Part shown: one piece after another, positions 1 to 64,000 of the stretch
How the letters are laid out: the number at the start of each line of letters is the position of its first letter
Position numbering within the stretch: position 1 is the first letter of the stretch
Source: Amia ocellicauda
Taxonomy: Eukaryota; Chordata; Actinopteri; Amiiformes; Amiidae
Length of the DNA stretch: 64,000 nt
NCBI RefSeq assembly: GCF_036373705.1
Contig: NC_089853.1
Location: forward strand, 6,373,905 to 6,437,904
Direction of reading: 5' to 3'
Program-made: the position numbers and the translations under genes
Notes under the pieces: model-generated
Told to the model about the DNA's origin: nothing
What the model saw: only the letters and a program-made list of their open reading frames with translations
Database searches by the model: none

Positions 1-970
1 CAGGAAGATACGGACAGTGCAGGAAAGAGGAGAGAAGGTGTGCATCTTCCCACGAAACAACAACAACAACAATAATAATAATGCGGCCCTTCAAAGAATT
101 TTCCAAACTTCAATGAATCAGGCGGGACCAAAAGAAAGTCTGTTTTAATTGTTTCCGCCTCGTTACAGCTCCCTCTCGGACGGGATCGAGGAGGCTTGTG
201 CAAGCGTCTGTCCGTAGGTCTGCCCCACCACTCGAAGCGCAGTGTTTTCCATTCTCTCTCTCTCTTTCACAGAAGTCCTCTATCCAGGAGGGTATCTGTG
301 GAAAGTATCAGACGCGGCCGAGACGCGCAAAGATCAGATCGCCACCTTTTCATGGCTGAATCCAGAGCTCAGTCTCTCTCCGTCTCTTGCAGGCCGAAAT
401 GAGGAGACTATCGAAAAAACAACCAAGTCCATTTAAAAAAATACAAATCTTAAAAAAAAAAATTACCATTGTGGTCAATTCACAATTACATTTATAGAGA
501 GTTACAAGTAATTAATTTAGTTTACGATTATCAAACACTGGCTAGCAGATCAGATAACGGCAACAAAGTTTGTGTGTTTTCCCTCCCGTCAGACCACAGT
601 CCTCCACACAACTCTCTAGGCGTCACACACTGGACCGACTGTGCCGCAACCGAACACACAAAAATAAGATCCAAACCCATCTCCCAAACGCCTGCCGTCG
701 GAAAACAATGCGGCGGTTAATAAAAAAAAAAAAAAAAGAACACAACCACAAAGTTCGCACGGGCTAAGAAGGACAGGCGACAAAGTGTTTGATTCTCTCT
801 CTCTCTTCTCGGGTCACGGGGGGCCAGGTGTCCGTCCCTTCCATCTGAGGACTTGCGCTTGTGGGGGCGGTGGGGAAGGGGTTACACAATTCTTTGTCAG
901 TCGCGGAGGTCCCGTCGCAGTGTCCGCGGGGGTGGCGGCGGGAGGCCGGAGCCCGGGGCGCGTCGGACGG
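1..970 (-). other. nr1h3: Probable nr1h3 3' untranslated region and downstream DNA
   Basis: No coding signal is seen. It lies directly after the nr1h3 stop. A possible poly(A) signal ATTAAA on the minus strand sits at 149-144; no canonical AATAAA was found on that strand, so the end of the transcript is unknown. The stretch holds short A-rich and AAC/AAT runs (near 57-83 and 721-735). Confidence 0.4.
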
Positions 971-1117
971 TCACTCGTGGACGTCCCAGATCTCGGAGAG
1001 GAGGGGCGGCAGCTTCTTGTCCTGGAGCCGCAGGGCGAAGACCTGCTCCGAGTGCACGCTGCTCAGGGTACGCAGGCTCACCAGCTTCATCAGCATCCGG
1101 GGGAACATCAGGTGATC
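971..1117 (-). CDS. nr1h3: nr1h3 last coding exon with AF-2
   Basis: It encodes the last 48 residues, [20 protein letters not shown] to SEIWDVHE, then TGA at 973-971. The C-terminal helix recruits coactivators when ligand is bound; its core [10 protein letters not shown] is intact. The acceptor (ccccggcag) is clear. Intron 9 (1118-1265) is only 148 bases and contains a long inverted repeat. Confidence 0.95.
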   Translation of the reverse strand, partial: DHLMFPRMLMKLVSLRTLSSVHSEQVFALRLQDKKLPPLLSEIWDVHE

Positions 1118-4100
1118 CTGCCGGGGGTGAGCGGGGGCAGGAGTCAGTGTGGATGCTGACGTTGTGTTTCCCCTGCCCAAACGCAACATCTGCATCCACA
1201 CTGAACCCAGGGCTAGAGAACCCGGCCAACCCGAAGCCATCAACCCGGGCGAGCAAATAACTTACATGCGGCCTCTTGATTCTGATGTAAGAATGAAGCG
1301 CGTCCACGTAGGGCTGCTGCAGCCTCTCCACGAGGTCGTGGTCTTGGACGTTGGGGCGGTCTGGAAGGGACGGAAGGGATCAATACAAGCCAATCAAACA
1401 CAACAGCTCTCTAGTCACGGACGGAGCCGTGAGTTACCTGCGGAGAAGATATTGATGGCAATGAGGAGGGCGTACTCCGCCTCGTCTAAGTGCAGGTCGT
1501 TCATCCCCTTGGAGAACTCGAAGATGGGGTTGATGAACTCGAACTGCAGGCCTGGACGGGAGAGGGGAGGACGAGAGGGCGTGAGTGAGAGATGAACGCA
1601 ACCTGGCGCGGGAAAGAGACCACCCAGGTCGCTCGCGCTTGCCAACGCCACGATACCTGCTTTCGCAAAGTCCTCCTTGTTGTAACTGAAGTCCTTCAGG
1701 AAGGTGATGCTCTCGATAGCGGGGTTGTATCTCCTGGAGGTCTCAAGCAGCATGATCTGAAGAGAGATGGGGTGGGGGGATGCAGGTGAAAACCCAATGG
1801 AAACGGGAAGAGCTCCGCGCAGTCGACCACAAGCAGGTGAGTTGGAGGCGCAGGGGTCAGGCGCCACACGCGGATGCAGAGCTGCCCTCTCACAAACTTG
1901 CTTTGTCGACTTGTATGTCAAGTCCCTCGGCAGCTTTCAAACTTCTAACACTCAATGCACTAGAAAGGTGACACATTTGAACACCACAGAACAATCAAAG
2001 ACAGGGACCAGCCATGAGGAAGAACTACACCCATTCATTCTCCTCCTCCATGATCAAGGGGGGGCAGTGCCTCCCGGTCCCTGCATGTCTTGCCCGGCAT
2101 GGCAGGACAAATATATATATATTATATATATATACACACACACAGACGGGTGACAAATTAAATAAAAAACCTGAATAAATGAGTGGAGAACAATAACGAA
2201 TGCAGATGCCTCCAAACAGGTTACAATTAAGCAATTAACATCCCATCATGCTCTGTGCATGTATACAAATGCTGAGCAGGCCCAGTTGACCTCGATTGTG
2301 GATCAAGATGGCAAGAGGAAAGGATGTAAGTGACTGTGAAAGAGGGGTCAGTATTGGGGCACGAATGGCAGGAGCTTCAGTCGCACAGACGCTAAACTGG
2401 CTCGTGTTCTGGACAAGTGGGCGAGTGCATGTGTGGGACACCAAGAGAGCGGGACAGGCCTGACTGCTGGACCCCTACAGTGAGGGGGTCCGGAGGCTCT
2501 GTTATGCTGTGGGGGGCATTTTCCTGGCATGGTTTGGGTCCACTTGTCCCCTTAGAGGGAGGGGTCACCGCAAATCATTACAAGGTTATTCTGAGTGATC
2601 ACCTTTATCCTATGGTGACACATTTCTCTCCTGATGGGAGTGGTCTCTTCCAGGATGACAATGCACATCCACAGGGCACGAGGGTCACTGAATGGTGTGA
2701 CTAGATCTCAACCCAGTTGAACACCTATGGGAGATTCTGGACCGACGTGTTAGACAGCGCTCTCCACTACCGCCATCAAAACCACAAATGAGGGAATATC
2801 TTTAGGAAGAATGGTGTTCATCCCTCCAGTAGAGTCCAGAGACTCGTAGAATCTGTGCCAAGAGCATTGAAGCTCGTGGTGCCCAACACCTTACTGAGAC
2901 ATTTTATGCTGGTTTTTCCTTTAAATTTGTCACCCGTCTGTATGCGAGTTCAGTGCGGTGTACCTCGATGGTGGAGGTCTTGAGCAGGGCGATCTGGTCC
3001 TCCCGGGTCAGCTCAAGGAAGCCAGGCAGCTGCTTGGCGAAGTCCACGATCTCCTGCACCGACATGATGGCCAGCTCGGTGAAGTGGGCGAAGCGCTGCT
3101 GCCGCACCTCCCGGTTCAGCGGGTCCTGACTCTGTGGCCACGGCTGGGGGCGACACGCGGGGCAAGGGCAGGGAGGCAGAGGGTCAGAGGTCAGGCTCAT
3201 TAAACATCACTCAAGCGACATCTCTTTGGGCTTCACCTTCAGTGCCGGATTAGAACAGTACAGCAGCACAAAACCCTTTTTCTACTGATTTTACTCTGTT
3301 ACACACTCCACTGAGCCGAGGTCAATGCTTAAGCTACACAGAGTTAAAAGGTTTTACTCAAACAGACCGCAGCTCTGTGGTTAAAGCCCCCCGCAGCCCC
3401 CCGCCGCAGTGCTCACCGTGACCTTGGGCCGGTCAATGAACGAGCGTTTGTTGCACTGCTTCTGCATGGCCACCAGCTTCTCGATCATCTCCAGCTGCTC
3501 CGGCTCCAGCCTGGGGGCCTCCACTCCCAGCGGGGGGGCCGGGGGCGCGGCGGAGGTGCGCGCCGTCTCGTCCTCGTGCTGCTTCTTCATCTTCTTCAGC
3601 CGGATCTGCTCCTCGGACAGTACGCCTGCGGGGGGGGACAACCATAAATAAAGCTGTTGTCCGCCACCCCTCCGTCTGCAACAACCACCACCACCCTCCC
3701 TTCAACCCAGGGAGAGGAACAGCGGAGAAAACGAAACAATAAGAACATGTTCAATAAATACAAACTGAAGCCAATGATAACCGAGTGCCTTTCTGTGCAT
3801 TTAGATGCCCCCCCACCCTCACATCCGGAGTGGGGAGCTGTCTGTGAGCTGTGCAACTCTGAAGATGTAATTAAGGCGCCTTTCCCACCACAGGAAAAAC
3901 AGCTGTTTCTGATGTCAAAGCATGTGATTATCACGACTAATTATAATACTTCATTTCAACAGGACGACTCGCCGGAACCACGAACAGCCTTAACATCGAT
4001 CACAAAACCCCAGCACAGGGTTTAAAAGACTCGCTCTCTCCACAGCTGCCACACTTCGTATTTGTGTGTTTATTTAGACGGAATATTCCTGCGTTTGTGT

Positions 4101-7100
4101 ACGCTGTGAACGGAGGTTAATGTTGACCACAGACCTCGAGCTCCAGCCATCTTTAATCGTGTCGCGATGATGATGATAACGCTACAGATCTTCGATTCAA
4201 CACCACAGACCCCCGGCTCTCACTCAAAAGTGTAAATCGTCAGACCCCCCCCCAGGAAGGAAATCGCTATCCTACAGCCCGGCTGGGGGTCAGTAAAACG
4301 CTGAGGTCATATTTGGTCAACGATTTAAACGGTTTCTCGCAGGGGGGGTGATTCGTAGGTTTGCATGCTTTTGTCTGCGTATTCCTTAGAGGTTCGTGTT
4401 CAGTGTGAAGAGAGAAAGGAATCCCCTCCCTCCTTCGCTCACCCTCTCTCTCGTTCCTACCTCTCTCTCCCAAACTGTATTCTCTCCCTCCTTGTTCTTC
4501 CTCCTGCTCCCTCTTTCCGTGCCTCCACCTCCCTCCCTCCCTCATTTAACTCTCCCTCCATCCCCCCCTGGCTCGTTCTTCCTCCCACATCCTCTTCCCC
4601 TCTTCCACCCTCCCTCTGTCCTCCTCCTCTCCCTCCCTCCATTCCTCCCCACGTGCCCTGCTGCCCCTGGGTGTCACTCACACTGCTCCAGCATGCCTGC
4701 CTCCCTACACTTGCGCAGCCGGCACTCCTGGCACTTGCGGCGCATGTACATGTCCATCTCGCACTTGCTGCCGTTCTTGCAGGCGTACTGCGCGCTCTTG
4801 ATGACGCTGCGGCGGAAGAAGCCCTTGCAGCCCTCGCAGCTCAGCACGTTGTAGTGGAAGCCCGAGGCCTTGTCTCCGCACACGCTGCACACCTCGTTGC
4901 CCAGCATCTTGGGCGCCGGGCCCTTCTTCCTCTTCACCGGCTGCTGCTCTGCTGGGGGGAGAGAAGAGAGGTTTCAGGAAGGGCCGACACAAAACAACTC
5001 TTCTGACGACTTTCTGGACCGGGTCCGAGGTCTCCTGCTCCTCGGGGGGGTGGTGCACATACCGGAGTTTGCCGCCAGCACGTCGGCCGCCACATCGAAC
5101 TTCATGATGTCGGAGGGGTCCATGGACAGGGGCCCGCCGGGGTCACTGTCCACACCCTGAGGGCCCAGCGGTGTGCCGTTGTGCTGGGGGGTGTAGTCGG
5201 GGCCGGGGGGGGACCCTATCTGCAGGGCGTCATGGCCCCCCTCGGCCACCAGGCTGCTGCTCGTCTCCTCTGCGCTTGAGTCCAGGAGCAGCTCTGGGGT
5301 CGCGGGGAATGACTTGCTCTCGCCTGGAGGATAGACAGAGACGGGACATGGGGGTAGTTAGAGCACATGATCACTATAACCAGAGCACAGAGTGAGAAAG
5401 AGAGAGAGAGAGGGAGAGAGACACAGAGAGAGAGAGGGAAGGGAGACACAGAGAGAGAGAGAGACACACACAGAGGGAGAGAGACACACACAGAGACACT
5501 CAGTCCACACATACGGGGGACACCCCTGGACACAGGCACCTATGCTACACCCAATTATTACTATCAATATTAATTTTATGTCTCTCTAAACTATGATTTA
5601 ATTGTATTAATTGAAATGAATCAGTTAATTGTTTAACATACATAGTGTATTTATGTATGCAAATGTACATGTATATGTTCAAAACTGTTGTTTGTCACCA
5701 TTGCTTTGGCAATACTTCTTTTTTGGTCATGCCAATAAAGCACGTTGAATTTGAAATTTGAATTTGAGAGAGACACACAGAGAGAGAGTGGGAGAGAGAC
5801 ACACGCAGAGAGAGAGGGAGACAGAGAGAGAGGGAGAGATAGAGACAGACACACAGAGGGAGGAAGAGAGAGACAGAGAGACAGGCACTACAGCTAAAGC
5901 ACAGAGAACCGTGTCATTTTCCAAGGAACATCGATGCAATATCAAATGTCAATATGCTATAGATAAACATATGAAAGAAAAACATTTTATTTTTTCCCCT
6001 TACATTTTGAATATTGTTTGCTAAAGGATACAGTCGGGTCTCAACCAGACGGTAGAAATAAATAACTGTTTAAGTCACAGGTTTTGCAGACCCCAGTACT
6101 CACAGTACGAAGACCGTGCGAGAGAGACATGCTCGAAGAGGAAGATGCCATTTGTTGTGCAGTTTAACCTCATGGGAAACGAGGAGGATTCTGTCCTTGA
6201 TTGGTTTCAGCAGAGAAAAAAAAGGAAAGAGAAACAGCAGCCCCTCCCCATCCTGCTGGCTGTTGACAGGATTTGTGAATGTGTCCGAGTGCTGAGTCAC
6301 AGTCACATGCCTGCTCCTCACAGAGACTCCTCGACAGCACTGGGGAAAAGGTCGGGGTCAGTTGCTCGAGCCACGCTCTCACAGTCCCACAGAGACCCCC
6401 CCGGCTCGGTCATTCAGAGCCCACCGCTGACGCACTGAGCTGAGTCTTGCTTGGACCTCTCTCACGAGCGCCAGCACAACAGCGCCTTTGTGCCTCTCTC
6501 ACACACCCACCAGCGCAGCATCCCAGTCTGAAGACAGTCGATGTTCCTCTCGTACATTCTGCGGTCTCGTCCTCGTCTCCCCCCCCAACCCCGACTTCCC
6601 TACTCTAAACCCTGAACACCTGCAGGGCGATACATTGGACCAGTGGAGCTAAAACAGGAGGAAATCGCTGACAAGAGCCGGGCAGCAGACTTCTGCGGGT
6701 TTCACGGTCTCCATAGCGAACGGGTTGCAGGTTCCTGACCGCAGGGCATTATGGGTGTCAAAGAGACCCACAGAGCCACTCCGAGGGCCGACTCCACGTG
6801 TTGCCCAGATAAAGGAGCGGTCAAGGTTAAAATCCTGACATTCCCTTCCTTGTGTGAGGAAACGTTTGTTTACCAGCCTACACCCCACCAACGCTCCTCT
6901 CATTTATACATTGTGTTCCCAATGCTCTGCCAGCACAGTCCAACACTCCCCACAGGCAACCCAAATACAGGACGTGTTATATACAAAATAATAATAATAA
7001 CATGAAATTAAACCGAGAACAGCCAAGTGAATGAGTCCTTGACCAACATGCAGGTTGAAGTTCAAGGTGAATATAATGGAGATGGTGACATGTCTTCTCT

Positions 7101-9886
7101 ACATTCCATTATTGTTATATATTATGATTAATAATAATAACAACATGACATCACTATGAAGATCTCCTGATCCAAAAATATTAGTTTCATTGGATACAAT
7201 TTAAATTAGTAAAAAAAAAACAAGACACAAAGAGGTCTCGTAGGACGTGGTCCCAGGTGTCTGTGCAGTGAGTCCTGTTTCTCGGGACGTTGAAATCCCC
7301 GCACTGCTGTATTCTACTGGACACCAGGGGGCAGTTTCGGAGTCGCAGCGCCGGTGTCTTAAAGGCAGCTGAATCCAGGCCTTCTTCTGGTTATCAACAC
7401 TGTGAATAACTGCAGTGCAAGTGGCTGCTTGTAAAAGGCAGACTTCAGACACTGACACAGGAGACAACGATTTTATTTCCTCAATTTCACACACACAATA
7501 ATCATCACCGCAGTCAGAATAAGCACAGTAAAAAGGCTGTGCACTACTTACTACAGTGCTATGATCCCTCTACCTGGGTTGTGTGTTCAGAGCTATAGTA
7601 CTATACTGCGATGCGTCACCGCTCTCTCTGTGTCAGGGCAGTAGAGGAAAGGGAACAGTGCTGTTTGCAGTAGCTATCAACAGACCATAAACCCAACATA
7701 CGCACAGACACCACTCCAAAAAAAAAAAAAAAAAAAAAGTGATTTTCATCTATGCATGACCTATTTTTGTAGTACAATAGTGTAGTATGTCGATTGAAAT
7801 AGAGAACCTGAAGCAGAAACACCAAACAAAAATATCCACAAAACAAACAACAACAAAATCACCTGTAGGATGTGGTCAATCTATCTGGTCACAGCGTATC
7901 CGGGACACATCTGTTCTTGTGTTCGTTCGCGGTTGTTTGTCACAGTTTTGGAGGCTCGTTCCTTTAGTTAGCGGCGCCTCCTGACACTACAGACCGTGGC
8001 GCGCCAGCAAGAAGCTACAGCCTGATTACACAGGAGACAGACCAACCTAATTGAGGCTTTGCCACAACCCCACTGCTCACAGAAGGTGATGCTTGAGGTA
8101 CAGATGGAAAGATTTGGATATTGCCACTCACTGCATGTAAAAAAAAAAAAAACATAACAGAAATAAAAACCAGCGGTTGGTCGCTCTTGCCTGAGGGGAA
8201 GGACGAGGGGAGGCGAACTCGCAGGAGGAAATGCTTGTGGAGAAAACAAGAAGAGAGGGCGAGTCTCCCGGCTGGCTCTCGTGTGCGAACGAACTCACTG
8301 AACTCCTGAACATGGGATCCAAGGGAGGGCTTTCAAACGGCACTGCAGGTCACGGCAGAGTTATAATTAATTAATAAGAACCGGCAGGGTTTACGCATTC
8401 ATAGTTTGGATCCAAGCAGTCATGGACTCTTGGCTTTCCAAGGTTTGTTTGTTTGTGCAGGGATCGTTTTGTTTTCTGTATTGTGTTTATTTTGTAACAG
8501 GTTTACATTTTTTCCACCAGCAGGGAAGGGAAAGCGTGTCGTTAGAGTTTATACTCAGTACTGAGGGCATTTATTCCCAGGCCAAAACCTCCGGAGGGAT
8601 TGAGAATTTCATATTGAGAGACTGGTGCTTACGCCCCTCACACATCTGACTCCAGCGCTGTAAGAGACCATCTATGCAGCCACCTGCTTCCAATGAGGGA
8701 CTCCTTCCCAACAAGCAGCTCACTATATGCCCAGAATCGGGCAGCTGCGCACAATGACAAACTCACACGGACCCCTGACGGACAGGAAATCGAAAACGCC
8801 CCCGCGGCGCCGCGCAATCATTCGGACTCACGCGAGTGGGCCCTCGGCAATAAAGACTCTTCAGTGCGGAAACGACGGGAAAGCGCTGACTCGGGGAGAG
8901 CCCCGCAGGCCACTGACTCGGGCCTCGGGTGCCGCAGTGAACAAGAGGACCAGTAATTGCCCCTGCCTCACGTGGGAACTAAGCTAGCCATCACAATTCA
9001 GTGGCAGGGAGAAGGTCAAGCGAAACACAAGGAACTCTGTGAGGTAATAGAGCCTGGTTACAGCCTCACTGCAGAGATCCACTTCTCTAACCCAGTACAA
9101 CAAATCCTCAAAATTCAATAGACAGTCTTCAACCTCCACGACTTCTGTTCATTCATTAATTATCAACCTTAAAGAGAACTGATTCATTTAATATTGTACA
9201 GATCCAATTCAATTTCTATAGGACTAGTGTGCTGTTTTCAGACTTATCGCTGTGACACAATTGTCCCGAGTTTCACTGTGAACAAACAGAATCGGACTAA
9301 ACTGAAACAGTTATTGGTTATTTTACTTATAACATCAGCTACCGTGAATAGTCTGCCTTAGCTTAAACGACACTGCGTTTAAATGCGTTATTAAAAAGAG
9401 GAATAAAGGTAGTTAACGCAGACACTATCTTCCTCGGGGGAGTAGTACAGACCCTGCAGGGTGAAGCATTGAAGATTAACCACAAACATAAAAAAAGTAG
9501 ATAAAATAAATTGCTGCAATTCTTTTCCACAATGCAAATTCTTAGTGGTAATTCTCCTCCCACGCCTTTTGACATTAGAGTCTGAATACAAGTTCAGCGA
9601 AGACTCGGGCAGAACCAAATGAAACGGATCACTAAAAGCTGCCGTGTGATCAGCCACGAACACAAGCTATAGTCTTTGTAGTGCTCTTCTCACCCCCCAA
9701 CCCCCCAAGGCAATGTCAAGGTCAAAGATGCCACAATACCACAGTAATAGACCATGAGAGAAGACCAGAGATACCATAGTAGTAGTAATAGACACTGAGT
9801 CCCAAGAAAATAAATAAATAAAATAAAAGAGCATCTCTCTTACCATGACCAACATCAGTGACATTAGTCGTAGACAGGGTGGACAT
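971..9886 (-). CDS. nr1h3: Liver X receptor alpha (oxysterol nuclear receptor), nine coding exons
   Basis: Ligand-activated transcription factor of the NR1H group; in vertebrates it binds oxysterols, pairs with RXR and drives cholesterol efflux and lipid genes in the nucleus. Coding exons on the minus strand, in order: 9886-9844, 5323-5063, 4951-4682, 3625-3417, 3143-2964, 1756-1657, 1551-1438, 1360-1266, 1117-971. All introns are GT-AG, every phase matches, and the sum is 1419 bases (472 aa; human LXR-alpha is 447). The DNA-binding domain starts near C123 with [20 protein letters not shown] and ends at GM near residue 188. The ligand-binding domain covers about 262-472 and closes with an AF-2 helix ([12 protein letters not shown]). 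The first 100 residues are poorly conserved, acidic and Ser/Pro-rich. LXR-beta is the only real alternative; fish generally have one LXR, named nr1h3. Confidence 0.95.
1144..1204. repeat. Inverted repeat (hairpin) inside nr1h3 intron 9
   Basis: The outer arms TCAGTGTGGATGC (1144-1156) and GCATCCACACTGA (1192-1204) are perfect complements. The inner 13 bases of each arm also pair at about ten positions, leaving a loop of roughly ten bases. The stem fills about 40% of a 148-base intron. Confidence 0.85.
2141..2942 (+). mobile_element. Decayed, internally deleted Tc1/mariner-like transposon in nr1h3 intron 6
   Basis: Both ends carry near-matching inverted repeats of about 30 bases: CAGACGGGTGACAAATT at 2143 and AATTTGTCACCCGTCTG ending at 2940. 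A TA follows the right end. Inside, an N-terminal transposase piece ([20 protein letters not shown] from 2308) is followed, after a deletion, by [10 protein letters not shown], the second catalytic aspartate motif QDDNAHPQ and, in a shifted frame, the EHLWEIL motif. Full-length relatives encode about 340 aa, so this copy is dead. It is in the opposite orientation to nr1h3. Confidence 0.88.
2964..3143 (-). CDS. nr1h3: nr1h3 exon 6: start of the ligand-binding core
   Basis: It encodes [20 protein letters not shown] through to TSTIE, covering helices H1-H4 of the ligand-binding domain, including the nuclear receptor signature region ([20 protein letters not shown]). It starts after a cgcccccag acceptor in phase 0 and ends at GAG before a gtacac donor at 2963. 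A Tc1-like relic ends at 2940, only about 21 bases into the following intron. Confidence 0.93.
4682..4951 (-). CDS. nr1h3: nr1h3 exon 4: DNA-binding domain
   Basis: This exon holds both C4 zinc modules of the receptor. The P-box CEGCKG, which sets half-site recognition, and the second module ([20 protein letters not shown]) are intact. The exon begins with a basic stretch ([10 protein letters not shown]) just before the first finger, a likely nuclear localisation signal. The acceptor reads CAGCAG, so two AGs three bases apart can be used: the exon starts at 4951 or 4948, changing the protein by one Ala. The donor is gtgagt. Confidence 0.93.
5395..5885. repeat. GA-rich low-complexity tracts
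   Basis: Two purine-rich blocks (5395-5480 and 5764-5885) built of GA and GACA units flank the putative LINE tail. The antisense reading gives long Leu/Ser open frames that are artefacts. Confidence 0.85.
5690..5766 (+). repeat. Possible LINE 3' tail
   Basis: The stretch reads ATTGCTTTGGCAATA, then GCCAATAAAGCACGTTGAAT, then repeated TTTGAAA-type units. This resembles the short 3' ends of fish non-LTR elements that finish in small tandem repeats. The family is assigned from memory of the pattern only. Confidence 0.4.
7318..7336 (+). promoter_or_regulatory. CTCF-like motif in nr1h3 intron 2
   Basis: GACACCAGGGGGCAGTTTC contains ACCAGGGGGCAG, a close fit to the CTCF core. It is a motif match only; binding is untested. 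Confidence 0.4.
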
Positions 9887-9927
9887 CTTCTGCACAGCAG
9901 CTGGTCATAACGAAATCACTCCCCAAC
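9844..9927 (-). CDS. nr1h3: nr1h3 exon 2 with the start codon
   Basis: The minus strand has a polypyrimidine-AG acceptor ending at 9928, 41 bases of 5' leader, ATG at 9886-9884, then [14 protein letters not shown] plus the first base of a Gly codon, and a gtaaga donor. This phase-1 end joins exactly onto exon 3 (GC GAG AGC, giving [14 protein letters not shown]). The match of phase and the absence of a stop support it. I inferred this exon from splice signals and phase and not from an alignment, so another start exon is possible. Confidence 0.8.
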
Positions 9928-12340
9928 CTGGAACGCAGACGAGACACAAGAGGTAATAAACACAGTGAACTCAGGCCGTGACCTTTTTCCTCTCTGGCGG
10001 TGGCGAGAGGTTCGGGGACTTCCAGGCAAGGAGAACGCACTGGCAACTGGCCTGGGATGTGTGTGCACTGGGGGCGATACTCTACTGCTCTACAATGTGT
10101 GTAGGATTCGTGTTTTTTGAAGGAGAAAAAAGCCTACACACATATGCACACACAAAAGCAGGCACAACGGGTAACTGCGAACCATGACTCTCCTCGTGTG
10201 CGAGTGCAGACCAACATTTGTCCCTTTTGTAAGTCGCCTTGAAAATCAGTTTGACGACAAAAATAAAGGATCAGAATGATACTAAATGAATTCATCTTGC
10301 AGATCGTGATCAGTTTCAATGGGAAACGTGCTTTTGTGTATATTGCGGCCGTCAATTTAAAAGTATCGTTTGAAGTTGTTGTGAGCTCTAAAGTCCAGGG
10401 TTACACGGGCTCTCGCTCGCTTTCTGGATGTTGAAGTGAGCGATGGCAAAGCTTCTCAAATCAGTGCAGCCCACAGATTTGCAAGGATGGGCGGGAATAA
10501 ATGAACCCGACAACCGTGCACTCCCAGAGGTCACGGGCAGGGTGTGCGATAGGGCTTTCAGGGGGTATAGGAAGGTGCTGAAAGCTCAGCCAAGGACCTC
10601 ACATTCCACTTCCTCTTGTGAGAGCACGTTTGTGCAGTGGGAAGGCACAACGGGCAGCACGTTCCACAGTTTTGTGCCCCACCCACGGTACTGAAAGTGA
10701 TGAACGACGCACTCTCAGGGCTCAACACTCTCCCTTTTCAGATGGGTTTCCTTCTTCTTTTTCACCTTTCTCCTGCTGACGAGGGAGAAAGCTCAGCCTA
10801 TTTCGTGGCGCCACAGAGACGGTGTCCCAGCATGCTTTGTGGCACGTATTTGGGGCACTCCCAGTGCTGAGCTGGCCTCCAAAATAACCAGCGGTTTTGC
10901 ATTTTTTATTTTTTCAGGGCAGGGGTGAGGGAAAGGTCAATAACTCAACAGAAATAATAAATGTATGATTGCTAACTTTTAATGACTGTTAAAAAAAAAT
11001 TCACGTGAAAATACTTTGCATCTATTTATATTTATTTAATTGGAAATACAAGCCCTTTGGAAAGGTCATAAATGTAATAAAATAGAAATTGGTGTAACAC
11101 AAAAACCTGTATTGAAATATTTACAGAAACATTTCAACGTCTGCATTGTGCTTGTGCAATTTCATAACAAAATACTTTTCTTTTAGTGCCATAGCCGAGA
11201 TTTAAATGGCTTCAGTCCTGGGATTCTGTTTTACTCACTATGACACTGACACACACATGCACAGACATTCAATTTTTTTAAATCCAACTGGCGATCTGGA
11301 AGTGCAATCTGGAAATGCTCACACTGTTTGTCTGCAAATCTGCAACTCTGATGTTCACCATGACTAAATAATAATAATGGCAATTGCCTAAACACATAAC
11401 TGGGGAATCACAGTGAATTATAGATATTTTACAAATCTCAAGGTAAAAACACAAACAAACCTAGACTAGCATCTCACGATCGAAGCACAACGAACTCAAC
11501 CATTTCCAGTTTTTTTTTTTTTTATCATACACCACAAACATAAATAGAAATGGTGCTCTACGGTCAGATTCAGGGAGGGCTCGAGAGGACGTGTGTGTGG
11601 TTTCGAAATCATTGAACTCACGAGTTAAGCACAACATGAGAGCGTAGTTAAGCGGTTTAAAAAAAGCACCGTTTTCTCACTTTAAAGATCACATCTCGTC
11701 TCGCGGCGTGTGACATTAGCCTGACGATGCATCGGGGTGGAGGTGCGAAGTCTACAGGGGTTTAGTTCCCACATTCGATTCAGGCACAACCGTACAAGTC
11801 AAAAATGTCCCCTTCGCAATGTTGGTTTGTGTTTTTTCATGGGTTCATCTGTCTGCGACCTCTCCGGTTCGGCCTCCAGGTTAACCCAGCGTCTGGCAAG
11901 CGTCCAGGGGAAACCAGGCAGTGCGCTCTGCTCCGTTTGCTTTTGTACTACTACTACTGCCACACAAAAGAAACCAGACTGGGTGATTTATTTATAAGAG
12001 GGGGGGACAGACGGACGTACGAACGGATATTCTACACAGTATAGCAATTCTGTTAGTGTTCAGAACGTGCTGGACTGAGACTTCACTGATAGAAGAACTA
12101 AGAAAGGAGGCAAGGGGGAGGACCTTTTCTCCATACCTGATTTCCAACAGGTTTATGGGTTTCATTAGGCCGATCATGTAATTAAGCACTAATGAATCCT
12201 TTTACAATATTGCTGCTGTTGTTCTTAGTGCCACTCTTTATGAAGGACTGTATTTGTTCTTAGCACAGTAACACACAGTTTTGTTCCCCCCCACAAGGAG
12301 CACAAATGCCACTATCTCCAGAAGCCCCTGGAAAGAGGGC

Positions 12341-12341
<1 letters not shown>

Positions 12342-12375
<34 letters not shown>
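12342..12375. repeat. (GA)n microsatellite
   Basis: About 17 uninterrupted GA units. Confidence 0.9.
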
Positions 12376-12379
<4 letters not shown>

Positions 12380-12983
12380 TCTGTGCACTGCCTCGTCTCA
12401 TTCAGCTCATGTTCACAATGGGCAGCCTTAACATCACCGCCAGCTCACACCTTGCAGACAAAGGCTTACTGTGTCCCTCTGCAGCTCCTAGCTGGTCGAA
12501 TTACAGAACTGGGAGCTCAGATGGGAGGCCGACACTCGAGTCTCTGAGGGCCAGAGACAGAATCGGCTTGCAGGGGGGTCACAACCTGCCAAGTGATTGG
12601 CTTATACTGGAGTACATGTTCAGGGTCCCAAAACAAGACTGGAGAGCAGGCATGACTGGGCAGGGCAGTTGCAGCTTCCTGTTGTTTATGTTGAACACAT
12701 GCAGTTTCACAAAATGCTTGGAAACGAACCCCCCATATAATTGTTGAACAACTTGAGGGTGGCGGTTAAGGGTGCTGGTGTTGACAAACACATAACCACT
12801 GCATCACTGCCAAGCTCACATAGGAAAGGAATGAAATTAGGCTGTCTATCAAACACTCTCGTACCGACGACACCGGCCAGCAAGTGACAGTTCCTCATTG
12901 GCTGCTGCTGAACCAGGGCTGAGACCGAGACTGAGGCGGGAGAATCAGGAAGAGCACCAGTGATGTTGCTGTCAGATAATTAT

Positions 12984-13833
12984 TAGGGCTGTCAAAATTA
13001 ACGCGTTAATAACGCATTAACGAAAATGAATTTTAATGGCACTAATTTTATTAACGCGCGATTAATGCAGCGTGCATTTTGAGCCGTAGCCTAGCCCGTA
13101 GTTGGAGAAATGGAGATGCAGCCATAGCGAGCCATAATACAGGAAAGGATGCAGCAGCAAAAAGAAATGGAGAAAAAAGTTCTTCTGAACGGAAAATTCA
13201 TATACAAAATGATGTCTGATGGTCCTGTCGACAAGACAAATTGTCTGCATTTATTGTCGACGTGAATTGAGTTATCACCGCAGCACGTCCAGTTTAAAAT
13301 ATCACTTGATGGCGAAACATACAACCGATGCAGAGAGCTCTCCTCCCCCTTGCCAAACGCAGACCACACTAGATCATTTGCAGTGGAGACGGATGGACAA
13401 CTTCACAAGCAATAGACTCACCACAGTGATAACTAAATGGGTGGCTAAATAACTAAATGTAAACAGGCTTGTGTAAGCAAATTGCTCAGTGCAAAGAAAG
13501 AGAAGTAATGGGAACCTGTTATTTCTATGTTATTTTTTTCATGTGTCTAATAGACATGAATAAGTTATTTGAAAAACATCTATGACCTTTGAAACGTGTC
13601 TAGTCTTCATGCTCTATGTTGAGTATAGTTTCACTAATAATAACAATTTGCATAAAGCATCAATATTTGTCCATGCCCATGTTGATTAGAGTATTAAAAA
13701 CTTGAAAAGTATTAATTTAAGGTACATTTAGAACACATAAAAATGTGCGATTAAATTGCGATTAATCACGAGTTAACTCATGACAATCATGCAATTAATC
13801 GCGATTAAATATTTTAATCGATTGACAGCCCTA
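12984..13833 (+). mobile_element. Non-autonomous hAT transposon with a perfect 8-base target duplication
   Basis: The element starts TAGGGCTGTCAAAATTAACG and ends TTGACAGCCCTA, with the terminal TAGGGCTGTCAA inverted. ATAATTAT is duplicated on both sides (12976-12983 and 13834-13841), the 8-base duplication expected of hAT. The subterminal DNA is dense in TTAACGCG/CGATTAA motifs. A short open frame at 13219-13452 encodes a BED-type zinc finger (CIYC, then HLMAKH) followed by a linker; the RNase H-like catalytic core is missing, so the copy cannot move by itself. Confidence 0.92.
13219..13452 (+). pseudogene. BED zinc-finger fragment of a hAT transposase
   Basis: 77 codons from ATG. Residues 10-33 form the BED finger: C-x2-C, then a helix region ending H-x4-H. 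The rest (TTLDHLQWRRMDNFTSNRLT) resembles the linker of ZBED-type hAT transposases. It stops before any catalytic residue. It lies inside the 850-base hAT element. Confidence 0.75.
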
Positions 13834-13861
13834 ATAATTATTAATCAGTCCATAATTCGTT

Positions 13862-13940
13862 CATCATCAAAAAACAATTCCATCCAGTGCAGGGTCACGG
13901 TGTGCTGGGGCCGGACCCAGAGGGCTCAGGGCACAAGACA
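13862..13940 (+). repeat. Possible interspersed repeat fragment
   Basis: CATCCAGTGCAGGGTCACGG followed by a CTGGGGCCGGACCC-like stretch resembles a repeat often seen in fish genomes. Assigned by pattern only. Confidence 0.3.
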
Positions 13941-13997
13941 AGGTCCCAGAATGCAACAGCAGCCCACACACAGAAATGTCTTGCCCCAGGGAGGGCA

Positions 13998-14019
13998 GTG
14001 TGTGTGTGTGTGTGTGTGT
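13998..14019. repeat. (TG)n microsatellite
   Basis: Eleven TG units next to the SINE-like copy. Confidence 0.85.
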
Positions 14020-14020
14020 A

Positions 14021-14178
14021 GCGGAGGGTCGTGGGGTCAAACCCAGGTGGGGGACAGTGCTGTTGTACCCTTAAGCAAGGCACTGTACCCAGAATGCTCC
14101 AGTACAAACCTGTATAAATGGGTGATTATTTTTACATGCAATGTGATGTATTGTAACCATTATAAGTCACCATGGATA
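14021..14178 (+). repeat. SINE-like copy, plus orientation
   Basis: It has a tRNA B-box-like GGGGTCAAACCCAGG, a body with CCCTTAAGCAAGGCACTGTA and ATGCTCCAGTACAAACCTGT, and a tail with TATAAGTCACCATGGATA. The same body appears in reverse at 18001-18235, which shows it is an interspersed family. The tail matches the common fish ending GTCGCC(C/T)TGGATAAG. Confidence 0.65.
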
Positions 14179-17100
14179 TATTTGTCTATACAGGGTACTT
14201 CAGCCAATTAGAACTCCATTTTGAAAAAGTCCAGATGCCACAACGCTCAACTCACCGAGCACTAAGCATAACACAATAATGACACTTTGAAGCTTGCTTT
14301 GCCTAGTAAGGGCTGCCTGGATCTACGCTCAGAGCGACACAACCCACAGCTTGTCCACAACATTTTCACGTCAGGCTAGGGTTACCAACCGAAGAGGAGA
14401 TTAAGACTTTGGAAAGTGTGGGAAGTGTAACGGGGAAAAAAAAAATAAGAGTCCATGTTATTAAATTCTGGAAAGACACTACCCTGCCTTGTGGTGACAC
14501 TTTTTGTGTGTTATATTTCCATATTAATATTGGTTCCCAGAGCGCCACTGTTCTGCAGCCCACCCTAGACTGTGCCGAGTCTGTGCAATGTTTATGAGTG
14601 AGACAGCTCTAATGTGACAAACTTGTATATATATACATACACACACATATTCATACACACATAATTCTTATTTACACACGGACCAACCTTGTCTGTCACC
14701 AAGACAGCTAAGTACTCGACACCCTCCTCCTTCCTTCAACGGCTCCCGACGTCAACAAGTTAGCAACCCATACCAAACAGGGTGGTGGGAGGAACGGGCA
14801 GCACAGCTAGCGCCGCGTATTTCCCATGTTGCGGTCAGTCACAGTAAAAGGCTGTTACTCTACATTTACTCAAAGTTTTTTCACCATTGAGAAGGAGCAC
14901 AGGAACTACTACTTTGTTGAGGCCTTCATACTTTAACACAAAACTCTTGGCACTGTGTGTGGTACTTTCAGCCAGGGGGATGTTTTTTGCTTTAAGTCTG
15001 TCTTGAAGAGACAAGATCATTAAGCTTGTAAGGTGGGGGTTAAAAGAAAGACAGGAAAATGAATTAAAGGGACTTGAAAAAGTACGTACCTCTGTAAGTA
15101 TTCCCTTGTTTATTTGCTAGAGGCAGAGGTCCCTTGGCAGGCGAACATGAAATGAACAGCCCCCAGGAAGCCACGTTTGTACTTAACCCGCTCTTCTCCA
15201 AGGGGTAATAGCCAAGAATGCCAAGAAATGTAGATTAGAAAAACGTGTGTGTGTCCCGGTGTGGGCAGCGTCTGCGTCTGTGCAGTGACAGGGGTTCTGG
15301 TCTCTGAGCGTCTGCACGTCTGTCACGGCGGCCTGAAACAAGTCACCGCTTGTGGCTTAAGAGTGCGGTCTCCCTCTCTCAGAGCTCTGCCCTTGGTCCT
15401 GTGGAAGGGAGATGAAAAAGAGAGAGAGAGGTTACTATAGAGCATTCACACAGGTCTCACTCGAGCCTCTTCCTGTTCTTCTGTCTGTTCCACTTTGTAG
15501 ATAAGAACTTCTTCGCATAATCACAATCCTCAGCCTCTGCACAGCCCTCCTCAAAACATGGTTTTAGCTCGCTTTGTGAGGTTATTCTTACACCGTTAGC
15601 GATACAGTTGCACAGACGCTGTGGGGACTGTAAACCTCAGACTGCTCTTATCTGATGGTTGCATCAGCGCTGACATGTGGACGACTGCAAGGTCTCCCAT
15701 GCGCACCGAAATTCCTTTACTCTTTCAGTCCTGCAGCTGAGAAAACAATACCCTGAGGCTTGTTTCTGCAAATACAAAAATTATCAAGCCAAATACTGCA
15801 GAAATATAAAATGATCATTTAAAAATGGTCTCTCCCACAGCTGTGAAGAAAGATGATAAATCAGAGTTTTGCTACAGGTTGAGTATCTACACTACAGTGC
15901 CACATTACCTCATCACAGAACTGCCACAATTTAGTCACAGGATGGAAATTGTCAGTCATGTGGGCTGTCAGGTTTTCAATAGAACAGAAATTTTGCCAGA
16001 ATATTTTGGGGAGTTATTCTTTAACAAATTGTTTAACAAAGTTATTTCCAAATTCTGTCCTTCTGATTTTGTACATTAGAGGAATGGGAATGAAAGGGAA
16101 GGGGGGGTTTGATCACATGACAGCACCTCCACTATGTCATGCCAAGCGGCTCTTGCCAACCTCTACCCGGCGCACTGCGGACTAGAGTCCACGCTTCAGG
16201 GCCGAATGGCTTCCTGAGACCGAGTCCCTGTACTTCTCCTTTATTGTCTTTAGTTAAACAAGGATTGAGGGGACCTGGCAGTCTGAATCACGCTGGTTAT
16301 GACGAATGTACAGATGTTGCACTGTTTATTTTGGAAACGGCACGCACACACACACACGCACACGCACATGCACAGACAGCAGGATTAATAAAATGTGTTA
16401 CATGGGATTAATAGCACCAACTAACATCTTATTTTAGTTTTGAGGGGGACGACGACACTGCAGAACACTTGCCTATACAATCATGTAGTGTATATTCTGC
16501 TGGGAAAGGAAAGCCTGGTTTCAAACAAACAGGTTGACTGTTTTTAAAAGCCCAAATGTTTTAAATATGCATCATAAAAGAAAGGACACAAGTATAACAC
16601 AGCTGAAAAATCCAATTGCGGTGATTAGGAGACCACATCCCAATTAGCAATGCGCAAAGCATCGCCTCCAAAGCCTTGCTTAATAGCCCTCAAACAACAG
16701 GATTTATTCAACAAGTGAGACTGACCTACAGTAACCCTGAGCCCCAGCTCACTGCAAGTCCAATGTTCTGTACAGCTTATCTGTCTGCAATTACCTTTGT
16801 ACGGCAGATCTACATGTTGAGATTTTAACTGCTTTTTTCTCACTACCTATTTTATGATCAGACATATATTTATACCTTAATACCCTAACTGACCAGACAC
16901 ACTATCGCCTTACTGCTCACAGGTCCTGAAAGTGCGTTTCCTTAACAAAACCAAATGAAAGACAAACGCACCCTTGCACAAAATAAAATTAAAGAAGAAA
17001 TGTCCCATTGTCAATCTGTCCTCGCAATTCCTGCTGCAGCCCCCAACACACACACACGCACGGTCTCACTTTAAAACTCCCCGTCATCCTTGTGCAGGGA

Positions 17101-18000
17101 GCGAGAGGCTTGTTAAGTCCAGGTGCAGTTTGGCAGTCCAGCTGTGCGGCCCTGGAACACCCAAGGGCACTTTTAAACTGAACAAGGGCAAAACAACATT
17201 GGCCACTAGAGCCCAATGCTACAAAATTAGCAATGATGCCAGTATATTTAGAGCCCGTTGTTCTGCACCTCACCAGGAAGCCCCTCAAGAAGCACAGATG
17301 GGAAAGGGGCAACAGGGCAGATGGATGGATGGATGAGAGGAAACACCACAATTTAGACTATTAGATCCGCTCCAGGAACCTCTTGTCAACAGCCCAGATT
17401 ATCTTCATTACAGGTACAGACACTCACACTAATTAAATAACTAATCAGAGTAAATGTCTCAAGCCACTAGGGCCAGCATTAATTGGCTTTAACCCTAGTT
17501 TTACCAAACCTCTGTATGCAAAATAAAATTCCCTGCCAAGGGCCCAAGGGTTAAATAAATACACTCTGAATCAATGCAGCTGCCAGCATTGGACAATTCT
17601 GGACCCATAACCGGCCGCTTGTCAGGTGTGACCACCCTGCTCCCCACCGTGCAGGGTACGCTGACGTGCTTTCACTTCTCCAGCCGTCCGCAAAGTGAAA
17701 GTTAATGGAAAAGAGGTCTTGCTCTGAGACCCGATACCCGTGGCTTTTTTTTTTATACACCGGGACAAGAACCCGGGACACGTTGCAAGTGGCACGTTGT
17801 CCACATCACAAAATACGTCCCAGTAATGTGGCCAACGTGCAACTTGCACTTAACGACTCCTGACTTGGAGAGCAGCGAGGGAGCAAGCGGACACACAACT
17901 TTAAGAAAGGCTGGTGCAGTATATACTGATCTAGAGATGCACCAGTAACTTAGGTAGTTTTAATTAAAGATCTTCTCACACTTTCATTATCATAATATTT

Positions 18001-18235
18001 ATTTGCAGACACCCTTATCCAGAGTGATTTACAATTGTTACAATATCCCATTATGTTGTACATACAATTACCCATTAATTATACAGCTGGGTTTGCACTG
18101 GAGCGATCTCAGTACAGAACCTTGCTCAAGGGTGCTACAGCAGTGTTCCCCACATGGGACTGAAGACACAACCCTCCACTCCAGAGTCCGGGCCCTGACA
18201 GCACACTGCTGTCCCTGTGAGCATGTAGTGGACAA
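18001..18235 (-). repeat. SINE-like copy, minus orientation
   Basis: Reading on the plus strand it opens with GCAGACACCCTTATCCAGAG and contains ACCTTGCTCAAGGGTGCTAC, the reverse complement of the body at 14021-14178. It is the longer of the two copies. Confidence 0.65.
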
Positions 18236-20420
18236 CAGTGTCTTACACAGTGACTAGAGCCCCTCAATTTCACACCAACACGTACCCGTGGGCAGAATGA
18301 CCAAATCTCAGGTCAGAATTACACTGAAGCAAGAGACAAGTATCTTTTCTGTCAGAAACGAAGCAACAGGAAGTAAGCATACATTCTGGTTTTGGCGTTA
18401 ATACATCTACTAAAGGATCTGAAAACCCATGGCACTGAAAGGAAGCAACAGCACAATGTGTATGACCAGTCACAATGTTATTTGTAACAAAGCCCCACAT
18501 AGTGATATGAAACCACCCTTGTAGGTTGAATTAGGACAAAAAAAAAATGTTTCCCTCCCCGAAGCAGTTACCTTGTTTAGTAATCAAGTAGTGCACTTGG
18601 TTGCATATTGCATCCAAATATAAACATCTCGATACACACCTTTCTTGTTTAACGTGAATGACTAAATTGGGTCTATCTACCCAAACAGCCTGGTGTTGTT
18701 TTTCACAATGAAGACCTACATTTTGACTGTCAGTCCCAGGGTTGTGCGGTTCAATCATACCCTGAGGGCTGCAAGAATGGCAATGTTTTCACACAACAGC
18801 ATCTGCCACGATGAGAACCCATTGCTTTTCTTGGCAGCCAGACAGGCAGGTACAGTAACCAGAGACAGACAATCCTGCCAAAAATTGTGTCTCTTAATAA
18901 AATGCCAGCTGCCACATCAGTTTCCACCCACTGCGGAAATCCCGTGAAGTGTCCCTCAAGTGAAGAAGATTGCCTGACTTACCACAGCCAGTGGGCTGGT
19001 AATAATCCACATTGCTAGGATCACAATTCATATGAAAAACTGACTGCATGCATATAAATAAGATCCATAAGCTGTATAACAAAAAATACAAAATATGGAT
19101 ACAGACTTAGATATTAAAATAAAAGACTAGACAAATGCACTGTATGTTGTATATTTATTTTGATATGGTGATATTATCTACAGACTTAATTCAGTATTTG
19201 AAGCTGATCAATAAAACTCTTGTTTTACATGTAAGACAGCAGACGCAGAAAACGGTGCAGGTCCACGTTTGGAAAGTCTGATAAAATATCAAATACAATG
19301 TGTTCAACCTTCCTGCAGTGCCTGTCCCTTCTCCCCCAGTCACAAGAATGAATTATTGATTTGAGCATCATCGACAGATAGATAGATAAGAGTTTTGTTC
19401 ACACTCATTAATCCCAGAGAATAAATAGGCCACAACAACAAAGACATTAAAAGAACGGTGGAGACAAACCCGAGCAATTAATCAATTAGTCATCCGATCC
19501 TCCCTGGACACTGACCGACACACCTGACCGGCAAAGTGGACACGACACTACCCAGCAGTGCATCCTGTTATATATGAGAGAGACAGCCCGGAGCCTATGA
19601 TCACACGACTTGAGGACAGGTCACAACAAGACCTGCCCCCACCCTTCAGATATAGGAAGATCTGTGCTGCTCTTTCTGTGCGAGAGTGGGAATGCAAAAA
19701 CCAGAACACATGGGTCTATGTGGATACAAGTAAAACCAGTTTAGACGGTTTAAAGGTCGCATTTTAAAACAAGAAGCAGCTGACTGTCCCACTTTGACAC
19801 CCGTACTGTCAGCCGCCACAACCACGGCCGGGCTTCACTGGTCGTTATCCCTGCTACCGGCTCGGACCCGTGTTGTTGCTGTGTGCGAGCGTGTGCTGGC
19901 CATGTGTGTACTCCAAAGGAAGCGCCATCCCACACCCGGCCCTGGGTGTCAACACCTGGGTGGGAGCCGGAGCTGGAGCCGGCTGTCTTTCGCCAAGCGT
20001 GCAAATCCGGGAAACGAGCGCAAGCGCCCGCCCCGCGCTGCGCACGTCCTGCTCAAGTGTAAACACGAAGCCCCCGGTAATCACGCAGATACAACACACG
20101 CAAAACCCGCATCTGCAAGCCGGGGCACCGAGCCGATCGGCAGCTCCCGCACCGGAGGAGGAAGAGGAGCCCGACAGGAGCAGCCGGATTAGCGTCTCTA
20201 CCTGTTTCTCCAGGAACTCCTCTTCAGCACGAAGCGCCCGTCACGCCGCGGCCTCGTCCAGGCATGTGTCCCGGGGGGAAATAAAGCGCAGGGCCCGCTG
20301 TTTGTGGGGAAAGAAATGGGAATTAAAAGTACTGAGGCTGCGATGGAGTGATGTCATGCGAGAACAGACAGGCAGCGGCGCAACAGGTCACATGCTTCCT
20401 CCCGTTCCGGCCTCTGCGCC

Positions 20421-20468
20421 GCCGTGCGTTGCGTGATGACGCCGTGCGTTGCGTGATGACGCCGTGCG
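20421..20468. repeat. 20-base tandem repeat in CpG promoter
   Basis: Two identical 20-base units, GCCGTGCGTTGCGTGATGAC, plus a partial third. Each unit-unit junction makes a TGACG ATF/CREB-type half-site. Confidence 0.85.
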
Positions 20469-20472
20469 GTGG

Positions 20473-20484
20473 TGCGCATGCGCA
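20473..20484. promoter_or_regulatory. NRF1-type site
   Basis: TGCGCATGCGCA is a perfect palindromic match to the NRF1 consensus, typical of CpG promoters. Confidence 0.55.
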
Positions 20485-20700
20485 GGTGGGCGCAGCGCAA
20501 ACGTGCTGGGAAGAAGGCCCGCCCGCAGGAGAGTGCAGCGCGTTGCCTCCGCCAATGAGGTCGCCGGGATTGTGCAGATCTGCGCAGAACTGCGGACAAT
20601 TGCGCCGCATAACGTGAGCGGTCAGCAACACCACCGCCCGTTTGCAGCGAGTCACGGTTTCGTCCTGCCCTGGAGGCGGGTGTAGTTATGGCCGCAATCA

Positions 20701-21700
20701 TTCAATTCACGATTAGCTCTTACGGTCGCCTGCGCACGGTGGGGCCTGGATTCATTGGGCGTTATTTCGTAGTGGATCGTTATTGTGTTTTATATGTCAC
20801 ACACGACCCTCACAAACCAGTTCACTGATGCATTTGGCTCTTATACTAAGACATATAATAAGCCAATGTACTACATTCAAAGTATAATAATATACAATGC
20901 AAGGCTCATATACAATTATTAAATAGGCTTTCCTGCATTTAGAAAATATGGATTTCGGGTTAAATTAGAGCAGATTGAGTTAGCATTGCATTTATTTAGG
21001 GCCAAGACACAATTCTCGTTTGTAACTGGCTCATCCCCAACATGACTGTCCCATAAACACAGGAAACTGAATCATAATTTACGATTCACGATCAATAATT
21101 ACAAAAATAAATAAATGTATGTAATTCATAAATAAGCATGCAAAAAGCCAACATAAACAAAAATACAAATAACATAAAAATCAGTATTGCAAATAATTAA
21201 AAACACGACAACAGTAGGTTATGTGTGTGTGTGGTTTATTATTACATTGTGTTGCGTTTTGAGGATATAGCAGGACACTGTTTTCATACTTTCCGTTTAC
21301 AGTCATGTTTGCAAGGTCATCAGAGCTCTTCCAGCAAGGCAAGTGGGGGCAAAGTTTATATTGCATCTGCTACACTGCGGGAGAAACACTGTACACGTCA
21401 CATGCCTCACTATAGGACAATAAATACACATAGATGTGAAAACATAATGACAGATCTAACTGCACCAATTTTACTATAGTAAAGTATTGTTGGTTGAATT
21501 AAAACCAGTTTAATTATGTATTCCTATATTTATTTTATATTACCAAATGCGCCTATGACTGGCATTAAAATTGGTTATCGGAGATAAAGACTAGATATCT
21601 TCCCAGGCAGTGTCTGTGTAGACAAGGAGATTAGAAATGTGCATGTTCAAAAAGACAAGAAAGAAAGTGAATTGCTTACAAATCAGATCGCTGCGCTTTT
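20701..21700. other. Intergenic spacer between nr1h3 and the THAP gene
   Basis: The spacer is AT-rich with no supportable exon or repeat family. The two genes are head to head, with their putative starts about 1.1-1.5 kb apart. Confidence 0.5.
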
Positions 21701-21845
21701 GTTTCTTGTCAGCCTACGTCACAAACACCCCCCTGCCCGCACGCACAGGCTGCGCTCCGCGGTCCCGCCGCTAGAGGGATATAACCTGCGTCTGGCCGGC
21801 AGCTCGCTGTGTGCGACGCAACGTGGGAGAGACACTGCTGCAGAT

Positions 21846-21853
21846 GCCATTTT
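21846..21853 (-). promoter_or_regulatory. YY1-type site at the THAP gene start
   Basis: GCCATTTT is the complement of the YY1 core AAAATGGC. It lies about 70 bases before the ATG in GC-rich DNA, a usual place for YY1 in TATA-less promoters. Confidence 0.4.
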
Positions 21854-21921
21854 GTAGTTGGCAAAACCAGAAAAACAAAGCAACGCTGGAGATCTTCGCG
21901 TTTGAACACTAATCGTCGACC

Positions 21922-24385
21922 ATGCCCGTGTCCTGTGCTGCTGTAGGGTGCACCAATCGGTTTGTTAAAGGATCGGCCATAAGGTTTTACAGGTAGGTGA
22001 GTCCTGGCTGCTTGTGGCACGTCGGGGCTGTTTGTTCGCTGCGGGCTCGTTGCGTGTCGGCTCTGGTTTCCTGTGCAGCTCTTGCAGCTCTTGCAGCCGC
22101 CCGTGCGCTGCCTCTGCGCAGGCCCGCACTCTGCACGTGCTCTGCGGGGCTGCACCGCAGGCTCCATCAAATGCACCCAATTCCAGAGAGAGCAACCCCC
22201 CACTCACCCCTGAGAGGGACTGCTAGTCTGCATAGATGTGTGTCTCTTATCTCAGGTTCCACTGTGATGCTGTGGGTCTCCACCTCCTCAAAATCGTCAT
22301 GTTTCTGTTGTGTCAGTGAAAAAAGCTTTGAAGCTCCATCTTGAGGCATCAGCTTTTTGTTTCATGTGTAGCAGTTGTGCTATATGCTAACTCCTTGTTT
22401 GCATGTCATGTCACATTTACTTGGTTTATTTGCAGCTGATCCATCTGTTATTGGTCAAGTTTAAAAAATGATTAAAAAAACCCATTCCTTCTCATTAGGT
22501 TTTCCCAGAGGAATAATATTGCTATTACAGGAATAATAGGCACAAAACAAAACCGGTGGAATAGACAATAAATCTAAAGCTTTTGTCTCAACAAAAGTAG
22601 GTTAAGAAAAACCAGCAAAAGCTGCCACAGTCTACTATACCTTTCGAAATGAAACCGAAAAATGTCTCTTCTCTCCGTGGGACACTGTTAAGGGAACACC
22701 ACCGTACTCGCATTGTGCAATAGTGTTATGTAGTGTTTGTGTATAATAATGCCAAATGACAGATATCTTGTTCTGCTAAGTTGTTGGTCCTGATATTAAA
22801 AAAAAAACAAACATTAAGAACAGCTGTGATTTGCAGTTCGCCCTGCTGGGCTCGTTTGTCTTTGCACTTGGTGACCCGAGCCGTAGCTTTATGTATGTGT
22901 TGGTTTTCAGAGTCTTTCTGACGAGGTCCAAGCTCGGGATCTTTGACATCAAATGGCCCTTTAAACAAAAATGTGATCTTACAGTCGATCTGTCAGTGAA
23001 TTGGTTTCGCCCCGGAATCGTCGCACACGCATCGATAAAGGATGCGTTTCTAGACCTGACAAAAATCCACATGTACATTTTAAATACATTTATTTAAACA
23101 GAGTGTGAAATGGTGCTCAGAAGACTAGCACTCTATACAACATCCAAACACAAACACCGTGTCCTTTATCCACAGCAGTGCATTACAGTTCCAGATACAC
23201 CGCATCCTGAGAAATTTATGGTGATGCGATAATTGTTAATATAAAATTACAGAAATAGCTATTTTTGAACATTGTCATAATATTTTTTTTGTTTGTTTAT
23301 TTGTTTACCATTAGGGTAAGCATCCCTTTTCCTAATTACAATTCAGCATACCCTGCGAAGAGACAAATATTCACTTCATATTATTAACAAACAAAATATT
23401 AAAAGCAAACTTTTTTGGCTGGAGGCTTTTGGGCTTTTCGTGACGAATCCATTTTGTGCACTTGTTGTCTTTGTCACGCAGGTTTCCTATCAGTAAACCA
23501 CAGCTAGCTGCTCAATGGGTCCAGAATCTGGGTCGCAAACTCTTCACCCCCACCTCTAACACTTGTTTGTGTTCGGAGCACTTCCTCCCAGACTGTTTCA
23601 GAGACTACAGCGGCAGACAGTTTTTGAGGGAAGATGCCGTTCCTACCATTTTCGGAGCCCCTCCGCACCCTGAACCCGACGCACCCAAGGTTAGAGAACA
23701 TGAGTCAATTTGTTCCTCGACCGAAAGAGACAGAAACGGATGGAAGGGTATTAACGAGCAGTCGAGTCGTTAGTGGTGCCCAGTTTATGAGGTTACTTTA
23801 AAGGTCTAAGGTTGAATGTAAAGAGGATCTGTGCTGTGACGTAGGCCCAGTCCAACGACTCGGTTATTCCCACATACCTGTCTGTTTATCATTTGGTGAG
23901 ATGGTTGCATCATAAATATTAATTAATATTAAAAATATATAATTAATTTTTTTTAAATGATATTGAAAGGCAAAACCACCAATGACAGTAACTGATTACT
24001 AATATTGAAGACCTGACCACCCCCCTCCCAGAAAAATAAATTAATAAAAATGCCTTTTCAGATTGAATCGAGAAAAACACGAGGGGGGATAAACTCGAAA
24101 GATCAACGCAAGATGAGAAACATGCATTACGCCACGCTGTCGGAGCAAGAAAAGGCACAAGAGCGAGAGAGAGCCAAGCTACGGCAGAGAAGCAGAAGAC
24201 AGAAACTGAAAGAGGCGGCCACGGGGAGTTACAAGGTAAATACAATCACCTTTTTGTTTGTATGCAAATACGTATTTAAAATTCACATTATGAAGATGTG
24301 GTCAGTCGTGACCTTCACCCATGTTCCGCAGTGCAGCTGGATCGAGCTGTGGAGCGGGGAGTTCGAGGTGGCGTGTTACTGCTGA
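21922..24385 (+). CDS. THAP-domain zinc-finger protein, four coding exons
   Basis: Exons 21922-21992, 23482-23689, 24062-24235 and 24332-24385 join in frame (507 bases, 168 aa). Residues 1-~85 form a THAP domain: MPVSCAAVGC start with C5 and C10, conserved RF(P) after the first exon, W35, the CSEHF motif, and the closing AVPTIF, i.e. the C2CH zinc ligands and the AVPTIF box. THAP domains bind DNA in a sequence-specific way. Residues 94-151 are highly basic and charged (RERERAKLRQRSRRQKLKEA), likely a helix and nuclear signal. The last exon adds CSWIELWSGEFEVACYC. The paralogue is not identified. The last intron is 96 bases and open in frame, so a retained form would insert 32 residues. Confidence 0.8.
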
Positions 24386-26760
24386 AGTGCCTGGTTACGG
24401 GGGTGGTATGGATTCAGGTGTGAATGGTACATTCCTGGAGTTCGATGGGGTTGCTGTTTTCGGCTGGAGACCCACAGGGAACCCGCCACGTTAGCCTCTT
24501 GAGTTCCCAGCACACGAGATCTGGAAAGCCGCAATGGGTTCGGCGTGGCTTTTTCTGTCCGCTTTGACCACTGTCCAGCCAGGAACACAAATGTCTGATG
24601 GACAGGCCTGCCTTGCTGAGCGCCAGCGTGCCCGGCTCTGGTGCTTCCGACAAGACGCAGATTGGAGGAATCTGATGAATTTCCTGACAGGCTAAACTCC
24701 GCCTCTGTGCTGGCGACTGTCCAGGTGTGACTGTTGACTCAGCTGTGAAGCACCTCGGGGAGCTACATCAACTGAAGCCGTTCGTCCTTATGTTATTCAT
24801 TTATGCTCTTTCATCCTCATCGCGTCATGCCGGGCGCTTGGCTCCGGGCCCTGTGACAGGACTGTCGAGTGTGACTAAGCATTGACCTCTGGCAAGAAGC
24901 CCGAGCGGAGGCTCACTGGTGTACTGGTTGACCATTTCCTTTTTGACAACATCTTCCCAGGACGCAGTCTGTGGAGAATGGGGAAAACTCTTGCCTGGCG
25001 GATTGATGGAACTTGAGGAGAGAAACGGTGTCATTTGCGCACGTTTCCCCAAAACAAAGTCGTTCAGCGGAGTCTGACAGGTGGACGGATGTTCATCAGG
25101 ACTGCAAACCTCTCTGACAAGCAGATGCAGATGAGCACGAGCAAACGCTAGAAGACCAGTGGAAATGACGAACTGGGCGCTCACGAAAACGGTGTTACTC
25201 TGTCCGGTTTTGACAGCAAAGAACCCAATTCAATTTGCTGACTTAAACAGATGCTCTTTTTATTTATTTATTGAATCGTTCCTCTTAGTTTGCTTTTGCC
25301 ACTTCGGATTGCCTGTAGGTCTCTGCAAAACAAAAACAAGAAGTGTAAAATGACTGTGTATGCCGCGGTCATTTATGGCACATTACGTCTGCGGAGTCGG
25401 GTTGAGTTGGCAATGCCTTAGTAATAATGTCCACTATGGGAGGCTGACCTGCAAAGGGATTTGGCTCTGACCTCTGCTGTGATGCTGGTCTGAGTGGAAG
25501 AATGGCTTATTGTGTTGCTCACTGCAGCCAACAGTTCCAGGTGATTTGGGGATCAGCTAACCAGAGGTCTGAGTCTGTATTAGAAAGGCATAGTATTGTT
25601 GCTACACGCAGCATGCTCTTTTTCCCCATGTTGTAGATATGGGCACCCTGTCTCACACAGCCTGGGGATAAGTACACATAGTGGTACAAACTAACTAATT
25701 GTGTTGAACAGGTTTAAGCCGTGTTTTAATTAATCCTAGGATGGATTTTGACATTGTGCTCAGCAGGACGTGAGATTGTACACGCCTGGGTGTGTTGATA
25801 AATAAATAACTGTAACCAACTCTTTTGGGCCTACAGGAGTTGGGTGACTTGAGCTTTACTGACGCGTTGTGCATGTTTGTATACATGTATTTGAACAGTA
25901 GGTGTGACGTACACGTACATACGTGACGCTTAAGTAAACAATGTTTATGAGGGATGATGAGCAGGCTAGAATAAGAATATTTTTTGTGGAATGTTGTCTG
26001 CACTATATTTAGATGTATATAGGCTAATACGTTGAAAAACGAGCCCCGTACTCTTTGTTTGCATAACGATCGATAACTGATCTGTTCCACACGAACAACT
26101 TTCTACAGAACTGTATGGCCAAAAGTGGCAGTTTTCCCAGAACTTGAATTAATGTATGTATATATAATGTATATATTTTTTTTTTTTTTTTTTTTTTTTT
26201 ACACTATTTAAGATCTGTCAGCGATTTGGAGGTAATTACAGGGATCCGTTAAGCGATATGTATTTCCTGGCTGCTGTTGAAGAGAGAGTCAGGCCAGAAG
26301 ACGTAGGGAATATAACAATAGGGAGTCTTTCTTCATACCGGTATATTAGTGGATTTATTACTACAGCCCATATGTGTGAGAACCATTTATTTAATCATGT
26401 ATCGGAAATGGTTACTAACATTTAAATGAACAAGCAATTCATGTTTGATTTATACAGTTTAAAAAATAATGGCGAGACGTGGTAACCTGAAACAGTAAAT
26501 GCCTTGCTTTGCTATAATATACAGTACAACCGATCGAACTACCAGTACCATAAATTACTATGATAGACAATGTACATTAGTGTCATGGTACACCAAGTAC
26601 CATACTGTCAGAAATACCGTGGTGCACAATGTACCACAGTGAACCCGTCCAGGTGTGTGTATCCTCAGATGCGCCAATCAGGAGGCTACACAATCAATAT
26701 GGTCCTGATGAGGTGCACATCGGCGCCTGCGCACTGCGCTACAGTCCGTGACGCATTTTC
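24386..26760. other. Intergenic DNA between the THAP gene and arl14ep
   Basis: No exon could be supported on either strand. Antisense open frames at 24414-24653 and 24825-25184 lack domains and start codons of quality. A poly(T) run of about 30 lies at 26167-26200. Confidence 0.5.
26167..26200. repeat. Poly(T) run
   Basis: About 30 T after an AT-rich stretch; it may be the tail of a retrotransposed copy on the minus strand, but no body is recognisable. Confidence 0.8.
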
Positions 26761-26774
26761 ATTATTGATGCGCA

Positions 26775-26979
26775 TGACGTCACTCAACCGGAACCTTTGA
26801 TGTTGCTTAATTGCCAGCGCGTCGTGTCTTCTGGCAGTGCGCCAAATTGATTAATTGGCACTTTTTGCGGAGTAGGCTGCGGGCACACGCCTGCTTATTT
26901 ATGCGACACAAACCTGCTACATAGTTTTGCAGCTTACACAGTTGAAATCTTACAGACCTGGTCACCTGCAGTATTCAAG
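26775..26979 (+). promoter_or_regulatory. CRE-containing promoter with a possible alternative first exon
   Basis: A full cAMP response element TGACGTCA is at 26775-26782. A TATA-like CTTATTTA lies at 26894-26901. Downstream, a possible non-coding exon ends at 26979 with a good donor (TATTCAAG|gtaaac). It points toward arl14ep and may be an alternative start for it, or a separate transcript. Confidence 0.35.
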
Positions 26980-27159
26980 GTAAACGTTTATATATATATG
27001 TATTTATTTGTATTAATTAAATATTTTTCATGTTTCATATGAAATGCAAAAATACATATTCATCCAGTCACTGTTAGTACACTGGTTGTGCGAATGGTTG
27101 CTTTAGTCGGAGAAACGCCTAATTCCGTGTTTAATTGGAGGGGTGACTGCTGTGCTACA

Positions 27160-27900
27160 GGGTGAATTCCGCGACTTGGACCGAGCGCAGTTCCCCCGGC
27201 GGGGCCTAGAGGGCGCTGTGGCTATTTTGGCTCCGGGTCCTCGGCGCACTTCCCCCGCTGAGGCCTAGAGGGCGCCGTCGTCGTCCCCGACCCCAGAGAG
27301 GCGGAGCCGCGCCATTACACCCGAGCTCGGCAGCATGAAGATGTGGAGACCCGGCCGCGGAGCGAAAAGGGTGAGCCGCCGAAGCGAGACGGGCCTCCTC
27401 TCGGGGACCCGGCGGACACGGCTGTCTGTGCGGGAAGAGGCCCGGCCGCTTAGAGATCCGCGGCGCCGCACGTCGCTTCCCCGCGTCCGCCGCCCGCACA
27501 GCCGCTGGAGTCCGCGCTGCGCCCCGGGGCCGCCGGTGCTGTGTTGCGTTTGAAATGCGTCTCATTGACGGGCGATTAGTGATGTCGGCGCGTTAACGCC
27601 GGGCTCTCCGGGCTGCTGCTCGGGCCGGGCGGTGGCCGCTGCACTGCAACGCGCCGTTTCTTTCGTTGGTGGTAATCGGCACGGTTGACCTCTCGGCACT
27701 GCTGCTGTGTTTCGCGCTGGTTTTGGACGTGTATGGACACGTGTTTGCCGTGACAAACCCCCGGTCGGACGGGTTGAATGCACGCCTGTGTCGCGGAGCT
27801 GCGCCGGGGAGAGTCCTCCGCCTGCGGGCAGTGACCTGCACCGCCGGCCCGGTGGCTGTCCGTGTGCTCTCGCTTGTGTTTGCTTTCCAAAATACAGTCC
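27160..27900 (+). promoter_or_regulatory. arl14ep: CpG-island promoter of arl14ep
   Basis: The stretch is GC- and CpG-rich and TATA-less. A likely non-coding first exon ends near 27369 (GCGAAAAG|ggtgag or one base on). Two copies of a CTCF-like motif (27203-27220, 27262-27279) sit before it, 60 bases apart. Confidence 0.55.
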
Positions 27901-29443
27901 ACATTCACATTATTATTATTATTTTTTTGGATGCGACAGTCATATACAAGTTTATTTCTCTTAGTAGTAATACTAGTTGGAAAGTTTAGGAAAGGAACCA
28001 AAATTGCCTTCTCACTTTGTTTTGCAAAGCTCTTGTGCAGCTTTCCTGCAAAATTGAGGTAAATATGTATGTAGGCCTGGTAGTAAAAAGCTTATTAAAA
28101 GGAGTTATGAAACCAGTAATACCCCATTTCAGATTTGGTTTTAATGCCAATAAAATATATGTACAGGGAAGCTTGAACCTTTGAGAGTCTACATGGAAAG
28201 TCACTTTCCATTGGAGGTGGAAAGGTGTTCTGTAACACAGTGTGTAAAGTCGTGAAGGACCTAGTTTTCGGATATTTCTCTCTCTCCAAAACACGAAACC
28301 CAAGTGGGTCTTCCTGCTTAACTTTAAGAGGAAATGCTCAGCTTCTAAACAAAGATTGCCAATTCTGAAATTGGAGAAGGGCGGCCTTGCTGTAGCTGGT
28401 TTTTGTTTTTGTGGGGTTCTCCTGTCACTTTCTCAAGGCTGACATTAAGATCACAGCCTTGCATGTTTACTGGCACGACACTGATCGCATGGCAGTGCTG
28501 CTGCTGCTGGCATCCTTTTGTGTTCAAGAACAGCAATCTCTTGAAGTCGGTAAGATGGCAGCTGTGAGTGATATCTGGCTTTCTGTCCCAAGGGGAGGCC
28601 TGTGCTACTCTCTCCAGTCTTCTGGTTTTAAATTCACCACTAGCGGACGCCTCGCTCCTCTGGGCACATGAGTGAGCCCACCCTGCCCTCTAGCTGTCAA
28701 AGATCATCCGGCACCTGCCTTTGCCCCCCCCTGACGTACAGTTGGTGATTATGTTGCTGTAAACCTTCAACCACGGTTTCGTCTTGCGTTTCATAGCAGT
28801 TTGAATTATTTTTAAAACCCCTGCTCGTCTGCGGATCTGTCTGCTCGGCCTCGTTTTCGTCCCCTGTAGTTGGTTTTACTGTCAGTATTTTCTCTGTTCA
28901 ATGATAACTGAAGCTCATTACAACAAAATGATAAGAATACAGTTCTTTGGGAGAATACACACATTAGTATTTCACAAATCCATAGTTGGCACTTTTTCTT
29001 CAGTTGTTTAAGCATCAAAGTGGTTACACACACTTGTTCTATCTATGGCAGAACAAGTCATGCTAGTTTTTCAAACCCTTTCTTGAAAATATATTTTTGG
29101 AGGTATAGCCTAAATATTTGTCATAGGTTATTGTACTCGTGTTCAGGAGAGTGTCATGTGGAGAATGCTCAATGTAATTTTCTTTTTTTTTAATTAACAC
29201 CAATAATGAAGCCTTATTAGCTTTGACATTTGTGAGGTAAAGATCTCATTGACTCTAATGCTTTTCCCAGGGTGCCCTACATAGGATCGTCCAGCTGCAT
29301 TGGAGATTATAAATTCCCGCCAATAATACTTAACGACCAAACGCCACAATAACACTATCAGTAAAACAGGAGTAATAACATAGAAAACTCATCCTCCAAT
29401 AAGCACAAGGACTGCAGGGAGTTGTCGGCCGTAGCAGGAGGCC

Positions 29444-31059
29444 ATGGCGGAGCTCAGACCCTGCACGGTGGGGGAGCAGCTGCAGGCGGCGCAGGACTGC
29501 CACAAGACGTACTTCTGCCGCCAGACGGGCCTGAAGCCCATGAGGGACATGGTGCCGGATGACGCCCTGCTCCTGCAGCTGCGCACCGGCCTCATGAGCC
29601 TCACCGAGCGCGACACCGTGTGCTTCCACCACGAGAGGCTCTACGTGGACCGCTACGAAGACATGCAGAAAGCGTGCAGCGACCCGTTCAACTGCCACAA
29701 GAAAGCCATCAAGAAAGGCCTGCGCACCATCGACCTGGACGAGGCCACGTTTCTGAGCGAGAGGTTCGCCAGGCAGTTTGTCCCGGGCTGGAAGCTGTGC
29801 GTCCGGTGCGCCCAGCTGGTCAACGGCTACGTTGATCTGGACCCCGAGTCCCGGCACAAACGGAGGCTTGATAGTGAAGTATGTATGAGGGAGTCTTTCT
29901 CTTTGAAACCACCGAGAGAGCAGACAGACACACAGCCATAGCAGTGCAAGGACCAATGTCCACTGCTTAATCTGAAAATTGGGAGACTCGCTTTAATCAG
30001 TTATACTTTTTTCTTTCTCAGGTTTTAAGGGGGTTTTACTTAAAAAAAACAATTCTCAGAAGCCCAGCTTGTCAATCTTTATATGCATTTAATTTCTGCT
30101 ACAATTTGCAGGTCTCATGCACCTTCTGTGACTTATTTTGGGAGAAAATCAAAATGTGAGGCACGCTGTGTTACACCACCGTGTGCAAATTGGATGCATT
30201 TGAAAATGACTGTTTTGGTTTGTTTTTTTTGGAGGGTGCATTTCTGCATCTTCTGCCGGGGATCTGCTCTTTGTACTTCCACAGTGGGTGTAGGAAATGT
30301 AATGCAAATACTTTCCCACCTCAGAACAATGTCAATATCAGGTGCACTTGCTTGGCTTGTCAACAGTGGCTCTTTGTTTTGCAGGGGAGGACAGCAAAGG
30401 CCTTGAAGTCGCTGGAGTTCGCCAACCCTGGGCGCCAGACCGAGTTCGCACCCGACACCAGCAGGAGGGATAAAAGACGACAGACCAAGCAGTCGAACAC
30501 AGACCGGTAGGCTGGGTTGAGTGGAAACTTTTGTTTGTTGTTGTAAAGATTTATGAGGAATGTATTTGCAATTGTCTGTTGCTCACACTAAATAGTAATC
30601 AGAAGGTTATTTTGAGGGAGAAAAAGTTAATTTCCTTCCCTATAGGACTTGCTTGGGTGGTTTCACATGGCTTTTGCAGACAAACTAGAAAGGAAGATGA
30701 AACCGAAGTTCTGAAATAGTGTGTAGTTTCTGCCTCTGGGTTCACTTGTGGAGGACAGTTCATTTTAATGGTTTCTTATGGATTTTGTGAAATTACCGGT
30801 GATGACACCCAACCCCTTCTTCATCCGCAGACAAACGATCAACACCAAGAGCAAAGTGTACGACAGCGACGGCCTGCTGATCTCCAGCGGCCGGGACCTG
30901 TGCGACTGTCTGGACTCCGAGTGCCTGGGCTGCTTCTACCCCTGTCCCGAGTGCAACTCCCGCAAGTGTGGCGTCGAGTGCCGCTGCGACCGCAAGTGGC
31001 TGTACGAGCAGGTGGAGGTGGAGGGCGGCGAGATCATCCGGAACAAGCACGCGGGCTGA
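29444..31059 (+). CDS. arl14ep: ARL14 effector protein
   Basis: Exons 29444-29878, 30385-30506 and 30831-31059 join in frame (786 bases, 261 aa; human 260). In mammals the protein links the small GTPase ARL14 to myosin 1E and controls movement of MHC class II vesicles. The N-terminal half ([20 protein letters not shown]..., with conserved [21 protein letters not shown]) and the C-terminal cysteine-rich block ([35 protein letters not shown], ending HAG) match the family end to end. The ATG has a strong context (gccATGG). The 5' leader exon probably begins at 29271 after cttttcccag. It lies head to tail with the THAP gene. Confidence 0.96.
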
Positions 31060-31689
31060 GGCGGGCCGCTGCTCCGCTTCCGTACACCGCGGCGGTAGAA
31101 TACTTAATTTGATCGTCTCTGTCGGAGACGGGGACGTTTTGACTCGGCGACATGTGAGACTGACCGCCTGGTCGTCTTGTTAGATGTTCTGAAGTTTTTC
31201 CTGTTCTTTGTTTTAATGTTTTATTTTTAAAAACACTTTAGGAGTACCAAAGAAGTTCCAAACTAACGTCATTGTATGTGTATGTATGTTCCCACACACA
31301 CACATGCACACGTTCATTTTAGGATGCTTTGTTCGAAGGTACGCATGGCGAAGTTTTAGTTTAAGAGAAGGCAGATTTTTTTAAGAACGGATTCTTCCTT
31401 TATAAATGTAGTTACTGAACTGAATGTGGTGAACGCTATGTTCTTCTGAGAACAGCCGAGTAAACGTCGCTCCATACGGATCCCAGTTGCTCATGTTACA
31501 CGCGTGACCCTCGCAAGACCGAGTCCGTGCAGCGCCGACACGCGAGACACGAAGCCACTCATTCCCGTTTTCTTTATCTTGCAACAAGACAATACCATAC
31601 ACAGTTTCATATTCTTTTTTGTTCTCTCCCGAGATGGTTTGTTCAGTGAATTTATATTTCTGTTTTGCAGAGAAAACCCATGTATGTAA

Positions 31690-31695
31690 AATAAA
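31690..31695 (+). terminator. arl14ep: arl14ep poly(A) signal
   Basis: AATAAA 630 bases after the stop, followed within 30-50 bases by a GTGTGTGTGTG downstream element. Confidence 0.75.
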
Positions 31696-31739
31696 GTTTA
31701 CTTTTATATAAAAGTCTGTTGAAGTGTGTGTGTGTGACG

Positions 31740-33600
31740 TTATTGTGCTTGGTGTTTCGTGTGCATTCACAGCTATTGTGTAAAATCCTGCTGTGTCAAG
31801 CCGGGGTGTCCTTGCTGTGCTGGGAGTGTGGTTATATAACGTCCTGATTTCATTGTCATCATTCGAGGGACAGATCAGGCAACGTACTCTGGAAATTTTC
31901 CAAAATCATGTCCTCTTCCTTGATTTATAACTGAATTGTAGCCCATGGTTGCGAACCTCCTCCATATCTGTATCCAGGCTGAGTGCTGGCCTGTGTGTGT
32001 TGTGCCTCTTAGTTCAATCAAATGATATCGGTTGGGAAATTTACATTCCAGCCAGTGTTGACGCTCAAGCCCTGCCCGGCCGTGGCTTTTTGTTTCCTGC
32101 ACGGGAATGCAAATTGCCCAACAATAACAAAATGGCAATATTTGCTGGAGAACAATCAAATAATTGATTGCAGACCATGCTTCTGCCAGAAAGGGTTTTT
32201 CTGTTCCTAAACGCTAGTGTTTCAGTACAGTACGCGTCTTTGTGTGTTTGATACAGTTTAATCTGTGTTTTTTCGTAACTATTGGCTTACATCTATTACC
32301 AACAACGACGAGAGCTTGCAAAGCAGTGCGGGTGTTTGAGCTCTCGGTGTAAATCAACATTTGCATTTATTTTTTTCCAGCTTCTACCTGATTGTCAGCA
32401 TCATTTTTCAAGTTACTGGACTAGGATTGACTCAGAATAAATGGTGAGTTAAGTCACTGTGGTGGTTAAGATCTAAATAAAGGAGATTCGATTCATTAGC
32501 AAATAGTGTTCTATTTTTGTGAAAAAATCCAAGTTTGTTTTTTTCATTTGTTTAGTGTTTTTCATTGATTTGAATTGGTAACTCTTTATTCTGTCTTAAA
32601 GAGGCATGGTGTTGTGTAGCATTACAGTGCAAACGCATGAAGTGCATTTGAACGACTTAGTTATCTCCTATGCAATGGCCTTTCTCGAAGGAAAAGGCAA
32701 TTTTGGGTCATATTCTTATCGTATGGACCAGCTTGTTCAGCTGAACCTTTCGCCTAAGAAAACTAAAACGGATTCAAGTTATAGGGCAGCACAGAAACCC
32801 CTCCGAATGTTACTTTGTGTGGAGTTGCCCATCAGTTACTTTTAAAAACATGAATTCACGCTTATAATTAACAAAAAAAAAAAAGGTTATTTACATTTGT
32901 AATAATGATTATCACCTTATATAATGTACTGAATTTTTTGTATCTGTGTATAGCTCGGAATCCTTTTGAAAAGGGTCTGAAGCTGACGATTCAATGTCTT
33001 AAATGTAAACCTGACTTGAAATACCAAGACAAATGAACAACAGGGGTCATCGTCACAAGTGTAGTGCGTCTGACGTTTTGTATCTTCCAAAGATGACCAA
33101 AATAATGACGACAAACGCAACAAAGGCGTGAGTTACTCACGTGCCATCCCTGTTACATGGGGTTACAGTTCAATATTTTTTGGTACGGGTCCTAAATCAC
33201 TGAAGTTCTAATAGAAAATGATTGTAGAATTTGCAGAAACTTGAGCACAGTCTTCTCAGCGCTTCAGCACGGCCCGTAACTATGATTCTGTTTGGAAAAT
33301 CGTAATTATCTAGCTTTTCCATTTCAACACTGACCTTCCCTACTTGTTTGTGCAACTGCAGTGAAGAACAGCAAGTCACCCTGTGCCTCACATTGACATT
33401 AAATGGAAACTCCTCTCGTTGCCTGTTTGCAAAAGGGAATCCATTTGGTGGCGTATCTGGTACAAAATGTGCAGCCCGGTGTATTCGAGGAGGCGAGGAT
33501 TTGTCAAGGCTAAGCAGAGTGTAGGCTGAGTCAGAGGGGTTGCCCGGCTCTCCCAACTGCTATCTAAGCTGTGAGGGATTACATACAGGTGCCGGTTTAT
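31740..33600. other. Intergenic DNA downstream of arl14ep
   Basis: Mostly AT-rich, unique-looking sequence. No supportable exon, repeat family or RNA gene was seen. Confidence 0.5.
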
Positions 33601-33675
33601 GAAATGTGTGTGCGGCTCAGGGACTCACTCACTCACTCTCAGGTGTGCAAGGCTGACTGCGCAGCGCCAAGGATA

Positions 33676-35687
33676 ATGGAGTTAACCTTGCGTGCTGAGC
33701 TTCTGTCCATCTCAGGCAGGTGGGTTGTCAGAGTTTGATTGTACTGCTGTTCAGTTAGTAGTTCACTTTGGGGTTTAAATTTAAAGCCTTACATTTTTAT
33801 ATATGGGAGGTTACATGCCATGATAAGTGGTCTATGCTTAAACTACCTTGACTTGAGTAAGAATCTCCTGGCTGACTGTCCATTGAAGGTGGGCCATTGT
33901 CACGTTTCCGCTGTACCTTCTCATAGTGACAACACGCAACCGTCACAGTACTTTGACAGGGGGTTGTGTAACACTTTCGGACGCAGCCGACGTGCAGTAG
34001 AAGGGGCAGTGACGGAGAACGCCACCGTGTCACTGCCAACGTGCAGCTTTCATCTCGTAGAAATGCAGAGTTTGTAACCTTGGGATGGAATATCATAAAG
34101 CCTTGAACTATTTGTTTTTAGGTAAAAGCAAGCGGCAGGAATAGCAAAAGCACTAAACTCACAGCAGAGGAGACGTCAGAAGCCGATGTAGCTCGTTATT
34201 CATCAAAGTGCCGTTGTTTATCCAGAGTCTAAGTTACTGCCTCATGCAGCAGTGTGTAATTTTTAATAGGGAGACTGTTAAGTTACGAGCTTACAATCTT
34301 TATTTTAAGGAATGCTGGATAGTGGGTTTCCGCCTGTGTTTCGCTTTTCAGAAAGCTGCACCATAAAAAACGCAATAAACTGGAACCATGTTCAAAGCTT
34401 TCTTCTCGAGGGGAAGCATTTCCATACATTTCAACAGCATAATGATGGAATAAACAAAGAGACTCCTTTGAAGTCCTGTTTTTATTCTTCCTGGTAAAAT
34501 TAGTCATTCTGTCAATGAACAGAAAGAGTGAAGGAAGGAGTAAATAAATATATAAATAACTTGTCACACTATTCTGTTCACGCATCCCTTTGTCCCACTT
34601 TAGAAGAGGAGACATGATGAACGCAATGCAGTTTGACGACCATGCGGTGCAGAGACAAGTCCAGGAGAGTCTGCAGAGACACTGGGACGCTCCACTGTAC
34701 CCCTGCTGCACCCCCGTGACCTCCAGATTGGCACAGCACAGTCCCCTCTTCCTTCCAGACCCCGAAGATGGCTCCCCACTGGCGAGACCCACTGTGGACG
34801 CCCAGAAACTCGACACATCGGAGGGAAAGCGCATCGCTGTGAACACGATGGAAATCATGCTCGATGTCCGGATGGTGAGAGGGCACCAGGTGAGCAAAAG
34901 GCAGGCGATTCCTCAAACGCGATTCTGGCGTCACACGACTCGGTCCAAGGCAGTGAAAGCAGGTGAAAATCTTGAGGAAGACCCCCTCAGTGACAAGCAA
35001 ACCTTTCTTCAGTGTCAAAAGGCAGTCAAATGGTCCCACAGGTTGAAAAAGGGGGCGGGGCAACAACCACAGATTGTTGTGTGCCAAAGCAAGGGAGACG
35101 AGACAGCAATAGGCCCTAAAGAGCACCCAGAGTTAGGGCGCCACGAGTACGTTGTTTTAAGACTGCCGGGAATCTCTCCCAGTTCGGATTTCCCCCCAGA
35201 AAATCAAGCGCAGGTCAGAATAATGTCATGGCTGCGCCCCCCGCCCCCGCCCACCGCCTCTGTACCACGCCAGCTGAAAAGCAGGGTGAGCGAAGTGAAC
35301 CGGCTCCACGGCCCGAGAGCCCTCCAGCTGCAGTACGAAGGCAAGGTGGCGCAGAGTTACGGGAAGAGGAAGACCCCGGCGGACACAGAGAGGCCCCCCA
35401 GGAGAGACCGCCAAAGCAGCGAACGCAACGAGGCGCTGTTTTATATTAAACTGCCCGAGCTGCGGCTGAAAGTCGGCCTGGTTCATCGTCCCCGACACAG
35501 AAAGTGCGAAGACGTGGGAGGCGAGAGCAGAGGGAGAGACGCTGACCCCTGCAGCGGCCCAGTGGAGAATCCCCCCGCAGGAAACCCCAACAAGGAGAAC
35601 AGGACGTCCAGCATCCAGGTGAACACGGCGAGGGCGACACTTAGCGTGCAGGGAAAAGTGCACGACCGCCGGGAAGCAGGGAGCTGA
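33676..35687 (+). CDS. Unrecognised two-exon protein between arl14ep and fshb
   Basis: I do not recognise this protein. Exon 1 (33676-33719) starts at ATG in an optimal context (A at -3, G at +4), encodes MELTLRAELLSISG and ends at a gtgggt donor. Exon 2 begins at 34604 after cccactttag and runs open for 1084 bases to TGA. The joined length is 1128 bases (375 aa), exactly in phase. If exon 1 is wrong, translation could start at 34614 (358 aa). The product is hydrophilic and basic, Pro/Arg-rich after residue 220 (MSWLRPPPPP), without membrane segment, zinc site or catalytic motif. Two similar hydrophobic cores, EYVVLRLPGIS and LFYIKLPELRL, flank the Pro-rich part. A poly(A)-like ATTAAA is near 35894. 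It could be a fast-evolving, possibly germline-type, gene, or a chance frame. Confidence 0.55.
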
Positions 35688-36525
35688 ACATCGTGAGTCT
35701 TGCTGCAGGAGAACAGCATCGGTATTGCAGACGCGCTCCGTGGGCACAGAAGGGCCAGGGGCAGGACTGGGCTGTGTGTTTTTCTACCACTGCTGCCTTC
35801 CATAGTCTTTATTCTCCAGCACACTGAGGGACTCTTTCCACAGAAGAACAAGGGGAGGCAGAAACCAAAGACGTTTATATAATTTAAAACACTATTAAAT
35901 CATATACCTTGCCTTTTGATTTCTTGTTCTTTTTCTTATTGTTATTATTAGTCTACATGTGGCAACAAGCCGTCTCGTTCTCTTCCAGGTTCTTTATTGG
36001 TGCTGGTCTGCGTGTGAGACGAACATGCAGAGTCTTGTTCTCCTGCAAAAGCTTTAGTATGACAGGATCTTTGGTGGGTGGCTGTTAGCACAGAGGTGAA
36101 ATTCAAATTGTCCTCCTCTGCTTACGATTCCATAGTGACCACTATCTTTGCTGAGATCAGACTGCAAGGATACAGAATTACTGATCGCAGATGTGTTTAT
36201 TTTCAAATGATATAACAGTGATGTGCATGATTGGGACATAGAGAGAGGGAGACATGAACGAGATTTAGAGAAAGAGACATGGAAAGGATAGACAGCTATG
36301 CAAAGTGGCATTTGAATCATATTTCTGATATTAACATATTTTTATCGTGATTTTTCCACATCTTTACCATACTATACTTTACCATTTTTAACCATATTTT
36401 TACCAAGGTTTACCAAGTTACCATGCTATACCACACCACACTAAGCCTTACTGTATTTTAATGTCCTACTGAGTGACAATTTGGGAATATTAAAAATGGA
36501 CTGGATAGGATCCTTGGATCACTTA

Positions 36526-36950
36526 CAGTGAGGGAAAAAAGTATTTGATCCCCTGCTGATTTTGTACGTTTGCCCACTGACAAAGAAATGATCCGTCTAT
36601 AATTTTAATGGTAGGTGTATTTTAGCAGTGAGAGACAGAATAACAACAAATAAATTCCAGAAAAACTCCCTTTAAGAGAGTGCTCCTAATCTCAGCTCGT
36701 TACCTGTATAAAAGACACCTGGGAGCCAGAAATCTTGCTGATTGATAGGGGATCAAATACTTATTTCCCTCATTAACATGCAAATCAGTTTATAACTTTT
36801 TTGAAATGCGTTTTTCTGGAATTTATTTGTTGTTATTCTGTCTCTCACTGTTAAAATACACCTACCATTAAAATTATAGACTGATCATTTCTTTGTCAGT
36901 GGGCAAACATACAAAATCAGCAGGGGATCAAATACTTTTTTCCCTCACTG
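36526..36950. mobile_element. Tc1-derived miniature transposon with 141-base inverted repeats
   Basis: The arms 36526-36666 and 36810-36950 are near-perfect complements (about three or four mismatches), beginning CAGTGAGGGAAAAAAGTATT. A TA flanks each end. A second copy of the inner motif GGGATCAAATACTTATTTCC lies in the centre, giving the inverted/direct repeat layout of Tc1-like elements. There is no transposase. The high arm identity suggests a recent insertion. Confidence 0.93.
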
Positions 36951-38132
36951 TAGTTATTAATGGACACCAAACGAGCACGATGGGGCGAATGGCCTCCTCT
37001 CAATTCGACACTTTCTTGTGTTCTTTGTACTGTTAGTGCACCACACTACAATCTTGTAGGGGACAAAAGTGTCACACCCTCTTAACTTGGCCCATGTTCC
37101 CGTAGGACATTGCTTATTCCCTAAAGACACTTTAAGATGCCTTCTACCACGCCTTGTCTTTTCCTATTGATTGTGTTGTTATTGTCTGTGTGGCAAACAG
37201 GACAGGAGGAAACCCTGTTTTACCCAGAGGGGTTAGTCTGCCACAGCGCCGGACAGCCAGCGGTTCAGCTCCACTGCCACTCCACTGGAGTCTCACACAA
37301 GTCTGCCCGTGGTGCTGTAGGAATGTCTGACTAAGTAAATACATTGAGTTAAAAATAAACATGGGAAAGGAAAAGTGTATTCGCACTAGGTAAAATCGTC
37401 TGCTAATAAATAAAGAAACAAACCACTACGTTAATGCTAATACTATGTTTTTATGTAATCCTTTTCCAAGGGCACATTTCACTTTGGGGTCTATAGCTCC
37501 TCACCAGAACATTACCTTGTTCAACCTAAACTGCACTTCAGTTTCGTGAGGAGCCAGGACTCTGGATTCTGAGGGTCAAGACCAGCTCAGCGCTGCGTTT
37601 CCAAGCCCACTCACTGAATGAATCCCCTTCAGCTCCACAGAACATCCTGTGACATTTTGAATGTCCTTGGCACTTAATTAAATTATCATAGAAAATCCCA
37701 CAGTTGCACACAGTATAATGCCTATCAAAGTAGAGGATTTCATCCCAGGCTTCTAACAGGGTGCTGTTGTTTTTGTGTTTTTCGACATACATACTTGTAT
37801 AATGCAGAATCAGTTTATACTCTTTCCTAATATTAGCAGGCAGCAGACATGGTGTGTGGCATAAATCACTCTGCAGCCACCGGCTATAGACCCAGCTCCC
37901 CTGAAATCCCTTTGCAGCGGTACAGATGTGTCCAAGCTTCATGCAAATATATATTTTAAAATGCATGCAACCTATGAGGCAGAGATGGATGGTTTAGGTC
38001 CTGTGCTCATTGACTGTGCCAGCGGCGGTGTGTGAGTGCGAGTCACACAGCAATGCACTTCCTGTAGAGAGTTTGCCAGCATAAATAAATAAATAAATAA
38101 ACAAACAGACACACAAACAAATAAAAGGAGAC

Positions 38133-38146
38133 GGGGGGGGGGGGGG
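38133..38146. repeat. G14 run
   Basis: Fourteen consecutive G after a TAAA-rich stretch (38083-38123). Confidence 0.9.
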
Positions 38147-39427
38147 AAGTCAGGCCAATACCACACAGCCCTGCAGGTTCTCGCTGGCTCACGGATAGAC
38201 AATATTATTAGATTGGCGTTTCCTGTGACTGCTGTCTGGTCAATGAGCAGCCAGCAGCCTCCTGTCCTCCTCACTCACTGACACACGTGTGCTCAACGTC
38301 CCGAAACCCTTCCCAAATGTACAGACAATCACAATCAGAGGCATCGGAGGCTTTCGCTCTGCTGTGGGCTGTGTGCGCAGTGGGCGGGTGTTAAAGGGAA
38401 ATGCCTCCACAGAGGGACAGAACCACCTTGTGTCTCATCCCTGATTAAGCACTTTCCCTCCCCTGTGCCTCATTTGTTGAGTCTAATACAATGTTTTGCC
38501 CCAGTGTGTAACTTATTGCGTTACATTGCGATGTATTCTACGTTTGCGTTGTGAAACCTCTGTTTGCTGTGTAGAACTTATTTCAGCCCATTCTTAAGTG
38601 TACATTACCAGCCTAATCAATTCCCTGTACCTTGCAAATGTGTAGAACAATATGTGCGTGTGTATATTTTTGGAGCCTTGTTTGTTTTCTCTAGCACTGG
38701 TCACACAAGTGTGGGTCAGAGGCCTCCGGTCTGGCTCCTCCAGCTGGGAGGAGAGCTGTCAATAGTACATGCAGACATATGTAAGCTTTTTTATATGTCG
38801 TGCCCTTTACAGTACTTCAGGGAGGGAAAAAAGAGTGCGAGTGAAGGAGTGAAGGATTACTGTTCCCTGGGGTGACCCCTTTAGCTCAATGCAGAAGGCA
38901 GGGAACTTCTATGGACAGGGTGGAAGAGCATCCATATCTTTTAGCTGCAGCCCACCTGTTCATTGAATTAAAGATGTGACCGGCTCTTATTTATAGAGGT
39001 GCTTGGTAAGGGAATCTTTTATTGTCCCTTCACTCCACTAAGTTTTGACCCCTGGTTTTGACCAATGCTAAATAGTGAATCCATTGTGTTTGTCACTTAT
39101 TAATTTAAAACAGCTGGAAAGACAGACCCGTATTGTTATTCTTGTATTACTGTTAATGCCCCCCACCATGTAAAACAGGAATAACTTATCCTTCAGTTTT
39201 CAACCACACTAGTTGTGAATATAGCAAAAAGACAAAAACAACATTGCCACAATTAACCTGTGTAAAAGTTTAATGGCAGAACTGTTCTAGGCTTTCCATT
39301 TTGAATACTGAACACATAACATTTCTCTGAACCGTCTCTGGCAACTCTATTGCACCTCCTAACTACATAAGGTGAGAAGAACAGTTGAATTTGGTAATAA
39401 TAATTGTTCTACAGTATATATAACACT

Positions 39428-39453
39428 ATTATTATTATTATTATTATTATTAG
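39428..39453. repeat. (ATT)n microsatellite
   Basis: About eight or nine ATT units. Confidence 0.85.
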
Positions 39454-40209
39454 CTAATTGGTAAATAAGCCTGTGATACACATTTCTCTATTGATAGTAA
39501 ACCTATCGATGTTGGCAGAAAAAACAAGACGAAGCAATGCACACACAGGGCACCTTGAACTCATGTGGAGTTAGCAACCGATCTCCTTATTAGCTATAAA
39601 TTCTGAAATGTGTTTGTGTCATTACCTATAATTGAATCAAATGTAATTTCAGATCAGTCTATTCAGGTCCACACAATCTCAAATGTAATTGATATGCATT
39701 GCAATATGCAGTCTTTACCAGCAAAATTGAAGGGGCTAATATTAATATTAATGAGACAGCATTGTCCTTATTTTCAGTACATAGCCATCAGCTTGTTGAA
39801 GATGTGGATTAAATCACACGTCTACAGTCCAACGAGAAGGGAGTGAATCTATAGTCTCTGAGGGATCTATATTAGCAGTTACGTTGACTCAGATGATCAT
39901 TAAGGGACGTCTGGGAATTGTAGCTCACATCCGTCACTTTTCCTTCAGTGAACAGGTTATAAAAGATGATATATTAATATTAATAATGAGAGAGACCTGT
40001 GCTCACACCTGCAGCTGCACTTCAACCACCAGATGTAACCGTGCAACGCAGGGTGTGTAACAAACACTTCCTTCTGTGGATCAATATCTGGTTGCTGAAC
40101 TCCTTGCTTTGAAAATTATGTCGGGGATGAGAAAACTGGGGAACAAGCATCAGCAGAGGTACCAAGGAAATCACACACTATTACTGACTTCTGATTACTA
40201 ATTGATTAT

Positions 40210-40923
40210 CTAACTGACCAGGCACTCGGGGGGCCCTGAACTGACCGCCGCGCAGTCTGTGTTGTCCGTGTTGCACTGGCTACACTCGCAGCTCAGCGCC
40301 AGGGGGTAGGTGAAGGAGGGCTCCACTCCGGTCAGGCAGTTGTGCAGCTTGATGGTGGTGTAGGAGACCTCCTTGAAGTTGCAGCTATTCTGGGTTATGA
40401 GGGCCATGGAGCTCTTAAACACAGGGTCCTGTCAAAGTCCAAGGAGCAAATCAGTGTGTCAGTGATTCTGAAAGACAGGTCTAACTCTGAGCCAAAGCCC
40501 CAATCCCTCCACCACCCAAGCTCTCACACTCAAGACCAGCTCTCTCGCCCAAGACAAGCATGTTGATATAGTGCCAAGCATTCTTAACTGCATTTGTAGT
40601 ATGTTGTCTGGTTTAATATTAAGGTAAGAAGATAAATGATACTCGCTAAACCCAGGCTGGCCAAACCCAATTCTTGTGTGCCAGTTAAACCAGTAGAACC
40701 ACAGCCCTAACCTCAGTCCCTGTCTTGCCCTGCGTTGTGCGGAGGTTGTGGGACGTACCTGTGTCTGGCAGTGTCCGGCACATGCGGTGGTGTTGATGGT
40801 GACACAGTTGCCACACTCCTCACTCTCCAGCGCCAAGGAGATGTTGGTGAGGCCACAGTCTGTGTCACCGTGGACAGACGCGCAGCACAGCATCGCGGCA
40901 CCGAGGAGCAACACAGAGCACAT
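40210..40923 (-). CDS. fshb: Follicle-stimulating hormone beta subunit
   Basis: Secreted pituitary glycoprotein subunit; pairs with the common alpha chain to form FSH, which acts on gonadal FSH receptors. Coding exons 40923-40759 and 40428-40210 join in phase 0 (127 aa; human 129). Residues 1-~19 are a signal peptide (MCSVLLLGAAMLCCASVHG). The mature chain has twelve cysteines in the cystine-knot spacing, the CAGHC motif, the seat-belt cysteines (CNTDNTDC ... PEC), and two N-glycosylation sites (NIS and NTT). The intron site after CQTQ is the one conserved in gonadotropin beta genes. The acidic CNTDNTDC loop fits FSH more than LH. Exon 2 begins at 40934 after tcctgtccag. Confidence 0.95.
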
Positions 40924-41207
40924 CGTGGAACCAGCTGGACAGGAGGAAACAGAACCAACAAGCAAGGAACCAGCGAGTCAAGAAAAGGACACACACACAT
41001 ATATACATACATGAAATTCAATCCCTACAACAAGCTGATGACAAGCTTTATAGAGAATTGCAATTATTGAATGAAGCGTGCCAGTTTACATCAACGACAA
41101 ATTAAAGGAAGAAACAAAGACACACAAAGGGAGCATAAAATAAAACTATTTCAGTTGGTGGACATTAAGTCCTGTAAAATGTAATGTAAAAAGGAGAGCG
41201 TGCCAAC

Positions 41208-41236
41208 CTGCAGGATCCTGATCTTGGGTGCCTGCG
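41208..41236 (-). other. fshb: fshb non-coding exon 1 (inferred)
   Basis: Beginning about 25-30 bases after the TATA box on the minus strand and ending at a donor CTGCAG|gttggc at 41208. A short first exon is normal for gonadotropin beta genes. The start is estimated. Confidence 0.5.
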
Positions 41237-41258
41237 ATCCTCACCTCGGATCGCATGT

Positions 41259-41266
41259 CTTTTATA
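41259..41266 (-). promoter_or_regulatory. fshb: fshb TATA box
   Basis: TATAAAAG on the minus strand, about 340 bases upstream of the start codon. A CCAAT box lies further upstream (AACCAATGGG on the plus strand near 41325-41336), and a TTTAAATTCC stretch lies between them. Confidence 0.8.
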
Positions 41267-41339
41267 CCTGGATCCTGATGGAACGGTAACCAGGGGGAAT
41301 TTAAAGAGCACAACACGACTCGCATGAACCAATGGGAGA

Positions 41340-43764
41340 AGACCAGTAATCAGTGGGCGACAGAACCGTAAAGCCCCCTGTAGTCAAAACAGTCTTAATG
41401 GATTAATGAGCGAACACCTCAAAGAAACTAACAAACAACACCAGCTCGCCACCCAGGAGGACTGGGATGCAGTGAGACTGTATTACACAGAGACATGTCC
41501 CCAAGGCCAGGATTCCTCACCTTATCTCCCCTTAACAGCAATAAAGACTCACAGCAAAATAAACATTTGAACTGATCTTTAAATGAACAGTTATTGTCTC
41601 TGTAGACCAGGGACACAAAATAATAGGAAGAATGAAAGAAAGAAGGGAAGAAGGAGAAATGTGCTTTGGTATTGGTATTCAGTGCTCCAGCTCTTGTAAC
41701 AGAAACAAATAATGAAACAAACAAATACATGTATACACTATTCATTTGGGCCAGTACTTAACGGTGGGTTTGCACCAGTCCTTTACGAAACTTTAAAAAC
41801 AAGTATCCTTCCTGCAACATCAAAGCAGCACCGCCACCTTAATGTGTTGCGTCACCTACTTTCTACAGAACATTTACAGCTTTTTATTTTCATTAATTCA
41901 ATCACAACAGCAATAATGTAAGTATCTTATTTGACTGCCTGGTCGCTACAGGCTGAGAGATGTAATTAATATTTTATATTGATAATTGATGTATTTTCTA
42001 TGAGCTCCCAACCGAACTGCGAGATTCGTGCGCCCTCTGGCGGGATTGTCGCTCTGTTGCACGACTGCGTTGCGGTTTTAAAAGCGATTGCTCTTACTGC
42101 CCTTTGTGCATCAAATGGTGCGTTTGAAACCATTGTCAGATGATGATTTTGATGTACCTATTGTTGTTACACAAGATACGCTGGTATTATGACTAGCCTG
42201 GAGGAGGTCACGGCAACCCTTATGCTGCCTGAAACTCAGGACCCATGTGCTTGGTAACATTTTAATTCTTGTAAATTAGACCCATCCAAATATAGAATAA
42301 AGGGAAACCGGTAAACTGGGGTCTAGGTGAAAAAGAGAAACATCACTGTGATACAGAGATAGTAGTGACAGGAAGGCCCCGACCCTGCAGAGGAAGCAGC
42401 CCCATCTCTCTCTGCTCCTGGCAGACCCTCTGAAAGACACACAGTTTGCAGCCGAGGGCAGGAAGGCCTCTGTGTCTGCATAAGCGCCCGGCGCAGAGAC
42501 AGCAGAGCGGTTCTCTCTGACTGGGTTCAGCAGCACGACTGAAGATTCGCTTTGCTGCTTTTCAGTTTATTGTAGTACCCTTGTATCAGTTCTCTACATG
42601 CATGCAACACACACATCATTTATTTATTTATAGTGCTCTATCTCTCATTTTATATTAGGCCACGCTGAAGTCCATCTTTTCATTGTTCAATTAAACCATC
42701 GTTCTCTAAAAATCCCATTTAGATACATTTAGATTTATTGACTAAACATTAAGAATTATGCATTAAGTGTTTGATATCTATCCCATAAGCTTTCCTGCTA
42801 GACACGAGAGAGGGAGAAAACCATTTCCCATTGCACAACCAGGGCCAGACTGGTAAGGTTCCTAAATAATTGAAATGTAGAAGAAATGGAGCTCACGTAG
42901 TGCAGGAGGAGGGAGGGATAATAAACCTGGCGCTGAGGACAACAGTCGTAGCTGTCCTTCTGGATCTCTCTGCAACAGCATCCCTTGAGCAGCTGCGAAA
43001 ACCAGTTCACTTGGTCATATCAAGGCTGAATGTGGTCAGTGAGTTCAAGCTCAGTTGGCAAGTTACTGAGATCCTATAGGACTGGGGTTGCTTGTCCTCC
43101 TGGGAGGCTACAGGGTCTTTGGAGTGGATCTCTGGCTTATTTACACCAACTCATTATTGTCCTCAATAGTGAAGATGAATATGATCTTTAGCCACTGATA
43201 GAAGATCTGAAGTCTCTCCAGGACCAGGGTTCCATAACACCAAGTTTAATTAAATATAAGACTGAGTTCAAGTATCAGCTCTACATGATAATGGATTTAG
43301 GATTTGAAATAAACACTATATGAAGTTGAAGACACAATGGGACAGACATTGCAGGAAGACTGTTTTTGAAATGTGAATCACTAACAACGATAAAGGGTGA
43401 TAAAAGTCCAGCAGTGGAGTGACAACAATATATCTAAAATGTAAATGTTTATAAACCACTTAATTAAATTATGGATTACTCAGTTGTGATGGCCGAATGT
43501 ATTTTAATTGGAAAGTGTGGCCAGGTGGATTGATTAATGTATGTATGCATGTATTCATTTATTTAAATGTAATGTTTAATAACAATGGGCTGAAAGATCA
43601 AGTTCAGGCAGAAACTGATCTGTCAAGCGAAGCAGGTTAATCCTTAAATACTACCGACAACATAAACCTCAGCACTGACGTCTAATAGAGACAGACACGT
43701 TATTAGTCAATGTAAAGCCCTGACGTGGAAAAGGGTGGAGTATTTAACTGAAATGAAAGATTGC

Positions 43765-43801
<37 letters not shown>

Positions 43802-44900
43802 GTGATGCAAGTGAGCAGTTTTCTCTTGTGTGTGTTTCTGTTGTTAGGCCCAGGATATTGCCTAGTTATGGGCTATAAAGGCAGAAATCCCATCAAACCC
43901 AGGCAAGAATGAGACATATGGGCTATGACAACAAATTTATTAAAACGGGATTAGGGGCGCTTTAATCAGAGATTAAACCGCCATCTCTGCGATCAGGGGT
44001 TATTTTAAGGTCTCTGCGTGAGGATGTGATTATGAGGAGAATGGGATAAGAATAACAACAAAAATCACAAAAGCAAACAACCCAGCTGATTTAATTAACT
44101 GAGAATAAATCAAATACATCACAGTACCGGGTGTGTTCATTTATGGGTTTAGATGTAATCAACAAAATAGTGGATTGAAACAAATGGCTTTCTGTGACGT
44201 AACAATGTGTCCAAGTCATCAAGCACCGGGATTTTCAATGACATTGGAATCCTTCGGCTTTTTTCTACTGTATCAGCGCAGAATAAACTGCATACAGCGA
44301 ATGACATAAGACAAAGGAGTCACTGTACTCATATACATTGTTATTAATATAATTAACAGAAAACAGTCCTAGTCATGTCGATACAGTGTTCACAGCTCAC
44401 CGCAATGCCTGGAAAAGCAGCATTACATTGTGTAGCTTATGCGCTATGTTTTGAATCAGTGAGTTGGCCTTTTCTGTGATGCATGCGATGTGAAAGGTAA
44501 CAAATAAATGCAAACCTGTATGAGGGCTCCATTTTAAGCATGAAGCTCCCACATCCCACATATGATTGCAATAATTTACAATCATAATCAATCACACACA
44601 GTCCCACACGCACAACATATATACACGCAAAAATCCAGTTTATTCAATGACATGAACACCGAGTCTGCGATGCCGGTGCTCTGTGGTGAAATGGCAACAG
44701 TTGTATATTGCCAAAAGAAGGGGGAGAAAAGTTACAGACAGCAATATTAATATCACGGGTGCAATGTCGGGTTGTAACCGCTGAGGGATGATATAAGTCT
44801 GGGATGCTCGGCGGATAGACCTGAAGTAACGTGTGTCTCAATAACAGAGACCCGGGAATACAGGCTGCGGCCAGACGCGCTTACTGGACGAATCAGCAGC
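41340..44900. other. fshb upstream region and intergenic DNA
   Basis: No exon supported. A CTCF-like site lies at 42029-42044. An (AT)n run lies at 43770-43793. Confidence 0.5.
42029..42044 (-). promoter_or_regulatory. CTCF-like motif between fshb and kcna4
   Basis: The minus strand reads CCCGCCAGAGGGCGCAC, close to the CTCF core. It is a motif match only. Confidence 0.4.
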
Positions 44901-45004
44901 ATCATACAGCTTCATCTTTAACATTATTCAACTTATTGACACGTTTTTATATCTGTGTATGTAGACGGATGTATACACATTGAGCAGTATCAATGTAATG
45001 TGTG

Positions 45005-45005
<1 letters not shown>

Positions 45006-45058
<53 letters not shown>
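45006..45058. repeat. (ATT)n microsatellite
   Basis: About 17 ATT units abutting the SINE-type tail at 45061, the usual position for a tail-seeded microsatellite. Confidence 0.92.
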
Positions 45059-45060
45059 GT

Positions 45061-45200
45061 ATTTCTTATTAGACGCCCTTGTCCAGGGTGACTTACAAAA
45101 TATAAGAGCAATAATGCAGTGCAGGTCAATGCATAATACATTTTACAAATTCCAATTTACACAAGTGTATACGAGATACACAGTAAACACTATATGAGGT
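45061..45200 (-). repeat. SINE/LINE-type 3' tail
   Basis: It opens AGACGCCCTTGTCCAGGGTG ACTTACAA, the reverse of the GTCGCCCTGGATAAGGGCGTCT tail shared by the SINE-like copies at 14 and 18 kb, but the body differs. Confidence 0.55.
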
Positions 45201-45257
45201 CTTACATCCTAGATTGTAAAAGCTGATCAGCACATCTGGAGGAATAGAGCTTTGTAT

Positions 45258-45258
45258 G

Positions 45259-45304
<46 letters not shown>
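45258..45304. repeat. (TA)n microsatellite
   Basis: More than twenty TA units. Confidence 0.9.
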
Positions 45305-45307
<3 letters not shown>

Positions 45308-45620
45308 TTTGGATCTATGTAGCAGTTCATGCAATGCAATATATATGCATCTGGACGAAAAGCGCAATTAAAGACAATATGCATTTTTGTCGAGAAACGA
45401 GGACAAAGTGGGGATTGATCCTGTTGAATTGCGTTACCAGCTGCTGCAGATCCAGCCATTAGCATCCCAGCCTCCTGCTAATATCATCTCACCTACAGAC
45501 ACGGATTCCGCACACATCTCTCTCTTTCCCCCCCGCATCTCTCTTTTGCGACAACGTTAGCACAGGGGAGGAGAGTGGAGAGGGGGGACGGGGACGGGGA
45601 CAGGGACGGGGTTGAGGCAG

Positions 45621-45629
45621 GGTGTGTGT

Positions 45630-45660
<31 letters not shown>

Positions 45661-45661
45661 G
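45621..45661. repeat. (TG)n followed by G18
   Basis: A TG run of about eleven units (45622-45643) passes directly into eighteen G. A second run of seventeen G is at 45838-45854. Confidence 0.92.
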
Positions 45662-46047
45662 TCGGGCTCTAGCAGTGTTATCATTTTGGCTCCACACTTT
45701 AACATCACTTACCATGCACTGCCTACTGTGAGGAGACGCGCCAGCCTGCAACAGACCACAGCCGCGCTAAAGGTGAATGCATCCCCGGTTCATTTCACGA
45801 GTTGTTTCGTGTCTATTGTGAAAAACGAGGGATGTGCGGGGGGGGGGGGGGGGGTCATCATCTAGAAATAAAAACCAACATATACAAAGGGGAGAGAGAG
45901 AGAAACTAGCCCAACTATAGCAGGTCATCCTGGGGAGAGAAACAGAGGAGCTGCGCCTGTTGTCGTTTTGCAAAATGTAAGTACATGTCTGAATCACTTC
46001 AGAGTATCTGGGGACCGAAGGGGGGGTTGTGCATGCACGGATGCTGT

Positions 46048-46071
46048 CTGTCTGTCTGTCTGTCTGTCTGT
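46048..46071. repeat. (CTGT)n microsatellite
   Basis: About six CTGT units. Confidence 0.85.
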
Positions 46072-46978
46072 GTTTGTGAAAACGACATGCACGGAGACAC
46101 GGCTGTGGAGCAAAATATAATCGCGCAGACTCCTGTTGCGGGGCTGGTCGTTTGGGTGGTGCGGGATGAAGGATGCTTTTGTAGCAGCAGCGATGCGTCT
46201 ACCTTTAGACATGCAAGTGTGAGGCTGGATTGGAAACTGGGGTGCCTTGTTCTGCAGAGCTGTGCTGCTCTCGCCGATAACACAATATTCTCCCTTGTTT
46301 GGTCCCCTCAGCTGTTGTCTGCATCAGATGAAGATATTTTAAATCGGGACCACTGACGGCCGCGAGAAGAATTGCATAGACAATATCCCCGAAAACAATC
46401 AAACAAAGCCCCCAAATCAAGCCCCCCTCCTGGGCACGGTGGATATCACCGGAGTTTGTGTCTAGACTGACAGTTGGAGGAGCAGACACGTTTTTGGAGA
46501 TGGGAGCCATTCTCGTTTTCCGACCAACACTGTGCTCGCCGTCCTGGAAGGCGCATCTCCTGCGGAACAGGTGCGGGCGCTGAGGAGGAGGAGCCGCGGG
46601 CTGGACGCTCAGCTGGTCCGTGTCTCGGTGTTTTCTGCTCTGAATGATGGCGTGATCAGACACAGTTTCGGGAAGATGCCCGGCAAAATCCGTTAACCCC
46701 GAACTGACAAGGACCGTGCCCCGCCTCCCCAGTCTGCTCCCTTTCACTCCCACGGCCCGACCCCGACACGATGGTGCCGCGCCGGCTCCGGCAGTGGACC
46801 GCAAGCCCCCGGCTGTCCGGCGCAGAGGCGGCACCGACCCCCCCGCTGTGACAGGTGCGGCTCTGACCATGCCCGGCCCCCGCCCCCCCAGCCCCCTGTT
46901 TCTGTGCGTGTGCGGCTCTCCTTGAACCCTTGCACACGCCCTTGAGAGAGAGAGAGAGAGAACAAACAAAAGACACGC

Positions 46979-47018
46979 ACCACCACAACCACCACAACCA
47001 CCACAACCACCACAACCC
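46979..47018 (+). repeat. 9-base repeat in the kcna4 leader
   Basis: Four units of ACCACCACA-type sequence lie about 20 bases before the kcna4 ATG, after a GA run (46945-46960). Confidence 0.8.
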
Positions 47019-47035
47019 CCCCACACGCACGCAGG

Positions 47036-49114
47036 ATGGAGGTTGCCATGGTGAGTGCGGAGAGCGGGGGGGGGTGCAACAGCCACCTGCCGTACGGGTA
47101 CGCCCATGCGCGTGCCCGCGAGAGGGAGAGGGAGCGCGAGCGCGAGAGACAGGCCCAGTCGCGCGCCGCCGCCGAGGCCGCGCAGGGAGGAGGAGGAGGA
47201 GGAGGAGGAAGCGGCGCAGGGGGAGCCACTCACCACCACAGCAACCACAGCCAGCAGCAGCAGCAGTGTCGCGCCGCCTCCTCCTCCTCCTCCCGGGGCA
47301 ACAACAGTAGCGCCGGCACCGCCTCACGCCCCTCCTCCTCCTCCTCCTCCTCCTCCTCCTCCTCCTCCTCCCAGCAGCAGCAGCAGCCGGCGCTGACAGG
47401 GAGGAAGAAGCGCCGGGGCGCCGAGGAGCGCAGGAGGAAGCGTCCGAGGAGCGGGGGGGGCTTTCGCCAGTCGGAGTTGGCGCTGCTCGGGTCTGAGGAC
47501 GACATGATGAAGGAGGAGGACGACGAGGAAGAGGAGGAGGACGAGGAGGAGGAAGACGGCGGCAGAGGAGGGGGAGGAGGAGGAGGAGGAGGAGAGACGC
47601 GGCACCAGAGGAAAAGTTTGCTGTGCAACATGGGTGATGAGGAGGAGAGCGTCTCCCTCACGGACAGGCGCCCCCAGCCCGGGTACGAGCCCGTGTACAG
47701 CGCCTACGGCTGCTGCGAGAGGGTGGTCATCAACGTGTCGGGGCTGAAGTTCGAGACGCAGCTGAAGACCCTCACCCAGTTCCCGGAGACCCTGCTGGGG
47801 GACCCCGAGAAGCGCATCCGCTACTTCGACCCGCTGAGGAACGAGTACTTCTTCGACCGCAACCGACCCAGCTTCGACGCCATCCTGTACTACTACCAGT
47901 CCGGCGGGCGGCTGAAGAGACCCGTCAACGTGCCCTTCGACATCTTCTCGGAGGAGATCAAGTTCTACGAGCTGGGGGACGAGGCCATGCTCAAGTTCCG
48001 GGAGGACGAGGGCTTCGTGAAGGAGGAAGAGAAGCCCCTGCCCGAGGACGAGTTCAAGCGCCAGGTGTGGCTGCTGTTCGAGTACCCCGAGAGCTCCAGC
48101 CCCGCCAGAGGCATCGCGATTGTCTCTGTCCTGGTCATCCTCATCTCCATCGTGATCTTCTGCCTGGAGACGCTGCCCGAGTTCAGGGACGAGAAGGAGC
48201 TGCACGGCGCTGCTGGAGGGGCAGGCAACGGGACGGGACAGCCGGACAACGGGTACACCACCTTCAACGACCCGTTCTTCATCGTGGAGACGGTGTGCAT
48301 CATCTGGTTCTCCTTCGAGCTCATCGTGCGCTTCTTCGCCAGCCCCAGCAAAGCGGGCTTCTTCAAGAACATCATGAACTGCATCGACATCGTGTCCATC
48401 TTGCCTTACTTCATCACCCTGGGCACCGACCTGGCCCAGCAGCAGGGCAACGGGCAGCAAGCCATGTCCTTCGCCATCCTGAGGATCATCCGTCTGGTTC
48501 GGGTCTTTCGCATCTTCAAGCTCTCCCGGCACTCCAAGGGTCTGCAGATCCTGGGGCACACCCTCCGGGCCAGCATGCGGGAGCTGGGGCTGCTCATCTT
48601 CTTCCTCTTCATCGGGGTCATTCTGTTCTCCAGCGCCGTGTACTTTGCCGAGGCGGACGAACCCACGTCCCAGTTCCAGAGCATCCCCGACGCGTTCTGG
48701 TGGGCAGTGGTTACGATGACCACGGTGGGATACGGGGACATGAAACCCATCACGGTGGGGGGTAAGATAGTGGGCTCCCTGTGCGCCATCGCAGGTGTCC
48801 TGACCATCGCCCTGCCCGTGCCGGTCATCGTGTCCAACTTTAACTATTTCTACCACAGAGAGACCGACAACGAAGACCAAACCCCAGTCGTGCAAAACAC
48901 GGCCTGTCCTTACCTCCCGACAAACTTTCTCAAGAAGTTCAGGGGGTCCCCTTCCAACTCCTCTCTGGGGGACAAGTCCGAGTACATGGAGATGGAAGAG
49001 GGGGTGACGGAGTCCCTCTGTGGGCTGGAGAAGCAAAGCCACAGCAAGGGGAACGGGACAGAAATAGCCAAGAAAAACAGCACGAATCCCAAATCGGTGC
49101 AGACTGACGTGTGA
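47036..49114 (+). CDS. kcna4: Voltage-gated potassium channel Kv1.4 (A-type)
   Basis: Plasma-membrane channel that forms tetramers and carries fast-inactivating A-type current. Single exon, 692 aa (human 653). Residues 1-~20 ([20 protein letters not shown]) are the N-type inactivation ball. Residues 25-220 are low complexity: Arg/Glu repeats, Gly, Ser (about 97-113), Gln and an acidic run (about 157-177). The T1 tetramerisation domain covers about 226-320. S1 is near 360-384, S2 411-437, S3 443-467, S4 476-502 ([20 protein letters not shown]), S5 508-541, pore 555-572 with filter TVGYGD, S6 575-610 with PVPVIVSN. The C-terminus TDV is the PDZ ligand for PSD-95-type scaffolds. The ATG is the conserved start. 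All key residues are present. Confidence 0.98.
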
Positions 49115-49713
49115 TCGCAGCTTTTTCCTCATCAAGTGTAGAATGATTATTAATGATCACAAAATCAGCATTGAGCAGGCGCGCCAGTCCAAAGTAGAAA
49201 GTGGAAAACAAACTGCGTACATTCATGCATAATATACTGTATAGACGCATCAAATATTATGAACTAATGAAACTGCAGATAAAGATGGATCATATTCCAC
49301 TGAAACGAGAAAAGGAAGAATTTAAACACATTTCTGTGTCTTTCTCTGTAAAATCACCATCCTGGATTGGATCATTTTTTATTTAGGGAAATGCTGTTTT
49401 TTGCAGCGCTTTGGTTAGTTAGGAACCCCATATTACAAAACACAATAATGTCAACTCGAAATATTTAACTCCATGACCTGTTGCTAACTTTAATTCGCCA
49501 CACTTGAATTAGGTTTCCTCTTACGCTGTAAAGTCAGGCAGCAAACAGAAGCGAAAGCCGTGCCAGAAACATCAGCAGGAAACAGTCAGAGAGGAGGTTT
49601 GCTTCACAAACGACTGAGAAGGAAAGGATCTTCCCAGCCTTTGCATATTATTTTAAATAATATTATTATTGCTATTATAATATAGGAAAACCTAACGGGA
49701 AATCCGTAAAACA

Positions 49714-49719
49714 AATAAA
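49714..49719 (+). terminator. kcna4: Possible kcna4 poly(A) signal
   Basis: First AATAAA seen about 600 bases after the stop. Kv1.4 transcripts often have long 3' tails, so a later signal may be used. Confidence 0.3.
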
Positions 49720-51075
49720 ATAAGAATTAAATGACGTTTAAGGCACTTTAATAGTTTTCCGTGTCACTTTAGAAACACTTGAAGTATAAAGAAAACATAA
49801 CTTACCGTTTTGCTGTTACAGAATAATCTCTGCCTAGTTTGCACTATAAAATATGCTGGATAAAACAATATACTAATATATATATATCTTTACTGTGATA
49901 CTGTTGAAGGGGTTGGAAGTCACTTGGTAATATGTGCAAGACAATCGCGGAAAAGCCCGACTCTGGACACTCTGTGATATAAGGAAAGATGGATAGGGAA
50001 GTGGGATCCTATAGAGCTTTGTTTTTAGTTTTTTCAATATTTGCTTCTCCTTTTCGGTCACATTCTCCTCCTAATCCTAACTTCACCACCCTGCTCTCTC
50101 TCTCTCTTTCTCTCTCTCCCTCTCATCTCCCCTTCTCTCTCTATCCCATGAAGTAAATACTGACTGAACATACGCCTAAGACTGTAGTGCCCCACTTCAC
50201 CCCAACCCCCACGCTCAGAGAGAAAGTAAATAAATAAGATGTATTGATCGATCATATGCTGATTTTTTCTATCGAGTCCGATACAAGCTGTCTGTGCCAA
50301 AGCTGCGCGTCTCTCGGAGCTCCAGGCCGAGCGCTATACCTGTTGATTGGTCTCCTGCTCTCCTGAATTGCAACCCCTTTGGCAGCAGACCCCCCGAGGG
50401 CAGTTACAATGAGGGTCCACGGCTTCACTGTGTTGCGCCGATGTCACGATTGCTTTCTCCACACTTTTGAATATCTAAAATGCGTAAAACTGACAAAAGA
50501 GCCATATCCGTGGACAGGGCAAGAGCGCGTCAATGGCACAGAGAGTGAGATATCCTAGAAAGATGCAGAGGTATTTCAAACAGAGAGATCGTGCTGATGT
50601 TACAACAGAGAAGCACCTCTTCCATTTACTGACATATCTGCAGCATATCCAGTGGAGCCCCCCAGCCCTCCTCGTTGTCTTATTTTGATGCATTAAATAA
50701 AACCACCTTGACGGATGCACGGAAGAAACGTGTTTGAAAGTGGGAGCCGAGGAGATGTGCACGCACGACCGTGTTGTGTGAAAGGAAGACCCCTCGGCCG
50801 TGAATAGTGCTTTATCTCCTATCTTCCCTTTAATGCCAGAGAATGACAAAAAATGAAAACCCTTTAAATGGAAACTGCTAAACAAACAAACAAGAAATAT
50901 TTTTTAAGTTATGTTTTGGGTACATGGACTTTTTTCTTTCTTTCGTTCCTCTTTTTCGTCAATGGACAATATACCTTCAGAGGAAAAGCAGAATCCGGAG
51001 AACTAATTGTCTTCCCAGAGAGCACCCGCTTACATCGGACAAGGGGGTTTGCACACAGGTATGTCGCACTGCTAT

Positions 51076-51080
51076 CTATA

Positions 51081-51129
<49 letters not shown>

Positions 51130-51166
51130 GTCTATCTATCTATCTGTCTATCTATCTATCTATCTG
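51076..51166. repeat. (TATC)n with TGTC interruptions
   Basis: About 22 tetranucleotide units, mostly TATC, with regularly placed CTGT/TGTC variants. Confidence 0.92.
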
Positions 51167-52277
51167 TCAGAGTGGTGTCTCCAGAGTTAATGTGCCAAGC
51201 TCTTGCCATTGCGCTCAGAGTTCACGGCTGCGTACATCCGCTCCATTCCCAATATTGACAACAGGTGCCACTGTACTTCAAGGAGGGGAAGCTGCCAACG
51301 ACCATGCAGAGGCGTATTTCTCAGTGCAAATGTCTGTAAATGTCGTGTGGATGTTGGCTGAAGTGAGAGTTCAATTACTGGAAGCAGGGCGACCGTTACT
51401 TTCATTGCGCCAATGCGGCTCTTGTGCGTAAAGGGAGTGTGCCAGCGGGGCCGCCTGCGATCCGGACTGGGACAAAGCCCGCTGTGTGAAGGGCTCTGGG
51501 CTTTCAGGGAGGTGGAATAAGGCCTTATTTTCCCGTCCGATTGCACTTTGTTGAATAATTTATAGACATAAACTCATTACGACTGCTGCTGCAGTAATGC
51601 CGAGACTCTCTTTCGGTTATGTCATTGCATATAAGTCATATTTCATTTAATATACAAAACACAAACCAGTTCTTTCCTAACATGAGCACCAAGCAGACCG
51701 CGTTGGTCATTAATCTACATGAATTAGCTTGCCTTTTTTTTAAAGACACAGAAAGGTAAAATAAAGCGTCACCCAGGATTTGTTTTTAAAGAAACGCTTG
51801 AGTTTCCCTCTTACGTGCACCGCACAGACGTGTTCTTTGTAAATGATACGACTAGTCTTTCAGTTCATCACACAGAGATTAATTTATATATCATCATATA
51901 CAACACAGAAATACTGAGAAAAACAACACATAGGTCAATTGAGTAACGACACCACTGCTTTCTCCTGATACAATGATGAAGGTCAATAGAAAGAAGTATC
52001 ACACAATGAATCAGCCAGAACAGTTTCAATTAGATCAGCAATTCACTGCATTATTACTAAGATCCAATTGAGTTTGAGTGAAATAATTTCATTTCAGCTT
52101 CATCTGTTGCTGTTGCTGTACATGCACGTTAATCTACTGTCTCCCAGCTGTTTAAAACAATCTATCTGTCTAAAGTAAACATGCGCTAAATATTTAATTT
52201 CATAAACCTTTTATCTAGGGGAAATGAGAACAAAACTGAAAACAGCAGTAGCTCTGTCAGGAATACTTAATATATGA

Positions 52278-52356
<79 letters not shown>

Positions 52357-52410
52357 TTGCTGTTGTTGTTGTTGTTATTAAGTAATTAATTAATTAATTA
52401 ATTAATCAAT
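52278..52410. repeat. Compound microsatellite (TTA)(GTA)(GTT)(AATT)
   Basis: Four arrays follow one another: TTA to about 52322, GTA to about 52356, GTT to about 52376, then TAAT units. Each differs from its neighbour by one base. Confidence 0.9.
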
Positions 52411-54647
52411 TCACTTTTTACTATTTGATTTACTTTGGGCTTTTGGCCCCGGTCTCAGCCTTTTAAAACCACAATTCCTATGAAGAGGCCTGAGAGAATA
52501 TTGCCTCATTGTAAAAAATATTCAGATATTCAGTAAGAAACGCTGTTAACGGGGTGACATACACTTCATATAGAAGGTGTTTGCTTTGCTATATCGCCTG
52601 TAAGCTGGTTAGCTTGCTCAGTGGCAAATGTCAATCCCTGGACACGAATACTGTCAGATCTGGAACAGAGAATAATGTCAATTCACATCCACATGCCTTC
52701 TCCTTTACAAGAGCACGTACCAGGGGAGATCTCGAGGTTCTCATGACCTCACTGGTTTCTAACAGGCTCACATCGACAGGCTGTTTAGCTGTTGGTGTTG
52801 CCAGATGCACAGTGCCTTTGAATGCTTGACCCATAAGGGGGTCAGTGTTTGGGTTTGCATTGGATAGCCTGAGAATGTCAGAGTACAGTTTCATTGCGAT
52901 TAAGATGATAACAGATTTGATATTATCTTTATTATTTTGGCTTTGGAACACACAAACAAGGGAGAAGAATTGCCCAGACTGCATATTTGCAATCAGATGT
53001 ATTTACATGAAGAAGTTTGTGGTTTCTGTTCTCCGCCACTCTTGTGTGAAGTGTGATTTTCAGAAGCTGTTATGCCAGAAATATAGGGCGAGCGAACTGG
53101 CAAACTTGGAGATGTAGAAAGGAATATGTTCAAAGCGCACACTTTAGTGAAGGCAAACATCGATGGCTGGAAATGGCCAACAGAGCTGCGAACGTGTGAA
53201 TTGCTCTGAGAAGGGATCGTAAGCCCACAGCGACGTGTGAATCCAGAAGTGTGAGATTTTTAACTTAAGGATCGAGCACGTATGTTTCTTTTTGCTTTTT
53301 TTTTTTTGGCAATTCAAGGCAGTTGAGACACCCTGCCAAGTGACAAGGTAAATCAAATCCTCATTAAGATTTCTACCTCTCTTTCAAAGTTGACCAGCCT
53401 TTTTGTAGCTACATCCATTGTTGAATTAATCTTTAAAAACTTTCGCTGTACGTGAGAACACAGCATTGGATTTGGTCCACATGGATTTGGAAGATTTTCT
53501 CTTTCCTTTTTTTTGTATCGGAAAATCATCTGAAGAATGATGGCTCTTTTGAACTGGACTTCAGGTGCATTCTAGCCCTGTGGATTATAAGATAAGGGCT
53601 CGCTGTTGTTTGAGTACAATGAAAGTCAATGGCTTTTATTAGTGTTTATCCTGTCAGGTTTAATTAATTGCCCTTACTTATCTGATAGGCAAGTGTCAGA
53701 CTGTGATGTAGCCCTTTGAAGGTAGCTGCTTAAATACAATAGAAAAATGACAAACATTTTCTCCATGTCTGTAATGGGATACAGATTTAAGGTTCAAAAC
53801 AAGTTTCTGTTTAAAATGCAGTTCTTATTTTTTTTTACTCAGCCCACCCAGTGTACGAAAAACAAAAAGCTAAGTCTGTTTAAATAATTTTATCAGCTGC
53901 ATATTGAAAACACGCACGCAGAAGGAAATATTTAAACTCTGGGCAGAGCTACAGATGCTAAAAATTGAAATAAATAAATTAAATATACATGTGTAAAAGT
54001 CATCTAACAGTTTGAGGGCGAGACATAAACTGCAACCTGGAGAAACGCACGTGGAGGTGTGTGCCGTGTGCATTGTGCTGTGTTGTGAAGGTCACGTGAT
54101 GATGTTTTTTGTGAAGGTGTGCTTTTCTGAACCTGACCTATCAGTGTGCCCTCAACCGTTCACAACATCGTCCAGGCCGGCTGTTTCTCCGATGCGTTTG
54201 TGTATTGAGCTGTACTGCATGGCACACAGATTCGTTTTCACGTCTTGCATTCTGCCCCCGGGGGCCACACAGACATGTCTCTCTTACTGTAATTCGACTA
54301 ATTAAAATAAAACCCGAAACTCAACAGCGAAGCCATTCTTTCCACTCACACAGGAGGTTATCCGGGTTTTTCAGGTTATTCGTCTTTCTCCCATAATTAA
54401 CGCTGTTTGTGTGTCTGTGTTGTAAGGTTTGTGCACAGCCCCAGTAGTGGTATGGCCACTTTATTAGAAAATAAAAACAAACAGACATGTTTTTCAAGAG
54501 GAAAAGATGCATCCAGTTTGGGTAGGTATTGGAAAATAAATAATTTAAGATCCTTCTTGTTAGTTGATCTAAGGATCTCCTTTATTTTAAACACTGTAGT
54601 ACTCTGCAGAGAAATGCAAATTAATGAACGGAAGAAAGTCTTGGATG

Positions 54648-54652
<5 letters not shown>

Positions 54653-54696
<44 letters not shown>
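54653..54696. repeat. (GA)n microsatellite
   Basis: About 22 GA units. Confidence 0.92.
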
Positions 54697-54698
<2 letters not shown>

Positions 54699-55419
54699 CT
54701 CTTCAGCTCTGTCACCAGCTTCACTGAGATTTCGGAGTCTCCTGCTTCCTGATTTGTACCCATCGTGTCCTAAAATAGCTGCAGACGTGGTATTGTGTGT
54801 CATTGGGTTGTGAATCGCTTGCGGGATCTTGAAAGATGGCATGATGTTCCTGCTGTGCTGCAGCATCTTTACAGTCAGGTTCTCCGCATCGCTCTGTGGG
54901 GATGGCTGGGGATGTTGGGACACAATTATTGGTCTGCAACATCTGGGCACCGGTAAACATCTGCCATGGTACCTCAATACCCCTTCCCGTCTTCAAACAG
55001 TGCACAAGGATGGCTGTGCTGGCTGGCTAGTGTCATCAGAAAGACAAAGTGTTCCTTGGGATGTTTATTATTGCACATCTCTGTCATTTGCATTTGCGTT
55101 GCAGGGAAAAATGAAAAGCCTTAAGTAAATAAATGGATCATTTTTCACAGAGGAGTCTTGAAGCCTCATTGAAAAATCTGTGCCTGGACTTTTTGATCAA
55201 TACAGTGCAGCACCTGTACAGAAATCTCACTCACTTCTCATCGATGCAGGTTTGTGCTGGTTCACACAGGCCAGCTGTTGCTTCAGACTCTCAGATGCAG
55301 AGTCTTAAACAGATCCAGGAAAGGAAAGGAAGGACAATTATGTCAGTTTGTAGATTTATAAGTAAGATTTGTATCGACCTGCCGTGCGGTCCTGTGCCGA
55401 TTGGGATCCATAGTCCAGA

Positions 55420-55445
55420 CTGTGCTGGTTCGAATCTGGGATGGA
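55420..55445 (+). repeat. tRNA B-box-like fragment
   Basis: GGTTCGAATCTGGGATGG fits the RNA polymerase III B box at 10 of 11 positions, but no A box or cloverleaf was found. It may be a SINE relic. Confidence 0.25.
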
Positions 55446-58400
55446 TTGGCCTTGAATCTCTCAGGGTTTCCTCAGCTTGTGGCACTATTGTAGAGGAGCA
55501 TTATTCCTGCCCATGATGGTGTAGCTCTTCTGCTCAGACTTGTCAAGGAATCAGCTACTGCCTAGACTCACTTCAGTCCTGAATGACTAACCTGATCATT
55601 GAAACATGCTGGTTTAATGCTAGTGAGCCATGAGACGTGTACATATGTGCTTCACCAATGTATACTGAGGGTCAGCATATCAAAGTGACTCATGGCCACC
55701 CTACCCCTTTTACTCGTCTGCCAAATTAATGTGTCACCTCCTGATTGGCTGGTTATCTGTGAGATTTGTAAAGCAGAGGCTTACAGGACATACCACGACA
55801 CATAAAGCCCTCGACAACGAATTTAGGTGACTTTTAAAAATGTCCCTTTCTATTTGATTTGACTTAATGGTATTCTTTGCTCATGACTTTACAGTCATTA
55901 GTTAATTGTGCCTCTGAAACTCAGCTGTGATTACACCTTCACTAAAGTGTTATTTGAATTAACGGGCTGTACTAGCAAACGGCATTCAATTATTTAAAGA
56001 GCTGATCTACTTTTAAACAAAGACTGTAAGGCTAATGTAGTAATGAAGCATTTAATTCCATAACCGTTTTCTGTCCTTTTTGTTAATGGCTCAATTTAAT
56101 TTTTCAGCTAAAAAAAAGAAAAGAAAGAAAAGGCACAGAGAAACGGTCACAGCCAGTGAATGACATACGGCCAAAAAATATGACAACATCGTGTGTAATA
56201 AGTTCGAGAGGGAACCGATTTGAAATGATTGTTTGCTGAATGTAGGCTGAATAATTTGCAAGGGCTCTCTCTACTCTGTACCGGAGACATACGCCCAAAC
56301 CACACGCAGCCGACTGCCATTGACTGACTGACGAGCTCCACTCCTCGGCGGAGCCTTGTCCAGACAAATTACCTTAACGAGGCATCGGGGACGGCAGGCG
56401 AGGTAGTTCCAGGCGAGCAGGGCTGTCAGACACACACTGCAGGGACTGTCAGGAATCACACCGCAAAGAGGAGGGCAATCGGTCACGTTTCCCCCTGGTT
56501 CAACAAGGGGCTGTTCTTTATTTTCCAAACCATTGGCTCCTAAGAGACACATTAGGTGTGAGGGCACTGCTTTGCGAACGGCTGGTTGAATTGAGAGCTC
56601 TTACCCTGTGTTTATTATTACTAATCGTCTCGCAGAATCTGGACATGGCATTTACTGTAACCTCTGAATGCTCAAGGCTGCCCAGTTTACTTTATTCTAA
56701 ATAAACTGTGTTGTTCAGCTATGGGAATGGGGGAGGAGAGTCGAGCAAGAATTCCTTTAAAACTGGCCTTTTTTTTTGCTGCACTTTCTGTACTGTGTAC
56801 AGGGGTCTAACAAGCTATAAGTCTTACCAGATGGAGAGATTTTTGAAGAAACACTTAATCACTAAACCAACAACTACATCCAGCGATTATTAGGAACATT
56901 TAATAATATTGCCCTTTGCCAGCTGTTAATCAATTCAGCACATGACTACAAATCGTTTAACGGAGATGAGGACAACATCTGCCAAGATGAACACTAGGTC
57001 CTCCGCTTCAGGCCACAGTGCAAATAGCAGAGTATGAGATGTAGTCAAAGTCATACGGGGAGACTGAGGACAAGTTCAAACCTAGCTGCAGAAATCAACA
57101 ACATTGCTGAAGTGGGCTTCTGTGACACCTCGCATGTCAAAACTGCCTGGCACTAGGGACACGATACTCTGAAAAACAGGTGTTGGTTAGTACAGATTCA
57201 GACCTGCAATTTCTGTACTGTAGAAACGTCTAATGTTTGAACGTTATTTGTATACTCTCTATCAGAGGCCTGAGCAGGACTCCGGCAAGATGCTCGATCT
57301 CTCTTCATGTCATGAGTGCAGTTGCTTTGGCAGGGAGCTGTAATTCGACCTGCACACAAAACAAAAGGCAATTTATCTTGTGCTGATAAATATTTTACCT
57401 CGTTGCCATCCTCATTTATGTTCCACAAAAAGGAAAAAAGGTTATACTTGACCAGATGACAAACGTTCGATAGTGGGCACACCATGAAATGTTTCCAGGA
57501 CCAGTTTGTCTTGAGATGCACTTATTCACTCTTAGCATTGTGACATGGTGTGTATCTTGTTGGTAGTTGGACGGGTCCCTTCACCATAAAATTAATACAG
57601 TAATACAGAACATAAAAAACAAAACCCTCACTATCCAATTCCATCAATTACACATCAAACTGTACAAAGCACACAACTTGGTACAGCCCAAGACCATTGG
57701 ATCTGTCTTTTTCCATTGGTAATATTATATATTATATAGTATATGGGTTTGCTGTAGATTTATCTTGCAAAAGGAACTGACCATGAAATATTTTTTTTTC
57801 CTTGCAAATGTCTGGGAAGAAAAACACAAAAACCCTCCAACAGAACCAAAAACAAATGGAACATGTAAAGCAAAATGATCACATTAATTGAATCATTTCC
57901 CAGAGTATTGTGACAGGACTGTAGCCTGTGGGTACATTTATATCTCTTCAGACACTTACAATTATGAATACATTGCACATTTAAGACATCATAAATAGTA
58001 ATGACTCTTTCCCTTTAGGTGCTTTTTGATATAGCGCACATAACAATGCCCTTTACAATCGGATTAGAAGTGACTTCCCTGAAGAAATGTAGCCAAAATG
58101 TCGTGCTAATATTTATATAATGCATGTGAGCAATTTTTTATTTTTTTTTAATAACCGTGAGGCTGAATACGAAATGAAGGTCTGAAAATAGATCATGCGC
58201 GGACTGTGAAATAAAGCTTTTGGCAGATGGTGACACAGTGACTACATCCATGTGTAATCATCTGGGGTAAAAATGAGATCAAATTGGGATATTTTTATAT
58301 CGATTTACGGGGTGCACATAGAAAAAGTCGAGCAAAGAATTTGAAAGGAATTCGGACATAGTTCAGATCTGTCAATAATCAAACCGTAGCTCGAGCTTTG

Positions 58401-59661
58401 TGTGAAACTATTTTTCTCTTTTGTGCGTTTGCTCAAAAAAATCCTGAAAGTGATGTTGGCTGCTGGGGATGAAGGGTGTTCAATGTCGGTGAAAGATTGA
58501 CAGATTGAAGGGGTTAAAGACACAAGACAGTGATTGATTTCTACACACAAATGGAAGAATGTAGTCATGTGGAGAAGGAAGGCCAGTCCACATCTCCTCA
58601 CTTCACTGCCGATGACACTTGACGAATCAACACACGGCAGAAACAGTTACGAGGGAAAGATCGCACACAGAGGACTGTTTGCTCCAAATAACTTGTCATC
58701 TCTCCACATCATATATTGTGCTATTGGAACAGATTTAATTTTGCCTGACAAACCTTGATTCATCCCACAGCATGGGGATTCGCATTTCAGGCCAAGACAG
58801 GCAGGATCCGATCCTTTCCCCCGTGGGTTTCTTGATGAGAGCACGTTGAGTTTTAATTCAACTGGCAGGTTGTTCTGAGAGTAGCATTGTTCAATTTGAG
58901 GACGACGGTTCTCATCTCTGCACGCTGGTGGAGATCAGGAATGGCACGTTTCTGAGTGGCATCCCGGCACTGAGGACAAAGTATGTGACTCCAGATTGAA
59001 GCGTGGCATGCTCTTCCTGTTTTTCCTGTTTTTCAGTGTTATCTCTGACCTACAATGCAGTCGGGCCGTGTCCGTAAAAGATGAATAACCCAAACATTCA
59101 CAGGACAGACACAAGACTCAAGGCGGTCTATTTTGTCATCGTGTGTTTTTGGTAAGCGTTGCCTTTGAAGGCGGCTGCAGAATTTCTGATAGGCGGACAC
59201 TTGTGGCGTGCCGGTTCTCCGGTGCTGAGACTGCCAGAGCCACTCCTCTTCACCACAGCTCTGCAGGACACAGGTCACGATTCAGAGCAAGACGAGCAAT
59301 GCTCTCCACCCCAGTCCCTTCAGCTCTGCGGTGTGATGTGTTATTGTGTCGATAGACGCATCGAGGGCCTCACCCTACTATTCCATCAATGCTGGATTGC
59401 GCTAGTGTCCAAAATATCACAACACACGCCGGCAATCATGCTGTCCTTCACACAGACCGGCCTCAGCTCAGCGTCTGACCTCCAGTAAATCCGCTGCTGG
59501 CAGAGGCTGTCTTGTCCCGTTACATTTGGTCTTAGAGGGTACAGCATTGCAGCAGCACATTGGTGTCTAGTAAGCCCTGGTATTATGGGCTGCCTGCTTT
59601 GTCAAGATGACTTCAGTGACAGTCAGTGATGTTGGCAAAAGAGCAAACTCCTTCCTTCCTT

Positions 59662-59668
<7 letters not shown>

Positions 59669-59692
<24 letters not shown>
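59669..59692. repeat. (CT)n microsatellite
   Basis: About twelve CT units after a CCTT-rich stretch. Confidence 0.85.
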
Positions 59693-59693
<1 letters not shown>

Positions 59694-61333
59694 GTTTGAG
59701 TACACTTCTTTGGATTCTTGCCGGGAATATTGTTGCACGACAGTAATGACTTTTACACAGTAACCTTAACGAAGACCTTGACTCACTCACAGCTCAACGT
59801 ATGGTTCCAATTAATGGTGGGAATAGTAACAATTTTTAAAGAGCCATGTAATGGATAAACTTTGCCGAAAACAGGACCCTTTCCCTGCGATGTGATAAAT
59901 GACCTGCCATTATAGTAAATTGCTCCCCCCTCCCTTTGAAGACAAACCACTCGTGAAGCGTTCACTTCATCTGAAGCAGACAGTATAGACACAGCAGTTT
60001 CAGCCGCCATGGGGCAAAGTCACTCCTAGGATTGCTTAGGCTCGACTGGTTTCAAAGGGAATTGTGTTTTTATGTTCTTGGACGTATTCAATCAATCAAA
60101 CAATCAGCTGGTCGATCGATTGATCAGTTTATGAATAGATAGATTTTTGGCAGCTTTTCACGTTACAGTCAGGCATGGTAGTCGGACGTACTAATCACAA
60201 GGAGCTTTTTTTCATGCAGGACACAAACAAAAGATAAAGGGGAGAAATTATTAAATATAACCCTGTCAAAGCCATTAGCTAAGATAACTTCAGGCCATGG
60301 TTTTGTAAGCCGAGCACACTTGATTCTTGTCACTTTGTTTCCCCTTTAAACATCATTCAGTCCACCTACAGCTTTTTAAAGAGAGTGCTGTATTTATTAG
60401 TCAGACCTGGACAGCTGTTATGTAAGTGAAAGTAAAGTTTGCAGTCCTTGCATATGCAAAGACGCTGGTCTCTGGATATGTCATTAAAACAGTACAGTTG
60501 CCACCCGACTCATTGGACGTCCAATTAGTTAAACCTGATACGCAGCCGTGATATTTGATAGGACACTGAAAATACCAAATTAGCATAGCATTTTCTCTTA
60601 TTTGGTTTTGGTACGTGCTTTTAACAATAGGTCCTTTTTCTCCCAAGCACAGTCTGTGATTTTTATGAAGTCACAGTTTCCTGTTCTGGACAGAGAACTT
60701 GAATTCCAGACCTATTCCTCGACTGGAAGCTTTCCATTAGGGTGATGGAAAACTCCGCCTCTGCTTTCCTTGTTTCTGTTTCTGTTTTTTGTGTGTGTGT
60801 GTTTTCGCTTTCTTGGACACGTCAACAAATCTTGATCGTTATCACTTTGACAGAGATGTGAGATGCTTGTGTTTTCAAAGTCAGGACTTGTGGATTGGCA
60901 CGAGGACAGGTCTCCTGTCATGAAGGCATTTAAGACAAACACATGCTTTAAAAAAATAGAAGTCTTTATGTAGCGATGGATTATTACAGTTTCTAGTTTC
61001 ACAGCAAATGCCAGTTAGTTAATACTGACAACACAATCCTACTGGGAGGGCCGTGTTGCGAACCTACACTGATTATAATATGCTGAAACAGCTCACCAAG
61101 GGCCAGGAATTGAGGTTATGTGGTACAGGTCCATCTTCAGTTCAATTCAGGTCAGTTTCTTTGGTTTATAAAATGCTACAATCCCAGAACAGAGCCTGGA
61201 TAGTATGAGATCTTAGGATGTGAGGATTTAACCTATCTGTTGTCTAATGGCTGTCTAATGGAATATAACATTTCAATATAACAGTGATAAAATAAACAAA
61301 TACATAACAGTGATATTAAAGCACTCTTGTCTG

Positions 61334-61335
<2 letters not shown>

Positions 61336-61378
<43 letters not shown>
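61336..61378. repeat. (CT)n microsatellite
   Basis: About 21 CT units. Confidence 0.9.
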
Positions 61379-61381
<3 letters not shown>

Positions 61382-62010
61382 CCAACCAAGCAAGGAGCGA
61401 AAAGGGGGACATCTTGTCCTCAGTTTCAATGACATTGTCAACCCGAGTGCATGATTCCTTCCTGAAGGAGACATGAACTTGGATGGTAATTTTACAATTG
61501 GCAAAGTTTCGATCTAATCTGGGCCTTATCCAGACGCGAGCGTTCAAGATAAGAGCACTGATTTCAACGTGAGGGGAATTAAAAGCTGTCCCCGTCCCTG
61601 TGTCAGCCTCTCCTGAAGGGGAAAGGCCGTCAGTATCTCGCAGTGGTTCGCTGTGGGGAACAGAAACATTCAGACATTCAGAGAGAATTCAGGCAGGATA
61701 TGCAAATGTGCACAGGGCAACATTCATGCATTTATTTATTTATCTCTTAACAAAGTGAAACACTCGAAACAAAGTGAATTTGGCACCGGCAACGAATCCA
61801 CTTCCCATACAATCATCTCTCGCTCCGTTAAACCCGTGCACCTCACTTTGCTCTCAATTATTATCAGGGAATTATGCAAATGCTGTGTTCAGTAATACCT
61901 TTTAAGGTGATTCGGTCCAGCTACTTGTGTGTATTTATTTTTATTCTGTGGATGGAGATGGGATAAGAGTGTGGAGCTCTGTTGCTTCTCCCAGATGATT
62001 ATGGCCCAGC

Positions 62011-62107
62011 CTGCCTCTTGAATAGTAGCTTCGTGATGGCCGTGCCAAGCTTGTTCACATTGAGGAGAACATGGCTGGGTTAAAGCACAGACTAGGAGAA
62101 TTAGCAT
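62011..62107 (+). repeat. Duplicated repeat, copy 1
   Basis: It shares TGCCTCTTGAA-AGTAG, GCTTGTTCACAT-GAGGAGA-CATGGCT and GGGTTAAAGCACA-ACTAG with the copy at 62884-62978, about 870 bases away and in the same orientation. The family is not recognised. Confidence 0.75.
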
Positions 62108-62191
62108 TGATTTATGCAGCCGTGTAGAGAACGCCTTTGTAATGTTCTCTGGAGTGTCTCTCAGCGCTCTGCATTAAATCAGTCTCTCTCT

Positions 62192-62239
62192 CTCACAAAC
62201 ACACACACACACAGCTCTCTCCATTACCTGAGTCTCTTT

Positions 62240-62284
<45 letters not shown>

Positions 62285-62446
62285 CTCTCTGCATTACTTG
62301 AGTCTCTTTCACACACATACACTGACACACACAGACTCACAGACTCATACACAACACACACACTCTCCTATATACACACACTCACATACACACTGATACA
62401 CCCTCACACACTTACACACACAAAGTTTTTCTGCACTACTTTAGAG

Positions 62447-62514
<68 letters not shown>
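62192..62514. repeat. Dense (CA)n block
   Basis: CA arrays at 62196-62212, 62242-62283 and 62453-62512, joined by CACACT/CTCACA variants and a recurring CTCTCTGCATTAC-like spacer. The spacer recurs with each array, so the block grew by larger duplication as well as slippage. Confidence 0.9.
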
Positions 62515-62517
<3 letters not shown>

Positions 62518-62883
62518 GCAGTAGAATACACAACTTAAATTAAGTCAGGGCTGTGGTCTGGTCCTTGACGCAACAGGATGGTGAATATTGTTGATTATTT
62601 TTGTAACGTGTTGGTGTCAATGAATCACTGCCACTATAACCTTTTAAATGTATTTTTCCATTTCCGAAAAATGACTGGTTCAACCACTTGAGCAATTCCT
62701 AAATATCCCTGTAAGCTGCCATTGTTTGGGCTAAATCCAGAGGCCAGTTCTGACCAGCAGAACTATTTTGGTTTTACTCTCTGTCCTTCAGCTGAACAAA
62801 CAAGGCTGATTACTGTGTGGTTAAGATCCTGATGTTCTGATAATGGCTCTGCCCAGGTTTATATATATATATATATATATATA

Positions 62884-62978
62884 CATGCCTCTTGAACAGT
62901 AGTGTAATCCTGGTCGGGCCAGCTTGTTCACATGGAGGAGAGCATGGCTTGGGTTAAAGCACACACTAGCTGAAATAG
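62884..62978 (+). repeat. Duplicated repeat, copy 2
   Basis: Second copy of the repeat at 62011-62107, preceded by an (AT)n run (62861-62882). Identity is roughly 80% by eye. Confidence 0.75.
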
Positions 62979-64000
62979 TGTTGTTCTGTAAAGACAAGTC
63001 CAGTGGTGAATTTCACTTTGTTAGGATAGTTGAATAAGCAACTTGATTCTAAACATACAGTTTTTGAGATTTTCTGGGAAGGAAACCAAGATTTTAAGTA
63101 TTACAAGTTACAAGCATTTTTATAATTCAATCAGTGTTTTTTTGTAATACAGATTAAATGACAAGCTTAACCCTGTTGCCAGCTGCCAGTTGCCAGATAC
63201 AAACCCGGTACTAAATGACAGGTTTCCATTGTGTAGGGGGAGTAAGACCCCTCTAAAATCCCATCTCGCGCCATGTTAGTAATTTGCTGTTTTCCCCAAA
63301 TCTAGGCCTCGCTGGTACAACACATATCTGGCCTCTACTGTATGCTTATTGTGCAATCGCTGTGGTAATAGTTTATAGCAGTTTAAAAGTGTGTTTTCTC
63401 ATTTTTAATCATTTAAATGTCATGGGTCGACTGAATATTATATGAAGGATTGCCCTGGAATCCCTGATGTTCAAGTCTCCTGTCAAGCCTCATGATATTT
63501 CATGTCAAAGTATGAACTTGACTGTCTCACAAGAATAGTTTCCATCTGACTGAAGTTAAAGATATTGTACCAGAGACTACACATACCTGGACATAAACAC
63601 AGAGCACCTGAGATGAGCAGCTGACAATGGAAACAGAGAAATACAAACTCACCCTGTTTAGGTATCATAAACTCACACAAGGGGAAAAAAGATTTACCCC
63701 ACTGTTCTGTTATAGACGGTGAATTTGTTCAATACTTCATACCAAGTTCTGCTTCACACATTTCTTCATTTACTTTATTTACACAACAAAACTGAGTGCA
63801 CTTTCTTACCTAAATTTAGAAAGCTGGGGCCGGACGAGGGTTACAACCTGTCTGGCGCTTTTGGAAAAAAAAAAAACTAGTCTGAATGCTCTCTTCGTCT
63901 CTAATGATGTCCTGTCTGTGGTGTACGAAACCCATTTCACAGGGCTAAAACAAGAACAGACGCAATCTGGGCTGGAGAGGGAAAGACACGCAGACATCTT

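Follow-up and report, generated by a model that had tools for sequence, protein, structure and literature searches.

The DNA between arl14ep and fshb in Amia ocellicauda holds a single-copy open reading frame with coding-like codon periodicity, set off by a step in GC content and encoding a basic, hydrophilic sequence with no known domain, and we put the probability that it is the main exon (exon 2) of a real coding gene at about 0.75. The window, that is the whole stretch of 64,000 nucleotides analysed, belongs to contig 4 in an assembly of 988 Mb and 385 contigs, and all positions refer to it unless a contig is named. We propose a single-copy protein-coding gene on the plus strand, the body of which would be one long 3' exon running from 34604 through the stop at 35687 and on to a polyadenylation site near 35.9 kb. 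This exon would probably be spliced to a short 5' exon, splicing and transcription both being predicted from the genomic DNA. The predicted product, of 357-375 aa, would be strongly basic, rich in proline and arginine and mostly disordered.

Proposed gene model and neighbouring genes

The proposed model comprises the following features:

33676-33719, plus strand: proposed exon 1 (44 bp), with the start codon, 14 codons and 2 bases; in phase with exon 2 and single copy
33720-34603, plus strand: proposed intron (884 bp), GT...AG, with a GC content of 0.42 versus 0.59 in exon 2
34604-35687, plus strand: exon 2, coding part up to the TGA stop (1084 bp), with an open frame and periodicity; single copy
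34890-34895, plus strand: donor-like site CAG/GTGAGC within exon 2, in phase, scoring 11.6 versus 10.6 for the proposed donor
35894-35899, plus strand: candidate polyadenylation signal ATTAAA, the first A[AT]TAAA past the stop, followed by a T-rich stretch

As the original prediction had it, the 44-bp and 1084-bp exons join in phase into 376 codons including the TGA, giving 375 aa with no internal stop. The start context is also favourable, with A at -3 and G at +4 around the ATG of exon 1, an exon too short at 44 bp for a test of coding periodicity. Since the frame of exon 2 is open over the whole of 34560-35687, it is independent of exon 1, and a product of 357 aa could start from the ATG-ATG at 34614 instead.

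Pfam searches of the window identified several neighbours. ARF7EP_C was found in the frame 30769-31056 (plus strand), which corresponds to arl14ep, while an earlier arl14ep frame (29435-29938) had no Pfam match. Cys_knot was found in two frames at 40.2-41.0 kb (minus strand), at the place of fshb, and the Kv1.4 inactivation and channel domains of kcna4 at 46.9-49.1 kb (plus strand). The candidate gene shares its strand with arl14ep, lying about 2.6 kb downstream of it, and is oriented convergently with fshb. Further away, at 4.7-5.0 kb (minus strand), we found the C4 zinc finger (zf-C4) of a nuclear receptor gene, which we take to be nr1h3; its candidate ligand-domain frame scored below the Pfam cut-off of that domain.

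Three other elements were noted in the window. First, a THAP-domain frame (PF05485, E 1.3e-11) at 23444-23770 (plus strand), between the nuclear-receptor gene and arl14ep, appears from its domain to be an exon of a THAP gene. Second, two CpG-island-like stretches at 19441-21060 and 26731-28350 (GC 0.55-0.60, CpG ratio 0.91-1.18) could be promoters, perhaps serving the THAP gene and arl14ep. Third, just 3' of the candidate gene, an inverted repeat at 36524-36952 has arms of 158 nt that are 94% complementary and spaced by 113 nt, and resembles a small non-autonomous DNA transposon.

Codon-position structure and competing explanations

The codon-position structure of exon 2 is stronger evidence than its length. 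GC at codon positions 1, 2 and 3 is 0.622, 0.469 and 0.672, and none of 2000 stop-free Markov simulations reached either the positional chi2 (39.6, versus a maximum of 30.7) or the GC3-GC2 difference (0.203, versus a maximum of 0.156). This pattern fades beyond the limits of exon 2, and it is unevenly spread within them. The first part, 34605-34889, is periodic (GC3-GC2 reached by 2/2000 simulations, chi2 by 25/2000), as is the last, 35286-35684, in the same phase (0/2000 and 4/2000, respectively). The part between them, 34890-35286, has no significant periodicity of its own, with GC3-GC2 reached by 179/2000 simulations and chi2 by 609/2000.

The point at which periodicity is lost coincides with the donor-like site at 34890. 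Splice-site scores were computed with consensus frequencies over the plus strand of the window. The proposed donor at 33720 scored 10.6, a value exceeded by only 3 of 3680 GT sites. The acceptor before 34604, with a pyrimidine-rich tract followed directly by AG, is the proper one originally described, and 54 of 4281 AG sites score higher. Within 33300-36300, however, the top-scoring donor is that at 34890 (11.6) and the top-scoring acceptor lies at 35989 (13.6), and joining the two keeps the phase and reaches a stop 22 codons on, for a total of 132 aa. The site at 34890 is thus a possible alternative splice site or the start of an exonic intron, and alternative splicing there is a serious rival to the single long exon. 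A real gene of different structure, in which some or all transcripts end exon 2 at 34890 and join it to 35989, or in which exon 1 is absent or an untranslated leader (357 aa), is a possibility that we hold to be somewhat unlikely: the two best sites of the region fit it, as does a periodicity that is strong before 34890 and missing directly after, but the frame is unbroken across 34890-35684 and 35286-35684 is again periodic. We prefer one long exon 2 because the frame remains open and regains its periodicity in the same phase. Of the unrecognised two-exon gene that had been predicted, the coding exon located between arl14ep and fshb has good support. The exact two-exon structure is plausible but not proven, given the stronger donor-like site at 34890, and we put it at roughly even odds.

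Codon choice gave a mixed signal. The synonymous-codon score of -0.002 per codon was reached by 4/1000 simulations, and is below that of 20 of the 23 control coding stretches (20 7tm_1 frames, the two arl14ep exons and kcna4). This weak codon bias, the part without periodicity at 34890-35286 and the fact that no relatives are known would fit a recently dead gene, formerly coding and now functionless, that is still unbroken. Against such a relic stand 375 codons without a stop or frameshift, and we consider it improbable.

The exon could also owe its open frame to chance, within a regulatory GC-rich or a CpG-rich part of the fshb locus. Its composition is not ordinary, as had been assumed, but GC-rich, at 0.59 versus 0.40-0.42 in three flanking stretches. 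The CpG ratio of 0.72 is close to the 0.79-0.85 of the neighbouring coding exons and above the mean of 0.55 in the 7tm_1 controls, and is below that of the CpG islands of the window at 19-21 and 27-28 kb (0.91-1.18). With these values (0.59 and 0.72) exon 2 passes the usual island measures for GC and CpG, and long frames are favoured by GC-rich DNA: among 2000 dinucleotide shuffles of exon 2, read in six frames, at least 300 codons were open in 33 and at least 358 in 2. Frame length by itself is therefore only fairly strong evidence against chance. However, the codon-position pattern appeared in none of the 2000 stop-free simulations, and GC content steps up close to the acceptor: the GC-rich segment fits best at 34637-35772, with start limits of 34579-34661 that contain the acceptor and end limits of 35762-35866, beyond the stop codon. 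A chance frame is accordingly a quite improbable reading of exon 2.

We then compared exon 2 with a background from the same genome, made of 1000 windows of 1080 nt drawn from 200 kb (20 fixed-place stretches on the five largest contigs). The chi2 of exon 2 was reached by 38/1000 windows, of which 32 came from one stretch (L016), 4 from a second (L006) and 2 from a third (L020), and 35/1000 were stop-free in some frame. Both properties were combined in 29 windows, every one in L016, the frame of which is a mucin according to Pfam. In L006 and L020 the long frames had no Pfam match, so that their six windows are not demonstrated as coding. By eye, the remaining frames of at least 340 aa in the sample resemble Tc1-type transposases or tandem repeats.

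Two features were seen in the course of these comparisons. The last ~2.3 kb of another stretch (L008) is a GC-rich tandem repeat without stops in any of the three minus-strand frames (715, 751 and 717 aa), each ended by the boundary of the stretch. On contig C1, the region at about 22.4-24.6 Mb holds roughly 40 of all 147 7tm_1 places that were scored, many with open frames of about 350-360 aa, and this cluster appears to be a large tandem receptor array.

Copy number, relatives and predicted product

DNA searches of the 988-Mb genome itself gave a single match for exon 2 and likewise for the exon 1 region. As protein, exon 2 had one real match. Being single copy, neither exon 2 nor the exon 1 region is a transposon or a recent duplicate, in line with the claim that the frame does not come from a repeat. 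An origin of the frame from a transposon was likewise rejected, as it is not repeated in the genome and has no mobile-element domain and no Pfam match over the cut-off. A paralog or retrogene was rejected as well, the sole extra protein match (E 5.25) carrying two stops and being judged chance. So was a gene on the opposite strand: the antisense frames of 209, 184 and 185 aa had no family over the cut-off (best DUF6419, E 0.15); read in antisense, the candidate frame contains 3 stops and shows the mirror order GC1>GC3>GC2.

The whole frame had no match in Pfam or in NCBIfam. Cut into seven pieces, it gave below-cut-off Pfam matches in one piece only (Recombinase, E 0.036; Cytochrome_cB, E 0.062). 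Among PDB sequences, the best match of the whole frame had an E of 0.33 and the 121-aa middle piece had none. Of the pattern matches, 1 in viral contigs and 17 in prokaryote genome contigs, tblastn confirmed none, and no RNA family reached its gathering score in 31000-41000. Among the literature matches listed for the fshb-arl14ep region and its synteny, the excerpts name no gene in the fish interval, and the neighbours of fshb are not treated in the excerpt of PMC4227674. The suggestion that the gene is lineage-specific or fast-evolving fits the absence of family matches, and fast evolution of the product may be envisaged on that basis.

The predicted product has a pI of 9.8, a GRAVY of -0.92, 10.3% R and 9.4% P. 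A single-sequence AlphaFold2 model had a mean pLDDT of 36 and 0/360 residues at or above 70, which fits disorder but also the missing alignment; a model of this type does not prove disorder. The two short cores YVVLRLPGI and FYIKLPELR had been proposed as a repeated binding motif. This did not hold up: their best ungapped 9-residue pair scores 12 versus 22-32 for the best pairs of shuffles (n=40), and the best gapped self-alignment of the product, scoring 44 and reached by 7.7% of 300 shuffles, leaves the cores unpaired.

We tentatively suggest, as the likeliest mode of action, that the product would be a disordered basic adaptor using short linear motifs to bind partners or nucleic acid; its location would probably be nuclear. 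The tail contains one KEN tripeptide, at residue 345, which is a possible destruction signal, and YVVLRLPGISP, as we see it, faintly recalls a MAD2-binding motif. From these two motifs one might go as far as to picture a gonadotropin-locus gene that evolves fast, is absent from mammals and encodes a disordered cell-cycle regulator of the germ line or gonadotropes, but we judge this very improbable.

Comparison with orphan genes and the human FSHB locus

We regard the candidate as probably genuine, an unnamed gene that is ordinary in kind as long as no special features emerge from comparative or functional data. If real, it would add one gene to the gonadotropin locus, and studies of expression and evolution in fish reproduction would have a clear target. 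Failing that, it would be one further uncharacterised gene. Orphan or lineage-restricted vertebrate genes are, as a kind, single copy, with few exons and no known domain. The candidate shares these features with uncharacterised genes of that kind, as well as a basic low-complexity product, and public fish annotations may hold it as a numbered model.

The interval shares with its human counterpart the neighbours arl14ep, the cystine-knot hormone (fshb) and kcna4. The two loci differ on the far side of arl14ep, where the Amia ocellicauda window has the THAP-domain frame and the zf-C4 nuclear receptor, whereas in human that side holds MPPED2. They also differ between the two genes. The excerpt of PMC2954307 portrays the mammalian gonadotropin locus as poor in genes and conserved in structure, and maps only C11orf46 (ARL14EP) within 100 kb of human FSHB, which agrees with the original statement that no gene is named in the human arl14ep-fshb interval. 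In contrast to the human interval as described there, a coding-like exon is present between the two genes in the Amia ocellicauda window.
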